Source: a virus
Length of the DNA stretch: 38,028 bases
IMG/VR virus record: IMGVR_UViG_3300048592_000291
Span: 1-38,028 of that record
Strand: one strand, 5' to 3'
Part shown: positions 1 through 38,028 of the stretch, in pieces
Layout: each line of letters starts with the position of its first letter
How positions within the stretch are numbered: the first letter of the stretch is position 1
Translations under genes and position numbers: made by a program
Notes under the pieces: model-generated
Told to the model about the DNA's origin: nothing
Database searches by the model: none
The model's input: the letters and a program-made list of their open reading frames with translations, nothing else

Positions 1-127
1 TAGTGTATCGCGTCTCCCGTGCCGGCATAGCATGGGAGATTCTTATGGTATTGATTCAGGCAACAGAAACGATCTACGCCGAAAGAATTTTGATCGAGGT
101 GGCGGCGCTCCTGCGCGGTGACGAGGA
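1..127. repeat. 127-bp terminal overlap, left copy
   Basis: Bases 1-127 are identical to bases 37902-38028. The unit contains the leader hairpin and the first 83 bases of the gene that starts at 45. An exact 127-base overlap is what an assembler working with k=127 leaves at the ends of a circular contig, so I read it as proof of circularity and not as a packaged terminal repeat. The unique genome is 37,901 bp. Confidence 0.95.
13..39 (+). promoter_or_regulatory. 5' leader hairpin that covers the ribosome-binding site
   Basis: TCTCCCGTGC (13-22) can pair with GCATGGGAGA (30-39) over ten positions with one G-U pair, leaving a seven-base loop. The 3' arm contains the only Shine-Dalgarno-like sequence (GGGAGA, 34-39) of the gene starting at 45. 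The stem would hide that site. It lies about 70 nt downstream of the promoter at 37831-37839 once the circle is closed. Translational control is inferred. Confidence 0.6.
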
Positions 128-341
128 ACCGGGTTATACTTTTCATGTGGCGCGCGCGCACGCTATGGCGTGTTTACTGTCGGAAATTACGCCACCAGGC
201 AGAACAATGGGGACATATACCAATGCGCTGATTGAAGAGATCAACGCTTATATGGACGATAGAGAGCGCGAGGCGTGGCGGACTGTTGGATCGATTGCGC
301 GGCGAGTGGCGGATGATATAGAGATGCTTTTCGGCGTTTAA
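45..341 (+). CDS. Unknown small protein, first gene after the junction promoter
   Basis: Encodes 98 residues, mostly predicted helical, with no family I recognise. The ATG at 45 follows GGGAGA with a five-base gap, and I prefer it to an upstream in-frame ATG at 3 that has no ribosome-binding site and lies before the leader hairpin. No signal peptide or membrane segment is visible; the C-terminal half is rich in Arg, Asp and Glu. The gene stands alone between a promoter (37831-37839, across the circle junction) and the terminator at 387-412. It therefore looks like an independently regulated short transcript next to the terminase and portal genes. A role in packaging or early control is only a guess from position. 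Its first 83 bases reappear at 37946-38028 because of the contig overlap. Confidence 0.7.
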   Translation: MVLIQATETIYAERILIEVAALLRGDEEPGYTFHVARAHAMACLLSEITPPGRTMGTYTNALIEEINAYMDDREREAWRTVGSIARRVADDIEMLFGV

Positions 342-343
342 GA

Positions 344-362
344 TCGCTAATTATGTTAGCGA
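344..362 (+). other. Small hairpin after the leader gene
   Basis: TCGCTAA (344-350) pairs with TTAGCGA (356-362) around a five-base loop, just after the stop codon of the gene ending at 341. No T-run follows, so it is not a terminator by itself. It may protect the 3' end of the transcript that stops at 407-412. Confidence 0.4.
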
Positions 363-386
363 ACTAGCCTTCGTGATCATAACGAG

Positions 387-412
387 CCCGGCCCATGGTG
401 GCCGGGTTTTTT
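387..412 (+). terminator. Intrinsic terminator, cassette copy 1
   Basis: CCCGGCC (387-393) and GGCCGGG (400-406) form a perfect seven-base GC stem with a six-base loop, followed at once by six T residues (407-412). It ends the transcript of the gene at 45-341. The same terminator occurs at 8184-8209. Confidence 0.85.
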
Positions 413-423
413 GTTGCCTGCGA

Positions 424-451
424 CTGGCAGTCCGAACGGGTGTGCTACGCT
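424..451 (+). promoter_or_regulatory. Promoter with extended -10, copy 1
   Basis: CTGGCA (424-429) and TACGCT (446-451) are separated by 16 bases, and TGC directly before the hexamer gives an extended -10. The sequence TGTGCTACGCTGG resembles TGTGCTACACTGG upstream of the integrase and TGTGCTATAATTGG at 37830, which supports a common phage promoter type. Transcription would start near 458, the A of the ATG, suggesting a leaderless mRNA. Confidence 0.55.
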
Positions 452-457
452 GGCGGC

Positions 458-625
458 ATGAGGCGGATTCTAAACACCGATGTGCTGGCGCTGGTGGGGC
501 TGCTGCTGATTGGGCTGGCGGTCTATTTGGCGTTCGGGCTGGCGGCGACGCTGGGCTATGCGGGCGCGGCGCTGATCGGGCTGGCGGCGACGCTGGCGAT
601 GGCGCCGGCGGGACGGGCTGAATGA
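458..625 (+). CDS. Small two-segment membrane protein upstream of portal
   Basis: Encodes 55 residues with a short basic N-terminus (MRRILNTD) followed by two hydrophobic stretches, about residues 8-28 and 32-49, rich in Leu, Ala and Gly. It is probably an integral membrane peptide. The start at 458 is chosen because it is the last codon of the repeated cassette and falls at the predicted +1 of the promoter. An in-frame ATG at 395 lies inside the terminator loop and would add 21 residues copied from the cassette. No Shine-Dalgarno sequence is visible, so leaderless translation is likely. The stop overlaps the portal ATG (622), which suggests translational coupling. Small membrane proteins at the head of structural operons are seen in other phages, but I cannot name a function. 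Confidence 0.6.
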   Translation: MRRILNTDVLALVGLLLIGLAVYLAFGLAATLGYAGAALIGLAATLAMAPAGRAE

Positions 626-2181
626 GCGTGATACGTGCGTTGCTCGCGCCGCTGACGCGGCGGGCGGCTCCAACTCCGGTGCAATCGTCGATGACGCTCT
701 ATGATCTCTTCGGGTCCAGGTCGGCGGCTGGGGTGAATGTAACGCCGGCGGAGTCGCTGTCTGTATCTACGGTGCAGGCGTGCGTAGCGCTGATCGCTCG
801 CTCGCTGGCCTCGGTGCCGCTGGTGCTCTACCGGCGCACGGCGGACGGCGGGCGCGAGCCGGCTGAAGAGCATCCGCTGTACTCCATTCTCCACGACCTG
901 AGCAATCCACTACAAACGGCCTTCGAGGTGCGGCAGCTGCTCTTTGTGGGCGTGCTGCTCTACGGGAACGGCTATGCGGAAATCGAGTGGGGCGCTGACG
1001 GCTATCCGTCGGCGCTGTGGCCGTTGGCGCCGGAGCAGGTGAGCCTATACACGACGGGCGGGCGAGAAGTGGTCTACCGGGTGGAGGGTGATACCTTCGG
1101 GCAGAGCAGTGCAGTGCGCTGGCTGCCGTCGTGGCGTGTGCATCATCTGCGCGGGCTGGCGACGGCGGGGCTGATGGGGCTGTCGCCGTTGCGGGCGGCC
1201 AACGCGGTGGGGCTGGCCATGGCGACGGAGGAGTTCGGCGCTCGGTTCTTCGGGCAGGGCGCGCGGCCGGGCTACATTTTGAGCCATCCAGGGCAACTGA
1301 GCGACAAGGCTTTCCAGCGGCTACAGAACTCTTGGAACGACGGCGGCGGGCAGAATGCCCACAAGACGAAGATCGTCGAAGAGGGCATCAAGGTCGAAAA
1401 GACCGGCGTGGCGCCGGATGAAGCGCAATTCCTGGAAACACGGGCGTTTCAGGTGGCGGAGATCTGCCGCATTTTCAACGTGAGTCCTGGGTTGGTGGGG
1501 GCGGCGGAGACGCAAACCTACGCCAGCGCCGAGCAGGACATGATCCGCTTCCGCGAGCTGACGCTCGGGCCATGGGCGAAAAACCATAGGGCAGCCATCC
1601 AGCGCGACATGTTGACGAGCGACGAGCGGCGTGATTATTTCGTGCAATACAAGTTGTCGGCCTTGCAGGCGACGGACCTCAAAACCCGCTACGAGGCGCA
1701 CCAGATTGCGCTGCTGACGGGGTTTGCGACACAGAACGAGGTAAGGGCGCTGGAGGATATGAACCCGGTCGAGGGCGGTGGCGATTTGTGGCGGCCGCTA
1801 AATATGGGCGTGACGGGCAAGCCGGAGCCAGCCGAGCCGGGCGATCAGCCGGGCGACGATGCGTCAAGGGAGTTGACTCCCAAAAACGAAACAGTTTCGT
1901 TTTTCGAGCCGCTGGTGGCGGATGTGCGGGCGCGGTTGACGGCGCGCATTACCAACGATGTACGGCAGCAGGGCGCAAAGGCGCAGCGCAACGGCGGGCG
2001 GCTGGGGTTGCAAGAGTGGGGCGAGGAGCAGATGCACGATTGGCGCATGGCGGGCGAGGGTATGCTGGCGGCGACGCTGGCGGCGGCTACGCTGGCCGGG
2101 GTCGATGTGCGGGCGAACGTGGGCGAGTGGGTAACGTCGGCCTATCAGGCGGCGGTAAGGGAGTTGATCGCCAATGAGTGA
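622..2181 (+). CDS. Portal protein, HK97 family
   Basis: Encodes 519 residues. The protein forms the dodecameric ring at the capsid vertex through which DNA is pumped and to which the tail connectors attach. The HK97/SPP1-type signature is clear: an N-terminal segment with LSVSTVQACVALIARSLASV (about residues 47-66), the YGNGYAEI motif near 110, FGQGARPGYIL near 210, the conserved QFLETR segment near 270, and the VSPGLVG and SAEQD motifs near 290-310. The C-terminal third, after about residue 400, is variable and rich in Ala, Glu and Arg, as is usual. It is followed by protease and capsid genes in the standard HK97 order, and its stop overlaps the protease start by eight bases. The family is secure; the exact start is supported only by overlap with the preceding peptide. 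Confidence 0.95.
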   Translation: MSVIRALLAPLTRRAAPTPVQSSMTLYDLFGSRSAAGVNVTPAESLSVSTVQACVALIARSLASVPLVLYRRTADGGREPAEEHPLYSILHDLSNPLQTAFEVRQLLFVGVLLYGNGYAEIEWGADGYPSALWPLAPEQVSLYTTGGREVVYRVEGDTFGQSSAVRWLPSWRVHHLRGLATAGLMGLSPLRAANAVGLAMATEEFGARFFGQGARPGYILSHPGQLSDKAFQRLQNSWNDGGGQNAHKTKIVEEGIKVEKTGVAPDEAQFLETRAFQVAEICRIFNVSPGLVGAAETQTYASAEQDMIRFRELTLGPWAKNHRAAIQRDMLTSDERRDYFVQYKLSALQATDLKTRYEAHQIALLTGFATQNEVRALEDMNPVEGGGDLWRPLNMGVTGKPEPAEPGDQPGDDASRELTPKNETVSFFEPLVADVRARLTARITNDVRQQGAKAQRNGGRLGLQEWGEEQMHDWRMAGEGMLAATLAAATLAGVDVRANVGEWVTSAYQAAVRELIANE

Positions 2182-2803
2182 TATGGAGCGGCGCTGCGTG
2201 ACGGTCGATCTGCGGGCCGGGTCGGAGGGCGAGAGCCGAACGCTTGAGGGGTATGCCGTCGTGTTCGGGTCGATGTCTGAGGACCTGGGCGGCTTCCGCG
2301 AGATCATCGAGCCGGGTGCGTTTGGTGAGGCGTTGGGCGACCGGCCCGACGTGCGGGCGCTCTTCAACCATGACCCGTCCTATGTCTTGGGGCGCACGAC
2401 CAACGGCACGCTGGCATTGGTGCAGGATGCGCATGGGCTGCGCATGGCGGTCGCGCTGCCGGGCACGAGCTACGCCAGGGATGTGTACGCACTGGTGGAG
2501 CGGGGCGACGTTTCGCAAATGTCGTTTGCCTTCTCGGTGCGCAAGGGCGGCGAAACGTGGGCGACGGAGGACGGGCGGCTGGTGCGGCGGCTGCGGTCGC
2601 TGAATCTGTACGACGTGAGCGTGGTCACCTATCCGGCCTACCAGGCGACGACGGTGGCGGCGCGGGCGCTGGAGATGGCGCATGAGATGGAATCCGACGG
2701 CCAGGCGGCCGCAGAGATAAAGGAGCCAGCGGGTGACGAGGGCCGGGCGGCCGGGGTCGTGGCAGTGCTCCGCCAACAACTTGAGATTTTACGGAGGCGA
2801 TGA
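2174..2803 (+). CDS. Prohead maturation protease, HK97 family (peptidase U35)
   Basis: Encodes 209 residues. This serine protease is packaged in the prohead and cleaves the N-terminal delta domain of the capsid protein before expansion. Visible hallmarks are RTLEGYAVVFG (22-32), the GAF segment (48-50), FNHDPS with the probable catalytic His66, MSFAF with the probable catalytic Ser117, and LYDVSVVTYPAY (145-156). The length suits the family. The tail after residue 165 is low-complexity and acidic, and may be a scaffold-like or self-cleaved extension. It overlaps the portal gene by eight bases and its TGA overlaps an ATG just before the capsid start. The assignment of catalytic residues is from memory of the family and not from an alignment. 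Confidence 0.92.
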   Translation: MSDMERRCVTVDLRAGSEGESRTLEGYAVVFGSMSEDLGGFREIIEPGAFGEALGDRPDVRALFNHDPSYVLGRTTNGTLALVQDAHGLRMAVALPGTSYARDVYALVERGDVSQMSFAFSVRKGGETWATEDGRLVRRLRSLNLYDVSVVTYPAYQATTVAARALEMAHEMESDGQAAAEIKEPAGDEGRAAGVVAVLRQQLEILRRR

Positions 2804-3994
2804 ATGAGCAAGGTAATCGAATTGCGACGCCAGCGGGCTGCGGTGCTCGACCAGGCGGACGCTATTCTGAGCGCGGCAGCGGTCGAAGAGCGGGCGCTGA
2901 CCGACGACGAAACGGGCAAGGTCGAGGGGCTAAAGGCGGAAGCCGAACGCATCCAGGGCCAGGAGACGCTGGCGGAGCAGGTGGATGCTATGCGGGCGGC
3001 TGCGGCGGTTCCGGTGGAAAGCCGCAAGGCGCCGGTCCACATCCAGCGACCGACGCCGGACACGGCAGAGGGTGTGTTCTGCCGCTACGTGCGCTCCAAG
3101 GGTGACGAGGGTGCGCTGCGTGAGCTGCGCGCCTCCAACGATACAACGATGAACATCACCACGGCAGCCGATGGCGGCGACCTGGTGCCGACTGGTCACT
3201 ATCAGGGCATCATCGAGCGGCTGCGCCCGCAGGCTCTATACAACGTGCTGGGCGTGCGCATGATTCCGGGCGTGGGCACAACGGTCAACGTCCCCATCGA
3301 CAACGAGTCCGACAACGGCGCATTTGTGAGCACGTCGGAGTCGAGCGCATTTGATCGTGATGCACCGGCGCTCTCAAAGATCGCCATGACGCTGGTCAAG
3401 TACACCAAGAAAATCGACTTGACCTATGAGCTGATGCAGGACGAGGACTCCCGGCTGATGGAGTTCCTGAACGTGTACGTGGCGCAGGGCATGGCGGCGA
3501 CGATGAACAGCCTGCTGGTGACCGAGGCATTGGCCGACGGCACGGCGGGGTTGACGCTGGACAGCGCAACGGCCATCGGCGGCGCTGAGGTGCCGGAGCT
3601 GCTCTATAAGCTGACCAGCGAGTATGCACGCGGCAATGTGGCGTGGCTGATGCGCCGGGCGACTGAGGGCTATCTGCGTGGCCTGCTGAGTACGAGCAAC
3701 TGGATGTTTGCGCCGTCGCCGACGGCGGCAGGCAACGGCCAGGTCGTGAGCAACCTGTGGGGCGTGCCGCAATTCACTGACGAGAACATGGGGCAGTTGG
3801 CGGCCAGCGGCAAGAGCATGCTGATCGGCAACTGGTCGTACATGGGCATGCGCCTTGACCCGGCGATCACGTTCCTGCTTGATCCGTACAGCCGGGCGAG
3901 CTACGGCGAGACGATCCTGCACTACTACTTCCGCTGTGACTTCGAGGTCTTGCAGGCGGCTGCGTTCCAATACGCGACGCATCCGACGGCGTAG
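2804..3994 (+). CDS. Major capsid protein, HK97 fold
   Basis: Encodes 396 residues that build the icosahedral shell. The first 65 or so residues are charged and predicted to form a coiled coil, matching the delta or scaffold domain that the upstream protease removes. The mature part probably begins in the region of residues 85-110 before the segment GGDLVPTGHYQGIIERL. Further on come typical family features: the central core with YTKKIDLTYELMQD (about 198-211) and the C-terminal YGETILHYYFRCDFEVL. GGAGG (2793-2797) sits six bases before this ATG; an ATG four bases earlier is out of frame. The gene ends in a TAG that overlaps the GTG start of the next gene. Which residue is cleaved cannot be read from sequence alone. 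Confidence 0.93.
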   Translation: MSKVIELRRQRAAVLDQADAILSAAAVEERALTDDETGKVEGLKAEAERIQGQETLAEQVDAMRAAAAVPVESRKAPVHIQRPTPDTAEGVFCRYVRSKGDEGALRELRASNDTTMNITTAADGGDLVPTGHYQGIIERLRPQALYNVLGVRMIPGVGTTVNVPIDNESDNGAFVSTSESSAFDRDAPALSKIAMTLVKYTKKIDLTYELMQDEDSRLMEFLNVYVAQGMAATMNSLLVTEALADGTAGLTLDSATAIGGAEVPELLYKLTSEYARGNVAWLMRRATEGYLRGLLSTSNWMFAPSPTAAGNGQVVSNLWGVPQFTDENMGQLAASGKSMLIGNWSYMGMRLDPAITFLLDPYSRASYGETILHYYFRCDFEVLQAAAFQYATHPTA

Positions 3995-4830
3995 TGAGAT
4001 TGCTGGTCTATACGCCGACATTTGGCGATGGGCTGCTGGGCGAGTGCCGTGAGTCGGTGCTGACCCAGCAATACGGCGACTGGAAATGGATCATCGACGA
4101 TGATGATCCATTTCCAGCGCCGGACTACCGCAACGTGTTGGCGAAGTACCGGCGAGCGCGAGCGTTGACGCTATCTGGCGACTATGATGCGCTGGTGACG
4201 GTGGAGCATGACATGGTGCTGCCGGTCGATGCGCTGGCCAGGTTGGCGGCGACAGATGCGCCGGTCGTGTTCGGGGTGTACGCGCTGCGGCACGGAGCGT
4301 TTGTGCTGAATGCCTGCCGCTATGAAAACGACCGCAACGTAGGCATGAGCTTGTCGTTTTATGCGAGCGAGTTGCGGATGCTGCGGCGGGCGGGCGTGGG
4401 CCGGGTGAGTGGCGTGGGCTGGGGCTGCACGTTGGTGCGGCGGGAAGTGCTGGAGCAGACGCCGCTAGATGATGGCGGCGGGCAGTGCGCAGCGGGCGAT
4501 CTGCCGTTTGCGCAGTGGTGTCTGGCGAATCATGTAGTGATGCTGGCGCGCTTTGACGTAGCGTGCGGGCATGCGACGGGAGGGTCGGTGTTGATGCCAA
4601 ATGAAGCGACGGAAACGGTGACGGTGACGGCGCTGCAATCGCTGAACGTGCTGGCGGGCGGGGTGTCGCTGGCCATTGTGGCGGGCGAGCAATACGCGCT
4701 GCCGATTGGCGATGCGCTGGAGCTGCAACGGGCCGGGTATGTGCGCCAGGTAGCAGAGATTGAAACGGCGATGATGGATGATGCGCCGGGCGTGGAGCAT
4801 GCGGTGACGCGCAAAGGAAAGCGAAAATGA
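3994..4830 (+). CDS. GT-A-type glycosyltransferase-like protein in the capsid operon
   Basis: Encodes 278 residues with a GTG start that overlaps the capsid stop (TAGTG), so it depends on coupled translation. The N-terminus LVYTPTFGDGLLGECRESV (4-22) followed by the WKWIIDDDDP stretch resembles the nucleotide-sugar-binding start of family-2 GT-A transferases. ALVTVEHDMVLP (66-77) offers an EHD triad in place of the usual DXD metal site. GWGCTLVRREVLE (near 145) resembles the acceptor-side region of these enzymes. A product of this type could glycosylate the capsid, the tail or a host surface sugar to exclude other phages; position right after the capsid gene favours virion modification, but that is inference. 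No membrane segment is seen. A 15-bp inverted repeat lies inside the coding sequence at 4081-4116. Sure of the fold class, unsure of activity. Confidence 0.7.
   Translation: MRLLVYTPTFGDGLLGECRESVLTQQYGDWKWIIDDDDPFPAPDYRNVLAKYRRARALTLSGDYDALVTVEHDMVLPVDALARLAATDAPVVFGVYALRHGAFVLNACRYENDRNVGMSLSFYASELRMLRRAGVGRVSGVGWGCTLVRREVLEQTPLDDGGGQCAAGDLPFAQWCLANHVVMLARFDVACGHATGGSVLMPNEATETVTVTALQSLNVLAGGVSLAIVAGEQYALPIGDALELQRAGYVRQVAEIETAMMDDAPGVEHAVTRKGKRK
4081..4116 (+). other. 15-bp perfect stem-loop inside the glycosyltransferase gene
   Basis: TGGAAATGGATCATC (4081-4095) is followed, after GACGAT, by its exact reverse complement (4102-4116). The stem lies 87 nt into the gene just after the capsid gene. 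It may slow or attenuate transcription into the lower-demand genes; there is no T-run. Confidence 0.7.
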
Positions 4831-5405
4831 TCGGTAGTTGGACGCTCGTCACGCCGCCAACCGATGAGCCGGTGACGCTGACGGAGATCAGGGATCATCT
4901 GAGAATTTCCGGCACGGCGGAGGATAGCCTGCTGATGCTCTACGCGCAGATGGCGCGTGAGGCGGTCGAGGCGGAAACGTGGCGGGCGCTGATGCCGCAA
5001 ACGTGGGACCTGCTTTTGCAGGGCTGGCCGTCGAACGGCGTCATCGAATTGCCGCGGCCGCCATTGCAGAGCGTGACGAGCATCAAGTACACCGACGAGG
5101 ACGGCGTAGTCAAGACGCTGGCGCCCAGCAATTACGCGGTGGACATTGCCAAGGAGCCGGGGCGGGTGGTGCTGGCAACCAATGGAGAATGGCCGTCGGA
5201 TGCGCTGTATAGCGTCAACGCGGTGGCCGTGCGTTTTGTGGCGGGCTATGCGGACGCCAGCGCGGTGCCGACGATGGCGAAGGCGGCGATTCTGTTGCAG
5301 ACGGCGGAGATCTACGCCAACCGGGAGGCGGTGGGGCCGGGCGCGCAGTTGACGGTCGCGCCGGTTGTGCAGCGGGTGCTCAACCTGCTGCGGGTGCGGT
5401 GGTAG
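4827..5405 (+). CDS. Head-tail connector protein, gp6 / phiE125 gp8-like
   Basis: Encodes 192 residues. Proteins of this type form the adaptor ring beneath the portal. The N-terminus TPPTDEPVTLTEIRDHLRI (9-27) with the following helices is the usual opening of this family, then RPPLQSVTSIKYTDEDG (about 76-92) and the C-terminal helix with AKAAILLQTAEIYANREA (150-167), which is another strong hallmark. The start overlaps the stop of the preceding gene in an ATGA. It precedes other connector-type genes, in keeping with HK97-like gene order, although the repeat-rich gene at 5409 is inserted between it and the head-closure gene at 7840. The family assignment is good; the exact ring position (adaptor) is from synteny. 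Confidence 0.85.
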   Translation: MIGSWTLVTPPTDEPVTLTEIRDHLRISGTAEDSLLMLYAQMAREAVEAETWRALMPQTWDLLLQGWPSNGVIELPRPPLQSVTSIKYTDEDGVVKTLAPSNYAVDIAKEPGRVVLATNGEWPSDALYSVNAVAVRFVAGYADASAVPTMAKAAILLQTAEIYANREAVGPGAQLTVAPVVQRVLNLLRVRW

Positions 5406-5408
5406 GCG

Positions 5409-6986
5409 ATGGCGACGCGCACCGATAGTTTTGATCGTTCCGATTCGACGAGCCTGGGCGGCGATTGGGCCGAGGATTCCGGCGATTGGGCGATCGTATC
5501 GAACAATGTGCGCAACGGCACGACCGGCAGCAGCTACCGCAAACTGCGCTGGGTTGGCGCTGCGATGGATTCCAGCGATTACGCCGTTGAGGCGCCGTGC
5601 AGGTCAGGCAGCGATAGCCACGCCGTTGGACCGGCTGCACGCATGGCGGCCAGCAGCACGGTCACCTATTACGGGCTGGTCATTTTTGCCGGGTATGGCG
5701 CATACCTGGTTTACATCAACAACGGCGCCGAGACGGTGCTGGCGTCGTCCAGTGGATTGACGATCAGTTCCGGGACGACCTATACGCTGCGGCTAGAGGT
5801 CGAGGGCACGGCGATCCGTGGGTATGTAGACGGTACGCTGCGCGTTAGCGCCACGCACAGCGCATTGACCGCCGGGCCGCCGGGGCTGGCTGGGTATGGC
5901 GGCAACAACTCCGGCACGTATGCGACGCAATGGTCGGCGGCTGATTTGGGCGGCGGTGCATCGCAGATTGACGTGAGCGACACGGCGGCTGGGAGCGATG
6001 CGCTCAACCTGGCGGCGGCGCTGGGGCTGGCTGATGCGGGCAGCGGGGTCGATGCGCCGGGCAACCTGGCGGCGAGCCTGGCGCGCACGGATGCGGGCAG
6101 CGGGGTCGATGTGCTGGCGCAGGTGCTGGCGGCGCTGGGGCTGGCCGATGCGGGCAGCGGGGTCGATGTGCTGGGCAACCTGGCGGCGAGTGTGCCGGTA
6201 GGGGACAGTGGCAGCGGCGCTGATTCGCCCGGCGTGGTGGTGACGCTTTCCGTGAGCGATGCGGGCGGCGGGGTCGATGTGCTGGCGCTGCTGACCGAGG
6301 CGATCAAACAGGTGGCGGACAGTGGAGGCGGCGCCGATGCGGTGCTGCCGCCCGGCGTGGTGCTGGCGGTGGTGGACGCTGGCAGCGGCGCTGATTCGCC
6401 CGGTGTAATGGTGGCGCTCTCCGTGAGCGATGCGGGCAGCGCCGCCGAGTTGATCGCCGTGTTGGCGGCTGTGCTGGTGAGCGTGCTCGATGCGGGCAGC
6501 GCCGCCGAGGCGGTGACGGTTGGTGTAGCGCCGTTCGCCGTCGGGGACAGTGGCGGCGGCGTAGATGCGCCCGGCGTGGCGGTGACGCTCTCCGTGAGTG
6601 ATGCGGCGGTTGGCGACGATGCGCTGCTGACGGCGATGCTGGTGGCGGTGGCTGATGCTGCGGCTGCGGTGGATGGCGTCGGCTCGATTGCGGTGCACGC
6701 GCCGGTTTCGGATGTGGCGCAGGCGGCGCATGTGATCGGGGCGATTGCGGCGACGCTGGCCGTGGTGGATCTGGGCGCCGGCGTCGATGTGGCGATTGCG
6801 TTCGATGCGGCGCTGCGCATTGTGCGCGTCGATTTCAGCATCGCCCGGCGATCGGTGGCGTTTGCGTGGCTGGCGCGGTCGCTGACGTGCGGCTGGGCGG
6901 CGCGTGAAATTGAGTTTTCGATGGTGGGGCGGCCGGTTGCGTTCGGCTTCGCTCGCCGTGATGTGTCGTTTGCGTGGAACCGCTAG
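5409..6986 (+). CDS. Surface-type protein with lectin-like head and about 15 tandem 19-residue repeats
   Basis: Encodes 525 residues. Residues 1-180 look like a concanavalin/laminin-G-like beta-sandwich (TDSFDRSDSTSLGGDW at the start, YTLRLEVEGTAIRGYVDG near 125-142). Residues about 185-490 are a run of some 15 degenerate units of 17-20 residues built around VSDAGSGVD followed by a small hydrophobic stretch; the middle units are most regular and the last ones decay. The final 45 residues are rich in Arg, Phe and Trp. The repeats could form a beta-solenoid or extended stalk, with the lectin-like part binding a glycan. Location between head-connector genes suggests a capsid or neck decoration, but a tail fibre cannot be excluded. 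It begins four bases after the previous stop, without a clear ribosome-binding site. Function not known. Confidence 0.75.
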   Translation: MATRTDSFDRSDSTSLGGDWAEDSGDWAIVSNNVRNGTTGSSYRKLRWVGAAMDSSDYAVEAPCRSGSDSHAVGPAARMAASSTVTYYGLVIFAGYGAYLVYINNGAETVLASSSGLTISSGTTYTLRLEVEGTAIRGYVDGTLRVSATHSALTAGPPGLAGYGGNNSGTYATQWSAADLGGGASQIDVSDTAAGSDALNLAAALGLADAGSGVDAPGNLAASLARTDAGSGVDVLAQVLAALGLADAGSGVDVLGNLAASVPVGDSGSGADSPGVVVTLSVSDAGGGVDVLALLTEAIKQVADSGGGADAVLPPGVVLAVVDAGSGADSPGVMVALSVSDAGSAAELIAVLAAVLVSVLDAGSAAEAVTVGVAPFAVGDSGGGVDAPGVAVTLSVSDAAVGDDALLTAMLVAVADAAAAVDGVGSIAVHAPVSDVAQAAHVIGAIAATLAVVDLGAGVDVAIAFDAALRIVRVDFSIARRSVAFAWLARSLTCGWAAREIEFSMVGRPVAFGFARRDVSFAWNR

Positions 6987-6994
6987 GAGGCGCA

Positions 6995-7513
6995 ATGAAT
7001 GACAAGGCTTTTTATCGCACACAATGGTTGATCCGCCGCTATGCGAGTGAGGCGGATTTTGAGAGCGGGCAGGCGACGCCGGTGGTCGATGCGGCTGGCG
7101 TTGAGCTGGCGGCGGAGTCGGTGATTGACGGCAATCTGCTGCTCAATGAGGGCATCGCTGAATTGTGGGACCTGGTGATCGGGGCAGGCACGCCGACAAG
7201 CTTCGCCAATGCCAACGCCTACATCGGCGTGGGCGACAGCAGCACGGCGGCCGCAGCGTCGCAGACGGGCTTGCAGGCATCGACCAACAAGGCGTATGTG
7301 GGCATGGAGTCCGGCTATCCGAGCCGCAGCGCGCAGACGGTGACGTGGCGCGCCGTGTTCGGCACGTCAGCCGGCAATTTCGCCTGGCAGGAATTCACGG
7401 TCGCCAATGGCAACAGTGACGCAGCCGACAACCTGAATCGGGTTGTCAGCGACCAGGGCACAAAAGCATCCGGGCAGACGTGGACGGTTGACGTGTCGAT
7501 CACGTTGAGCTAG
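6995..7513 (+). CDS. Phage structural protein of unknown role
   Basis: Encodes 172 residues. The ATG at 6995 is chosen over an in-frame upstream ATG at 6974 because AGGAGG (6985-6990) lies four bases before it. The sequence contains beta-rich, Gly/Ser/Thr-rich segments such as NANAYIGVGDSSTAAAASQTGLQ (here broken: NANAYIGVGDS then STAAAASQTG, about residues 69-92) and NRVVSDQGTKASGQTWTVDVSI near the end. This layout resembles small phage structural proteins often annotated as tail fibre or head decoration partners. It directly follows the repeat protein and probably works with it on the virion surface. I do not recognise a named family. Confidence 0.65.
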   Translation: MNDKAFYRTQWLIRRYASEADFESGQATPVVDAAGVELAAESVIDGNLLLNEGIAELWDLVIGAGTPTSFANANAYIGVGDSSTAAAASQTGLQASTNKAYVGMESGYPSRSAQTVTWRAVFGTSAGNFAWQEFTVANGNSDAADNLNRVVSDQGTKASGQTWTVDVSITLS

Positions 7514-7522
7514 CGAGGCACT

Positions 7523-7840
7523 ATGGAGCGCGTCAACGAGCAGAGCACGGCCTATGTGACGGCTATCTTCCGTGACAAAACGGGGACGGCGGCGACGCCA
7601 GCGGCGATCAGCTATCGCATTGACGACGTGGCCACCGGGCAGGAGATCCGCGACGACACGGCGATTACGCCGGCGGCCAGCACGGTCGAGATCACGCTGA
7701 CGCCGGCGGACAATGCGATCGTGTCGGCCACGCGGCCGATCGAGGTGCATGCACTGACGGTGACGGCGACCTACGGCGATGCTGACGCCGTGCGCGGGGT
7801 TTACCTGTTCGAGGTGGCAAACCTAATGGCGGTGACGTAA
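7523..7840 (+). CDS. Small beta-rich structural protein, Ig-like
   Basis: Encodes 105 residues preceded by GAGG five bases from the ATG. Alternating hydrophobic segments (TAYVTAIFRDKTG, AISYRIDD, STVEITLTPADNAIV, HALTVTATYGD) suggest a single immunoglobulin-like beta-sandwich. Similar small domains decorate phage heads or occur in neck proteins. It is the third gene of the insert between the two connector genes, and its last base is the first base of the next start codon. Function is inferred only from fold impression and position. Confidence 0.65.
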   Translation: MERVNEQSTAYVTAIFRDKTGTAATPAAISYRIDDVATGQEIRDDTAITPAASTVEITLTPADNAIVSATRPIEVHALTVTATYGDADAVRGVYLFEVANLMAVT

Positions 7841-8160
7841 TGATCCGGGCGGGCGATCTCAACGAGCAGGTCACGATCCAGGCGGCGACGGTCACGCGCG
7901 GCACGGCCAACGCCGAGGTCGTGAGCTGGTCCAGCGTTGCAATGGTTTGGGCGAAGATCGTCGAGCGTGGCGGCCGGGAGCCGCTGCTCGCCGACCGTCC
8001 GGTGATGGTCGTGGCCTACGAGGTGACGATCCGCGCCGGGGTCAACGTGACGCACAGCGACCGCTTGTTGTGGGGCGACAAGGTGTTGGCGATTGACACG
8101 GTGACGCCCCGTCGGGCGGAGGGGTCGATTGTGCTGCGCTGTATGGAGATTGAGATCTAG
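7840..8160 (+). CDS. Head closure / head-tail joining protein (SPP1 gp16-like)
   Basis: Encodes 106 residues. The opening MIRAGDLNEQVTIQAATVTR is very typical of the phage head-tail joining family, which forms the ring between the portal adaptor and the tail. WSSVAMVWAKIVERGGRE (about 30-47), the central YEVTIRAG and the LLWGDKVLAIDTVTPR segment complete the pattern. Length fits the family. It is followed by the second terminator-promoter cassette, so the head module ends here and the tail module is separately transcribed. Confidence 0.88.
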   Translation: MIRAGDLNEQVTIQAATVTRGTANAEVVSWSSVAMVWAKIVERGGREPLLADRPVMVVAYEVTIRAGVNVTHSDRLLWGDKVLAIDTVTPRRAEGSIVLRCMEIEI

Positions 8161-8183
8161 GGAGTTGCGAGGGGAGAGGCGAA

Positions 8184-8209
8184 CCCGGCCCATGGCGGCC
8201 GGGTTTTTT
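8184..8209 (+). terminator. Intrinsic terminator, cassette copy 2
   Basis: CCCGGCC (8184-8190) pairs with GGCCGGG (8197-8203), loop CATGGC, followed by TTTTTT (8204-8209). It separates head genes from tail genes. Confidence 0.85.
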
Positions 8210-8220
8210 GTTGCCTGCGA

Positions 8221-8248
8221 CTGGCAGTCCGAACGGGTGTGCTACGCT
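8221..8248 (+). promoter_or_regulatory. Promoter with extended -10, copy 2
   Basis: CTGGCA (8221-8226), 16-base spacer and TGC-TACGCT with the hexamer at 8243-8248, as in copy 1. The predicted first transcribed base is the A of the ATG at 8255, so the tail operon mRNA may be leaderless. Confidence 0.55.
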
Positions 8249-8254
8249 GGCGGC

Positions 8255-8749
8255 ATGGCGCGACGTGGACGGATGGCGGTGCGGGTGCGCATCGACGGGA
8301 TCAAGCAACTCGAGGAGCGGCTGACGACGGTTGGCCTGACGCTGCGCTCGCCGGCGGTGACGAGCGAGATCCAGCGCGGGGCCGATATCATGGCGGCCAG
8401 GGCGCAGGTCAAAGCGCCGAGTGACCTGGGCAATTTGCGGCGCGGCATCTACACGGCGAGCAAAGAGCGGCAGGGATTTGTGCAACTGACGCGCAAGGGG
8501 CGGCGGATCAATTCGGGGTTGCGCTATCCGCCACGACCGGGGCAAGTGGTGCTGGTGTCCAGCGTCTACTATTCGCTCTTCGTCGAGCGTGGACGCAAGC
8601 GCAACAGCAAGCGCGGCTACATGCGAGCGCGTCCCTATTTCCGGTCAGCGGTGCGCGAGAGCCAGCAGACGGCGACCGCTTTCATCCTGCGCAGGCTGGA
8701 GAGGCTGATTGCCGAGCGCTGGAATGCCGGGTGGGGGAAGGGTCGATGA
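8255..8749 (+). CDS. HK97 gp10-like tail completion protein
   Basis: Encodes 164 residues starting at the ATG of the repeated cassette. VRIDGIKQLEERL (9-21) at the start, the AKAPSDLGNLRRGIY-like segment (QVKAPSDLGNLRRGIYTA, 52-69), YYSLFVERGRK and the C-terminal ARPYFRSAVRESQ are all hallmarks of the HK97 gp10 family, which acts at the head-tail interface during tail completion. An ATG at 8273 would shorten it by six residues. The reading frame also continues upstream to an ATG in the terminator loop (8192), which I do not take as the start. Its stop overlaps the next ATG. Confidence 0.88.
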   Translation: MARRGRMAVRVRIDGIKQLEERLTTVGLTLRSPAVTSEIQRGADIMAARAQVKAPSDLGNLRRGIYTASKERQGFVQLTRKGRRINSGLRYPPRPGQVVLVSSVYYSLFVERGRKRNSKRGYMRARPYFRSAVRESQQTATAFILRRLERLIAERWNAGWGKGR

Positions 8750-9120
8750 TCGAATCCTCTGTGGTGGCTGTGCTGCTGGCCGATACGGACATAACCGACA
8801 TTGTCGGCGACCGCATCACGCCGGTGGCGGTGCGCCAGGCGGCGGATGTTCCGGCGATTACCTTCGCGCGGCAGGGCGGCAGCCGAGAATATACGTTCGG
8901 CGGCGGGGTGCAGGCGGATGTGACGATCTCCCTGACCTGCTGGGCGGCGACATGGCTGGTGGCGCGCAACGGCGCGGAGGCGATGCGGGCGGCGCTGGAT
9001 GCCTATCAGGGCGGTGACATCGCCGTGGCCAGCGTCACGGATGGGGCGGACTATTACGATCCGGAAGCGGATCTGTTCGGCTGCACGGTGATCGCAGCGG
9101 TCAACTATAGCGAGGTGTGA
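8746..9120 (+). CDS. Tail terminator / completion protein (DUF3168-like)
   Basis: Encodes 124 residues. The start MIESSVVAVLLADTDITDIVGDRITPVAV (read in two parts: MIESSVVAVLLADTDI, then TDIVGDRITPVAV) followed by ADVPAITFARQGG is the typical opening of the DUF3168/gp17-like tail completion proteins that cap the tail tube at the head side. LTCWAATWLVARNGAEAMRA fits the central helix. The ATGA overlap with the previous gene and the position between gp10-like and tail-tube genes agree. It ends just before GAGG that serves the next gene. Confidence 0.82.
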   Translation: MIESSVVAVLLADTDITDIVGDRITPVAVRQAADVPAITFARQGGSREYTFGGGVQADVTISLTCWAATWLVARNGAEAMRAALDAYQGGDIAVASVTDGADYYDPEADLFGCTVIAAVNYSEV

Positions 9121-9122
9121 CG

Positions 9123-9848
9123 ATGGGTGTAAAGGCGTACAACGGGCGGCTGCTGGTCGATGAGTTCGACTTTTCGCTCGACACGTTCTCGGCGACGCTG
9201 GAGAGCACTGCCGAGGCGCTGGAGAGTAGCAATTGGCAGAGTGCGGCCATGCAGTACCAGCCGGACGCGGCGAGCGGCTCGCTCTCCATGGTCGGCTACT
9301 ACACCGGCAACGATGCGGGCGACATCTACCAGGAGATCTACAGTCGCCTCGGCACGGAAACGGCCGCCTATGCGGCTTGGCTGCTCGATACGTCTGCGCT
9401 GGGCAATCCGGCCTACGTGGTCGATACGGCCTGGGGCGCAAGCGTGACCATCGATACGCCGGTCAACGACCTGCTGAAATTTTCCGGCAGCTTCGAGGGC
9501 GTGGTCTATGGCGGCGTGACGCTGCTTGATGGCGTGGCGTCGGCGACGGGCAACGGAACCACCGTCACGCTGCCGGGCGGCGGCACGACGGGCGGCCGGG
9601 CGTACCTGTTCGTGCGCACCATCACCGGCACGGCGACCAATGCGATCGTTTCGGTGGAATGCGACTCGGTGGTCGGCATGACGACGCCGACGGACAAAGG
9701 ATCGATCACCTTCTCGGATGTGGGTGTCTATACGCTGACCATCTCCGGGACGGTGGAAACATATGTACGGGTAACGATCGATGCGCTGGGCGGGGCGACC
9801 AACTTCACGGCCGCGCTGATTCTGTGCGTCGATGATGTGACGATGTAA
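9123..9848 (+). CDS. Tail-tube-like protein with C-terminal extra domain
   Basis: Encodes 241 residues. ATG 9123 is favoured over an upstream in-frame GTG at 9117 because GAGG lies seven bases before it. Residues 1-130 contain VDEFDFSLDTFSATLEST and SNWQSAAMQYQPDAASGSL, which resemble the corresponding segments of the next gene, so the two are paralogues. Such proteins form the phage tail tube. The last 100 residues (TVTLPGGGTTGGRAYLFVR, TDKGSITFSDVGVYTLTISG) look like an added Ig-like beta domain that would point outward from the tube. Which of the two paralogues is the main tube protein cannot be decided from sequence. Confidence 0.75.
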   Translation: MGVKAYNGRLLVDEFDFSLDTFSATLESTAEALESSNWQSAAMQYQPDAASGSLSMVGYYTGNDAGDIYQEIYSRLGTETAAYAAWLLDTSALGNPAYVVDTAWGASVTIDTPVNDLLKFSGSFEGVVYGGVTLLDGVASATGNGTTVTLPGGGTTGGRAYLFVRTITGTATNAIVSVECDSVVGMTTPTDKGSITFSDVGVYTLTISGTVETYVRVTIDALGGATNFTAALILCVDDVTM

Positions 9849-9861
9849 TCAGGAGGATTCA

Positions 9862-10278
9862 ATGGCACGCACCAAGGCATTGCAAAATGTCGGCATCACC
9901 TACGACGGCGACAATTTGCAGTCTCATCTCAACACGGCATCGTTTAGCGCCACGGTCGAGGCAATCGAATCGACCACGTTCGCCAGTTCGGCCATGGAGC
10001 AGGGGCCGGGCGCACCGGCGTTCTCGGTTGACATTGGCGGGCCGTGGACAAAGACGCTCGATGATTTTCTGCGGCCGGACGTGCTGACGCCGCCGACCAC
10101 ACTCAAGACGCTCGTCTATTTTGTTGGGGCGTCGGGCAGCCGCGTGACCTACACATGGACGGGCAGCGCCACGGTCGGGGCGTTTATCAGCAACTACGCA
10201 ATCAACGCCGACAATCCCATGGGCGACATCACGTGGTCGGGCACGCTGACAATCTCCGGTTCGCCGGTCATCTCCTAG
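9862..10278 (+). CDS. Probable major tail tube protein
   Basis: Encodes 138 residues after a very strong AGGAGG (five bases before ATG), consistent with high expression. SHLNTASFSATVEAIESTTF and ASSAMEQGPGAPAFSVDIGG match the tube-like segments of the upstream paralogue, and WTKTLDDFLRPDVLTPP plus GDITWSGTLTISGSPV at the end fit a small tail tube protein. It sits immediately before the tail chaperone pair, the expected place for the major tail protein. The start signal and size make it the best candidate for the abundant tube subunit. Confidence 0.75.
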   Translation: MARTKALQNVGITYDGDNLQSHLNTASFSATVEAIESTTFASSAMEQGPGAPAFSVDIGGPWTKTLDDFLRPDVLTPPTTLKTLVYFVGASGSRVTYTWTGSATVGAFISNYAINADNPMGDITWSGTLTISGSPVIS

Positions 10279-10281
10279 CCC

Positions 10282-10665
10282 ATGCCAATCCGAGTGCATT
10301 CAGATGCGGAGGGGCTGGAGCATTGCTATGTTGACGTCAGCGAGAGATGGTCAATTGGCGACTTCTCGGCAATGTTCGCGAACCGGGAGAGCTGGATCGA
10401 GGTTTTCAGGCGGCGCGCCGTGGGGTGCAACCTGGAAACGGCGGACGGTGAGACGCTGACGAATCCAAACGATGTTGTCGAGCGCTTCGACGATCTTGAT
10501 TTGCGTTTGGGCTTCCTGGTCAACAACTCGCTGGCCATTGCTACCGATCATTTGGCGACGCTGGGAAAAGCGACCAGGCTGGCATTATCCGGCGCCGTCG
10601 GGCCAGCGATGACGACGACGACGGCGCCGAATTCGACGACGAACCGGATCGGCCAGCCGGAATAA
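10282..10665 (+). CDS. Tail assembly chaperone, short product (gpG-like)
   Basis: Encodes 127 residues in the zero frame. In siphoviruses this position, between the tail tube and the tape measure, is occupied by the tail assembly chaperone that coats the tape measure before tube polymerisation. The protein has SERWSIGDFSAMFANRESWIEVF near the N-terminus (read as SERWSIGDFS and AMFANRESWIEVF) and a conserved-looking helical core. After the slippery sequence at 10563-10569 the zero frame becomes Thr/Ala-rich and low complexity (MTTTTAPNSTT), as expected for a frame whose tail is not strongly selected. Most ribosomes would make this form. It starts four bases after the tail tube stop. Confidence 0.8.
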   Translation: MPIRVHSDAEGLEHCYVDVSERWSIGDFSAMFANRESWIEVFRRRAVGCNLETADGETLTNPNDVVERFDDLDLRLGFLVNNSLAIATDHLATLGKATRLALSGAVGPAMTTTTAPNSTTNRIGQPE

Positions 10666-10934
10666 GTGCGGCGCTGGCTGCGGTTCATCCGGCGGAGTGG
10701 GATGCATGGATGCTCAACCGCTTTCCAGGTCGCACGCTGGAGGAACTCGATGACATGGACGTGCTGCGCGTGCTGCGTGCAGCGAAAGTCCAGGAGATCG
10801 ACCGGGTCGAGGCGATGCGGCAGCTATCGATGGACAAGGACGGCCAGAAGCGGCTGGAGCCGGAGGATTGGAAGGCCATCGCACGGCATGACCGGCTGAT
10901 CAGGCGGTACGGGGGCGAGACAGATGGCGGGTAA
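10282..10934 (+). CDS. Tail assembly chaperone, -1 frameshift product (gpGT-like)
   Basis: Predicted fusion of codons 1-96 of the zero frame with the -1 frame from 10569 to the TAA at 10932-10934, about 217 residues. The -1 frame is open from the slippery site to the stop and looks fully protein-like: an acidic linker with five Asp in a row, then SAALAAVHPAEWDAWMLNR, TLEELDDMDVLRVLRAAKV and a charged C-terminus ending 11 bases inside the tape measure gene. In lambda and its relatives the GT form bridges the tape measure and the tube protein. An internal ATG at 10710 could give a separate product, but it has no ribosome-binding site, and the coding signal extends well upstream of it, so frameshifting explains the data better. 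Confidence 0.8.
10563..10569 (+). promoter_or_regulatory. -1 ribosomal frameshift slippery heptamer GGGAAAA
   Basis: In the zero frame this reads G GGA AAA, an exact X XXY YYZ heptamer and close to the lambda G/T site GGGAAAG. After a -1 slip both codons re-pair as GGG AAA. The following -1 frame is open for 122 codons. Confidence 0.85.
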
Positions 10935-13404
10935 TGCCAATCTAGTCATCAGCATTACAGCGAAGGACGGCGCAAGTTCGACCTTTCGCAAAGTGAAAAT
11001 GAACCTGGGCGAGCTGGAGCAGTCAACCAGCGGCGTGGGGGATGCCGTCGGGGATCTCGGCGGCATTTTTGGATCGACGCTCGGCAAGATCGGCGCGGGC
11101 ATCGGCGCGGCGTTTGCGGTCGAGAAGATCGTTAGCACCACGTTCGAGCTAGGCAAAGTCGGCGCACAGGCGCAGCGTACGCAGGCGTCGTTTGACGAGA
11201 TGGCGGCGGGCGTCGGCTCGTCGGGCGATGCGATGCTGGCGGCGATGCGCCAGGCGACGGCGGGCACGGTCAGCAATTCGCAGTTGATGCTGGCCGCCAA
11301 CCGGGCGATGATGCTGGGTGTTTCCGACAACGCCGACGAGATGTCGCGGTTGATGGCGGCGGCCATCGAGCGCGGGCGGGCGCTGGGCGTGGATGCGTCG
11401 CAGGCGGTCAACGATGTGATCACCGGCATCGGGCGCATGTCGCCGCAGATTCTGGACAATCTGGGTATCGTGGGCGCAGCGGCGGCGATGGATGAGTACG
11501 CCAAGAGCCTCGGCAAAACCGCCGACCAGTTGACCGACGTTGAGAAGAAGCAGGCGCTGGTCAACTCTGTGCTGGCGGGTGCGTCGGGGCCTGCGGTGAT
11601 CGACGATGCGGCGGCGGCGTTCGAGCGGATGGACGCCAGCATCCAAAACGCCAAGGAGGCGTTGGGCGTGCTTTTCGGCCCGGCAGTTGCAGCGATTGCA
11701 GACAAGTTAGCCAATGCGGCGGTGGGGCTGACCGACGCGCTGACGCCGGAGGGCATCAACGACACGGCCAACAAGTTGGCAGGCTACGCGCAGCGGCTGT
11801 CGGAGATCCACAGCCAGATCGAGGCGTTGCAGCGGGTACGCGAAACGCTGGCCACGCAGCCGGCGATGGCACCGATCGAGTACCAGCAATTCACGCCGGG
11901 CGATATCGACGCGCAGGTCAGCGCGCTGGAAAGCCAGGCGAAAGCAGTCGCCTCGATCGTCTACGAAACGCAGCGGCAATATTACCAGCTAAAGGGCAAC
12001 GTAGAGCAGACGGTCGCCACGCAGGAGGCCCAGCACGCCTACAACCAAACGCTGTGGGAGGGGCTGGCGGCGTGGGATGCGTTTCAATCCGCCGCACAGC
12101 AGGCGCAGGCGGCGACACTGGCGGCGACTGACCAGATCATGCAGTCGGCGCAGGGGCAACTGGCCAGCATTGCGCAGGGCGTCGCAGCGGCGCAGGGCGA
12201 GCAGGCCGGGCTGGATTGGCTTGAGATGATGAATCGGCTATTGGCCGATCAGATTGAAAAGTGGGCGGCGGAGGGGCGCACCATCGCACAGATTACCGGC
12301 GTCCTGCTGCCAAACTACATCAGCGCACTGCGCAAAGTCGCCGACGGCTCCGAGGAGGCGGCGGAGGCCATGGCCAGCATTGCAAAGGGTGCGCAGACAG
12401 CCGGCACGGTTGGGGCGCGCATGATGGCGGGCCTGTCGATCCGGATCGGCTCCGTGACGCGTGCGGCGCAAACTGCATCCGTGGCGCTGGCGCAGATGGC
12501 TGGCGTGTCGTCGGCGCTGAATGCGGCGCAGGGGCGCGGGCTGGGCGCTGGATTCAAGACGGCCGATTACGTGCCGATTGAAAAAACGACGAACGCCGTG
12601 ATGGAGTTTGAGAGCGCACTGAGTGATGCGCTCAACGTGGCGGCCTATGGCGGCGGCGGTGGCGGGATCAGCGGAATCGGCGACGAGTTCGACGACCTGC
12701 GCTCAAAAGTGCAGGGCGTGATCAGCGAGGCGATGAGCGCCGATATCGGCGGCTTGAGTCCGGCGAATTTTTTGCCGCGTGAGGACGCCATCAACGAGAA
12801 CGCCAGGCGGCTGGCGGCGATCATGCGCGACGGGCTAGGCGGCCAGGAATGGATGGAGGAATTTAAAGCCGAGGTTCCTGCGCTGTTCGAGGAGCTGGCG
12901 AACAGCGACGATCCACGCGCAGCGGCGGCGCGCATGTTGCAGCAGTTTCAGTCCGGGCTGCGGCCTGAGCTGCTGGACAGGGGCATGATTAAGGAGCGCG
13001 TCAGGACAATGCTTCTGGGCGACCAGAGCGCCGCGCAGCTGGCCGAGGAGATTGCGCAGGAGCTGTCGAGCGAGCTGGGCGTCAGCCTGGCGCAGGCGCA
13101 GCAGGCGGTCTCTTCGGCCATGGGCGGCGGTGCGCTGGGTGGTGCGCTGCCGGAGGGTGTTGCACCGGGACCGGATGGCAGCGAGCAGGGCGTCACGTTT
13201 GTGTCGTCGTGGGTCAAAACCGTGACGGGCATGGTTGGCGATTTCGGCGCCAGCGGCAAGAGCGCCGGCAATGCGTTCGGGTCCGGGTTTATGAGCGTGC
13301 AGAGCACATTTATCACGCAGTGGGCGGAGGCGCTGGTCGCACTGGTTACGGCTGGCGTTGTGCAGCGGATGGCGAGCGATGCCAGCAGGACAGGAGCGCG
13401 CTAA
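10924..13404 (+). CDS. Tail tape measure protein
   Basis: Encodes 826 residues and is the longest gene of the tail core, directly after the chaperone pair. Tape measure proteins set tail length and are injected with the DNA. The opening NLVISITAKDGASSTFRKVK is typical, and a hydrophobic Gly/Ala-rich segment (GGIFGSTLGKIGAGIGAAFA, near residues 40-60) follows. Long Ala/Gln-rich helical stretches fill the middle (about 240-480). Residues about 700-790 are again helical, then a Gly-rich end. Using roughly 1.5 angstrom per residue, a known rule for helical tape measures, the tail would be near 120 nm. No lytic transglycosylase or peptidase motif is apparent. The start overlaps the chaperone stop. 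Confidence 0.92.
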   Translation: MAGNANLVISITAKDGASSTFRKVKMNLGELEQSTSGVGDAVGDLGGIFGSTLGKIGAGIGAAFAVEKIVSTTFELGKVGAQAQRTQASFDEMAAGVGSSGDAMLAAMRQATAGTVSNSQLMLAANRAMMLGVSDNADEMSRLMAAAIERGRALGVDASQAVNDVITGIGRMSPQILDNLGIVGAAAAMDEYAKSLGKTADQLTDVEKKQALVNSVLAGASGPAVIDDAAAAFERMDASIQNAKEALGVLFGPAVAAIADKLANAAVGLTDALTPEGINDTANKLAGYAQRLSEIHSQIEALQRVRETLATQPAMAPIEYQQFTPGDIDAQVSALESQAKAVASIVYETQRQYYQLKGNVEQTVATQEAQHAYNQTLWEGLAAWDAFQSAAQQAQAATLAATDQIMQSAQGQLASIAQGVAAAQGEQAGLDWLEMMNRLLADQIEKWAAEGRTIAQITGVLLPNYISALRKVADGSEEAAEAMASIAKGAQTAGTVGARMMAGLSIRIGSVTRAAQTASVALAQMAGVSSALNAAQGRGLGAGFKTADYVPIEKTTNAVMEFESALSDALNVAAYGGGGGGISGIGDEFDDLRSKVQGVISEAMSADIGGLSPANFLPREDAINENARRLAAIMRDGLGGQEWMEEFKAEVPALFEELANSDDPRAAAARMLQQFQSGLRPELLDRGMIKERVRTMLLGDQSAAQLAEEIAQELSSELGVSLAQAQQAVSSAMGGGALGGALPEGVAPGPDGSEQGVTFVSSWVKTVTGMVGDFGASGKSAGNAFGSGFMSVQSTFITQWAEALVALVTAGVVQRMASDASRTGAR

Positions 13405-13773
13405 ATGGCGATCACGACAGCGACATTGGGCGGGGTGACACTGCCGCACGTGCAGCCGGACGGCTACATTGAGCGGCCAGGTTATCGCGGCGCAGATCGG
13501 ATCATGCTCTCCGGCGCGCTGGCGACTGACCTGCTGACGACCACAGTCAAGCGAACATTTGAGCTAACCTGGCGACGGCTGACGGAGGCGCAGGTGACGA
13601 CGCTGCTCTCGGCGTTTGCGACCGTGCGTGATGGCTCGGCGGCGTTTGTCTCGCCGCTGGGCGGCTCGTACACCGTGACGCGTGACGAGGGATTCTATGC
13701 GCTTGACATCCGGTGGCGGGCGGATCGGCTGGTCGCCCGCGCCGAGGTGACGATGCGCCTGAGGGAGGTCTAG
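13405..13773 (+). CDS. Small tail protein after the tape measure
   Basis: Encodes 122 residues, starting immediately after the tape measure stop. The sequence is beta-rich with GALATDLLTTTVKRTFELTW (about 35-54) and RLTEAQVTTLLSAFATVRDG (about 56-75), ending in a strand-rich RADRLVARAEVTMRLREV. The phrase pattern of a tail-tip protein with a split-barrel core is similar to short distal tail proteins, which connect the tube to the hub. The position before the hub-like gene agrees. I cannot place it in a named family with certainty. Confidence 0.7.
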   Translation: MAITTATLGGVTLPHVQPDGYIERPGYRGADRIMLSGALATDLLTTTVKRTFELTWRRLTEAQVTTLLSAFATVRDGSAAFVSPLGGSYTVTRDEGFYALDIRWRADRLVARAEVTMRLREV

Positions 13774-13775
13774 CT

Positions 13776-15275
13776 GTGGGTCGTGTGGTGCAGGCTCGTT
13801 TTCTCGTCGATTGGGATTTTGACGGGACGTACACCGACGAAAGCGCACACCTGATTTCCGCATCGGGCGACATGCGGCTGACGCCGGTTGGCGCAGGGCT
13901 GGCGACGGCGCAGGGCATCATCGCGCAGGCGGTCATTACGCTGCGCAACGCCTCCGGGCGCTTTTCGCCGCTGCGCACCGACGGCGCACTCTACGCCGTG
14001 ATCGGCAACGGCAAGGCGTACCACGCGCCGTGTCGTTTGGAGGTGAGCGTCAACGGCGGCACGAATTTCTATCGCGTCTTTACCGGTGTGCTCAAATACC
14101 CGGAGGAGCGCACCGCGTCACCGATTGAGGGGCCAACCGTGCGCTTTGAGGCGCGTGGCATCGAGGAAAAATACCTACAGCGCCGTGTCTCGACCGGGCA
14201 GGCGGCGCTTGCTGCCAACTACGAGGCAGGCGCAACGGAGGCCGATGTGTTGGCCTCGTTTCTGTCGGCGGCAGGCGTCCCCGGCGTGCTGAGCGGGCAG
14301 CTTGTGCTCGACAGTGGAATGTTTTCGATTCCGTGGGCATGGCTCGACGACGAAAGCGTAATTGAGGAGTGCTGGCAGTTGGCCGCGGCGTGCGGCGGGC
14401 GTTTCTACGCCGACAACGACGGAATTCTGCGCTACGAGAACATGCAGCGCTGGCAGACGGCGACTCGCTCCACAACGGCGCAGTTGGCGCTCACGCGCGA
14501 CAACATGGAGAATTTCGTGCTGCGCGTCGAGGACTCCGATCTTTACAACGTGGTGACGGTCGAGGCGTCGCCGCGTGCGGTCAGCGGGCTGGAGGTCATC
14601 TGGGAGCCGGACGCCCTGCCGGTTTTGCAGCCGGGCGAAACGCAAACGCTCAGCGCTCGTTTCGATGCGCCTGCGCAGCGGATCGTGGGGCTGACCTACG
14701 AGGCCATCGACGACGGCGGCAATGCACGCACGAGCGACGTGAGCGTGGCGGCGACCTACTACGCCCAGCGCGCCGATCTGGTTTTTGTGAATGCCGGTGC
14801 GCTGCGCGTGCGGCTCTATCCGCTGCGGATCGTCGGTGTGCCGGTGGTTGGCGGGCCGGAGATCGAGGAGCGCGTCAACAGCACGTCGAACGGCTCCAAC
14901 GCCGCTTTTTTCGTCAACCGCGGCGACCGCACGCTGAGCATTCGATCCAATCTCTATTTGCAGACGCGCACCCATGCGCGGTCGCTGGCGCAGTTCCTGC
15001 TCGACCGCTGCGAGATGCCACGCCTGACCGCGCACGCGTACGGCGTGATCGGCCAGCCGCAGTTGCAGCTTGGCGACCGGGTGACGGTGGCGGATGCGCC
15101 GACGGTGACGGGTGCGTTTGCCGGGTACACGACGGCGATCGACTGGTCGTTCGGTGCGCGTGGCTTCGACCAGGAGTTGACGCTGGTCGAAACAAGCCAG
15201 ATGTTTGCGCACGACAACAACTATTTCCGGGTTGGCGTGGATGCCATGGGATCAACGCGTAAGGTGTTCTACTGA
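13776..15275 (+). CDS. Tail tip hub / tail-associated protein
   Basis: Encodes 499 residues from a GTG start with GGGAGG eight bases upstream; a longer frame back to 13713 would overlap the preceding gene and has no ribosome-binding site. The start VVQARFLVDWDFDGTYTDES and the LISASGDMRLTP segment, followed by RFEARGIEEKYLQRRVSTG near 125-143 and the WQLAAACGGRFYADNDGILRY (here WQLAAACGGRF and YADNDGILRY, about 207-227) resemble phage hub proteins of the gp27/Tal type. The C-terminal GQPQLQLGDRVTVADAP is also typical of this group. The protein would cap the tail and anchor the fibres. No protease or peptidoglycan hydrolase domain is visible. The stop overlaps the next ATG. Confidence 0.8.
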   Translation: MGRVVQARFLVDWDFDGTYTDESAHLISASGDMRLTPVGAGLATAQGIIAQAVITLRNASGRFSPLRTDGALYAVIGNGKAYHAPCRLEVSVNGGTNFYRVFTGVLKYPEERTASPIEGPTVRFEARGIEEKYLQRRVSTGQAALAANYEAGATEADVLASFLSAAGVPGVLSGQLVLDSGMFSIPWAWLDDESVIEECWQLAAACGGRFYADNDGILRYENMQRWQTATRSTTAQLALTRDNMENFVLRVEDSDLYNVVTVEASPRAVSGLEVIWEPDALPVLQPGETQTLSARFDAPAQRIVGLTYEAIDDGGNARTSDVSVAATYYAQRADLVFVNAGALRVRLYPLRIVGVPVVGGPEIEERVNSTSNGSNAAFFVNRGDRTLSIRSNLYLQTRTHARSLAQFLLDRCEMPRLTAHAYGVIGQPQLQLGDRVTVADAPTVTGAFAGYTTAIDWSFGARGFDQELTLVETSQMFAHDNNYFRVGVDAMGSTRKVFY

Positions 15276-16474
15276 TGCCAATTTTGACTGCACCGGCCTG
15301 GACGAGCGGCGATCTGCTCTCGGCCAGCAAACTCAACGCCATGAGCGACAGCATCAACGCGCTCAAGGGCCTCTCGATGGCGCCGACGGGAATGTTTGTG
15401 CGGGCGGCGGACACGGCGACCTACTGGTCGCGGCGCGCCTACCGCTATCTGCACATCCGCTATGATTTTGGGGCGAGCGGCACGTTCCGCATTCGGATCA
15501 ACAATGTGGAGGTCTACGCAGGCGGCACAACGGGCGAGCAGTGGCGCACGTTCGATCTGTCGGCGGTGAGCACGCCGCCGGAGGTTGGCGCATTCTACAA
15601 AATTGAGATGATCCGCCCGTCGGGTGGCACGCTCGTGATCTATGAGATGTTCGAGTCGGGCGGCTCGACGCACAACGCAACGGGGACATACACCACGCCC
15701 GCGGCGTGGACGGGCAGCGAAACGGCGGCGCAGACGCTCACAAAATTGCAAAATCTGAGCATGGCGATCACGCAGATGCGCCCCGTTGTCACGCCGCCAA
15801 GCGCGACGCTATTGTGGACGCAGACGACGCGCGCCTATGTGCTCCGGCGGCGGCTGCGCTACATTCAGTTGTATTACGTGTCATTTGACCGGGAGGGCGA
15901 TCCGGCAGGCGTGCAAGTGCGCGTGAACGGTGTTCCGGTTTTCGCGGACAGCAGCGATCGTCCCGACGGGCATACGGTCTATTTGGACATGAATAGCTTT
16001 GCATCGCCGCCCGCGATCGGGGCAGCCTATACGCTCGAATTTGTAATCAGCGGCAGCGTCACGCTGCGTTTGCTGCGCGAAGACCCGGCCTATCCAAGTG
16101 CAACCAGTGCGGCGTTGTTTGCGCACGGCCAGACAGCGCCGAACGCCGCCACGCTCAACACGCTGACGACGACGATCAACGAGGCGCAGGCAATCCTCAG
16201 CACAATCGGCAAAAGCGCACCGTGCATCGAACGCCCCTACAACCATCCAGAATGGGGCATGTGGCGCACGGCGCGCTATCTGCACTATCTGCGGGAGGGA
16301 TCGCTCCCCGCATACATTTGGGAGCCGTCTGGAATCCAGGAGCAAGTCAGCCTCCCAAAAACCGATAACGAGGAGTGGGCGACGCTCGATCTGGACACGA
16401 TCGACTGGCTCGCACCGGGCGGCACTTTTTACATTTACGAGGCAGACGCCGTTTGGCTGGATGACATACCCTAA
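15275..16474 (+). CDS. Tail tip or fibre protein with two related halves
   Basis: Encodes 399 residues. The opening TAPAWTSGDLLSASKLNAMS is a common start of phage fibre-base proteins. Two parts are similar to each other: about residues 1-130, with LSMAPTGMFVRAAD and YRYLHIRYDFGASGTFRI, and about residues 145-285, with LSMAITQMRPVVTPP and RYIQLYYVSFDREGDPAGVQ. Each probably forms a beta-sandwich after a short helical linker. The third part (about 300-399) starts with another helical segment and ends in acidic strands. An ancient internal duplication is the simplest reading. It overlaps both neighbours by one base and lies between the hub and the large fibre, so it probably connects them or binds a receptor. 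Confidence 0.75.
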   Translation: MPILTAPAWTSGDLLSASKLNAMSDSINALKGLSMAPTGMFVRAADTATYWSRRAYRYLHIRYDFGASGTFRIRINNVEVYAGGTTGEQWRTFDLSAVSTPPEVGAFYKIEMIRPSGGTLVIYEMFESGGSTHNATGTYTTPAAWTGSETAAQTLTKLQNLSMAITQMRPVVTPPSATLLWTQTTRAYVLRRRLRYIQLYYVSFDREGDPAGVQVRVNGVPVFADSSDRPDGHTVYLDMNSFASPPAIGAAYTLEFVISGSVTLRLLREDPAYPSATSAALFAHGQTAPNAATLNTLTTTINEAQAILSTIGKSAPCIERPYNHPEWGMWRTARYLHYLREGSLPAYIWEPSGIQEQVSLPKTDNEEWATLDLDTIDWLAPGGTFYIYEADAVWLDDIP

Positions 16475-19400
16475 TGCCAAAACAGACAGCACGCAAAATA
16501 GTCGATGAACGCACCAAGAGCAGGCCAACCAGCGTCAACGGACTGACGCTGACGGCGGCTCCGCCACTGAGCAGCCACTCGCTATTGCTCAACCTGGACG
16601 CCGACGATCATACGCAGTATCTGCGCACAGATGGTGCGCGCACGCTAACCGGCAACCTGGCGGCGGCGGCTGGCGTGACGATTGACGGCGTTGATCTGTC
16701 GGCGCACGCGACAGACGCCAACGCACACCACGCGCGCAGTCATGCGATCACGAGCACCAGCGACCACACCGCCAGCGGATTGACCGCCGGGCAAGTGCTC
16801 AGGGCCGCCGGCGCAACCACCTTTGCCTGGGCGCAGTTGGCACACACCGATCTAAGCGGCATTGGCACGAACACCCACGCCCAGATCGACACGCACATCG
16901 GCACCGCCGACACCCACGTCGCGCACAGCGGCGTAACGATCACCGCCGGGGACGGGCTGACCGGCGGCGGCACGATTGCGGCCACCAGGACATTGACGCT
17001 AGGCACACCTGGCAGCGCCACGGCGACGAGCACCAACGCAGTCGCGACGACGAGCCACACGCACGCGATAGACAGCACCATCGCGCGGTCGGCGATCACC
17101 GTAAGCGCCGGGGATGGGCTAACCGGCGGCGGCAATCTGACAGCCAACCGTTCGCTTGTGCTCGGCACGCCGGGCGGATTGACGGCGGTCACCACAGACG
17201 CGGTGACGACGAGCAGCCACACGCACAGCATAGCGACCGGCGCAGCCTCGACGCTGACCGTCGCCACGACCAACACGACCGGCAGCGGCAGCAACCTGGC
17301 GAGAGCCGACCATACGCACGCCATCACGAGCAGCAGCAATCCCGGCGCAGCAGCCAGCCTGTTGGCGACTGACGCCAGCGGCTATTTGCGCCTGGTGCGG
17401 CTGGGGCTGGGCATGACGCCAACGCGCCCGCTCGATGTGACCGGCGACGCCGGGATCACCGGCCAGGTGATCGCTGGATCGGGTGCGTTTTCCGGCAGCG
17501 TCAGCATTACGAACAACGGCGATCTCAGTGTCGGCACGGTGTTGCAGGTGAGCGCCAGCGGGACAAGAGTCGGGATCAACCGAGCCGCCGACAGCCAATT
17601 CGACCTCGACGTAGCCGGGGCCATCCGGGGACAATACCTGATCGGCAAACATGCGATCCAGCTTGCAAGCGCAGTCGGCGTCTGGCATTTTGACGGGCCA
17701 GCGCCGTACAATCTCGACTACACAGGCAGCAACGCAAGCCACATGGGCGTCGGCGGGACGGAGATCGGCGGCGTGATCTACCGGCCTGGGCGATATGGGA
17801 AGGCCGTGCAGGTTGCAGAGGCGACGACGAATCTAGTCACGAATCCGAGTTTTGAGACGAACACCACAGGCTGGAATCAATATACGTATCAAACGCCAAC
17901 CGCCACATGGGATGGCCGAACAAGTGCCGAAGCCGCCTATGGCGAATATTCCTATAAAATTACAAAAACAGACGGAACAACCACCGATCGGGTTGGATTG
18001 TCGAGAAATTTTGCAATTACCAGCGGCGTCACTTACACATTATCAGCATACGTTAAATCAACAGTCGGCACATCTGTGGTCCTGTATGCCGATACAGGAT
18101 TGCCGTCAACGTCTATAACAGCAACTGCTTCGGGTGACTGGCAGCAACTAACAATAACGGCAACTGCAACACAAACAACGACAGCGCGCTTGATCGTCTG
18201 GTCGGTAGGGATGGCGGCGCACACAATGTATATTGACGCCGTGCAATTAGAACAAAAAGCTTACGCCACGCCCTACTGCGACGGCAGCCTCGGCAACGGG
18301 CATAGTTGGAGCGGTGCTGCGCACGCCAGCACCAGCAGCAGGACAGCGGGCGGCGTAACGTATTCCTCGATTGTCCCGCGTGATAAATACACCGTGGCGG
18401 GATGGTTTAGGACAACAATCGCAGAGAATGACACGACCGCATATAGTGGATTTAGACCGAGATTTATGCAGATTGGGGATTACTATAACAACCCCTCGGC
18501 AAGCCTGTGCGCATACGGTACCGCCACCGCGATCCGCCTGTGGACGAAGAACACGACCGACAGCGGCTGGACGACAAGTCCATCCAACGCCGCAAATCTG
18601 GACTACGATCCAGGAGACTGGATTTTCCTGGCGTTGACCTGGGACGGCGACAAGCACAGAGTGTACTCCGCAAAGCCAGGAGTAGATGGATTATCTGAAT
18701 ATGTCGGATCGTCAGTCCCTGGTCATTATGGCAGCGGCGCAGCACTCAATCTAACTTTGTATGGCGATTACGGCCAAGACCTGATCGACGAATTGATCAT
18801 TCTCGACTACGCAGCCGATCCCAAACTGATTCGCGCCATCTACGAGTCAGACGCGCCGGTTTTTGTGGAATCCTCAGTATTTCACTGGCGCAGCCCGTCC
18901 CGCGTGCCGATCTGGGTGGATGAGTTCGGGTTGTGGTCGAGGGGTGTCAGCGGCAACGAAATCCTGGGATTGTACGGCGGCGACCCACGCAACCCAACCG
19001 GCAACGTCACAAAATCCTGGGGCGGCGTCACGATGGAGGAAAACGACGTTGTCATCGGCAGGGCAGCACAGGCCGCAGTGCATTGGGACGACAGCGCCGG
19101 GACGCTGCTGATCGGCAAGCCGAGCGCCAGCAACCTACTACTAAGCGGTGGATCAGCACAGATGCGCGACGGCTCGACAGTTTGGGGATCGTGGTCGAGC
19201 GCGGGACTAGTGGTCGGTAGGGTGGCAAACAACGCAAGCCGTATCGAAGTTTCGAGCACCGGCAACGTCAATTTCAAGTACCGCAACGGTAGCGGCGTAG
19301 ACTCGACGCCGATTCTGTTGAGCGGGAACGGCGACGCCAGCTTTGCCGGCAGCATCACCTCGACCAGCGGCACGATTGGCGGGTGGACGTTAGCGAGCGC

Positions 19401-20412
19401 GACGATCACCGGCGGGAGCGTGCAGCTTGATTCCGTCGGCAGGATCAGAGTCGGCGCGGCCAGCGCGGATCGATTATGGATTGACGCTACAAATGTTGGC
19501 TATCGGCTATGGATTGGCAATGACAGCCCTCTGACGGCGGCGTTTTCGGTGACGAAGGGCGGCGCATTGTATGCGACAGGGGCGACGATCTCAGGGGCGA
19601 TCACGGCGACAAGCGGAAGTTTCACCGGCAGCATCACCTCGACGAGCGGCACGATTGGCGGCTGGTCAATCGGCAGCACCCTGAGTGCAACAAATCTGGT
19701 TTTGACGCCGGGGGCGGCCAACGTCGCGCATATCGCCGCGGGAACCGGATCGACTGCGGTTACGGGCGGCATTAATGCGGCGAGCGCCAGCAGTGATGTC
19801 GTGTTTTGGTCAGGCAACACGCACGCCAACCGAGCGAGCGCCGCTTTTCGTGTGACGGCAGGCGGCGCACTGACTGCCACCACCGGAACGATCCTGGGGA
19901 CCCTCAGCGTCAGCGGAAGCGGCACATTTAGCGGCGGCGGCGGGGCGGTGAAAATCACCGAAACGGGATTGATTTTGACAGCGGCGACAGAATACGATTC
20001 AATGCTGCCAGTAGTCCAGCCGGAGTCAACCGTCCGATGGGTTTGGCCGTTAGCTGGCGACCTGACTGCAATTTCCGGCGAGCGGGTGTATGCAAGCCCG
20101 GACGAAACCGGCGCTCTAAAATTCGTAGCGCACAGACGGCACGCCACGAACGGAACATTACTGGAAACCGGAACATTGGCAGTAACGTACAACCGCATCA
20201 CCACCAATAAAGTCTTGTCGATCGGCACAGATTTAAGCGGGCTGGCCTCGCACACAACATTTACGAACGCCAGCAACATCGCCAGCAACAGCACCGGCAC
20301 CGGCACGATTAAAATGAAGGGCAGCACCAGCCGAGATAGCGCCGGATTCATCAAAATCTATATCGGCACCACCGCGTATTGGGTGCCAGTTTTCAGCGCG
20401 ATCACAGGCTGA
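16474..20412 (+). CDS. Long tail fibre with carbohydrate-binding modules
   Basis: Encodes 1,312 residues and is the largest gene. The N-terminal 330 residues repeat patterns such as DDHTQYLRTDGARTLTGNL, GDGLTGGGTIAATRTLTLG and TTSHTHAIDS that are typical of phage fibre shafts. Near residues 455-600 lies a module opening with NLVTNPSFETNTTGWNQ and containing TLSAYVKSTVGTSVVLYADT, which looks like a CBM4/9-type carbohydrate-binding beta-sandwich. Residues about 610-790 resemble a laminin-G/concanavalin-like module. Further shaft repeats (SITSTSGTIGGW, twice) follow, and the C-terminus lacks a clear chaperone domain. The DNA coding for the CBM-like module (about 17860-18250) is visibly AT-richer than its flanks, suggesting a swapped receptor-binding part. 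The fibre should decide host range. Confidence 0.85.
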   Translation: MPKQTARKIVDERTKSRPTSVNGLTLTAAPPLSSHSLLLNLDADDHTQYLRTDGARTLTGNLAAAAGVTIDGVDLSAHATDANAHHARSHAITSTSDHTASGLTAGQVLRAAGATTFAWAQLAHTDLSGIGTNTHAQIDTHIGTADTHVAHSGVTITAGDGLTGGGTIAATRTLTLGTPGSATATSTNAVATTSHTHAIDSTIARSAITVSAGDGLTGGGNLTANRSLVLGTPGGLTAVTTDAVTTSSHTHSIATGAASTLTVATTNTTGSGSNLARADHTHAITSSSNPGAAASLLATDASGYLRLVRLGLGMTPTRPLDVTGDAGITGQVIAGSGAFSGSVSITNNGDLSVGTVLQVSASGTRVGINRAADSQFDLDVAGAIRGQYLIGKHAIQLASAVGVWHFDGPAPYNLDYTGSNASHMGVGGTEIGGVIYRPGRYGKAVQVAEATTNLVTNPSFETNTTGWNQYTYQTPTATWDGRTSAEAAYGEYSYKITKTDGTTTDRVGLSRNFAITSGVTYTLSAYVKSTVGTSVVLYADTGLPSTSITATASGDWQQLTITATATQTTTARLIVWSVGMAAHTMYIDAVQLEQKAYATPYCDGSLGNGHSWSGAAHASTSSRTAGGVTYSSIVPRDKYTVAGWFRTTIAENDTTAYSGFRPRFMQIGDYYNNPSASLCAYGTATAIRLWTKNTTDSGWTTSPSNAANLDYDPGDWIFLALTWDGDKHRVYSAKPGVDGLSEYVGSSVPGHYGSGAALNLTLYGDYGQDLIDELIILDYAADPKLIRAIYESDAPVFVESSVFHWRSPSRVPIWVDEFGLWSRGVSGNEILGLYGGDPRNPTGNVTKSWGGVTMEENDVVIGRAAQAAVHWDDSAGTLLIGKPSASNLLLSGGSAQMRDGSTVWGSWSSAGLVVGRVANNASRIEVSSTGNVNFKYRNGSGVDSTPILLSGNGDASFAGSITSTSGTIGGWTLASATITGGSVQLDSVGRIRVGAASADRLWIDATNVGYRLWIGNDSPLTAAFSVTKGGALYATGATISGAITATSGSFTGSITSTSGTIGGWSIGSTLSATNLVLTPGAANVAHIAAGTGSTAVTGGINAASASSDVVFWSGNTHANRASAAFRVTAGGALTATTGTILGTLSVSGSGTFSGGGGAVKITETGLILTAATEYDSMLPVVQPESTVRWVWPLAGDLTAISGERVYASPDETGALKFVAHRRHATNGTLLETGTLAVTYNRITTNKVLSIGTDLSGLASHTTFTNASNIASNSTGTGTIKMKGSTSRDSAGFIKIYIGTTAYWVPVFSAITG

Positions 20413-20428
20413 GCGAGGCAGCAGCAAC

Positions 20429-20926
20429 ATGACCATATTCCAGAACGCAACCGGCGCGTGGGTCTACCACGACGGCAGCACCTATCAATATTTTGCTTCA
20501 CAGGAGGCAGCACAGATGGCGGAGATAACCAGCACGATCGGAGAAACGCCGGCAGAGGTCGAGATTGCAGCGACCGTCACCGGCGAGATATTGCCACAGT
20601 TGCGCAGCGCGCTTTTGGCGTTGTCGGCGTTGAAAATGGCGTGGTATGCAAACGATATACCCGCCGCCATTGACGCAGCACTGGCAGCGCAGGCCGCAAT
20701 CGCCGCAGCGACGGAGGAGGAGCCGACGACGCTCACGGACGCCGACACGCTGATCGCCGGGCTACCGGTTTCGGCGTGGATTGCGTGGGGCGCGGTGTTG
20801 CAGGGCCTAGAGGTTTGGCTGAACACGCCGATTGAGGGGCTCAACACAACGCCGACGGCGATTCTGGCAAAACGCTATACGAGGAGAGGGCAACGATGGA
20901 TCAGCAGCGGATTGACGCACCGGTGA
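20429..20926 (+). CDS. Fibre-associated protein of unknown role
   Basis: Encodes 165 residues. The first 30 residues (TIFQNATGAWVYHDGSTYQYF) look like a short beta motif; the rest is helical and Ala-rich with an ALLALSALKMAWYANDI core and an amphipathic end. Genes of this size directly after long fibres often code for fibre assembly chaperones or end caps, which is the most reasonable guess here. A GAGG eleven bases before the ATG provides modest initiation. It overlaps the next gene by 31 bases in another frame. No named family recognised. Confidence 0.6.
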   Translation: MTIFQNATGAWVYHDGSTYQYFASQEAAQMAEITSTIGETPAEVEIAATVTGEILPQLRSALLALSALKMAWYANDIPAAIDAALAAQAAIAAATEEEPTTLTDADTLIAGLPVSAWIAWGAVLQGLEVWLNTPIEGLNTTPTAILAKRYTRRGQRWISSGLTHR

Positions 20927-21099
20927 AGGTGATCGACGCAATCAAACGGGCGCAGGAGACAATCAACCGGTTGCAGGCAGAGGCGGAGGCGGTGCTTTTC
21001 GGTGCGCACGCTGCGCTCGATGTGCCTGCGGGCTGGCAGTGGGACGGCCGGGGCTGGGCTGCACCAGCCGCCACGGAGGAGGGCGACCCGCCGCAGTAG
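20896..21099 (+). CDS. Small helical protein at the end of the late operon
   Basis: Encodes 67 residues after GAGGAGAGG (about 20880-20888). Residues 1-38 form one predicted amphipathic helix (VKVIDAIKRAQETINRLQAE) and the rest contains WQWDGRGWAAP followed by an acidic Pro-rich end. The WQW...W motif resembles small phage proteins that follow tail fibres, but I recognise no family. It is the last gene before the terminator at 21121. Confidence 0.6.
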   Translation: MDQQRIDAPVKVIDAIKRAQETINRLQAEAEAVLFGAHAALDVPAGWQWDGRGWAAPAATEEGDPPQ

Positions 21100-21120
21100 C
21101 GCCAAACGATGCCCAGACAC

Positions 21121-21153
21121 GCCACGCGTCCGATCGATGCGTGGCTTTTTTTT
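21121..21153 (+). terminator. Late operon terminator
   Basis: GCCACGC (21121-21127) and GCGTGGC (21139-21145) form a perfect seven-base stem with an eleven-base loop followed by eight T residues. It ends the structural gene transcript. Confidence 0.9.
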
Positions 21154-21168
21154 GCTTGATTTTGGTAG

Positions 21169-21197
21169 TTGACATGTGATGCTGGCGGGTGTATTAT
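21169..21197 (+). promoter_or_regulatory. Consensus promoter for the HTH gene
   Basis: TTGACA (21169-21174), exactly 17 bases, and TATTAT (21192-21197). A strong AAGGAGG at 21223-21229 precedes the ATG at 21234 by four bases. The whole unit is a clear sigma-70-type promoter. Confidence 0.85.
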
Positions 21198-21233
21198 CAT
21201 TTCATACGTTTCTTGCATTTCTAAGGAGGCAAC

Positions 21234-21440
21234 ATGTCAGAGGTCAGCGCACCACACGCTGCCGAAATCCTCAACACGTCACATGTCACGATCTTTCGGC
21301 GTGTCGATGATGGCTCACTGCCAGCGCGCCGAGAGGGATTGAAACAGACGATTTGGATCGATGTTGATGCGCTGCGGCGCTATGCCAAGGCGAATGGGTA
21401 TCGATTCAACGAGGAATTGGCAGCACAGTATGCGAAGTGA
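21234..21440 (+). CDS. Excisionase-like helix-turn-helix protein
   Basis: Encodes 68 residues. The segment HAAEILNTSHVTIFRRVDDGSLPARREGLK (in parts: HAAEILNTSHVTIFR, then RVDDGSLPARR) is the winged/MerR-like HTH of the excisionase family, in which a recognition helix starts after TSHVTIFR and a basic wing follows. IWIDVDALRRYA ends the domain. In lambdoid phages such proteins bend DNA at attP and steer integrase to excision; some also act as transcription regulators. It is next to the attP core and the integrase, which supports an Xis role. It has its own consensus promoter and strong ribosome-binding site. A lysogeny regulator is the alternative, as no other repressor was identified. Confidence 0.75.
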   Translation: MSEVSAPHAAEILNTSHVTIFRRVDDGSLPARREGLKQTIWIDVDALRRYAKANGYRFNEELAAQYAK

Positions 21441-21447
21441 CCGCTGA

Positions 21448-21487
21448 CGGTCGCTCCACCCATCCACCAAGAGGTATGGAGCGACCG
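21448..21487. other. 11-bp perfect stem-loop between xis-like gene and attP
   Basis: CGGTCGCTCCA (21448-21458) and TGGAGCGACCG (21477-21487) are exact reverse complements around an 18-base loop. There is no T-run on either side. It may end the xis-like transcript or serve as a protein-binding palindrome in the attP region. Confidence 0.6.
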
Positions 21488-21530
21488 CCGCTGTGAGCAC
21501 CTTTACAACCGCATAGGGCTGCAAGAGGTG

Positions 21531-21580
<50 letters not shown>

Positions 21581-21628
21581 ATTGACCAGATGACCTAGGA
21601 CAGATCAGCCGTTTTTCTCTCAGGAGAA

Positions 21629-21653
21629 CATCTGATCACGTATCATCTGATCA
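21629..21653. repeat. Direct repeats by the attP core
   Basis: CATCTGATCA occurs at 21629-21638 and 21644-21653 (15-bp phase), overlapping the 3' end of the integrase gene. They could be arm-type integrase or excisionase sites; this is inferred from position only. Confidence 0.4.
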
Positions 21654-22530
21654 GGGTCGCCAGCGCCGCATCGTACTCGCGGCGCACCGTGGTGATCGTC
21701 GTGTGCGCATAGACCTGTGACGTGATGGCCGGGTCGCTGTGACCCATCGCCGCCGACACGGTGGTCAGCCGCGCACCCGCATTCAACATCCACATGGCGA
21801 ACCCATGGCGAAAGCGGTGCGGATTGAGGCGAGGCAGGCCGGCACGAGCGCAGCGGCGAAAGATCATTTGCCGGATGCCTTCGGGCTTGAGCACGCCAGC
21901 AACGCCGCCATACCCATCCGACGACAACCAGAGTTCCGCACGGTGCTCCGGTCGCTGGTAGAGGTACGCCGCCAGCACTGGCCGAACCTCCGGCGACATG
22001 GGGACGACTCTCGATCGGTCGCCTTTGCCGTGATGGACAATGACCTCAAGCGTTGTGGCATCCAGGTCGACGACCTGGAGCGCAGCGACCTCACCCAAAC
22101 GCAGCCCAGAATAGAACAGCAACAACAGGATCAGCCGATCCCGCTGCCCGATCCAGTCGTCGCCGGTGGTCGCCAACAGTTGGCGCAACTCCGGCACGGT
22201 GACATAGGGGCGCACCGTTTTGGGAACTGAGGGAGCTTCCAGCATGGCGATCGGGTTTTCGTCACGGTCGATGCGGCGGCGCTTTTCCAGGAAACGGAAC
22301 AGCGCCTTGAGTGCACGATAACGGGCGTGAACGGTCGAGGGCGACAGCCCGGCCTCATGGCAATCGGCGAGGAATCGCTCGATCTCATCGACATTCGGTA
22401 GATCGCCGTCGCACCCTCGCCAGGTGCGAAACGCCGAGAATTGTTCAGCGTACCAGGTGAGCGTCTTCTGCGCTCGCCGGCGTGAGCGCAAATGTGTGCG
22501 GTGCAGTGCAATTACCTCGCTGTACAGCAT
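21643..22530 (-). CDS. int: Tyrosine site-specific integrase
   Basis: Encodes 295 residues from the ATG at 22530, chosen because AGGAG stands seven to eight bases before it; an upstream in-frame ATG at 22593 has no such site. Residues about 1-85 form the SAM-like core-binding domain (LTWYAEQFSAFRTWRG, ALKALFRFLEKRRRID). The catalytic set is complete: Arg144 in SGLRLGEVAAL, Lys169 in HHGKGDRSR, His238 and Arg241 in PHRFRHGF, His264 in AMGHSDP and the nucleophile Tyr274 in QVYAHT. It resembles XerC/D-like phage integrases in lacking a long arm-binding N-terminus. It is the only minus-strand gene and faces the attP core, as expected for tRNA-integrating phages. Confidence 0.95.
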   Translation of the reverse strand: MLYSEVIALHRTHLRSRRRAQKTLTWYAEQFSAFRTWRGCDGDLPNVDEIERFLADCHEAGLSPSTVHARYRALKALFRFLEKRRRIDRDENPIAMLEAPSVPKTVRPYVTVPELRQLLATTGDDWIGQRDRLILLLLFYSGLRLGEVAALQVVDLDATTLEVIVHHGKGDRSRVVPMSPEVRPVLAAYLYQRPEHRAELWLSSDGYGGVAGVLKPEGIRQMIFRRCARAGLPRLNPHRFRHGFAMWMLNAGARLTTVSAAMGHSDPAITSQVYAHTTITTVRREYDAALATLIR

Positions 22531-22612
22531 AGTCGGGACTCCTGTTGTTGAGGGTGGCGGAAAAATTGCCATCCTACCGTGACAGGTGTCCACATTGGGG
22601 TTGCGTAATTCC

Positions 22613-22621
22613 AGTGTAGCA
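22613..22621 (-). promoter_or_regulatory. Probable integrase promoter (-10 region)
   Basis: The minus strand reads TGTGCTACACTGG here, with TACACT as -10 (22613-22618) and TGC giving an extended -10. It matches the cassette promoters (TGTGCTACGCTGG). No good -35 is present. The leader to the ATG at 22530 is about 75 nt. Confidence 0.5.
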
Positions 22622-22627
22622 CAAATT

Positions 22628-22652
22628 GAGCGGCTGTGTTTGACAGCCGCTC
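22628..22652. other. Stem-loop 1 of the non-coding block
   Basis: GAGCGGCTG (22628-22636) and CAGCCGCTC (22644-22652) form a perfect nine-base stem with a seven-base loop, directly upstream of the integrase -10 element. Confidence 0.7.
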
Positions 22653-22660
22653 GTCATTTT

Positions 22661-22747
22661 CCGATCTGCGCCGCAGTTCCTCGCATCCTCACACGTACGC
22701 AGTCAGCACAAACGATTTCCTCACATCCTCACTGCGACGCAGATCGG
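22661..22747. other. Stem-loop 2 enclosing two 16-bp direct repeats
   Basis: The 16-base arms 22661-22676 and 22732-22747 are reverse complements except for one base. Between them, TTCCTCRCATCCTCAC occurs at 22677-22692 and, with one change, at 22717-22732, 40 bp apart. Repeats inside a large hairpin suggest a binding site array or an origin-like structure. No coding sequence is likely here. Confidence 0.65.
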
Positions 22748-22748
22748 A

Positions 22749-22794
22749 GCCATGCAGCCATTGCAATGTAGCGTTGTCCGATGTGCTGCATGGC
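22749..22794. other. Stem-loop 3 with an internal palindrome
   Basis: GCCATGCAGC (22749-22758) pairs exactly with GCTGCATGGC (22785-22794). The loop contains the perfect ten-base palindrome CATTGCAATG (22759-22768). Confidence 0.65.
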
Positions 22795-22828
22795 TTCGCC
22801 TCTCCGCCGGATGGCACCGGCAACCAAC

Positions 22829-22860
22829 AAAAAAGCGCCGCACGGAGCGACGTGCGGCGC
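22829..22860 (-). terminator. Minus-strand intrinsic terminator
   Basis: GCGCCGCACG (22835-22844) and CGTGCGGCGC (22851-22860) form a perfect ten-base GC stem. On the minus strand the stem is followed by TTTTTT (22834 down to 22829). It would stop antisense transcription entering the structured block and the integrase from the right; on the plus strand it lacks a T-run. Confidence 0.75.
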
Positions 22861-22900
22861 ATTATCCAACGGCTGACGGGCAGCCAGGAGGACGTACAAC

Positions 22901-23656
22901 ATGAGTATACCACAGGAATTGCAGGAAATGATCGAACGGGGCCGCCAGGCTGCCGAGGAGGCGCACCGGGCGCAACTGGACAGCGCCGGATTACCGGAAT
23001 GGATGCACGAGCATCTGAGCTACGACGGCTATCGCACCGAACGCTATCGGCTGATGCTGCCGGGCTGCGCGCCGATTGAGTTCCGTGTAGCTCGCCAGTG
23101 GCTCGGCTTCTGGCAGGTGGTTTATAGCGCCCGCGTCGACGAGCCACGCGCAGTCTACTTTGACGACGAAGCTGCGGAATGGCGCATTCACGAGGTAGCC
23201 GCCGTGCTGCCACCCGACGCCGACAGCCTCGACGAGGCCATTGCGCTGGCCGCCGAGCTGGGCGAGTCGTGGCACGCCATGCACGCCGAGGCCGAGCGCC
23301 GCAACGCCGAGGGGCTGCGCCCCGAAACGCCGCCAGCAAAGCCGCGTCCCCAAGTGCCGTCAATTGACGAGTTGATGGTGAGCGCATTGGAAAAGAACGA
23401 CGGTTCAATCAACGCGCTGATCATCATCGCGGCGGAGCTGCGCGCAATCCGCTATGCGCTGACGCCGGAGCAGAACGACGACCGGACGGCGGAGAGCGAG
23501 ATCGCCGCGCTGACAGCGGAGCGGGACGGGCTGCGCGAACAGCTAATTGAGGCGGACGCCGCCAACGCCGGGTTGATCCGAGAGCTGCGCCGATTGCGGT
23601 CGTGGACGACTGATCCGACGGTTGCGATCAATGAGGTGTCCGGTGATCGCATATGA
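22901..23656 (+). CDS. Unknown protein with helical, coiled-coil ends
   Basis: Encodes 251 residues after CAGGAGG with about ten bases to the ATG. The N-terminus is a charged helix (SIPQELQEMIERGRQAAEEA), the middle (about 25-100) alternates strands and helices with RYRLMLPGCAPIEFRVARQW and IHEVAAVLPPDADSLDEAIA, and residues about 205-235 form a heptad-like coiled coil. It starts the right-hand operon after the structured block and its last codon overlaps the next ATG. The layout resembles small phage proteins expressed early, but I do not recognise any family. No membrane segment or catalytic motif stands out. Confidence 0.7.
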   Translation: MSIPQELQEMIERGRQAAEEAHRAQLDSAGLPEWMHEHLSYDGYRTERYRLMLPGCAPIEFRVARQWLGFWQVVYSARVDEPRAVYFDDEAAEWRIHEVAAVLPPDADSLDEAIALAAELGESWHAMHAEAERRNAEGLRPETPPAKPRPQVPSIDELMVSALEKNDGSINALIIIAAELRAIRYALTPEQNDDRTAESEIAALTAERDGLREQLIEADAANAGLIRELRRLRSWTTDPTVAINEVSGDRI

Positions 23657-23853
23657 CAGACAAGAGCGGCACCGCCTACGGGCGGAACTTCGACGGCACT
23701 GCTGGCGACGTGCTGCGCCGCCTGGAAGAGATGCTTGCCGCTACGCCGCCGTCGGCGCTGGCAACCAGGCCGATGAAGCGGGCGCTGCTAGAGGCAGTTG
23801 TGCAGGAGATCAGACGATTGCGCGCAGAGAATGCGCAACTACGGGAGAAATGA
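23653..23853 (+). CDS. Small coiled-coil protein
   Basis: Encodes 66 residues, with ATGA overlap to the upstream gene. It contains two helices, GDVLRRLEEMLAATP (about 18-32) and ALLEAVVQEIRRLRAENAQL (44-63), the second with regular leucine/isoleucine spacing that suggests a short coiled coil. The end of the upstream protein is also coiled-coil-like, so the two products might interact. Family not recognised. Confidence 0.55.
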   Translation: MTDKSGTAYGRNFDGTAGDVLRRLEEMLAATPPSALATRPMKRALLEAVVQEIRRLRAENAQLREK

Positions 23854-23855
23854 TC

Positions 23856-23963
23856 ATGGATGAGGGATATAGCCCACTGTTTTATGTGATGCTGATTTTT
23901 GGCATCATCGGTGTGCTTGGCTTTTTCGTTGTGGCGGCTGGGGCCGGGCTGGGGGGGATATGA
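23856..23963 (+). CDS. Single-pass membrane peptide
   Basis: Encodes 35 residues from the ATG at 23856 with GGGAGA seven bases upstream; an ATG at 23850 would add two residues. After MDEGYSPLFY there is one hydrophobic segment (VMLIFGIIGVLGFFVVAAGA) ending in a Gly tail. The stop overlaps the next start in an ATGA. Such peptides may be holin- or pinholin-like or membrane anchors; nothing in the sequence decides this. Confidence 0.5.
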   Translation: MDEGYSPLFYVMLIFGIIGVLGFFVVAAGAGLGGI

Positions 23964-24274
23964 TAGCAGAACAACTCAACCTGCTACCAGACATACCGCC
24001 AATGGGCGCACGCCTGATCGCCATCAAAGGCAAGAGTTACCTAGAGCGCGTGCTCTCAGAACTACGCAACCACGCGCCGGGGTGGGCGACCTGCTGGACG
24101 CAAAACGCATGTGGCAGCGGCTACTACTGGGAGCACGCCCCCACAGCCGACGTGCTGTTCGGCTACTGGGTGGCGATGCCTGAATGCCACCGTCACCAGT
24201 GCCGCTCCTTGCGGTGGGACATGATGCTGCCGGGTGATTGGAGCCAATTGTTCTTTGCGCTGGGTGACGAATGA
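23960..24274 (+). CDS. Unknown protein, Cys/Trp-rich
   Basis: Encodes 104 residues. The sequence has a helical start (LIAIKGKSYLERVLSELRNH) followed by a region rich in Trp, Cys and His (WATCWTQNACGSGYYWEH, then PECHRHQCRSLRWD). Four Cys and several His could bind a metal, but their spacing does not match a zinc-finger type I know. The gene is linked by ATGA overlaps to both neighbours, so it is part of one tightly coupled operon. Function unknown. Confidence 0.6.
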   Translation: MIAEQLNLLPDIPPMGARLIAIKGKSYLERVLSELRNHAPGWATCWTQNACGSGYYWEHAPTADVLFGYWVAMPECHRHQCRSLRWDMMLPGDWSQLFFALGDE

Positions 24275-24393
24275 CACGTGAAATTTGCATGTTTGCCGCG
24301 GCCATTGCCATCGGCGTACCGGTTGCGCTGGCCGTGCTGTTGTGGGCGGCGTGTGCGCTGTCAGGACGAAATATGGGGAATGGAGGCAAATAA
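24271..24393 (+). CDS. Single-pass membrane peptide
   Basis: Encodes 40 residues. After MTREIC comes one clear hydrophobic stretch (MFAAAIAIGVPVALAVLLWA) and a short polar end (SGRNMGNGGK). The ATG overlaps the previous stop in an ATGA. Its Gly-rich end contains the GGAGG that serves the RAMP-like gene six bases after this stop, so the two are probably co-translated. No named family. Confidence 0.55.
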   Translation: MTREICMFAAAIAIGVPVALAVLLWAACALSGRNMGNGGK

Positions 24394-24398
24394 CAAGC

Positions 24399-25022
24399 AT
24401 GGCTATTCCGATGACGATCTATCGAGTGAGGCTGACGTTTACGGAACCGCTGCTGGGCAGCACGCCGGATGCGAAAGCGTATTCGGCTTATGTAGCACAG
24501 CAGGCTATCGACAACGGCAAGTATGTCAATGACGAAATGCAGACGCTGGTGGAGCAGCCACGCGGCAAGACCGGGTTCCATCGAGACAGTGCAACGCCGG
24601 TGTTCTACGACTACGTGTTGAAGGGCTTCATGAAAGAGGCGTGCACCGCCTTGCGCCGCATGGACGGCACAGTAAGCAAAAGTTTGACCGCTCACAAAAC
24701 CAAGATCGACCAGCTCGTGATGGCCGAGCCACGGCGCATTGCGTTGAGATTACGAAAGCCAACGACCGATTTGGAGCGGCCGCTGCGCGCCGACACACCA
24801 CAGGGGCCGAGGGTAACGCTGGTCAGCAGCACGGCGGCCAGCGAAGGGACGACGATGGAGTTCACCGTCAAGGTGCTTGGTGTCGGCGTGATCAGTGAGG
24901 CGATGCTGCGGGAGTGGTTCGAGTACGGGCAATTCTCCGGGCTGGGTCAGTGGCGCAGCGGGGGGTATGGCCGTTTTGTTGCAGAAATTACGGCAGTGCC
25001 TGACGGCACGGAAGCCCGGTGA
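24399..25022 (+). CDS. RAMP-like conserved phage protein next to the G-ladder DNA
   Basis: Encodes 207 residues. The frame extends upstream to 24285 but that part overlaps the membrane peptide and is unlike protein, so the start is ATG 24399 with GGAGG 12 bases before. The N-terminal strand IYRVRLTFTEPLLG, the central PVFYDYVLKGFMKEACTALRR, LRLRKPTTDLERPLRADTPQ and the C-terminal FTVKVLGVG, EWFEYGQFSG and GLGQWRSGGYGRF (181-193) match, from memory, a conserved uncharacterised family in siphoviruses and prophages of Firmicutes. The beta-alpha-beta layout with a final glycine-rich loop resembles RAMP-fold (Cas5/6/7-like) RNA-binding proteins; this is structural inference, not proof. The stop codon is followed at once by the periodic G-ladder (25025-25227), suggesting the protein acts on that DNA or its RNA. 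Confidence 0.7.
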   Translation: MAIPMTIYRVRLTFTEPLLGSTPDAKAYSAYVAQQAIDNGKYVNDEMQTLVEQPRGKTGFHRDSATPVFYDYVLKGFMKEACTALRRMDGTVSKSLTAHKTKIDQLVMAEPRRIALRLRKPTTDLERPLRADTPQGPRVTLVSSTAASEGTTMEFTVKVLGVGVISEAMLREWFEYGQFSGLGQWRSGGYGRFVAEITAVPDGTEAR

Positions 25023-25024
25023 GG

Positions 25025-25227
25025 GCGTGGTATAGCCGCGTTATGGCAGTGCACCGCAGTGCTTCGCAGTGTAGCGGTGAAGTTTAGCCAGGTTGGGCTT
25101 GGGCGCTGTTTCGTTAGGTATGGCACAGGCGATGTACAGTATTGCGAAACGGGGGCAAGGTTCAGATGCGCAGAGGCAGGGTTGTGTTCAGCGATGTTGT
25201 GTCCAGCAGTGGCAAAGCGCAGCAATG
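25025..25227 (+). other. Phased G-ladder: G about every 5.2 nt over 202 bp, non-coding
   Basis: Starting at 25025, a G stands at 39 of 40 ladder positions, with 32 steps of five and seven steps of six bases (mean 5.18). The one miss is at 25149. In 31 of 39 cases the next base is C or T, and at most six-base steps the ladder base is part of GG (25045-25046, 25076-25077, 25102-25103, 25128-25129, 25154-25155, 25180-25181, 25211-25212). Overall G content is about 39%. The unit bases between the Gs do not repeat. The ladder begins three bases after the stop of the RAMP-like gene and ends in the ATG of the next gene. No plausible protein is encoded. The mean spacing is half of a B-DNA turn; function unknown. 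Confidence 0.9.
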
Positions 25228-25368
25228 AGTGATCTGTATCGACGCTATCGGCGCTACCCGCTGATCCGCCGGCGACGAATGTGGCCGAGGGTCAGCGGCG
25301 ATACGCTGTGCTGGCTGGCCGGGCTGGGCTGGATCGTGGCGCTGTTGGCGCTGGCGTGGATGAGGTAG
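25225..25368 (+). CDS. Basic single-pass membrane peptide
   Basis: Encodes 47 residues. The first 22 residues are strongly basic and aromatic (MSDLYRRYRRYPLIRRRRMW) and are followed by one hydrophobic segment (TLCWLAGLGWIVALLALAWM). The product should be a membrane-anchored peptide with a positively charged, possibly nucleic-acid-binding, cytoplasmic end. There is no Shine-Dalgarno sequence because the G-ladder runs into the start codon. It is separated by six bases from the next gene. Being directly beside the ladder, it may belong with the RAMP-like gene. Family unknown. Confidence 0.55.
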   Translation: MSDLYRRYRRYPLIRRRRMWPRVSGDTLCWLAGLGWIVALLALAWMR

Positions 25369-25374
25369 GACGGA

Positions 25375-26223
25375 ATGAACGACTTGATCGCAATGTTGGA
25401 TGAAGCAGATTTGAGCGCAAACGTGTGGCGGACAGCCGTGCGGCTGGCACGGCTCGCCAACGGGTTTGGGGCGGTGGTGCTGACCTACGAGCAGTTGCGC
25501 GCCATCGTCGGCACGGAGTCAGATGGGACAGCGCGGGCGCACCTGATCAAACTGCATGACGCTGGCGTGTTGTGGTATCGCCGCAACGCCGTCGTCAGCG
25601 TGACCTTTTATACGCCGCAGACACGTGCACGGCGCGCGCCAGACGCGCAAATTGATCACGACGTGATCACCGATGAGGATGACGAGCGCGCGCCAGACGC
25701 GCAAATTGATCACGAGACGCGCGCATTGACGGAAAACGACGACACCGAGCGCGCGCCAGACGATCAAATTGATCACGACACGCGCACGGCGCGCGCCACA
25801 CGCGCGAAACGCGCGCCTGACGATCACTATAAGGTAGGTAGGTTGGTAGGTAGGCAGGTAGATCTAAAACCTACCAACCTACCTGGGGGGTCTGGGGGGA
25901 AACCGCTAACGGCGGATCAGCAGCGCACGCTGGCGTTTTTGACCGACGAGGAATTTGGCATGGACGCCGCAACCGCTGAGGGGATTGCACGCCGCCATGC
26001 GTTTGAGCAGGTAACAGCACATGCGTTCGCCGTGCTGGATGACATCCGGGCGGGCAAGGTGCGAGGAGTGTATGTACTCGCCTCTCGGCTGAGCCGCGGC
26101 GGGATGCCGCAGATCACACCGGCTGATCGGGAGACGTCGCTATGGCTGCGGCATTGCGACGAGGCGGACGATCTGCGCAGTCGCTATATCCCGGACGGAT
26201 ACGAAGGCGTGATTCTGGGATGA
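25375..26223 (+). CDS. Replication initiator-like protein with embedded origin
   Basis: Encodes 282 residues. Residues 1-85 form a winged-helix domain (AMLDEADLSANVWRTAVRLA, VVLTYEQLRAIVGTESDGT, HLIKLHDAGVLWYRR), the arrangement of lambda O-like and other phage replication initiators. Residues about 85-185 form a low-complexity linker with three copies of RAPDxQIDH, created at DNA level by 30-bp repeats, and then a GR-, P- and G-rich part made by a 16-bp inverted repeat. The C-terminal 95 residues (FLTDEEFGMDAATAEGIARR, GVYVLASRLSRGGMPQ) form a second small helical domain. Iterons inside the initiator gene are how lambdoid origins are organised, so oriC-like activity is likely. Replication role is inferred from this layout. 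Confidence 0.75.
   Translation: MNDLIAMLDEADLSANVWRTAVRLARLANGFGAVVLTYEQLRAIVGTESDGTARAHLIKLHDAGVLWYRRNAVVSVTFYTPQTRARRAPDAQIDHDVITDEDDERAPDAQIDHETRALTENDDTERAPDDQIDHDTRTARATRAKRAPDDHYKVGRLVGRQVDLKPTNLPGGSGGKPLTADQQRTLAFLTDEEFGMDAATAEGIARRHAFEQVTAHAFAVLDDIRAGKVRGVYVLASRLSRGGMPQITPADRETSLWLRHCDEADDLRSRYIPDGYEGVILG
25632..25661 (+). repeat. Iteron 1 of the putative origin
   Basis: First of three 30-bp direct repeats (GCGCGCGCC, AGACGCGCAA, ATTGATCACGA in order). It begins 54 bp before copy 2. The core TGATCA is palindromic, and just downstream GATCACG-A-CGTGATC forms an inverted repeat (25654-25668). Confidence 0.8.
25686..25715 (+). repeat. Iteron 2 of the putative origin
   Basis: Identical to iteron 1 over 30 bases. 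Spacing to copies 1 and 3 is 54 and 63 bp, both multiples of three, so the reading frame is kept. Confidence 0.8.
25749..25778 (+). repeat. Iteron 3 of the putative origin
   Basis: Differs from iterons 1 and 2 only in a two-base change (CGCGC to CGATC). Two shorter, degenerate copies of the GC-rich part follow at about 25790-25830. Confidence 0.75.
25836..25899 (+). other. 16-bp stem-loop and G-tracts beside the iterons
   Basis: AGGTAGGTTGGTAGGT (25836-25851) pairs perfectly with its reverse complement at 25869-25884 around a 17-base loop. Two runs of six G separated by TCT follow (25885-25899). The left arm continues as a series of GGTA units. The block could act in origin melting or as a strand-specific structure; it encodes a linker in the initiator. 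Confidence 0.75.
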
Positions 26224-26263
26224 ATGTCATCATAGGCACCTACGAAAAAATTGGGAGGATGTT

Positions 26264-27499
26264 GTGAGACAACCAACGCCAATAAACATTTTGGATGAAC
26301 TGATGCCAGCCCAAAGCGAAACGACTGAACTACGCTCCGGGCTGCGGTGGGATTACAGCAAGCTGGGTGACGCTGCCAGCGCGGTGATCGAGCACACGAT
26401 TGAGATCAAGCGCAATGAGCGCCGCGCCAACGAAGCGGTGGTCGAGGCTGGCCGTCATCTGATCGCCGTGAAGGAGAGCCTGAGTCACGGGCAGTGGGGC
26501 GATTGGCTGGAAACGGAATTCGCTATGAGTGATTCGACAGCGCAGACAATGATGAACATTGCTCGGCGTTTTGGGGCAAATTCCCAACCGGTTGGGAATT
26601 TGAGCTATAGCGTGCTTGGGCTGCTGGCGTCTCCGTCGGTTCCGGAAGCGGCGGTGAATGAGGTAGTTCAGCGGTCGCAGGCCGGCGACGATGTGACGAA
26701 GGCACAGGCCAGAGCAGTGATCGACCAGCACCGGTCCAAGAAGGCGCCGATCCGCCACGATGCAACCCTGCCGGCGCCGGGCGTGTACTGGACGCCGTTC
26801 GGACCGCAGCCGAAGATTCCGATTGAGGAGGTGTCGGCGCTGCACAATCTGGCGAGTCAGAAGGAACAGCGGGTTGATGCGCCGCCGGCGGAGAGTGGGA
26901 GAGAGGGAGAGGGGGGGACGCCAACCGGCAAGCTACTGACGGAGTGGACTGACGAGGACTGGGCGGCGTATGCAGAGAAAGAGGCCGATGACGCTCAAGT
27001 GCTGCCGATGCATGTCGCAGGGTTTGAGATGCCGGACGATTTGATCGGCACGTGGTCGCCGCGCTTTGATGGGGGTAGCGTTTACCTGGTGGATGCGCTG
27101 CGCAATCGTTCGACCGAGACAGTGGCGCTCGACGAGCTTGACGAACTGTTTGCGCGTATCAGACTGGCACTTGGGTATGGAGCCAAACCGATTGTGGTCG
27201 ATGGCGACCGCCCGCTGCCGGAGTGGGCCGTGACGCAGCCGGACGAGATCGCCGAGGTGCTGACGCCTGACGCCGGGACGGAGGCGATCCCGGACATGCG
27301 GATCGCAAGGATGGCACGGCTGATCAACGTGTACAGCCAGACGATCACGACCTTTGACGAGTACGGCAACCTGACCGGCTCGTTTACGGAAACGCTGCCA
27401 GCGCAGCGGGAGCTAGAGAAGTTGATCAAACATCTCCGGCGGGAGATGGCTCTGTTGGAAGGTCAGCCGGTCGAGGACGGTTGGGGGGTGCTGTCATGA
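26264..27499 (+). CDS. DUF3102-type phage protein
   Basis: Encodes 411 residues from a GTG start with GGGAGG five bases upstream. Residues about 30-130 match the DUF3102 pattern: RRANEAVVEAGRHLIAVKES, LSHGQWGDWLETEFAMSDST and TAQTMMNIARRFG, a helical domain found in phage and plasmid proteins and related in style to ParB-like or KorB-like DNA-binding helices. The middle (about 190-230) is a Gly/Glu-rich linker, and the second half has a separate domain (HVAGFEMPDDLIGTWSPRFD) ending in a helical segment (LPAQRELEKLIKHLRREMAL). The family is usually annotated as unknown. A role in replication or DNA maintenance fits the neighbours. Confidence 0.8.
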   Translation: MRQPTPINILDELMPAQSETTELRSGLRWDYSKLGDAASAVIEHTIEIKRNERRANEAVVEAGRHLIAVKESLSHGQWGDWLETEFAMSDSTAQTMMNIARRFGANSQPVGNLSYSVLGLLASPSVPEAAVNEVVQRSQAGDDVTKAQARAVIDQHRSKKAPIRHDATLPAPGVYWTPFGPQPKIPIEEVSALHNLASQKEQRVDAPPAESGREGEGGTPTGKLLTEWTDEDWAAYAEKEADDAQVLPMHVAGFEMPDDLIGTWSPRFDGGSVYLVDALRNRSTETVALDELDELFARIRLALGYGAKPIVVDGDRPLPEWAVTQPDEIAEVLTPDAGTEAIPDMRIARMARLINVYSQTITTFDEYGNLTGSFTETLPAQRELEKLIKHLRREMALLEGQPVEDGWGVLS

Positions 27500-27873
27500 A
27501 CCCCGACAAGCTGGCGGAAGTGCTGGACTTCCTGCGAGAACTAAGCGCAACCGGGCCGGTGACGCGGGTGCGCTACCAGGTCGAACGGCGGGCAGGCCTG
27601 CCGCACCCGACGCAGTTGGCTGAGCACGGCCATTCGTGGAACGGGCTGTTGCTGCTGGCCGGGCTGCCGGTGCGCTACCGGGCGAATAAGGTCGATTGGA
27701 CAGAAGGCCGGGAGGAGGAGATCGAGGTGATGATGCAGGATCGGGAACTCAACAATTGGTTCCGGGAAGGTTTGCCGGTGGTGGAGTCGAGCGCACGCAC
27801 TGAGGTGCGGCGGGCGATTTTGCCGGGTGGACGGGCGGTGCGGATTGAGTACCAGATTGTGAGCCTGCGATGA
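27496..27873 (+). CDS. Unknown HTH-like small protein
   Basis: Encodes 125 residues. The ATG at 27496 overlaps the upstream stop as ATGA and a GGGGGG run lies ten bases before. The N-terminal 60 residues (KLAEVLDFLRELSATGPVTR, YQVERRAGLPHPTQLAEHGH, WNGLLLLAGLPVRYR) have the feel of a helix-turn-helix domain. The C-terminal half is strand-rich. It lies directly before and overlaps the methyltransferase gene, so it could be its regulator or cofactor, but I cannot recognise the family. Confidence 0.6.
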   Translation: MNPDKLAEVLDFLRELSATGPVTRVRYQVERRAGLPHPTQLAEHGHSWNGLLLLAGLPVRYRANKVDWTEGREEEIEVMMQDRELNNWFREGLPVVESSARTEVRRAILPGGRAVRIEYQIVSLR

Positions 27874-28862
27874 GATTGCTCAGTTTGTTCGCCGGTATCG
27901 GCGGCTTTGATCTGGCATTCGAGCGCGCCGGGTGCGCAGTCGTGGCGCAGGTGGAGAGCGATCCGCAGTGCCGATCTGTGTTGGCGGAGCACTGGCCGAA
28001 CGTGGTGCAGTTTGACGATGTGCGCAACTATCACGCCCGGCTGGGTGAGGCCGAGGTCATCGTCGGCGGGTTTCCCTGCCAGGATTTGAGCGTAGCGGGC
28101 AAGCGGGCCGGGTTCACTGGCAATCGTTCTAGCCTGTTTTTTGAGATGGTGAGGGTTATTGATGAATGTAAACCTGCTTATGTCGTTTGGGAGAATGTTC
28201 CCGGATTGCTCTCTTCCAACAACGGCAAAGACTTTGCAAGCGTCCTCATGGCGCTGGACGCAATCGGGTATCACGGAGCGTGGACAATGCTTGATGCTCA
28301 ATTCTTTGGCCTTGCACAGCGCCGACGGCGCGTATTCGGTGTGTTCGCTTGCGGAGGTGGTGCAGCCGGACGCGCCGCCGAAATATTATCTTTCCGCTCG
28401 CGCATGTCGTGGAATCCTAAGGCGGGCGGAGAGGCGGGGGAAACCGTTGCCTATGCGCTTGCGGCAGGCGCTGGAGGTAGCAAATTCGGCAGCGGGCGAC
28501 AGGGGCAAGACACGCTGATCGCCAACCCGCTGGGCAGCCACCATAGCAGGCAGGATTTGGACAACGATACCTGGATCACTTTTGAGTCTCGTTACGCCCG
28601 CAACGGGAGAGGAGCGCCGGACTCCATCGTATCGCCATTGAAGGCGCAGAGCGGCGGAACGGGTAAGGGTGATGCCGCTCCGCTGGTGGCGCAATCCGGC
28701 GTGCGACGCCTGACGCCAACCAAGTGCGAGCGGTTGCAGGGGTTCCCGGATGACTGGACAGCCAGCCAGAGCGACAGCGCCCGCTATCGGATGCTCGGCA
28801 ACGCCGTCGCCGTACCGGTTGTCGAATGGATTGCCCGGCGCTTGATGGAGGTGGCAGCGTGA
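27870..28862 (+). CDS. DNA (cytosine-5) methyltransferase
   Basis: Encodes 330 residues. It transfers a methyl group from S-adenosylmethionine to C5 of cytosine in DNA. All signature motifs are present: motif I SLFAGIGGFDLA (5-16) for AdoMet, motif IV GGFPCQDLSVAGKRAG with catalytic Cys70, motif VI ENVPGLL (108-114), motif VIII QRRRRVF (150-156) and motif X RMLGNAVAVPVV near the end. The target recognition region (about 165-280) is Gly/Ser-rich and unusual. No cognate restriction enzyme is nearby, so it is an orphan phage methylase, probably protecting phage DNA from host restriction. It is coupled by overlaps to genes on both sides. Confidence 0.95.
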   Translation: MRLLSLFAGIGGFDLAFERAGCAVVAQVESDPQCRSVLAEHWPNVVQFDDVRNYHARLGEAEVIVGGFPCQDLSVAGKRAGFTGNRSSLFFEMVRVIDECKPAYVVWENVPGLLSSNNGKDFASVLMALDAIGYHGAWTMLDAQFFGLAQRRRRVFGVFACGGGAAGRAAEILSFRSRMSWNPKAGGEAGETVAYALAAGAGGSKFGSGRQGQDTLIANPLGSHHSRQDLDNDTWITFESRYARNGRGAPDSIVSPLKAQSGGTGKGDAAPLVAQSGVRRLTPTKCERLQGFPDDWTASQSDSARYRMLGNAVAVPVVEWIARRLMEVAA

Positions 28863-29158
28863 ACGATTGGTTGCTGTTCGTGATCGCTCTGCTGGTTCCA
28901 CTGAGCGGCGTGCTGACGTGGATGTGGCTGGATGCGGAGCGAGAGTGCAAGCGCCAGCAGCGGCGGGCAGAGGAGGCCGAGTGCTGGCTGCAACTGGCCG
29001 ACGAAGAGGTCGAGGCCGTGCGGCGGAGGTTGGCGGACGTGGAGCGCCGTCACGGGAATTTGCAGGCGGTGTACGCGCAGCTCACGCGGCGGCTGTTGTC
29101 GAGGAATTATTTTGAGATTGAGCAACATGTGCGGCGCAAACGCAGCGCCGACCAATAG
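28859..29158 (+). CDS. Membrane-anchored coiled-coil protein, i-spanin-like architecture
   Basis: Encodes 99 residues from a GTG that overlaps the methyltransferase stop, with GGAGG just upstream. Residues 4-24 form an N-terminal membrane segment (DWLLFVIALLVPLSGVLTWM) and the rest is a charged helix with heptad-like spacing (AEEAECWLQLADEEVEAVRR). This layout is shared by inner-membrane spanins (Rz) but also by many unrelated phage proteins, and no o-spanin lipoprotein partner is visible. The gene ends before three successive hairpins. Confidence 0.55.
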   Translation: MNDWLLFVIALLVPLSGVLTWMWLDAERECKRQQRRAEEAECWLQLADEEVEAVRRRLADVERRHGNLQAVYAQLTRRLLSRNYFEIEQHVRRKRSADQ

Positions 29159-29160
29159 AC

Positions 29161-29263
29161 GCCGGGGTTGGCTCCGAGCCAGCCAGCCCCGGCAACAGGA
29201 GCGATGTCGCCGCTCCTCACCGCATTGTAACAGGCGGATTGCAGCGACGGCAATCCGCCTTTT
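29161..29263 (+). terminator. Three stem-loops ending in an intrinsic terminator
   Basis: Hairpin one: GCCGGGG (29161-29167) with CCCCGGC (29187-29193) and an inner TGGCT/AGCCA stem. Hairpin two: AGGAGCG (29197-29203) with CGCTCCT (29211-29217). Hairpin three: GGCGGATTGC (29233-29242) with GCAATCCGCC (29250-29259) followed by TTTT (29260-29263). The last is a probable terminator. A short ATG-TAA frame of eight codons (29204-29230) lies before it, resembling an attenuator leader. Confidence 0.65.
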
Positions 29264-29278
29264 GATTGGAGATACCCG

Positions 29279-30577
29279 ATGCTGGAGAAACAATTGACGC
29301 AGGAGATCACGATCATCAACAACACCCTCTCGGCGTTCGGCGTGGACGCCGGAACCAAACCGGCATGGACGACGGTCGCCGGATCGTCGTTCGTGGCGTA
29401 TGGCCTGCGCACTGGCCCGGCGCAGCGAATCAGCGACGTGCAACGCCTGCTCCCGGAGTTGTCGGAGCGATTGAGCGCAGCACGCCGCAGGCCCACGCCG
29501 GTGCGCCTGCGTGAAATGCCGCTTGCGCTGGAAGTGGCGCACCCGTCACCCGCACCGCTGGATTGGCGTAATGCCACCATGCGCATTGGCGGCGGGCGCA
29601 TGGTGGCCGGGCGCATCTACGGCGCAGCGAGTGCGCACGACCTGGTGATCGACCTGGCGCAGAAGCCGCATGTGTTGGTGGCCGGCACGACCGGCAGCGG
29701 CAAGAGCACCATGCTGCGCATGATGCTATCGTCGCTGGCCTACAACGCCGATCCGGATGCGCTGCGGCTGGTGCTGGTGGATCTGAAAAACGAGGACCTG
29801 GTACCGTTCGCCACGTTGCCACACGTCGAATCGGCGGCGTGGCTAGCCGACGACGCCCGGCACGTCGTGACCGGCGTGCACGTCGAGTTGCAGCGGCGGG
29901 TGCTGGCCGGCGTGGGTGAGTGGCCGCGGCTGGTGCTGGTGATCGATGAGCTGGCGCAACTGGAAACGACGGCGCTTGACCTGCTCTCCTCGATCCTGGC
30001 GATTGGCCGCAGCAAGCGGGTGCACGTGATCGCAGCCACGCAGCATCCAGCCGTGCGGCTGATCGGCGACAAGGCGAACTACAGCGTGCGATTAGTGGGG
30101 CAAGTCATGGACGCACAGACGGCCGCACTTGCAACCGGGCGCAAGGGTTCCGGGGCGGAGTTGCTGCCGGGTGCGGGTGCGTTTCTCTACGTGGACGGCT
30201 CACAGATCGAGCGGCTGCAGGCCTACAACCTCAACGCCGAGGCGGTCGCCGGGCTGGTGCGGGTGGTGCGGGAAAAGTGGTGCGAAAGTGGTGCGTCCGC
30301 ACCGGTGCGCACTGGTGCGCCAGAGGTAGAAGTGCTGCCGGCGCCACAAACGAGCGTACCCGCACCAGTGCGCACCGGTGTGACGTTTCCGCTGCCACGC
30401 CGCGCACCGACGCCAGCCGAAGCGGTAGAAATACGCCGGATGCGTGCGGAGTTGGGAAGTCTTAATCAGTTGATCGTCGCTGTGTACGGAAGCAAATCAT
30501 CTGATACGCATCGATGGGTGAGCGAGGCGCTGTCACAGCCTGAAGTAGCGCCGATTTTGAAACTAGGAGCGAGATAA
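29279..30577 (+). CDS. FtsK/SpoIIIE-type DNA translocase
   Basis: Encodes 432 residues. Walker A AGTTGSGKST (135-144), Walker B VLVIDEL (219-225) and the following AAATQHPA-like sensor (VIAATQHPAVRLIGDKAN) place it in the FtsK/HerA ATPase family, which pumps double-stranded DNA. There is no N-terminal membrane domain, unlike cellular FtsK, and the last 60 residues (PTPAEAVEIRRMRAELGSLN and YGSKSSDTHRWVSEALSQP) look like a small winged-helix domain comparable to the FtsK gamma domain that reads DNA direction. Phages and integrative plasmids carry such translocases for replication, partitioning or transfer. A 22-bp inverted repeat lies within its own gene at 30298-30382. GGAG stands upstream of the ATG. 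Confidence 0.88.
   Translation: MLEKQLTQEITIINNTLSAFGVDAGTKPAWTTVAGSSFVAYGLRTGPAQRISDVQRLLPELSERLSAARRRPTPVRLREMPLALEVAHPSPAPLDWRNATMRIGGGRMVAGRIYGAASAHDLVIDLAQKPHVLVAGTTGSGKSTMLRMMLSSLAYNADPDALRLVLVDLKNEDLVPFATLPHVESAAWLADDARHVVTGVHVELQRRVLAGVGEWPRLVLVIDELAQLETTALDLLSSILAIGRSKRVHVIAATQHPAVRLIGDKANYSVRLVGQVMDAQTAALATGRKGSGAELLPGAGAFLYVDGSQIERLQAYNLNAEAVAGLVRVVREKWCESGASAPVRTGAPEVEVLPAPQTSVPAPVRTGVTFPLPRRAPTPAEAVEIRRMRAELGSLNQLIVAVYGSKSSDTHRWVSEALSQPEVAPILKLGAR
30298..30382. repeat. 22-bp inverted repeat inside the translocase gene
   Basis: Bases 30298-30319 and 30361-30382 are reverse complements with one mismatch, 41 bp apart. Each arm contains TGCGCA-type and CACCGGTG-type palindromes. The sites encode part of the Pro-rich linker. 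They may be the recognition site of the translocase or of a regulator; inferred. Confidence 0.6.
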
Positions 30578-31092
30578 TGGATATGCAATCGATTAGTGTC
30601 GGAATCGAAAACATCCTCTACCGCATCGACATTATCGGCTGGATAGATTTTCTGCACGGAATCGCTAAACATGGCAGGCTGCGCAAGATTGAATGGTACG
30701 ACACAAACGGCTACCTGGTAGAAAACACTCTGCGCCGCTATGCGATCCATGCTTATGGCCGCGCTATTGCCAGCGAACTGGAGCCGGATGCGAACGGTAA
30801 AAAGCGGAAGGTTTACCGCCGCTGGATGTGGGTGAATGCGAAGCAGGCGGCATGGGCGGAATACGTTTTGTTGCGCTCTGGAATGTCGCTGATTAGCGTC
30901 ATCGACCCGGCGAATTATCAGCGCGCCGCCAAACACGATGGCGCGCCTCCGCCGTGGTCAGGTGGAAAACGGGCAAGAGCAGCGACGCCGGTCGAGGGTG
31001 TCTTTGACATTTTTGGTGCAATGCTGGGCGTAGGTGACGAACCGCTGCGCCAGTCTAGCCGTGGACGCAAACCACGAAGGAGTAGAAGATGA
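30577..31092 (+). CDS. Unknown protein with basic tail
   Basis: Encodes 171 residues, ATG overlapping the translocase stop. The N-terminus is hydrophobic-aromatic with IGWIDFLHGIAKHGRLRK; the central part is mixed alpha/beta (NGYLVENTLRRYAIHAYGRA, RRWMWVNAKQAAWAEYVLLR), and the C-terminal 20 residues are very basic (RQSSRGRKPRRSRR), typical of nucleic-acid-binding tails. No known family. The gene is followed by two membrane proteins in the same operon. Confidence 0.65.
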   Translation: MDMQSISVGIENILYRIDIIGWIDFLHGIAKHGRLRKIEWYDTNGYLVENTLRRYAIHAYGRAIASELEPDANGKKRKVYRRWMWVNAKQAAWAEYVLLRSGMSLISVIDPANYQRAAKHDGAPPPWSGGKRARAATPVEGVFDIFGAMLGVGDEPLRQSSRGRKPRRSRR

Positions 31093-31574
31093 GCCGGAAA
31101 GAATACACAGATGGCGACATCCGCCACGTGCGCACAACGAACTGGGATCGGGTAGCGCTGCTGGTCGTCATCCTGATAATCGTCGGCCTAGCCGCTTGGT
31201 GGCTTGAAACTCGCTTTGGAGCGAACTGGGCGGCTGGTGCGCTGGGTGTGCTGGCCGGCGTAGTCGTGTTCGCCTGGGGCGGCATGTTTGCGTTCGGCGT
31301 GATGCGCTCCACGATGCGCACGGCAACCGATTTTCATTCTAACATTGCCGACGTTGAAGAGCGCCGCTTGGCCGTCAATCGCAGCGCTGCACAGATTGAG
31401 GCGATGCGCGCACGCGCCGAACTGGACTACGACCGAGACGTGCGCAAGGTGGCTGACCAGCGGGCCAGATTGCTGCTGGATGCGCAGCGCACCGAGAGCC
31501 GCCAACCATCCGCACCGGCTTGGCTGACAATGGATGATGATGAGGTAGACGGTTCGTTCCGGCGGATAGAATGA
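31089..31574 (+). CDS. Two-pass membrane protein with coiled-coil tail
   Basis: Encodes 161 residues. Two hydrophobic segments occur at about residues 21-39 (VALLVVILIIVGLAAWWLE) and 47-68 (AAGALGVLAGVVVFAWGGMF); the remaining part is a long charged helix (AVNRSAAQIEAMRARAELDY). The ATG overlaps the previous stop. It may be a membrane anchor for the translocase or the basic protein before it. No family recognised. Confidence 0.6.
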   Translation: MSRKEYTDGDIRHVRTTNWDRVALLVVILIIVGLAAWWLETRFGANWAAGALGVLAGVVVFAWGGMFAFGVMRSTMRTATDFHSNIADVEERRLAVNRSAAQIEAMRARAELDYDRDVRKVADQRARLLLDAQRTESRQPSAPAWLTMDDDEVDGSFRRIE

Positions 31575-31711
31575 GCAAGCGCGGCAAGGTAGGTCGATCA
31601 CGCTGGATTATCTCAGAGTGGATCGACATCGACAGCGAAGACACCTGGCTGACGATCATCGCCGTCGTCGGCTGGATACTGTTTTTGGTTTTGGCAATCG
31701 GTTTTGGCTAA
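31571..31711 (+). CDS. Small membrane peptide, end of operon
   Basis: Encodes 46 residues, with the ATG overlapping the stop of the previous gene. A basic start (MSKRGKVGRSRW) is followed by an acidic segment and a C-terminal hydrophobic helix (WLTIIAVVGWILFLVLAIGF). It is the last gene before the promoter at 31745. Function unknown. Confidence 0.55.
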   Translation: MSKRGKVGRSRWIISEWIDIDSEDTWLTIIAVVGWILFLVLAIGFG

Positions 31712-31744
31712 ATGTTAAATTTTCGAGCACTTCGTCAAAACCTC

Positions 31745-31773
31745 TTGACATTTGTATAGCGTAGTACTATACT
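31745..31773 (+). promoter_or_regulatory. Consensus promoter with operator-like inverted repeat
   Basis: TTGACA (31745-31750), a 17-base spacer and TATACT (31768-31773). GTATAG (31754-31759) and CTATAC (31767-31772) form an inverted repeat across the -10, and GTAGTACTATACTAG resembles GTAGTATACTAG at the promoter near 33595. A repressor site is likely. The region 31712-31832 holds nothing else. Confidence 0.85.
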
Positions 31774-31832
31774 AGATATAGACATGCGGGTGAAACAAAG
31801 TAGCCCGACAAGGCAAATGAGGAGAATGAAAG

Positions 31833-32033
31833 ATGACAATGCAGCAGATGGACAGTGAGCTGGTAGTAGCTGAGGAATGGCACGGGAACGTTATCGTGCG
31901 GGTCAAGGAAATCCAGAGCGGATATATGCCAGAGATTGAGTTGCGCAACCGCCAGGTCTTTGTCCGCTTACCGTATCGCCATTTGGAAGATGCACTAATA
32001 GCGGCAAGAGAAATGATGCGAGCGCATAAATAG
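31833..32033 (+). CDS. Small protein, first gene of the regulated operon
   Basis: Encodes 66 residues after GGAG with eight bases to the ATG. Alternating strand-like stretches (SELVVAEEWHGNVIVRVKEI, EIELRNRQVFVRLPYRHLED) and a C-terminal helix suggest a compact beta-alpha fold. No transmembrane segment. It is transcribed from the consensus promoter 60 bases upstream. Small early phage proteins of this kind often block host functions, but nothing here specifies a target. Confidence 0.6.
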   Translation: MTMQQMDSELVVAEEWHGNVIVRVKEIQSGYMPEIELRNRQVFVRLPYRHLEDALIAAREMMRAHK

Positions 32034-32084
32034 AACAGAGGTCAAAGCCGAGCCGGGCGGCGAATCCCGGCGAAATGGGAAATC

Positions 32085-32312
32085 ATGAAAACCGTAATAC
32101 TGAACGAATCCGGCTACGATACCGGCATGACATTTGAGGAATACTGCACCGAAGCCGCCAAGCACGGCGACAACCCGGCAGACTACAGCACCGACATTGA
32201 AGAGTTTCGTTTTGTCGGATGGGAATACGCCCAGGGTGATCCGTTCTGGAATGATGGGAGCCTGGAAAACTGGCCCGAATCGCTCCCGCTTTGGGTATAC
32301 ACGGGAGATTGA
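32085..32312 (+). CDS. Small acidic protein
   Basis: Encodes 75 residues, acidic overall, with FEEYCTEAAKHGDNPADYST and the aromatic end VGWEYAQGDPFWNDGSLEN. The leader (32052-32071) has a small stem GCCGGG/CCCGGC before the ATG, but no strong Shine-Dalgarno sequence is present. The next gene starts two bases after its stop. An anti-host or DNA-mimic role is possible for an acidic protein, but is speculation. Family unknown. Confidence 0.6.
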   Translation: MKTVILNESGYDTGMTFEEYCTEAAKHGDNPADYSTDIEEFRFVGWEYAQGDPFWNDGSLENWPESLPLWVYTGD

Positions 32313-32313
32313 C

Positions 32314-32517
32314 ATGAACACACCAGACAGCCGCCAGTACAACGTCAGACTCCCCCGCCTGACACAAACGCAGCTAGAGGAGTTAGCCGCCGCGACCGGG
32401 CTGACAACGACACAAACGGTGATCGTTGCCATCGACCGGATGCACCATCAACTCATGGTGCAAGGCGAGCAGGAACGGATGATCGACTACTACGCGGCGC
32501 AGAATAGCGCCGCCTAA
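32314..32517 (+). CDS. Ribbon-helix-helix protein, paralogue 1
   Basis: Encodes 67 residues with GGGAG six bases before the ATG. QYNVRLPRLTQTQLEELAAA (8-27) has the beta-strand then helix of Arc/CopG-type RHH proteins, and GLTTTQTVIVAIDRMHHQ is the second helix. Such dimers insert a two-stranded ribbon into the DNA major groove and usually repress their own promoter. A paralogue with the same plan lies at 33249-33449. The two promoters in this area share a TATACTAG palindrome that they could bind. I infer autoregulation. Confidence 0.7.
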   Translation: MNTPDSRQYNVRLPRLTQTQLEELAAATGLTTTQTVIVAIDRMHHQLMVQGEQERMIDYYAAQNSAA

Positions 32518-32526
32518 ACCAACCAA

Positions 32527-32569
32527 CACCCGGCCAGCCGTGGAAGCCGGGGGAAGCGGCAACAAGGAG
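32527..32569 (+). promoter_or_regulatory. Conserved pseudoknot-capable leader, copy A
   Basis: CCCGGC (32529-32534) pairs with GCCGGG (32546-32551) around the loop CAGCCGTGGAA. GCCG in the loop (32537-32540) can pair with CGGC (32557-32560), forming an H-type pseudoknot. AAGGAG (32564-32569) follows and the ATG is at 32574. Copy B at 33004-33046 has the same geometry with a compensatory C-G to T-A pair. Confidence 0.7.
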
Positions 32570-32573
32570 CATT

Positions 32574-32915
32574 ATGAACTACGCAATTGCTAACCGAAAG
32601 GATGTGTTGGATTGCATGCAGTCCAACGGTGTAGAATGGGTTCACCTTAGCTTTGACCGCGACTGGCGCAGTCATGGCGGATACTCGAGGGACTCCTCGC
32701 CTGAAGGGATCGAGGCGAGAGAGACGATCGGTGGAGTGGAAAGATTACAGAAGGACTTGCGCGAAAAAGTAGTCCGGGAAGTCCCGGACTACAAGTACGG
32801 ATGGGGGGTGGTGTGCATAGCATACCAAAACACACCACCTCCGTTCCCGTATGTGGACGTGAGAACGGACGGAGAAGGAGACTCCTTCGTGGAGAAGCTC
32901 CGTGTCGCCCGGTAG
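32574..32915 (+). CDS. Unknown protein; gene rich in RNA hairpins
   Basis: Encodes 113 residues preceded by AAGGAG within the conserved leader. The N-terminal half (NRKDVLDCMQSNGVEWVHLS, FDRDWRSHGGYSRD) looks protein-like. The latter part contains many perfect inverted repeats at DNA level, for example 32769-32792 (ten-base stem, four-base loop) and the nested stem at 32797-32844. These could mean that the 3' half is a structured RNA overlapping the frame, or that the gene tolerates them by chance. Codon use in this part is less convincing. No family recognised. Confidence 0.5.
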   Translation: MNYAIANRKDVLDCMQSNGVEWVHLSFDRDWRSHGGYSRDSSPEGIEARETIGGVERLQKDLREKVVREVPDYKYGWGVVCIAYQNTPPPFPYVDVRTDGEGDSFVEKLRVAR

Positions 32916-33000
32916 TACCGCCCCCAGCCGGAGGGGTAAATCCGGCACTAATCCCCAAAAGGGGACTGCCCGCCGCAACCGTGCGGTAGGGCGCAACCAA
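32697..33000 (+). other. Region unusually dense in stem-loops
   Basis: Plus-strand hairpins follow one another: CTCGCCT/AGGCGAG (around 32697-32723), GTAGTCCGGG/CCCGGACTAC (32769-32792), ACGGA...GGTGGTGTG with CACACCACC-TCCGT (32797-32844), ACGGAG/CTCCGT enclosing AAGGAG/CTCCTT (around 32869-32905), GCCC-CCGCA with TGCGG-GGGC in the 80 bases after the stop codon. The stretch 32916-33003 has no gene. A structured RNA is possible. Confidence 0.5.
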
Positions 33001-33003
33001 TCA

Positions 33004-33046
33004 CACCCGGTCAGCCGTAGCCACCGGGGGAAGCGGCAAGAAGGAG
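33004..33046 (+). promoter_or_regulatory. Conserved pseudoknot-capable leader, copy B
   Basis: CCCGGT (33006-33011) pairs with ACCGGG (33023-33028) around CAGCCGTAGCC; GCCG (33014-33017) can pair with CGGC (33034-33037); AAGGAG is at 33041-33046 and the ATG at 33053. About 37 of 43 bases match copy A, and the stem change is compensatory. Confidence 0.7.
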
Positions 33047-33052
33047 ATTGAG

Positions 33053-33241
33053 ATGGAAATTGCACGCAAACAGTATAGCGACGGTGACCAAATCGTCGCC
33101 ACCGTCGATGCCGGCGAGGTCAGAATTTACACCGTGTCGGCAAAACCGGATCTGCGCTTCACCGATGAAGATGGGGTGCAGTATCAGGAGAGCATGACAG
33201 AAGAGGAGTTCCGTATCTGGCGAAAAAGATACGGAATCTAG
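33053..33241 (+). CDS. Small protein behind the conserved leader
   Basis: Encodes 62 residues. Strand-rich sequence (QYSDGDQIVATVDAGEVRIY, TVSAKPDLRFTDEDGVQYQE) followed by a short helix (MTEEEFRIWRKRYGI) suggests a small beta-barrel-like protein. AAGGAG stands six bases upstream of the ATG inside the pseudoknot-capable leader that it shares with the gene at 32574. The next gene starts seven bases after its stop. No named family. Confidence 0.6.
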   Translation: MEIARKQYSDGDQIVATVDAGEVRIYTVSAKPDLRFTDEDGVQYQESMTEEEFRIWRKRYGI

Positions 33242-33248
33242 GGAAACT

Positions 33249-33449
33249 ATGAATCCTAAAAACACCTCAATGAGGTTGACCGCATACACACAGGCGCAAA
33301 TCGAGCGCCTGTGTACGGAACACGGACTCACGCAGACAGCCGTGCTCACGCTCGCCATCGAAAGGATGGCGGCGCAGACGCTAGGCGAGCACGGGGAACG
33401 TGATCCGATGGTCAGTCACTATCAGGCAAAGGAACAGAAAAAGGAATAG
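33249..33449 (+). CDS. Ribbon-helix-helix protein, paralogue 2
   Basis: Encodes 66 residues. SMRLTAYTQAQIERLCTEHG (7-26) followed by LTQTAVLTLAIERMAAQ matches the strand-helix-helix plan of the paralogue at 32314-32517, including the length and the MVSHYQ/MIDYYA-type ending. It should also be a small DNA-binding dimer. It is the last gene before the terminator at 33475, so paralogues start and end this regulated stretch. A GGGAAA lies upstream of the ATG. Confidence 0.7.
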   Translation: MNPKNTSMRLTAYTQAQIERLCTEHGLTQTAVLTLAIERMAAQTLGEHGERDPMVSHYQAKEQKKE

Positions 33450-33474
33450 CCACCACAAAGCGCCGCTTCACACG

Positions 33475-33510
33475 CCGCCCGATCCGCACAGATGGATCGG
33501 GCGGTTTTTT
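33475..33510 (+). terminator. Strong intrinsic terminator
   Basis: CCGCCCGATCC (33475-33485) and GGATCGGGCGG (33494-33504) form a perfect eleven-base stem with an eight-base loop, followed by six T residues (33505-33510). It ends the operon started at 31745. Confidence 0.92.
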
Positions 33511-33543
33511 GTTGGCGTGCAGGATCGCCGCTCAACTTTACGA

Positions 33544-33604
33544 TTATAGAAAGGACAATAACTAAATTATACTGTGTCAAATGGTTTGATGTTGTAGTAT
33601 ACTA
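33544..33604 (+). promoter_or_regulatory. Promoter region with TATACT pair and palindromic operator
   Basis: Two TATACT hexamers (33568-33573 and 33598-33603) lie 30 bp apart. TTATAG (33544-33549) could be a -35 for the first with an 18-base spacer. The second is inside TAGTATACTA (33595-33604), a perfect ten-base palindrome related to the sequence at the 31745 promoter. It precedes the membrane-protein cluster. Which -10 is used is uncertain. Confidence 0.6.
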
Positions 33605-33613
33605 GGAAATGAA

Positions 33614-33904
33614 ATGACCGTTCGAGAGTTCCCGGCGTTGCAGCGGCGTTTGCGTTGGTTGACGGCTGAGCTGTCTGCCATTGAACGGCAGTTGGAGCTA
33701 GAGGCGCAGCAGGGTGCGGGAACGTCTGGAATGCACATGCACCAAATTCTGCTCGCCGAACAGGATGAACTCGATTTCATTTTGCGCTACTATCAACGCC
33801 AGACTAACGGTGCGCTGAGTAGAATGCAATGGATGGTCGTTGCGGTGTCGATGGTGATCAGCTTGATGTTGCTGATTTTGTTGGTTGCGCAGAGGATGCC
33901 ATGA
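33614..33904 (+). CDS. Coiled-coil protein with C-terminal membrane anchor
   Basis: Encodes 96 residues. The first 60 residues form a charged helix with heptad spacing (LQRRLRWLTAELSAIERQLE) and the last 25 a membrane segment (WMVVAVSMVISLMLLILLVA). The ATG at 33614 follows an ATG with immediate stop. AGGA six bases before the start is weak. It starts the cluster of three membrane proteins that is the best candidate for the lysis or membrane-function region. No homologous family recognised. Confidence 0.6.
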   Translation: MTVREFPALQRRLRWLTAELSAIERQLELEAQQGAGTSGMHMHQILLAEQDELDFILRYYQRQTNGALSRMQWMVVAVSMVISLMLLILLVAQRMP

Positions 33905-34227
33905 GCATGGATGAAGCGATTCGAGCTTTCGGTTATTTCCTCATGTTTCCCGCATTTATTTATTTTGGGCTGATCGCCTACAATCGGCGGCAAATCCTCG
34001 TGGGTCTCTCCTATTTCGCATTGGGTGCGTTTTTCCTGTTGCTCCTGGTGGGGCTGGTGCTGGGGCACTACGCCCGGCCCATCCCGGCCCTGTTGCAGGT
34101 CAATACTGGCGTGGTCATCGTGCTGTGTGCGCTGGTCACATGGCGAGCCACCGAGATCATGGTGGCGGCGGTGCTGTGTACACATATCGTCGGAACTGTG
34201 TTGTTACGGGAGGCTGAGTATGAGTAG
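33901..34227 (+). CDS. Multi-pass membrane protein, holin candidate 1
   Basis: Encodes 108 residues with ATGA overlap to the previous gene. Four hydrophobic segments are visible (about 8-27 with FGYFLMFPAFIYFGLIAY, 33-54 with LVGLSYFALGAFFLLLLVGL, 62-80, 84-103). Small proteins with several membrane passes next to others are typical of phage holin or antiholin loci, but size and pass number are the only evidence. It overlaps the next gene by eight bases. Confidence 0.55.
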   Translation: MSMDEAIRAFGYFLMFPAFIYFGLIAYNRRQILVGLSYFALGAFFLLLLVGLVLGHYARPIPALLQVNTGVVIVLCALVTWRATEIMVAAVLCTHIVGTVLLREAEYE

Positions 34228-34441
34228 TCCGATGGCATTACCGGAGCCTGTCGAGCAGTCGTCGAGGGCGCCAACCATCTACATGATTGTCGTGATTGCG
34301 CTGGCCTTGCTGGGCGTGCTGACTGTGGTCGGCGGCGTGGCGCTGGCGTGGATTGACAAGGCGCTGCCGGAGGCGGTCATCGTGCTGGGTAGCGTCGCCG
34401 TGGGTGCGCTGGCCGGCATGGTAGCGCCCCAAGGTCGCTGA
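34220..34441 (+). CDS. Two-pass membrane protein, holin candidate 2
   Basis: Encodes 73 residues with GGGAGG six bases upstream of the ATG. After a soluble start (MSSPMALPEPVEQSSRAPT) come two hydrophobic helices (IYMIVVIALALLGVLTVVGG and EAVIVLGSVAVGALAGMVAP) joined by a short charged turn (WIDKALP). This is the plan of class II holins. No endolysin gene is next to it, so a holin role stays tentative. Confidence 0.55.
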   Translation: MSSPMALPEPVEQSSRAPTIYMIVVIALALLGVLTVVGGVALAWIDKALPEAVIVLGSVAVGALAGMVAPQGR

Positions 34442-34490
34442 TCAACCTGTTGCGGGTTTTCTCCTTGTTGGTTTGTGTGGGTTGTGTGGG

Positions 34491-34519
34491 GTGGGGCGAG
34501 TTCCGGCGACTCGCCCCAC
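34491..34519 (+). other. 11-bp perfect stem-loop before the packaging genes
   Basis: GTGGGGCGAGT (34491-34501) and ACTCGCCCCAC (34509-34519) are exact reverse complements with a seven-base loop. No T-run follows, so it may slow rather than stop transcription, or protect RNA ends. It precedes the AGGAG of the gene at 34542. Confidence 0.65.
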
Positions 34520-34541
34520 TTCGCAATAGGAGTTGACTCCC

Positions 34542-34751
34542 ATGATCGACTTCGATGATTTTGAGTATGCGATGCCGGGCGAGCATCTGCGCACGGCGGC
34601 AGACTACGACCTGCGCACCGGCCCCGAACGGCTGCACGCCCAGGCGGACGATCACCAGCGTAGGATCGCCATGTTGGAGCGGCGGCTGCGTCACGTTGAG
34701 CAGGCGCTGCATCGTGTGTTGAATGCCGACGAAGCCGCCGACGGCGTGTAG
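34542..34751 (+). CDS. Small acidic helical protein
   Basis: Encodes 69 residues with AGGAG nine bases before the ATG. An upstream in-frame TTG (34533) adjoins the ribosome-binding site and is not used in my reading. Acidic aromatic start (MIDFDDFEYAMPGEHLR) and a helical, heptad-like C-terminus (RIAMLERRLRHVEQALHRVL). It overlaps the HNH gene by 29 bases. Function unknown; position suggests a packaging or late regulatory accessory. Confidence 0.6.
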   Translation: MIDFDDFEYAMPGEHLRTAADYDLRTGPERLHAQADDHQRRIAMLERRLRHVEQALHRVLNADEAADGV

Positions 34752-35070
34752 GCGACCTGGCTGCGCTGGGCTGGTGCAGGCTGGCGTGTGCAGCGTGTGC
34801 GGCCCGTTGCGGCGTGCGTCCGCTGCCGAGCATGACGAGCAGCGCGGCACGGCTGCCCAGCGTGGATATGGCGGCCGATGGCAGCGTGTGCGTGCTGCTT
34901 ACCTGGCTGCACATCCGCTCTGTGCTCATTGCCAGCAGGCGGGCCGGGTCACGCCCGCCACGGACGTGCATCACGTCACGCCACGGCGCGACGGTGGCAG
35001 CGACCAGTGGGGCAACCTGCTGCCGCTGTGTCACGTGTGCCATAGTCGAGTGACTGCGGGCGGCGGGTAG
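34723..35070 (+). CDS. HNH endonuclease next to terminase
   Basis: Encodes 115 residues. A Cys-rich start (CRRPGCAG, CSVCG) is followed by AQRGYGGRWQRVRAAYLAAH, HPLCAHCQQAGR (64-75), VTPATDVHHVTPRRDGG with the HH pair at 83-84, and NLLPLCHVCHSRVTA with the C-H-x-C-H cluster at 103-107. These are the HNH motif and structural zinc ligands. In HK97-like cos phages this gene lies directly upstream of the terminase genes and its nicking activity is needed for specific end cleavage. The order is the same here, so packaging by cos cleavage is likely. Confidence 0.92.
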   Translation: MPTKPPTACRRPGCAGLVQAGVCSVCGPLRRASAAEHDEQRGTAAQRGYGGRWQRVRAAYLAAHPLCAHCQQAGRVTPATDVHHVTPRRDGGSDQWGNLLPLCHVCHSRVTAGGG

Positions 35071-35173
35071 GGGGGTGGCGATGTCTGGGGCTTTGAGCCT
35101 CTAGACCGCCCGCCCCCATTTGCACACAAGAGGCGCAGTTTTGGAGTAAAAGTGCGATGGCCTGGAATAGCGC
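35071..35173 (+). other. HNH-terminase gap, possible cos region
   Basis: This 103-bp gap holds no gene. It is G-rich on the left (GGGGGGTGGCG) and C-rich later (CGCCCGCCCCC, 35107-35117), giving partial inverted symmetry, and contains AGGCTC-type short repeats. In HK97-like phages the cos site is near this place. No clear cut site can be named from the sequence. Confidence 0.3.
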
Positions 35174-35631
35174 ATGGGTAGCAGGGGACCAGTAGCGAAA
35201 CGGACACGATCGGCGCGGACGGCGGAGGGTAAGCGACTCCGACAGTTGCCCGACGATGCCGATGCTATTTTTCGGCGGCTGGCGCGGGATGTTGCCGGGC
35301 TGGAGCCTGGCGACGCTGCACTGCTCGAGGACACGGCGCGCTGGGCGGCGGTGGCGAAGGCGGCCTATGCGGGGCTTGGCCTAGCAAAGGCGGAAGCGGA
35401 GCGGACGCCAAACGAGGGGCTGACGGTGCCGGACACGGCGCACGGCGATGGAACGGAGATGCGCAAAAACCCGCTGCTGATTGTGCTGCGGACGGCGAGC
35501 GAGCAGATACGCGCCAACGCGCAGCAGCTTGGGGCGTCGCCACTGGCGCGGGCACGGCTGCCAGAGAAGGAGTCGGAGCAGTTGAGCCTGGCTGATATTC
35601 TCTTCGCTGACGTGGACGCCATAAAGCATGA

Positions 35632-35635
<4 letters not shown>
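35174..35635 (+). CDS. terS: Terminase small subunit (P27-like)
   Basis: Encodes 153 residues. It binds the packaging site and directs the large subunit to it. The start MGSRGPVAKRTRSART is the characteristic opening of the P27-family small terminases, followed by a helical domain with DADAIFRRLARDVAGLEPGD and RWAAVAKAAYAGLGLAKAEA. The C-terminal part (QIRANAQQLGASPLARARLP) is typical too, ending in a segment thought to touch the large subunit. The ATG of the large subunit overlaps its stop. There is only a weak ribosome-binding site. Confidence 0.88.
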
Positions 35636-37176
<1,541 letters not shown>

Positions 37177-37178
37177 GC

Positions 37179-37403
37179 ATGGCGATATCAGGCGGGGCGA
37201 CGACGGCGTATGTGTGCCAGGTGCACGGCTATGAGTTGACGTGCCAGCCGACGACGCGGCAGCGCACCGAGTGCGCCACGGTGGATCATGCGCTGCAGAT
37301 TCTCGCCCGCGGCGAGCGGTGCGTGGTGGCAGGCTCGGATATGGTGGCGCTGCGCAGGCGGTTGCAGCAGGCGGGCGTCGGGGAGAGCGGGCCGCCTGAG
37401 TAG
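37179..37403 (+). CDS. Small unknown protein after terminase
   Basis: Encodes 74 residues, beginning two bases after the terminase stop. Cys and Thr occur in the first half (YVCQVHGYELTCQPTTRQRT), then a helix-like part (TVDHALQILARGERCVVAGS) and a basic helix (MVALRRRLQQAG). The order strand-strand-helix-strand-helix suggests a compact alpha-beta fold. Small genes in this place are common and unnamed. No motif recognised. Confidence 0.55.
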   Translation: MAISGGATTAYVCQVHGYELTCQPTTRQRTECATVDHALQILARGERCVVAGSDMVALRRRLQQAGVGESGPPE

Positions 37404-37414
37404 CGGGAGGCGTT

Positions 37415-37636
37415 GTGTACGATTCCATGTTGCCGACAGAACGGATTGCACTTTGCACGGCCAGGCTATTGCAGGGCCGACAGATGACGGTGCGCCAGGT
37501 GGCGGAGGAGTTGGAGATCACGCACTCCGGGGCGGCGAAGTTGCTGGCCAGGATCAGCCGCGTGCTACCGGTGGTCGATGAGGGCGGCGTGTGGCGCATT
37601 TGCAGCGAGGGAGATGATCATGGCGAAATGGTGTAG
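37415..37636 (+). CDS. Winged-helix DNA-binding protein
   Basis: Encodes 73 residues from a GTG with GGGAGG four bases upstream; the first ATG inside the frame would be 37427. RIALCTARLLQGRQMTVRQV, AEELEITHSGAAKLLARISR and the strand-like VLPVVDEGGVWRI give a winged helix with a recognition helix in ITHSGAAKLLARI. It is probably a transcriptional regulator of the packaging/portal region or of the nearby junction promoter. It overlaps the next gene by 17 bases. Confidence 0.65.
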   Translation: MYDSMLPTERIALCTARLLQGRQMTVRQVAEELEITHSGAAKLLARISRVLPVVDEGGVWRICSEGDDHGEMV

Positions 37637-37820
37637 GGGTGGTGGCCGGCGGCGGTGGCAGTGGGTGATCGAGTGGGTGCCGGTAGAGATACCTATAACC
37701 CCAAAGGTCAAAGAAATCCCCGATCCGTTTGAACATGACGACCCGTACCAGATTCGCAATGCGCTGGCGGCGCTGGAGAATGAGGCGGCGGCAGCGGAAA
37801 CGGCGATTGCTGATGGGTGA
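37620..37820 (+). CDS. Small Trp-rich protein
   Basis: Encodes 66 residues from the ATG at 37620, chosen because AGGGAG stands six bases before; an ATG at 37614 lies next to that site. The start MAKWCRGGGRRRWQWVIEWV is rich in Trp and Arg, followed by a strand-like PVEIPITPKVKEIPDPF and a helical acidic end (NALAALENEAAAAETAIADG). No family recognised. It is the last gene before the junction promoter. Confidence 0.55.
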   Translation: MAKWCRGGGRRRWQWVIEWVPVEIPITPKVKEIPDPFEHDDPYQIRNALAALENEAAAAETAIADG

Positions 37821-37830
37821 TTGCTGATTG

Positions 37831-37839
37831 TGCTATAAT
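37831..37839 (+). promoter_or_regulatory. Extended -10 promoter at the circle junction
   Basis: TGTGCTATAATTGG surrounds TATAAT (37834-37839) with TGC directly before it. No good -35 is found at 16-18 bases. The element resembles the three other TGTGCTA-type promoters of this genome. It should drive the gene at 45-341 across the contig end. Confidence 0.65.
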
Positions 37840-37844
37840 TGGCA

Positions 37845-37871
37845 AAGCGTCAGGCGAGTGACCTGACGCTT
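37845..37871 (+). other. Ten-base stem-loop just after the junction promoter
   Basis: AAGCGTCAGG (37845-37854) is followed by a seven-base loop and CCTGACGCTT (37862-37871), perfect complements. It starts close to the expected first transcribed base, so it can be an operator for a dimeric repressor or a 5' stabilising hairpin of the leader RNA. Confidence 0.65.
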
Positions 37872-37901
37872 CATTCGCACCGATTGCGCCGGTGCTGGGG
37901 A

Positions 37902-38028
37902 TAGTGTATCGCGTCTCCCGTGCCGGCATAGCATGGGAGATTCTTATGGTATTGATTCAGGCAACAGAAACGATCTACGCCGAAAGAATTTTGATCGAGG
38001 TGGCGGCGCTCCTGCGCGGTGACGAGGA
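37902..38028. repeat. 127-bp terminal overlap, right copy
   Basis: Exact copy of bases 1-127. It includes the leader hairpin again (37914-37940) and the ATG of the first gene (37946), whose frame runs off the contig end at 38028. When the circle is closed only one copy should be kept. Confidence 0.95.

Follow-up and report, generated by a model that had tools for sequence, protein, structure and literature searches.

A stretch of phage DNA of 38,028 bases, an IMG/VR virus record that was analysed at its full length (the window), very probably carries a VIPR locus composed of a vipr gene and, directly behind it, a guide-RNA array for which a reading in contiguous triplets is suggested. The membership of the locus in the VIPR system is firm, because its putative RAMP protein is linked to the Vipr of Escherichia phage SUSP1 by phrog_4652 and by hhalign and because 103 of 107 evaluable relatives have the array paired with the gene; the triplet code is inferred from statistics. 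VIPR was first described in a 2026 preprint as a phage-encoded RAMP protein (Vipr) with RNAs of alternating GGY/NN pentanucleotides (PMC13142463). According to its main text, the guide binds double-stranded DNA via the NN bases, one target base being skipped, and represses competing phages. The type II examples given there are SUSP1 and a Pseudomonas fulva prophage, whose vrRNAs have 9-16 units and a structured 3′ tail, and an accessory gene, vap, is called typical of VIPR, not universal (PMC13142463).

The G ladder between two genes

The array was recognized initially as a ladder of G residues. An earlier note on this DNA had reported G at 39 of 40 successive positions from 25025 to 25227, and both the coordinates and the count hold: the best path with steps of 5 or 6 bases through 25001-25250 has 39 Gs, and equal-composition shuffles fall short of it, the maximum being 36 of 40 in 1,000 mononucleotide and 1,000 dinucleotide shuffles allowed the same steps. 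The raw count is by itself only moderately special and not decisive, because the steps of 5 or 6 are freely chosen and other, G-rich coding stretches of the window get as far as 37 of 40 when their steps are chosen likewise. The Fourier spectrum of G, which the note had proposed as a check, has peaks at 2.6 nt (power 23) and 5.2 nt (17). A ladder HMM trained only on the ladders of relatives, with the window left out, finds a sole strong ladder in the 38,028 bases, at 25025-25231 with a score of 38.6, the next scores being 14.9 on the plus strand and 10.7 on the minus strand. The regularity of the ladder is real.

Other descriptions in the note were also accurate. The base after the ladder G is C or T in 95% of the window units, and the ladder fills the gap between a stop and a start codon, beginning directly past the TGA at 25020-25022 and ending with the G of the ATG at 25225-25227. 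That it is neither coding nor a tandem repeat is borne out as well, Tandem Repeats Finder reporting no repeat array there. Rfam and tRNA scans of the window gave no matches, neither a sigma-70-like promoter nor a plus-strand terminator was found near the ladder, and the predicted fold of the ladder RNA is no stronger than that of shuffled sequence. The features of the locus and some others of the window are listed in Table 1.

Table 1. Features of the VIPR locus and side observations elsewhere in the window
Feature	Position	Strand	Remarks
vipr homologue, predicted Cas7-like RAMP protein	24399-25022	+	207 codons; C-terminal glycine-rich loop GLGQWRSGGYGRF
G ladder, putative guide-RNA (vrRNA) array	25025-25227	+	40 G-Y-N-N-N units, of which seven have a further G at the end and a length of 6 nt
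6-nt unit GTTATG, putative end of word 1 (units 1-4)	25040-25045	+	HMM parse; boundary role from join statistics
Putative word 2	25046-25076	+	six units; decoded AGTACCAGTTTCAGTAGC; ends GTAGCG; HMM parse
Putative word 3	25077-25102	+	decoded GAATTACAGTGGTTG; ends GCTTGG; HMM parse
Putative word 4	25103-25128	+	decoded GCTTTCTAGATGACA; ends GCACAG; HMM parse
Putative word 5	25129-25154	+	decoded GATACAATTGAAGGG; ends ACGGGG (sole unit without the ladder G); HMM parse
Putative word 6	25155-25175	+	decoded AAGTCATGCAGA; ends GCAGAG; HMM parse
Putative word 7	25176-25211	+	seven units; decoded AGGTGTTCAGATTGTCCAAGT; ends GCAGTG; HMM parse
Last units	25212-25227	+	final G belongs to the ATG of the next gene; HMM parse
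Large ORF	5409-6986		57-bp tandem repeats (about three copies, 6005-6217); repeated ...DAGSGVDVLA... motif
ORF past the ladder	25375-26223		degenerate RAPD-x-QIDHD repeat at least three times in the translation; no Pfam or PHROG match
ORF with DUF3102 domain	26264-27499		upstream of the methyltransferase
C5-cytosine DNA methyltransferase	27870-28862		
FtsK/SpoIIIE-like ORF	29279-30577		

A predicted RAMP protein related to Vipr

The gene in front of the ladder matches no Pfam family. By tblastn, homologues of 38-43% identity were found in four human-gut phage contigs, in three of which the gene is directly followed by a similar ladder, and a profile search added another 33 loci from contigs of GTDB and 153 or more from IMG/VR, 80 of the latter being fetched for analysis. 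An AlphaFold model of the product, made from a 73-sequence alignment (pLDDT 86.8), supersedes a single-sequence prediction (pLDDT 40.7). The best matches of the model in a Foldseek search of the PDB are the type VII effector Cas7 and Csm3-type subunits of the Csm complex (probability 1.00, best E 7.9e-9, TM-scores of about 0.5-0.6), and the C-terminal glycine-rich loop has sequence matches to Csm4 and Cas7. Because the modelled fold and the loop sequence both lead to this group, the product is judged to be a RAMP protein.

Its only match among PHROGs is to phrog_4652, over the full length and weak (E 0.0076); SUSP1 Vipr is a member of the same PHROG (E 1.4e-96). Direct alignment of the two proteins by hhalign covers 166-172 columns with pair E-values of 2e-4 to 3e-5 and a probability of 49-75%; judged by such profile comparison, the homology is remote. 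What is found here is what VIPR is recognized by: a phage-encoded RAMP homologue with an RRM core and a glycine loop. The earlier note had supposed that, in RNA, the ladder would place one G for each subunit of a filament with a five-base footprint, and this guess fits, since the upstream gene encodes a predicted Cas7-like RAMP protein homologous to Vipr, a binder of pentanucleotide-repeat RNAs.

Ladders of the family

Do relatives of the gene have the same ladder? This check, also proposed in the note, was made on 107 evaluable family members after removal of identical copies: a ladder on the same strand adjoins the gene in 103 of them (downstream in 68, upstream in 25 and on both sides in 10) and is missing in four, in agreement with the earlier view that it is under selection. 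Reverse-strand controls, the reverse complements of the flanks, mostly score low (top score 34). Whole contigs totalling 2.1 Mb yielded 55 ladders, and with the exception of a few weak ones these share the strand of vipr and are within about 1 kb of it. Ladders upstream of vipr (L057, L058, L063, L069, L070, L072 and about 20 other loci) have the same unit, period and orientation as the downstream ones. No accessory gene is conserved among the neighbours of 108 loci: besides vipr, each real-looking cluster of neighbour genes is present in at most 34 of them, an SSB-like cluster in 18. No cas operon was noticed among the window ORFs.

The make-up of the unit was derived from 78 distinct downstream ladders with 7,569 units. 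A unit consists of G (92%), then C or A (C or T in the window) and three variable bases, so that the consensus across ladders is G-Y/A-N-N-N. A sixth base, which is G in 96% of cases, is present in 16% of units, mostly as GCAANG. The six-base steps described in the window are a real trait of the family, recurring every five to seven units: 68.7% of the intervals between 6-nt units in these ladders have this length, versus about 21% if they were random. The mean step, 5.18 in the window and 5.163 (sd 0.024) in the family, comes from discrete 6-nt units recurring among 5-nt units, without any DNA helix pitch. Throughout the ladders, both the 6-nt unit (GCAANG) and the next one (GCA..) are biased to A, and no other units conserve the ladder G as well; these two units may be a mark of register or end rather than guide. 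The ladders range from 14 to 259 units, and their ends vary among relatives, with no common 3′ tail.

The content of the ladders turns over rapidly. L002 and L003, the vipr genes of which are 89% identical in DNA, share hardly any ladder units. L047 and L049 have identical vipr genes, and the array of L049 is that of L047 minus exactly 64 units, with the register kept. The content is therefore hypervariable in a constant frame, as expected of guides.

Reading of the units

The earlier note had let the other three bases of each unit vary freely. They appear instead to carry information, as there are genome-like correlations across units. In a join test, joint frequencies of unit positions (the variable bases being positions 2 to 4) were compared by score with those of genomic 4-mers at gaps of 0 to 6, the null being permutations that keep the units of each ladder and their place relative to 6-nt units. 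When positions 3 and 4 are joined to positions 2 and 3 of the next unit, from which they are separated in the RNA by the fixed G-Y, gap 0 is best, with z 5.6 against 2.4 for the next gap in the downstream ladders and 2.9 against 0.7 in a separate set of 35 upstream ladders. The join of positions 3 and 4 to the same positions of the next unit peaks at gap 1, as contiguity predicts (z 5.1 downstream and 3.3 upstream), and a control in reversed order gives no gap-0 signal. Taking each ladder as one observation, gap 0 has t = 6.7 and the other gaps at most 2.1, with 81 of 111 ladders positive, and removal of a GC-rich cluster changes this result little. Junction by junction between successive units, gap 0 is at or near the top (z 1.9 to 3.7); after a 6-nt unit, no gap of 0-12 fits genomic DNA. 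Position 4 correlates in a genome-like manner with position 2 (distance 1) and position 4 (distance 3) of the next unit, more strongly than the joins of NN pairs do.

These statistics suggest that this branch reads DNA targets as uninterrupted NNN triplets. Because gap 0 fits between units and no join is seen after a 6-nt unit, we infer that the triplets are grouped into words, usually of five to seven units with about 18 target bases each, that are closed by the extra G of the 6-nt unit. Among the decoded triplets there is no clear avoidance of stop codons, and testing with a coding model gave an ambiguous result. Overall, the VIPR branch of gut, rumen and other phages rather probably uses a contiguous triplet code in which 6-nt units punctuate words of about 18 bases, a ladder of 40-260 units being a library of short guides for one protein.

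Shared words and searches for targets

A decoded 15-mer, GAATGGCAGGCAAAC, is common to three unrelated ladders: the upstream one of L079 and those of L010 and L011. L010 carries it in another triplet phase, and its units are therefore different. In four runs with shuffled ladders no match scored as high. Under looser criteria (score of at least 14) there were two different-phase matches, versus a mean of 0.1 in shuffles; other such matches, with lower scores, did not exceed their frequency in shuffles. Similarities of another kind were also observed. The decoded words ATACCTGTGACGAAGCTGTTGGAA, GTATCTGTGACAAAGCTGTTGAAG and GTATCTGTGGGGAAGCCGTTAAAA, at units 7 and 15 of L068 and unit 11 of L102, are alike with several differences at third triplet positions; copies that have diverged, or guides against alleles of a single gene, may account for this. 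L092 has an identical 24-base decoded word twice in one ladder (units 7 and 30), the first 20 bases of which have no exact match in IMG/VR.

The only exact match of 21 bases, sought after the word of L010 had been singled out, is between this word and the IMG/VR contig L252; it falls in the gene (8024-9916, minus strand) for a protein of 630 residues that has a Cro/C1-type HTH. The region HECVHWDLH ... WMEWQANALTPRIQMP of this protein resembles by eye an ImmA/IrrE-like lysogeny regulator, Pfam reporting only the HTH. A set of 300 genomes from the family of the host does not contain the 21-mer, and the match is a lead, not a demonstrated target. Word 2 of the window has 11 exact matches in IMG/VR, ten of these being antisense, in codon frame and coding for ATETGT; it is apparently a common codon string of tail proteins and only a weak lead. 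No exact IMG/VR match was found for three other words of 20-21 bases, word 7 of the window and words of L011 and L092, or for a gapped pattern.

In 2.8 Mb of related phage contigs nothing exceeded unit-shuffled controls with two or three read positions and several skips, nor when offsets at 6-nt units were allowed or the units beside them ignored; at the level of words there was a slight, non-decisive excess of 15-base matches. Comparison of the concatenated decoded triplets with 50,697 phages by blastn and tblastn gave nothing convincing. A 27/30 match in a host gene that looks to be of mannitol-dehydrogenase type, found in 300 genomes of one host's family, was judged to be chance: about 0.16 such matches are expected, and it crosses a word boundary. 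In all these searches no natural target was established for the window ladder or any other.

Relation to known systems

The window locus resembles VIPR type II in that a small phage RAMP gene stands beside same-strand pentanucleotide RNA units with a fixed G, a pyrimidine and a hypervariable remainder, and in that the proteins are homologous. In the SUSP1 genome (KT454805), the RAMP gene (complement of 28474-29061), a small neighbour and GGTNN ladders were located by inspection, and these ladders, read directly, have strict 5-nt steps. Unlike those of type II, the units of the present family are G-Y/A-N-N-N (G-Y-N-N-N in the window) without a second fixed G, so that a consensus related to GGY is found rather than GGY in the strict sense, and 6-nt punctuating units occur about every 31 nt. 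Arrays of the family have 14-259 units, that of the window 40 continuous ones, in place of 9-16; the family has neither a conserved 3′ tail nor a conserved vap gene; and the statistics favour contiguous NNN triplets over NN with a one-base skip. Related consensus sequences and long arrays are also mentioned in the main text of the preprint for other VIPR types ('staggered arrays with overlapping vrRNAs' and hammerhead arrays; PMC13142463). The present branch may thus be identical with one of its seven types, which are detailed in its supplement and were compared here through its main text. New here are the G-Y/A-N-N-N units, arrays of up to 259 units, the lack of a conserved accessory gene and the triplet-like joins in 111 ladders, all of which may already stand in that supplement.

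The Cas7/Csm3 backbone of type VII and type III CRISPR complexes is similar in its fold, its glycine-rich loop and its filament on guide RNA. It differs in having a 6-nt instead of a 5-nt periodicity, and neither CRISPR repeats nor a cas operon was seen at the window locus, CRISPR-Cas being characterized by identical repeats with unique spacers and a cas operon. In the assembly origin of tobacco mosaic virus, G at every third base sets the register of the protein. The window ladder is like it in having G at the footprint spacing of a protein; the viral origin holds no guide information, and its protein is unrelated.

Alternative explanations

A VIPR locus might also be read by the published rule, in which only positions 2 and 3 pair, one base is skipped, position 4 is unconstrained and 6-nt units are structural; we consider this possible, though unlikely. 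It is the rule given for type II of the same family in the main text of the preprint (PMC13142463) and likewise advances by three target bases per unit, and the join of positions 2 and 3 to the next 2 and 3 is positive at gap 1 in the downstream set (z 2.9). However, gap 1 does not stand out for this NN join among the upstream ladders, ladder-wise the join spreads over gaps 0-2 (t 2.4, 2.7 and 3.4), and the stronger genome-like correlations of position 4 described above speak against an unconstrained position. A structural RNA scaffold, coated as a filament by the Cas7-like protein, with G as register and the other bases devoid of target information, would account for a fixed G with a variable remainder and for ladders of up to 259 units, but it is improbable in view of genome-like correlations across units that are not adjacent in the RNA, the rapid turnover of content and the homology to a protein reported to use NN as guide (PMC13142463).

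Even less credible is an element acting as DNA, that is, a site phased by half helical turns for a DNA-bending or recombination protein, such as a RecT-like annealing protein whose footprint is five bases. Such a site would suit the mean step of 5.18, which the earlier note had equated with half a turn of B-form DNA, and exonuclease, RecT-like or SSB-like genes were read among the ORFs near the loci of some relatives (e.g., L002 and L005). Nevertheless, in relatives the strand of the Gs is that of the gene, and these flanks score far lower when reverse-complemented; the pitch arises from discrete 6-nt units, about one in six, every 5-7 units, and SUSP1 has strict 5-nt steps, so that the half-turn interpretation is unsupported; and the neighbour clusters, SSB-like ones included, are too sparse among the 108 loci. 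Chance in a G-rich intergenic stretch, for which only the coding stretches with 37 of 40 could be adduced, is refuted by the shuffles, the ladder HMM and the 103 of 107 relatives.

A model and its meaning

The preferred reading, a vipr gene with its guide-RNA array, can be put as a working model beside what was observed in this analysis, namely the homology, the fold, the conserved pairing of gene and ladder, the hypervariable content in constant register and the statistics of the code. The ladder would be transcribed together with vipr into a guide RNA. A comparison with published VIPR and Class 1 CRISPR complexes suggests that one Vipr subunit would grip each unit, holding the fixed G-Y and presenting the remaining bases to the target DNA, and the complex would bind and repress genes of competing phages. 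All three N would be read as contiguous target bases until a 6-nt unit ends a word of about six units (about 18 bases), and the 40-unit ladder of the window would hold about eight short guides.

VIPR has been proposed as the ancestor of CRISPR. If the present branch does read uninterrupted triplets in punctuated words, it would sit between the gapped code of VIPR and the continuous spacer of CRISPR. It would also be a one-protein system that packs many guides into a short piece of DNA, and phage genomes could be used to list its natural targets directly.

Follow-up and report, generated by a model that had tools for sequence, protein, structure and literature searches.

A repeated hairpin leader before unrelated small genes of a phage accessory operon, a possible portable translation-initiation element

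Introduction

Phage genomes are known to reuse short sequences ahead of otherwise dissimilar genes. In cluster K mycobacteriophages, the short repeats called SAS and ESAS immediately precede genes that are unrelated to one another. Most of these repeats lie away from the structural module, and about half of them have an adjoining imperfect inverted repeat. The SAS consensus spans 13 bp (GGGATAGGAGCCC), the ESAS inverted repeats are 17-bp, imperfect and separated by a variable spacer, and the role in expression proposed for both is unproven (PMC3203893; PMC12699233). Here, we describe a repeated element in an IMG/VR virus record of 38,028 bases that carries portal, major head and terminase genes; we refer to this whole stretch of DNA as the window. 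Like SAS/ESAS, the element, of which four contigs carry nine copies, stands directly ahead of the start codon of phage genes that are unrelated. Its sequence does not fit GGGATAGGAGCCC, and its stem of 6 bp with a loop of 11-13 nt is unlike the 17-bp repeats of ESAS. Whereas SAS/ESAS are found in many copies genome-wide, the element is present in one to three copies within one accessory operon only, and unlike SAS/ESAS it has a conserved loop and tail and moves between phages with unlike virion genes. Because both the sequence and the repeat length differ, the element is not a member of SAS/ESAS. SAS/ESAS are the closest described kind, and the element appears to be a compact counterpart in other phages.

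Three further systems bear comparison with this locus. The gene 32 operator of T4 and RB69 is an intercistronic phage leader with a pseudoknot 5' of the SD; in T4 there is a single such operator, to which the ssDNA-binding protein of the phage itself binds, and a long UUAAA/UAAA-bearing tract follows the pseudoknot (PMC535899). In T4/RB69 gene 32 the pseudoknot can lie partly within the preceding reading frame, as is the case for one copy of the element. Unlike the T4 operator, the element is found in several copies before unrelated genes, its A/C-rich tract lies before the stem, and its pseudoknot is putative. The acr-aca operons hold small unrelated genes, with a small DNA-binding-type regulator last and an inverted repeat at the promoter (PMC9410906, PMC8434428). 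The operon described here has the same three traits, but its regulator is RHH-like (ribbon-helix-helix-like) rather than an HTH Aca, the element is repeated before internal cistrons, and the cargo consists of ORFs without significant family match. Among the regulator matches there was no Aca model, only weak RHH-like ones. Besides the promoter, Aca2 also acts on mRNA stem-loops. Archaeal viruses reuse one promoter block before many unrelated small anti-defence genes (PMC11065993). Reuse before unrelated small genes is common to both cases, whereas the archaeal block is a promoter and the element is an intercistronic leader with an SD.

Results

Layout of the operon

The two copies of the element in the window, W1 and W2, lie within an operon of small ORFs that runs from a predicted sigma70-type promoter to an intrinsic-terminator-like stretch (Table 1). 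Some internal cistrons, those starting at 32085, 32314 and 33249, have no element in front. The operon's small ORFs gave no significant family match, and this includes the 113-aa and 62-aa cargo ORFs in Pfam, PHROGs and PADLOC. Two of the products are weakly assignable as small regulators. RHH1 matches phrog_876 (transcriptional repressor, E=0.00039) and a RelB-like antitoxin (E=0.0024, below cut-off), and RHH2, the last gene, matches phrog_3887 (transcriptional regulator, E=0.00023) and, among PDB sequences, CopG (E=1). TAL-effector matches in the PDB-sequence profile search were rejected as helix-repeat noise from a profile of four sequences only. Structure models of RHH2 (pLDDT 69.8, no significant fold match) and of the 113-aa cargo protein (low confidence, pLDDT 52.8) were left out of the evidence. 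Ahead of the 75-aa ORF, at 32052-32071, a GC hairpin GCCGGG/CCCGGC has the arms of the element in swapped order.

Table 1. Features of the operon and copies of the element (positions are those of the window unless another contig is named)
Feature	Position	Strand	Details
Predicted operon promoter (sigma70-type)	31745-31773	+	TTGACA 31745, TATACT 31768
5' leader hairpin	31787-31807	+	5-bp stem, loop GAAACAAAGUA; counterparts L092 3444-3464, L116 4933-4953
ORF, 66 aa	31833-32033	+	first cistron
ORF, 75 aa	32085-32312	+
RHH1, 67 aa	32314-32517	+	ribbon-helix-helix-like small regulator
A/C-rich stretch ahead of W1	32514-32528	+	W2 counterpart at 32994-33005
Element copy W1	32526-32569	+	precedes ATG 32574; SD AAGGAG 32564-32569
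W1 stem (S1) arms	32529-32534 / 32546-32551
W1 loop-tail helix (S2) arms	32537-32541 / 32556-32560
Cargo ORF after W1, 113 aa	32574-32915	+
Intercistronic spacer	32916-33002	+	hairpins 32953-32964, 32968-32992
Element copy W2	33003-33046	+	precedes ATG 33053; SD 33041-33046
W2 stem (S1) arms	33006-33011 / 33023-33028
W2 loop-tail helix (S2) arms	33014-33018 / 33033-33037
Cargo ORF after W2, 62 aa	33053-33241	+
RHH2, 66 aa	33249-33449	+	ribbon-helix-helix-like small regulator, last gene
Intrinsic-terminator-like stretch	33469-33519	+	closes operon
Element copy in L083	12859 (start)
Element copies L092a, L092b, L092c	3739, 4016, 4516 (starts)
Element copies L116a, L116b, L116c	5231, 5723, 5941 (starts)

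At the promoter, an inverted repeat GTATAG-N7-CTATAC between and over the hexamers is a candidate operator. Two related operons (in contigs L092 and L116, see below) share this layout; their repeat, ATTGTACC-N9-GGTACAAT, differs from that of the window and is stronger. By shuffles, the repeat of these two promoters has a chance of 0.45%, while that of the window, at 10%, is not unusual. The hairpin in the 5' leader is shared as well: its loop, GAAACAAAGUA, is identical in the window, L092 and L116, and its stem differs. Between the window and L116 two pairs are changed on both sides (0.1% in a random-substitution test); in L092 the loop-closing pair is a mismatch. The covariation evidence for this leader hairpin is better than that for the repeated element.

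Nine copies of the element in four contigs

The first-pass annotation had reported a repeat at equal distances from AAGGAG and ATG of two unrelated genes. The repeat is real: W1 and W2 are identical at 38 of 44 nt (86%), and a consensus search allowing up to 3 mismatches found these two sites alone in the window and none in 100 dinucleotide shuffles. The following 113-aa and 62-aa ORFs do look unrelated. The spacing is similar rather than equal, with 4 nt from AAGGAG to ATG in W1 vs 6 nt in W2.

Seven further copies were found in three IMG/VR contigs. L083 (contig 3300048592_000391) was reached via a relative of the FtsK/SpoIIIE-like ATPase gene of the window (29279-30577; phrog_1358, E=3e-38; 85% identical in the L083 contig), and L092 (3300048592_000103) and L109/L116 (3300048589_000333, here L116) were reached via pattern scans. 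A covariance model made from six copies scored the nine from 69 down to 34.5 bits, and the next hits were noise at about 16 bits. Beyond these three contigs, pattern scans of IMG/VR and of 84,980 species genomes gave only matches without the SD/ATG context of the element. BLAST searches with the region (phages and plasmids) and with RHH2 (phages) gave no match, and the complete records of the related contigs held no extra copies.

In all nine copies the element is on the coding strand with an SD and a start codon downstream. Eight of them follow one order: an A/C-rich stretch, CCCGGY, the loop, RCCGRG, GGRA, GCGGC, AA and the SD, and the sole base change in GCGGC among these eight is in L116a (GGGGC). 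The 20 nt before the stem of the eight copies are 86% A+C, compared with 47% (sd 12%) for 20-mers of the window. Relative to the element the start codon is in all three frames, which rules out a conserved coding peptide. The L083 copy has the equivalent location, following an RHH gene that is related at ~70% nucleotide identity; both of its stem arms, the loop GCCG and GGAAGCGGCAA are identical, and the loop has indels. Of the nine copies, the six in L092 and L116 come from a single phage lineage and hardly differ, so recent copying, and not selection, may account for their similarity. The ninth copy, L116c, has a degenerate 5' stem arm and sits within the end of an ORF. This ORF (L116 5775-6011) runs through the shortened copy, a strong upstream hairpin GGGCGCGT/ACGCGCCC replaces the lost arm, and the arrangement looks like a recombination product.

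Gene exchange at the element

The leader had been read as the part that is kept while coding sequences change. This holds in the four contigs, with both insertion and replacement at the element. W1 and L092a are 98% identical over 59 nt (32526-32584), from the start of the element through codon 4; the cargo genes behind them have only the leader and the MNYA codons in common, and the proteins differ beyond. In the window a 62-aa ORF sits between W2 and RHH2, and in L092 and L116, which do not have it there, the element runs straight into RHH2 (87-90% nucleotide identity with the window). From the divergence after codon 4 and the presence or absence of the 62-aa ORF it follows that operon contents change at the element. 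The same block of ~44 nt thus stands before the starts of different small genes, and genes have been gained, lost and swapped there. Virion genes of the L092/L116 phages had no similarity to those of the window detectable by blastn or tblastx, although the module is shared, which argues that the module moves by itself. In L116, major capsid and minor head genes adjoin the operon on the opposite strand.

The spacer ahead of W2 is common to the window and L092 (4429-4515) only, at 86% over 113 nt, and its pattern had no match in other viral contigs. In its first hairpin (window 32917-32937; L092 4432-4452) the inner ~21 bases are inverted between the phages, being reverse complements at ~20/21, the pattern that template switching at an inverted repeat would leave. 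The third hairpin (window 32968-32992; L092 4483-4507) has CCGC/GCGG in one and CCAC/GTGG in the other, one compensatory pair.

Stem, loop-tail helix and start site

The stem, S1, is 6 bp (CCCGGC/GCCGGG in W1, CCCGGU/ACCGGG in W2) and is present in eight copies, with one mismatch in one of them (L116b). Most copies have C-G at the pair closing the loop; W2 has U-A there and L092c has U-G. The shared structured spacer lies ahead of both W2 and L092c, which marks them as positional counterparts and makes a path from C-G through U-G to U-A natural. The exchange between W1 and W2 had been called compensatory, which is correct for these two copies; it is the only covarying pair of the element, and over six copies the observed covariation was reached by 195 of 500 shuffles and is not significant. 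Random placement of the six substitutions between W1 and W2 left all 11 pairs intact and produced one or more double changes in 1.0% of trials, for a structure picked after seeing those two copies.

The reported complementary tetranucleotides, GCCG within the loop and CGGC on the 3' side of the stem, occur in both copies of the window. The resulting loop-tail helix, S2 (GCCGU/GCGGC), has 5 bp including one G-U in both. Its pairing is complete in eight of the nine copies, its five pairs never covary, and S2-like pairing arises by chance in about 5-20% of shuffled loops and tails, per copy. An H-type pseudoknot is compatible with the sequence and not established. Further copies with both helices broken had been named as counter-evidence; there are none among the seven, nor among all nine, which by itself does not establish the pseudoknot. 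L116a breaks one S2 pair only, L116b one S1 pair only, and L116c keeps S2 intact with a poor 5' S1 arm. Given that two of the few substitutions in the L092/L116 lineage break a pair, and that a copy which lost a proper 5' arm yet stands before RHH2, the full structure seems dispensable.

In folds predicted without pseudoknots, S1 is dominant in most copies and the SD region is 46-73% unpaired; in W2 the S2 pairing is preferred over S1. Pairing that would mask the SD is absent from most copies. Upstream of the ATG, S1 ends at a distance of 22-26 nt, beyond the usual 30S footprint, and the S2 arm ends at 13-17 nt, within that footprint. Neither the window nor, at permissive thresholds, the region gave an Rfam match, and we rejected a known RNA family or riboswitch, as no curated covariance model matches the element.

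Discussion

We propose, with a probability of roughly one half, that the element serves translation initiation as a portable, start-associated part of a mobile accessory ('moron'-like) phage operon. On the polycistronic mRNA, it would supply an unstructured A/C-rich landing stretch, then a GC-rich 6-bp hairpin, then an SD 0-5 nt behind the GCGGC tail. The hairpin may shield each start from ribosomes ending the upstream gene and from local misfolding, and the A/C-rich stretch and open SD could allow independent 30S loading, such that a gene dropped behind the element would be translated. The short homology that the element provides would also favor cassette exchange. As the edge of S2 falls inside the 30S footprint, opening or closing of the putative pseudoknot might tune initiation and work as a switch, and in this respect the first-pass annotation may still be right.

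Gene exchange at the element could also come about without any RNA function, the element being a short repeat kept by recombination as homology for, or a remnant of, cassette exchange in the phage mosaic. Gain and loss boundaries at the element, near-identical copies within a lineage, the pairs broken in L116a/b and the recombinant-like L116c with its degenerate arm are all in keeping with this. A mere recombination site would not have to lie always on the coding strand and upstream of an SD and start codon, and in L083 the arms and tail are identical though the neighboring sequence is at ~70%; we regard this explanation as improbable. The position at start codons also weighs on a role in mRNA processing or stability, in which cleavage in the A/C-rich stretch would leave a 5' hairpin protecting each downstream cistron. 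Here a GC hairpin does adjoin an unstructured stretch between cistrons, and a structured spacer precedes W2. But the stretch is A/C-rich, not A/U-rich as in usual RNase E sites, and stability alone does not need such close coupling to SD and start codon, making this role rather unlikely as well.

Whether the element is itself regulated is a separate matter. The first-pass annotation held a protein- or ligand-controlled switch to be likely, which exceeds the evidence given that no Rfam family matches and the SD is unmasked in most copies; a constitutive role in translation initiation and insulation explains the data as well as a controlled switch does. A small-molecule riboswitch, an H-type pseudoknot at the SD in the style of preQ1-I or SAM-II, would have a similar geometry, with a hairpin loop able to pair with the tail before the SD. 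It is very improbable, since even permissive Rfam thresholds gave no match, the cargo is unrelated small phage ORFs without a metabolic theme, and there are several copies per operon. A DNA operator at the promoter was rejected because the copies sit inside the operon. Regulation by a protein is a less distant prospect, and we consider it unlikely on balance: an operon-encoded protein, most simply the last-gene RHH-like one, would bind the hairpin or pseudoknot and block 30S at each internal cistron, and a single regulator would thereby hold down all cargo genes together. Such control would resemble that by Aca2 in anti-CRISPR operons, at promoter and mRNA, or that by T4 gp32 at its pseudoknot operator. 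Near-identical RNA sites repeated close to the SD would suit such an operator, as would the small unrelated ORFs with a conserved small regulator last and a palindrome at the promoter. In L092 and L116 the regulator gene is itself preceded by the element, and an ART-like protein, weakly matching the AcrIF11 model, is encoded by the adjoining small operon of L116. Against this, the RNA fold lacks proving covariation, RHH1 is the only RHH gene of the L083 locus and one of two in the window, the RHH assignment itself is weak, and RHH proteins normally bind DNA. By analogy with the Aca proteins of anti-CRISPR operons (PMC9410906) and with gp32 of T4 (PMC535899), the RHH-like protein is a plausible candidate ligand of the element. 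The fuller version, in which one RHH protein controls the operon twice, at the promoter palindrome as DNA and at internal RNA pseudoknot operators, and new anti-defence genes come under control by landing behind the element, strikes us as improbable.

A portable initiation element would bear on how phages accommodate new genes. Phages keep acquiring small accessory genes that need immediate expression, and a reusable leader that makes inserted genes translatable would explain how operons work despite changing contents. The element could also act as a sequence tag, allowing new accessory (perhaps anti-defence) genes to be found in uncultured phages by searching for the leader instead of the protein. 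What SAS/ESAS do has been an open question since 2011, and a compact form with distinct hairpins and a neighboring candidate regulator would be easily testable.

One neighbor of the operon may hint at what such loci carry. In L116, a 99-aa ADP-ribosyltransferase-like ORF (4166-4465) lies in a small operon of its own; it matches a PARP model (E=0.0019) and an AcrIF11 model (E=0.042), neither of them reaching the cut-off, and so hints weakly that loci of this kind may carry anti-defence genes. The terminator stretch behind this small operon is 98% identical over 51 nt to the one that closes the operon of the window.
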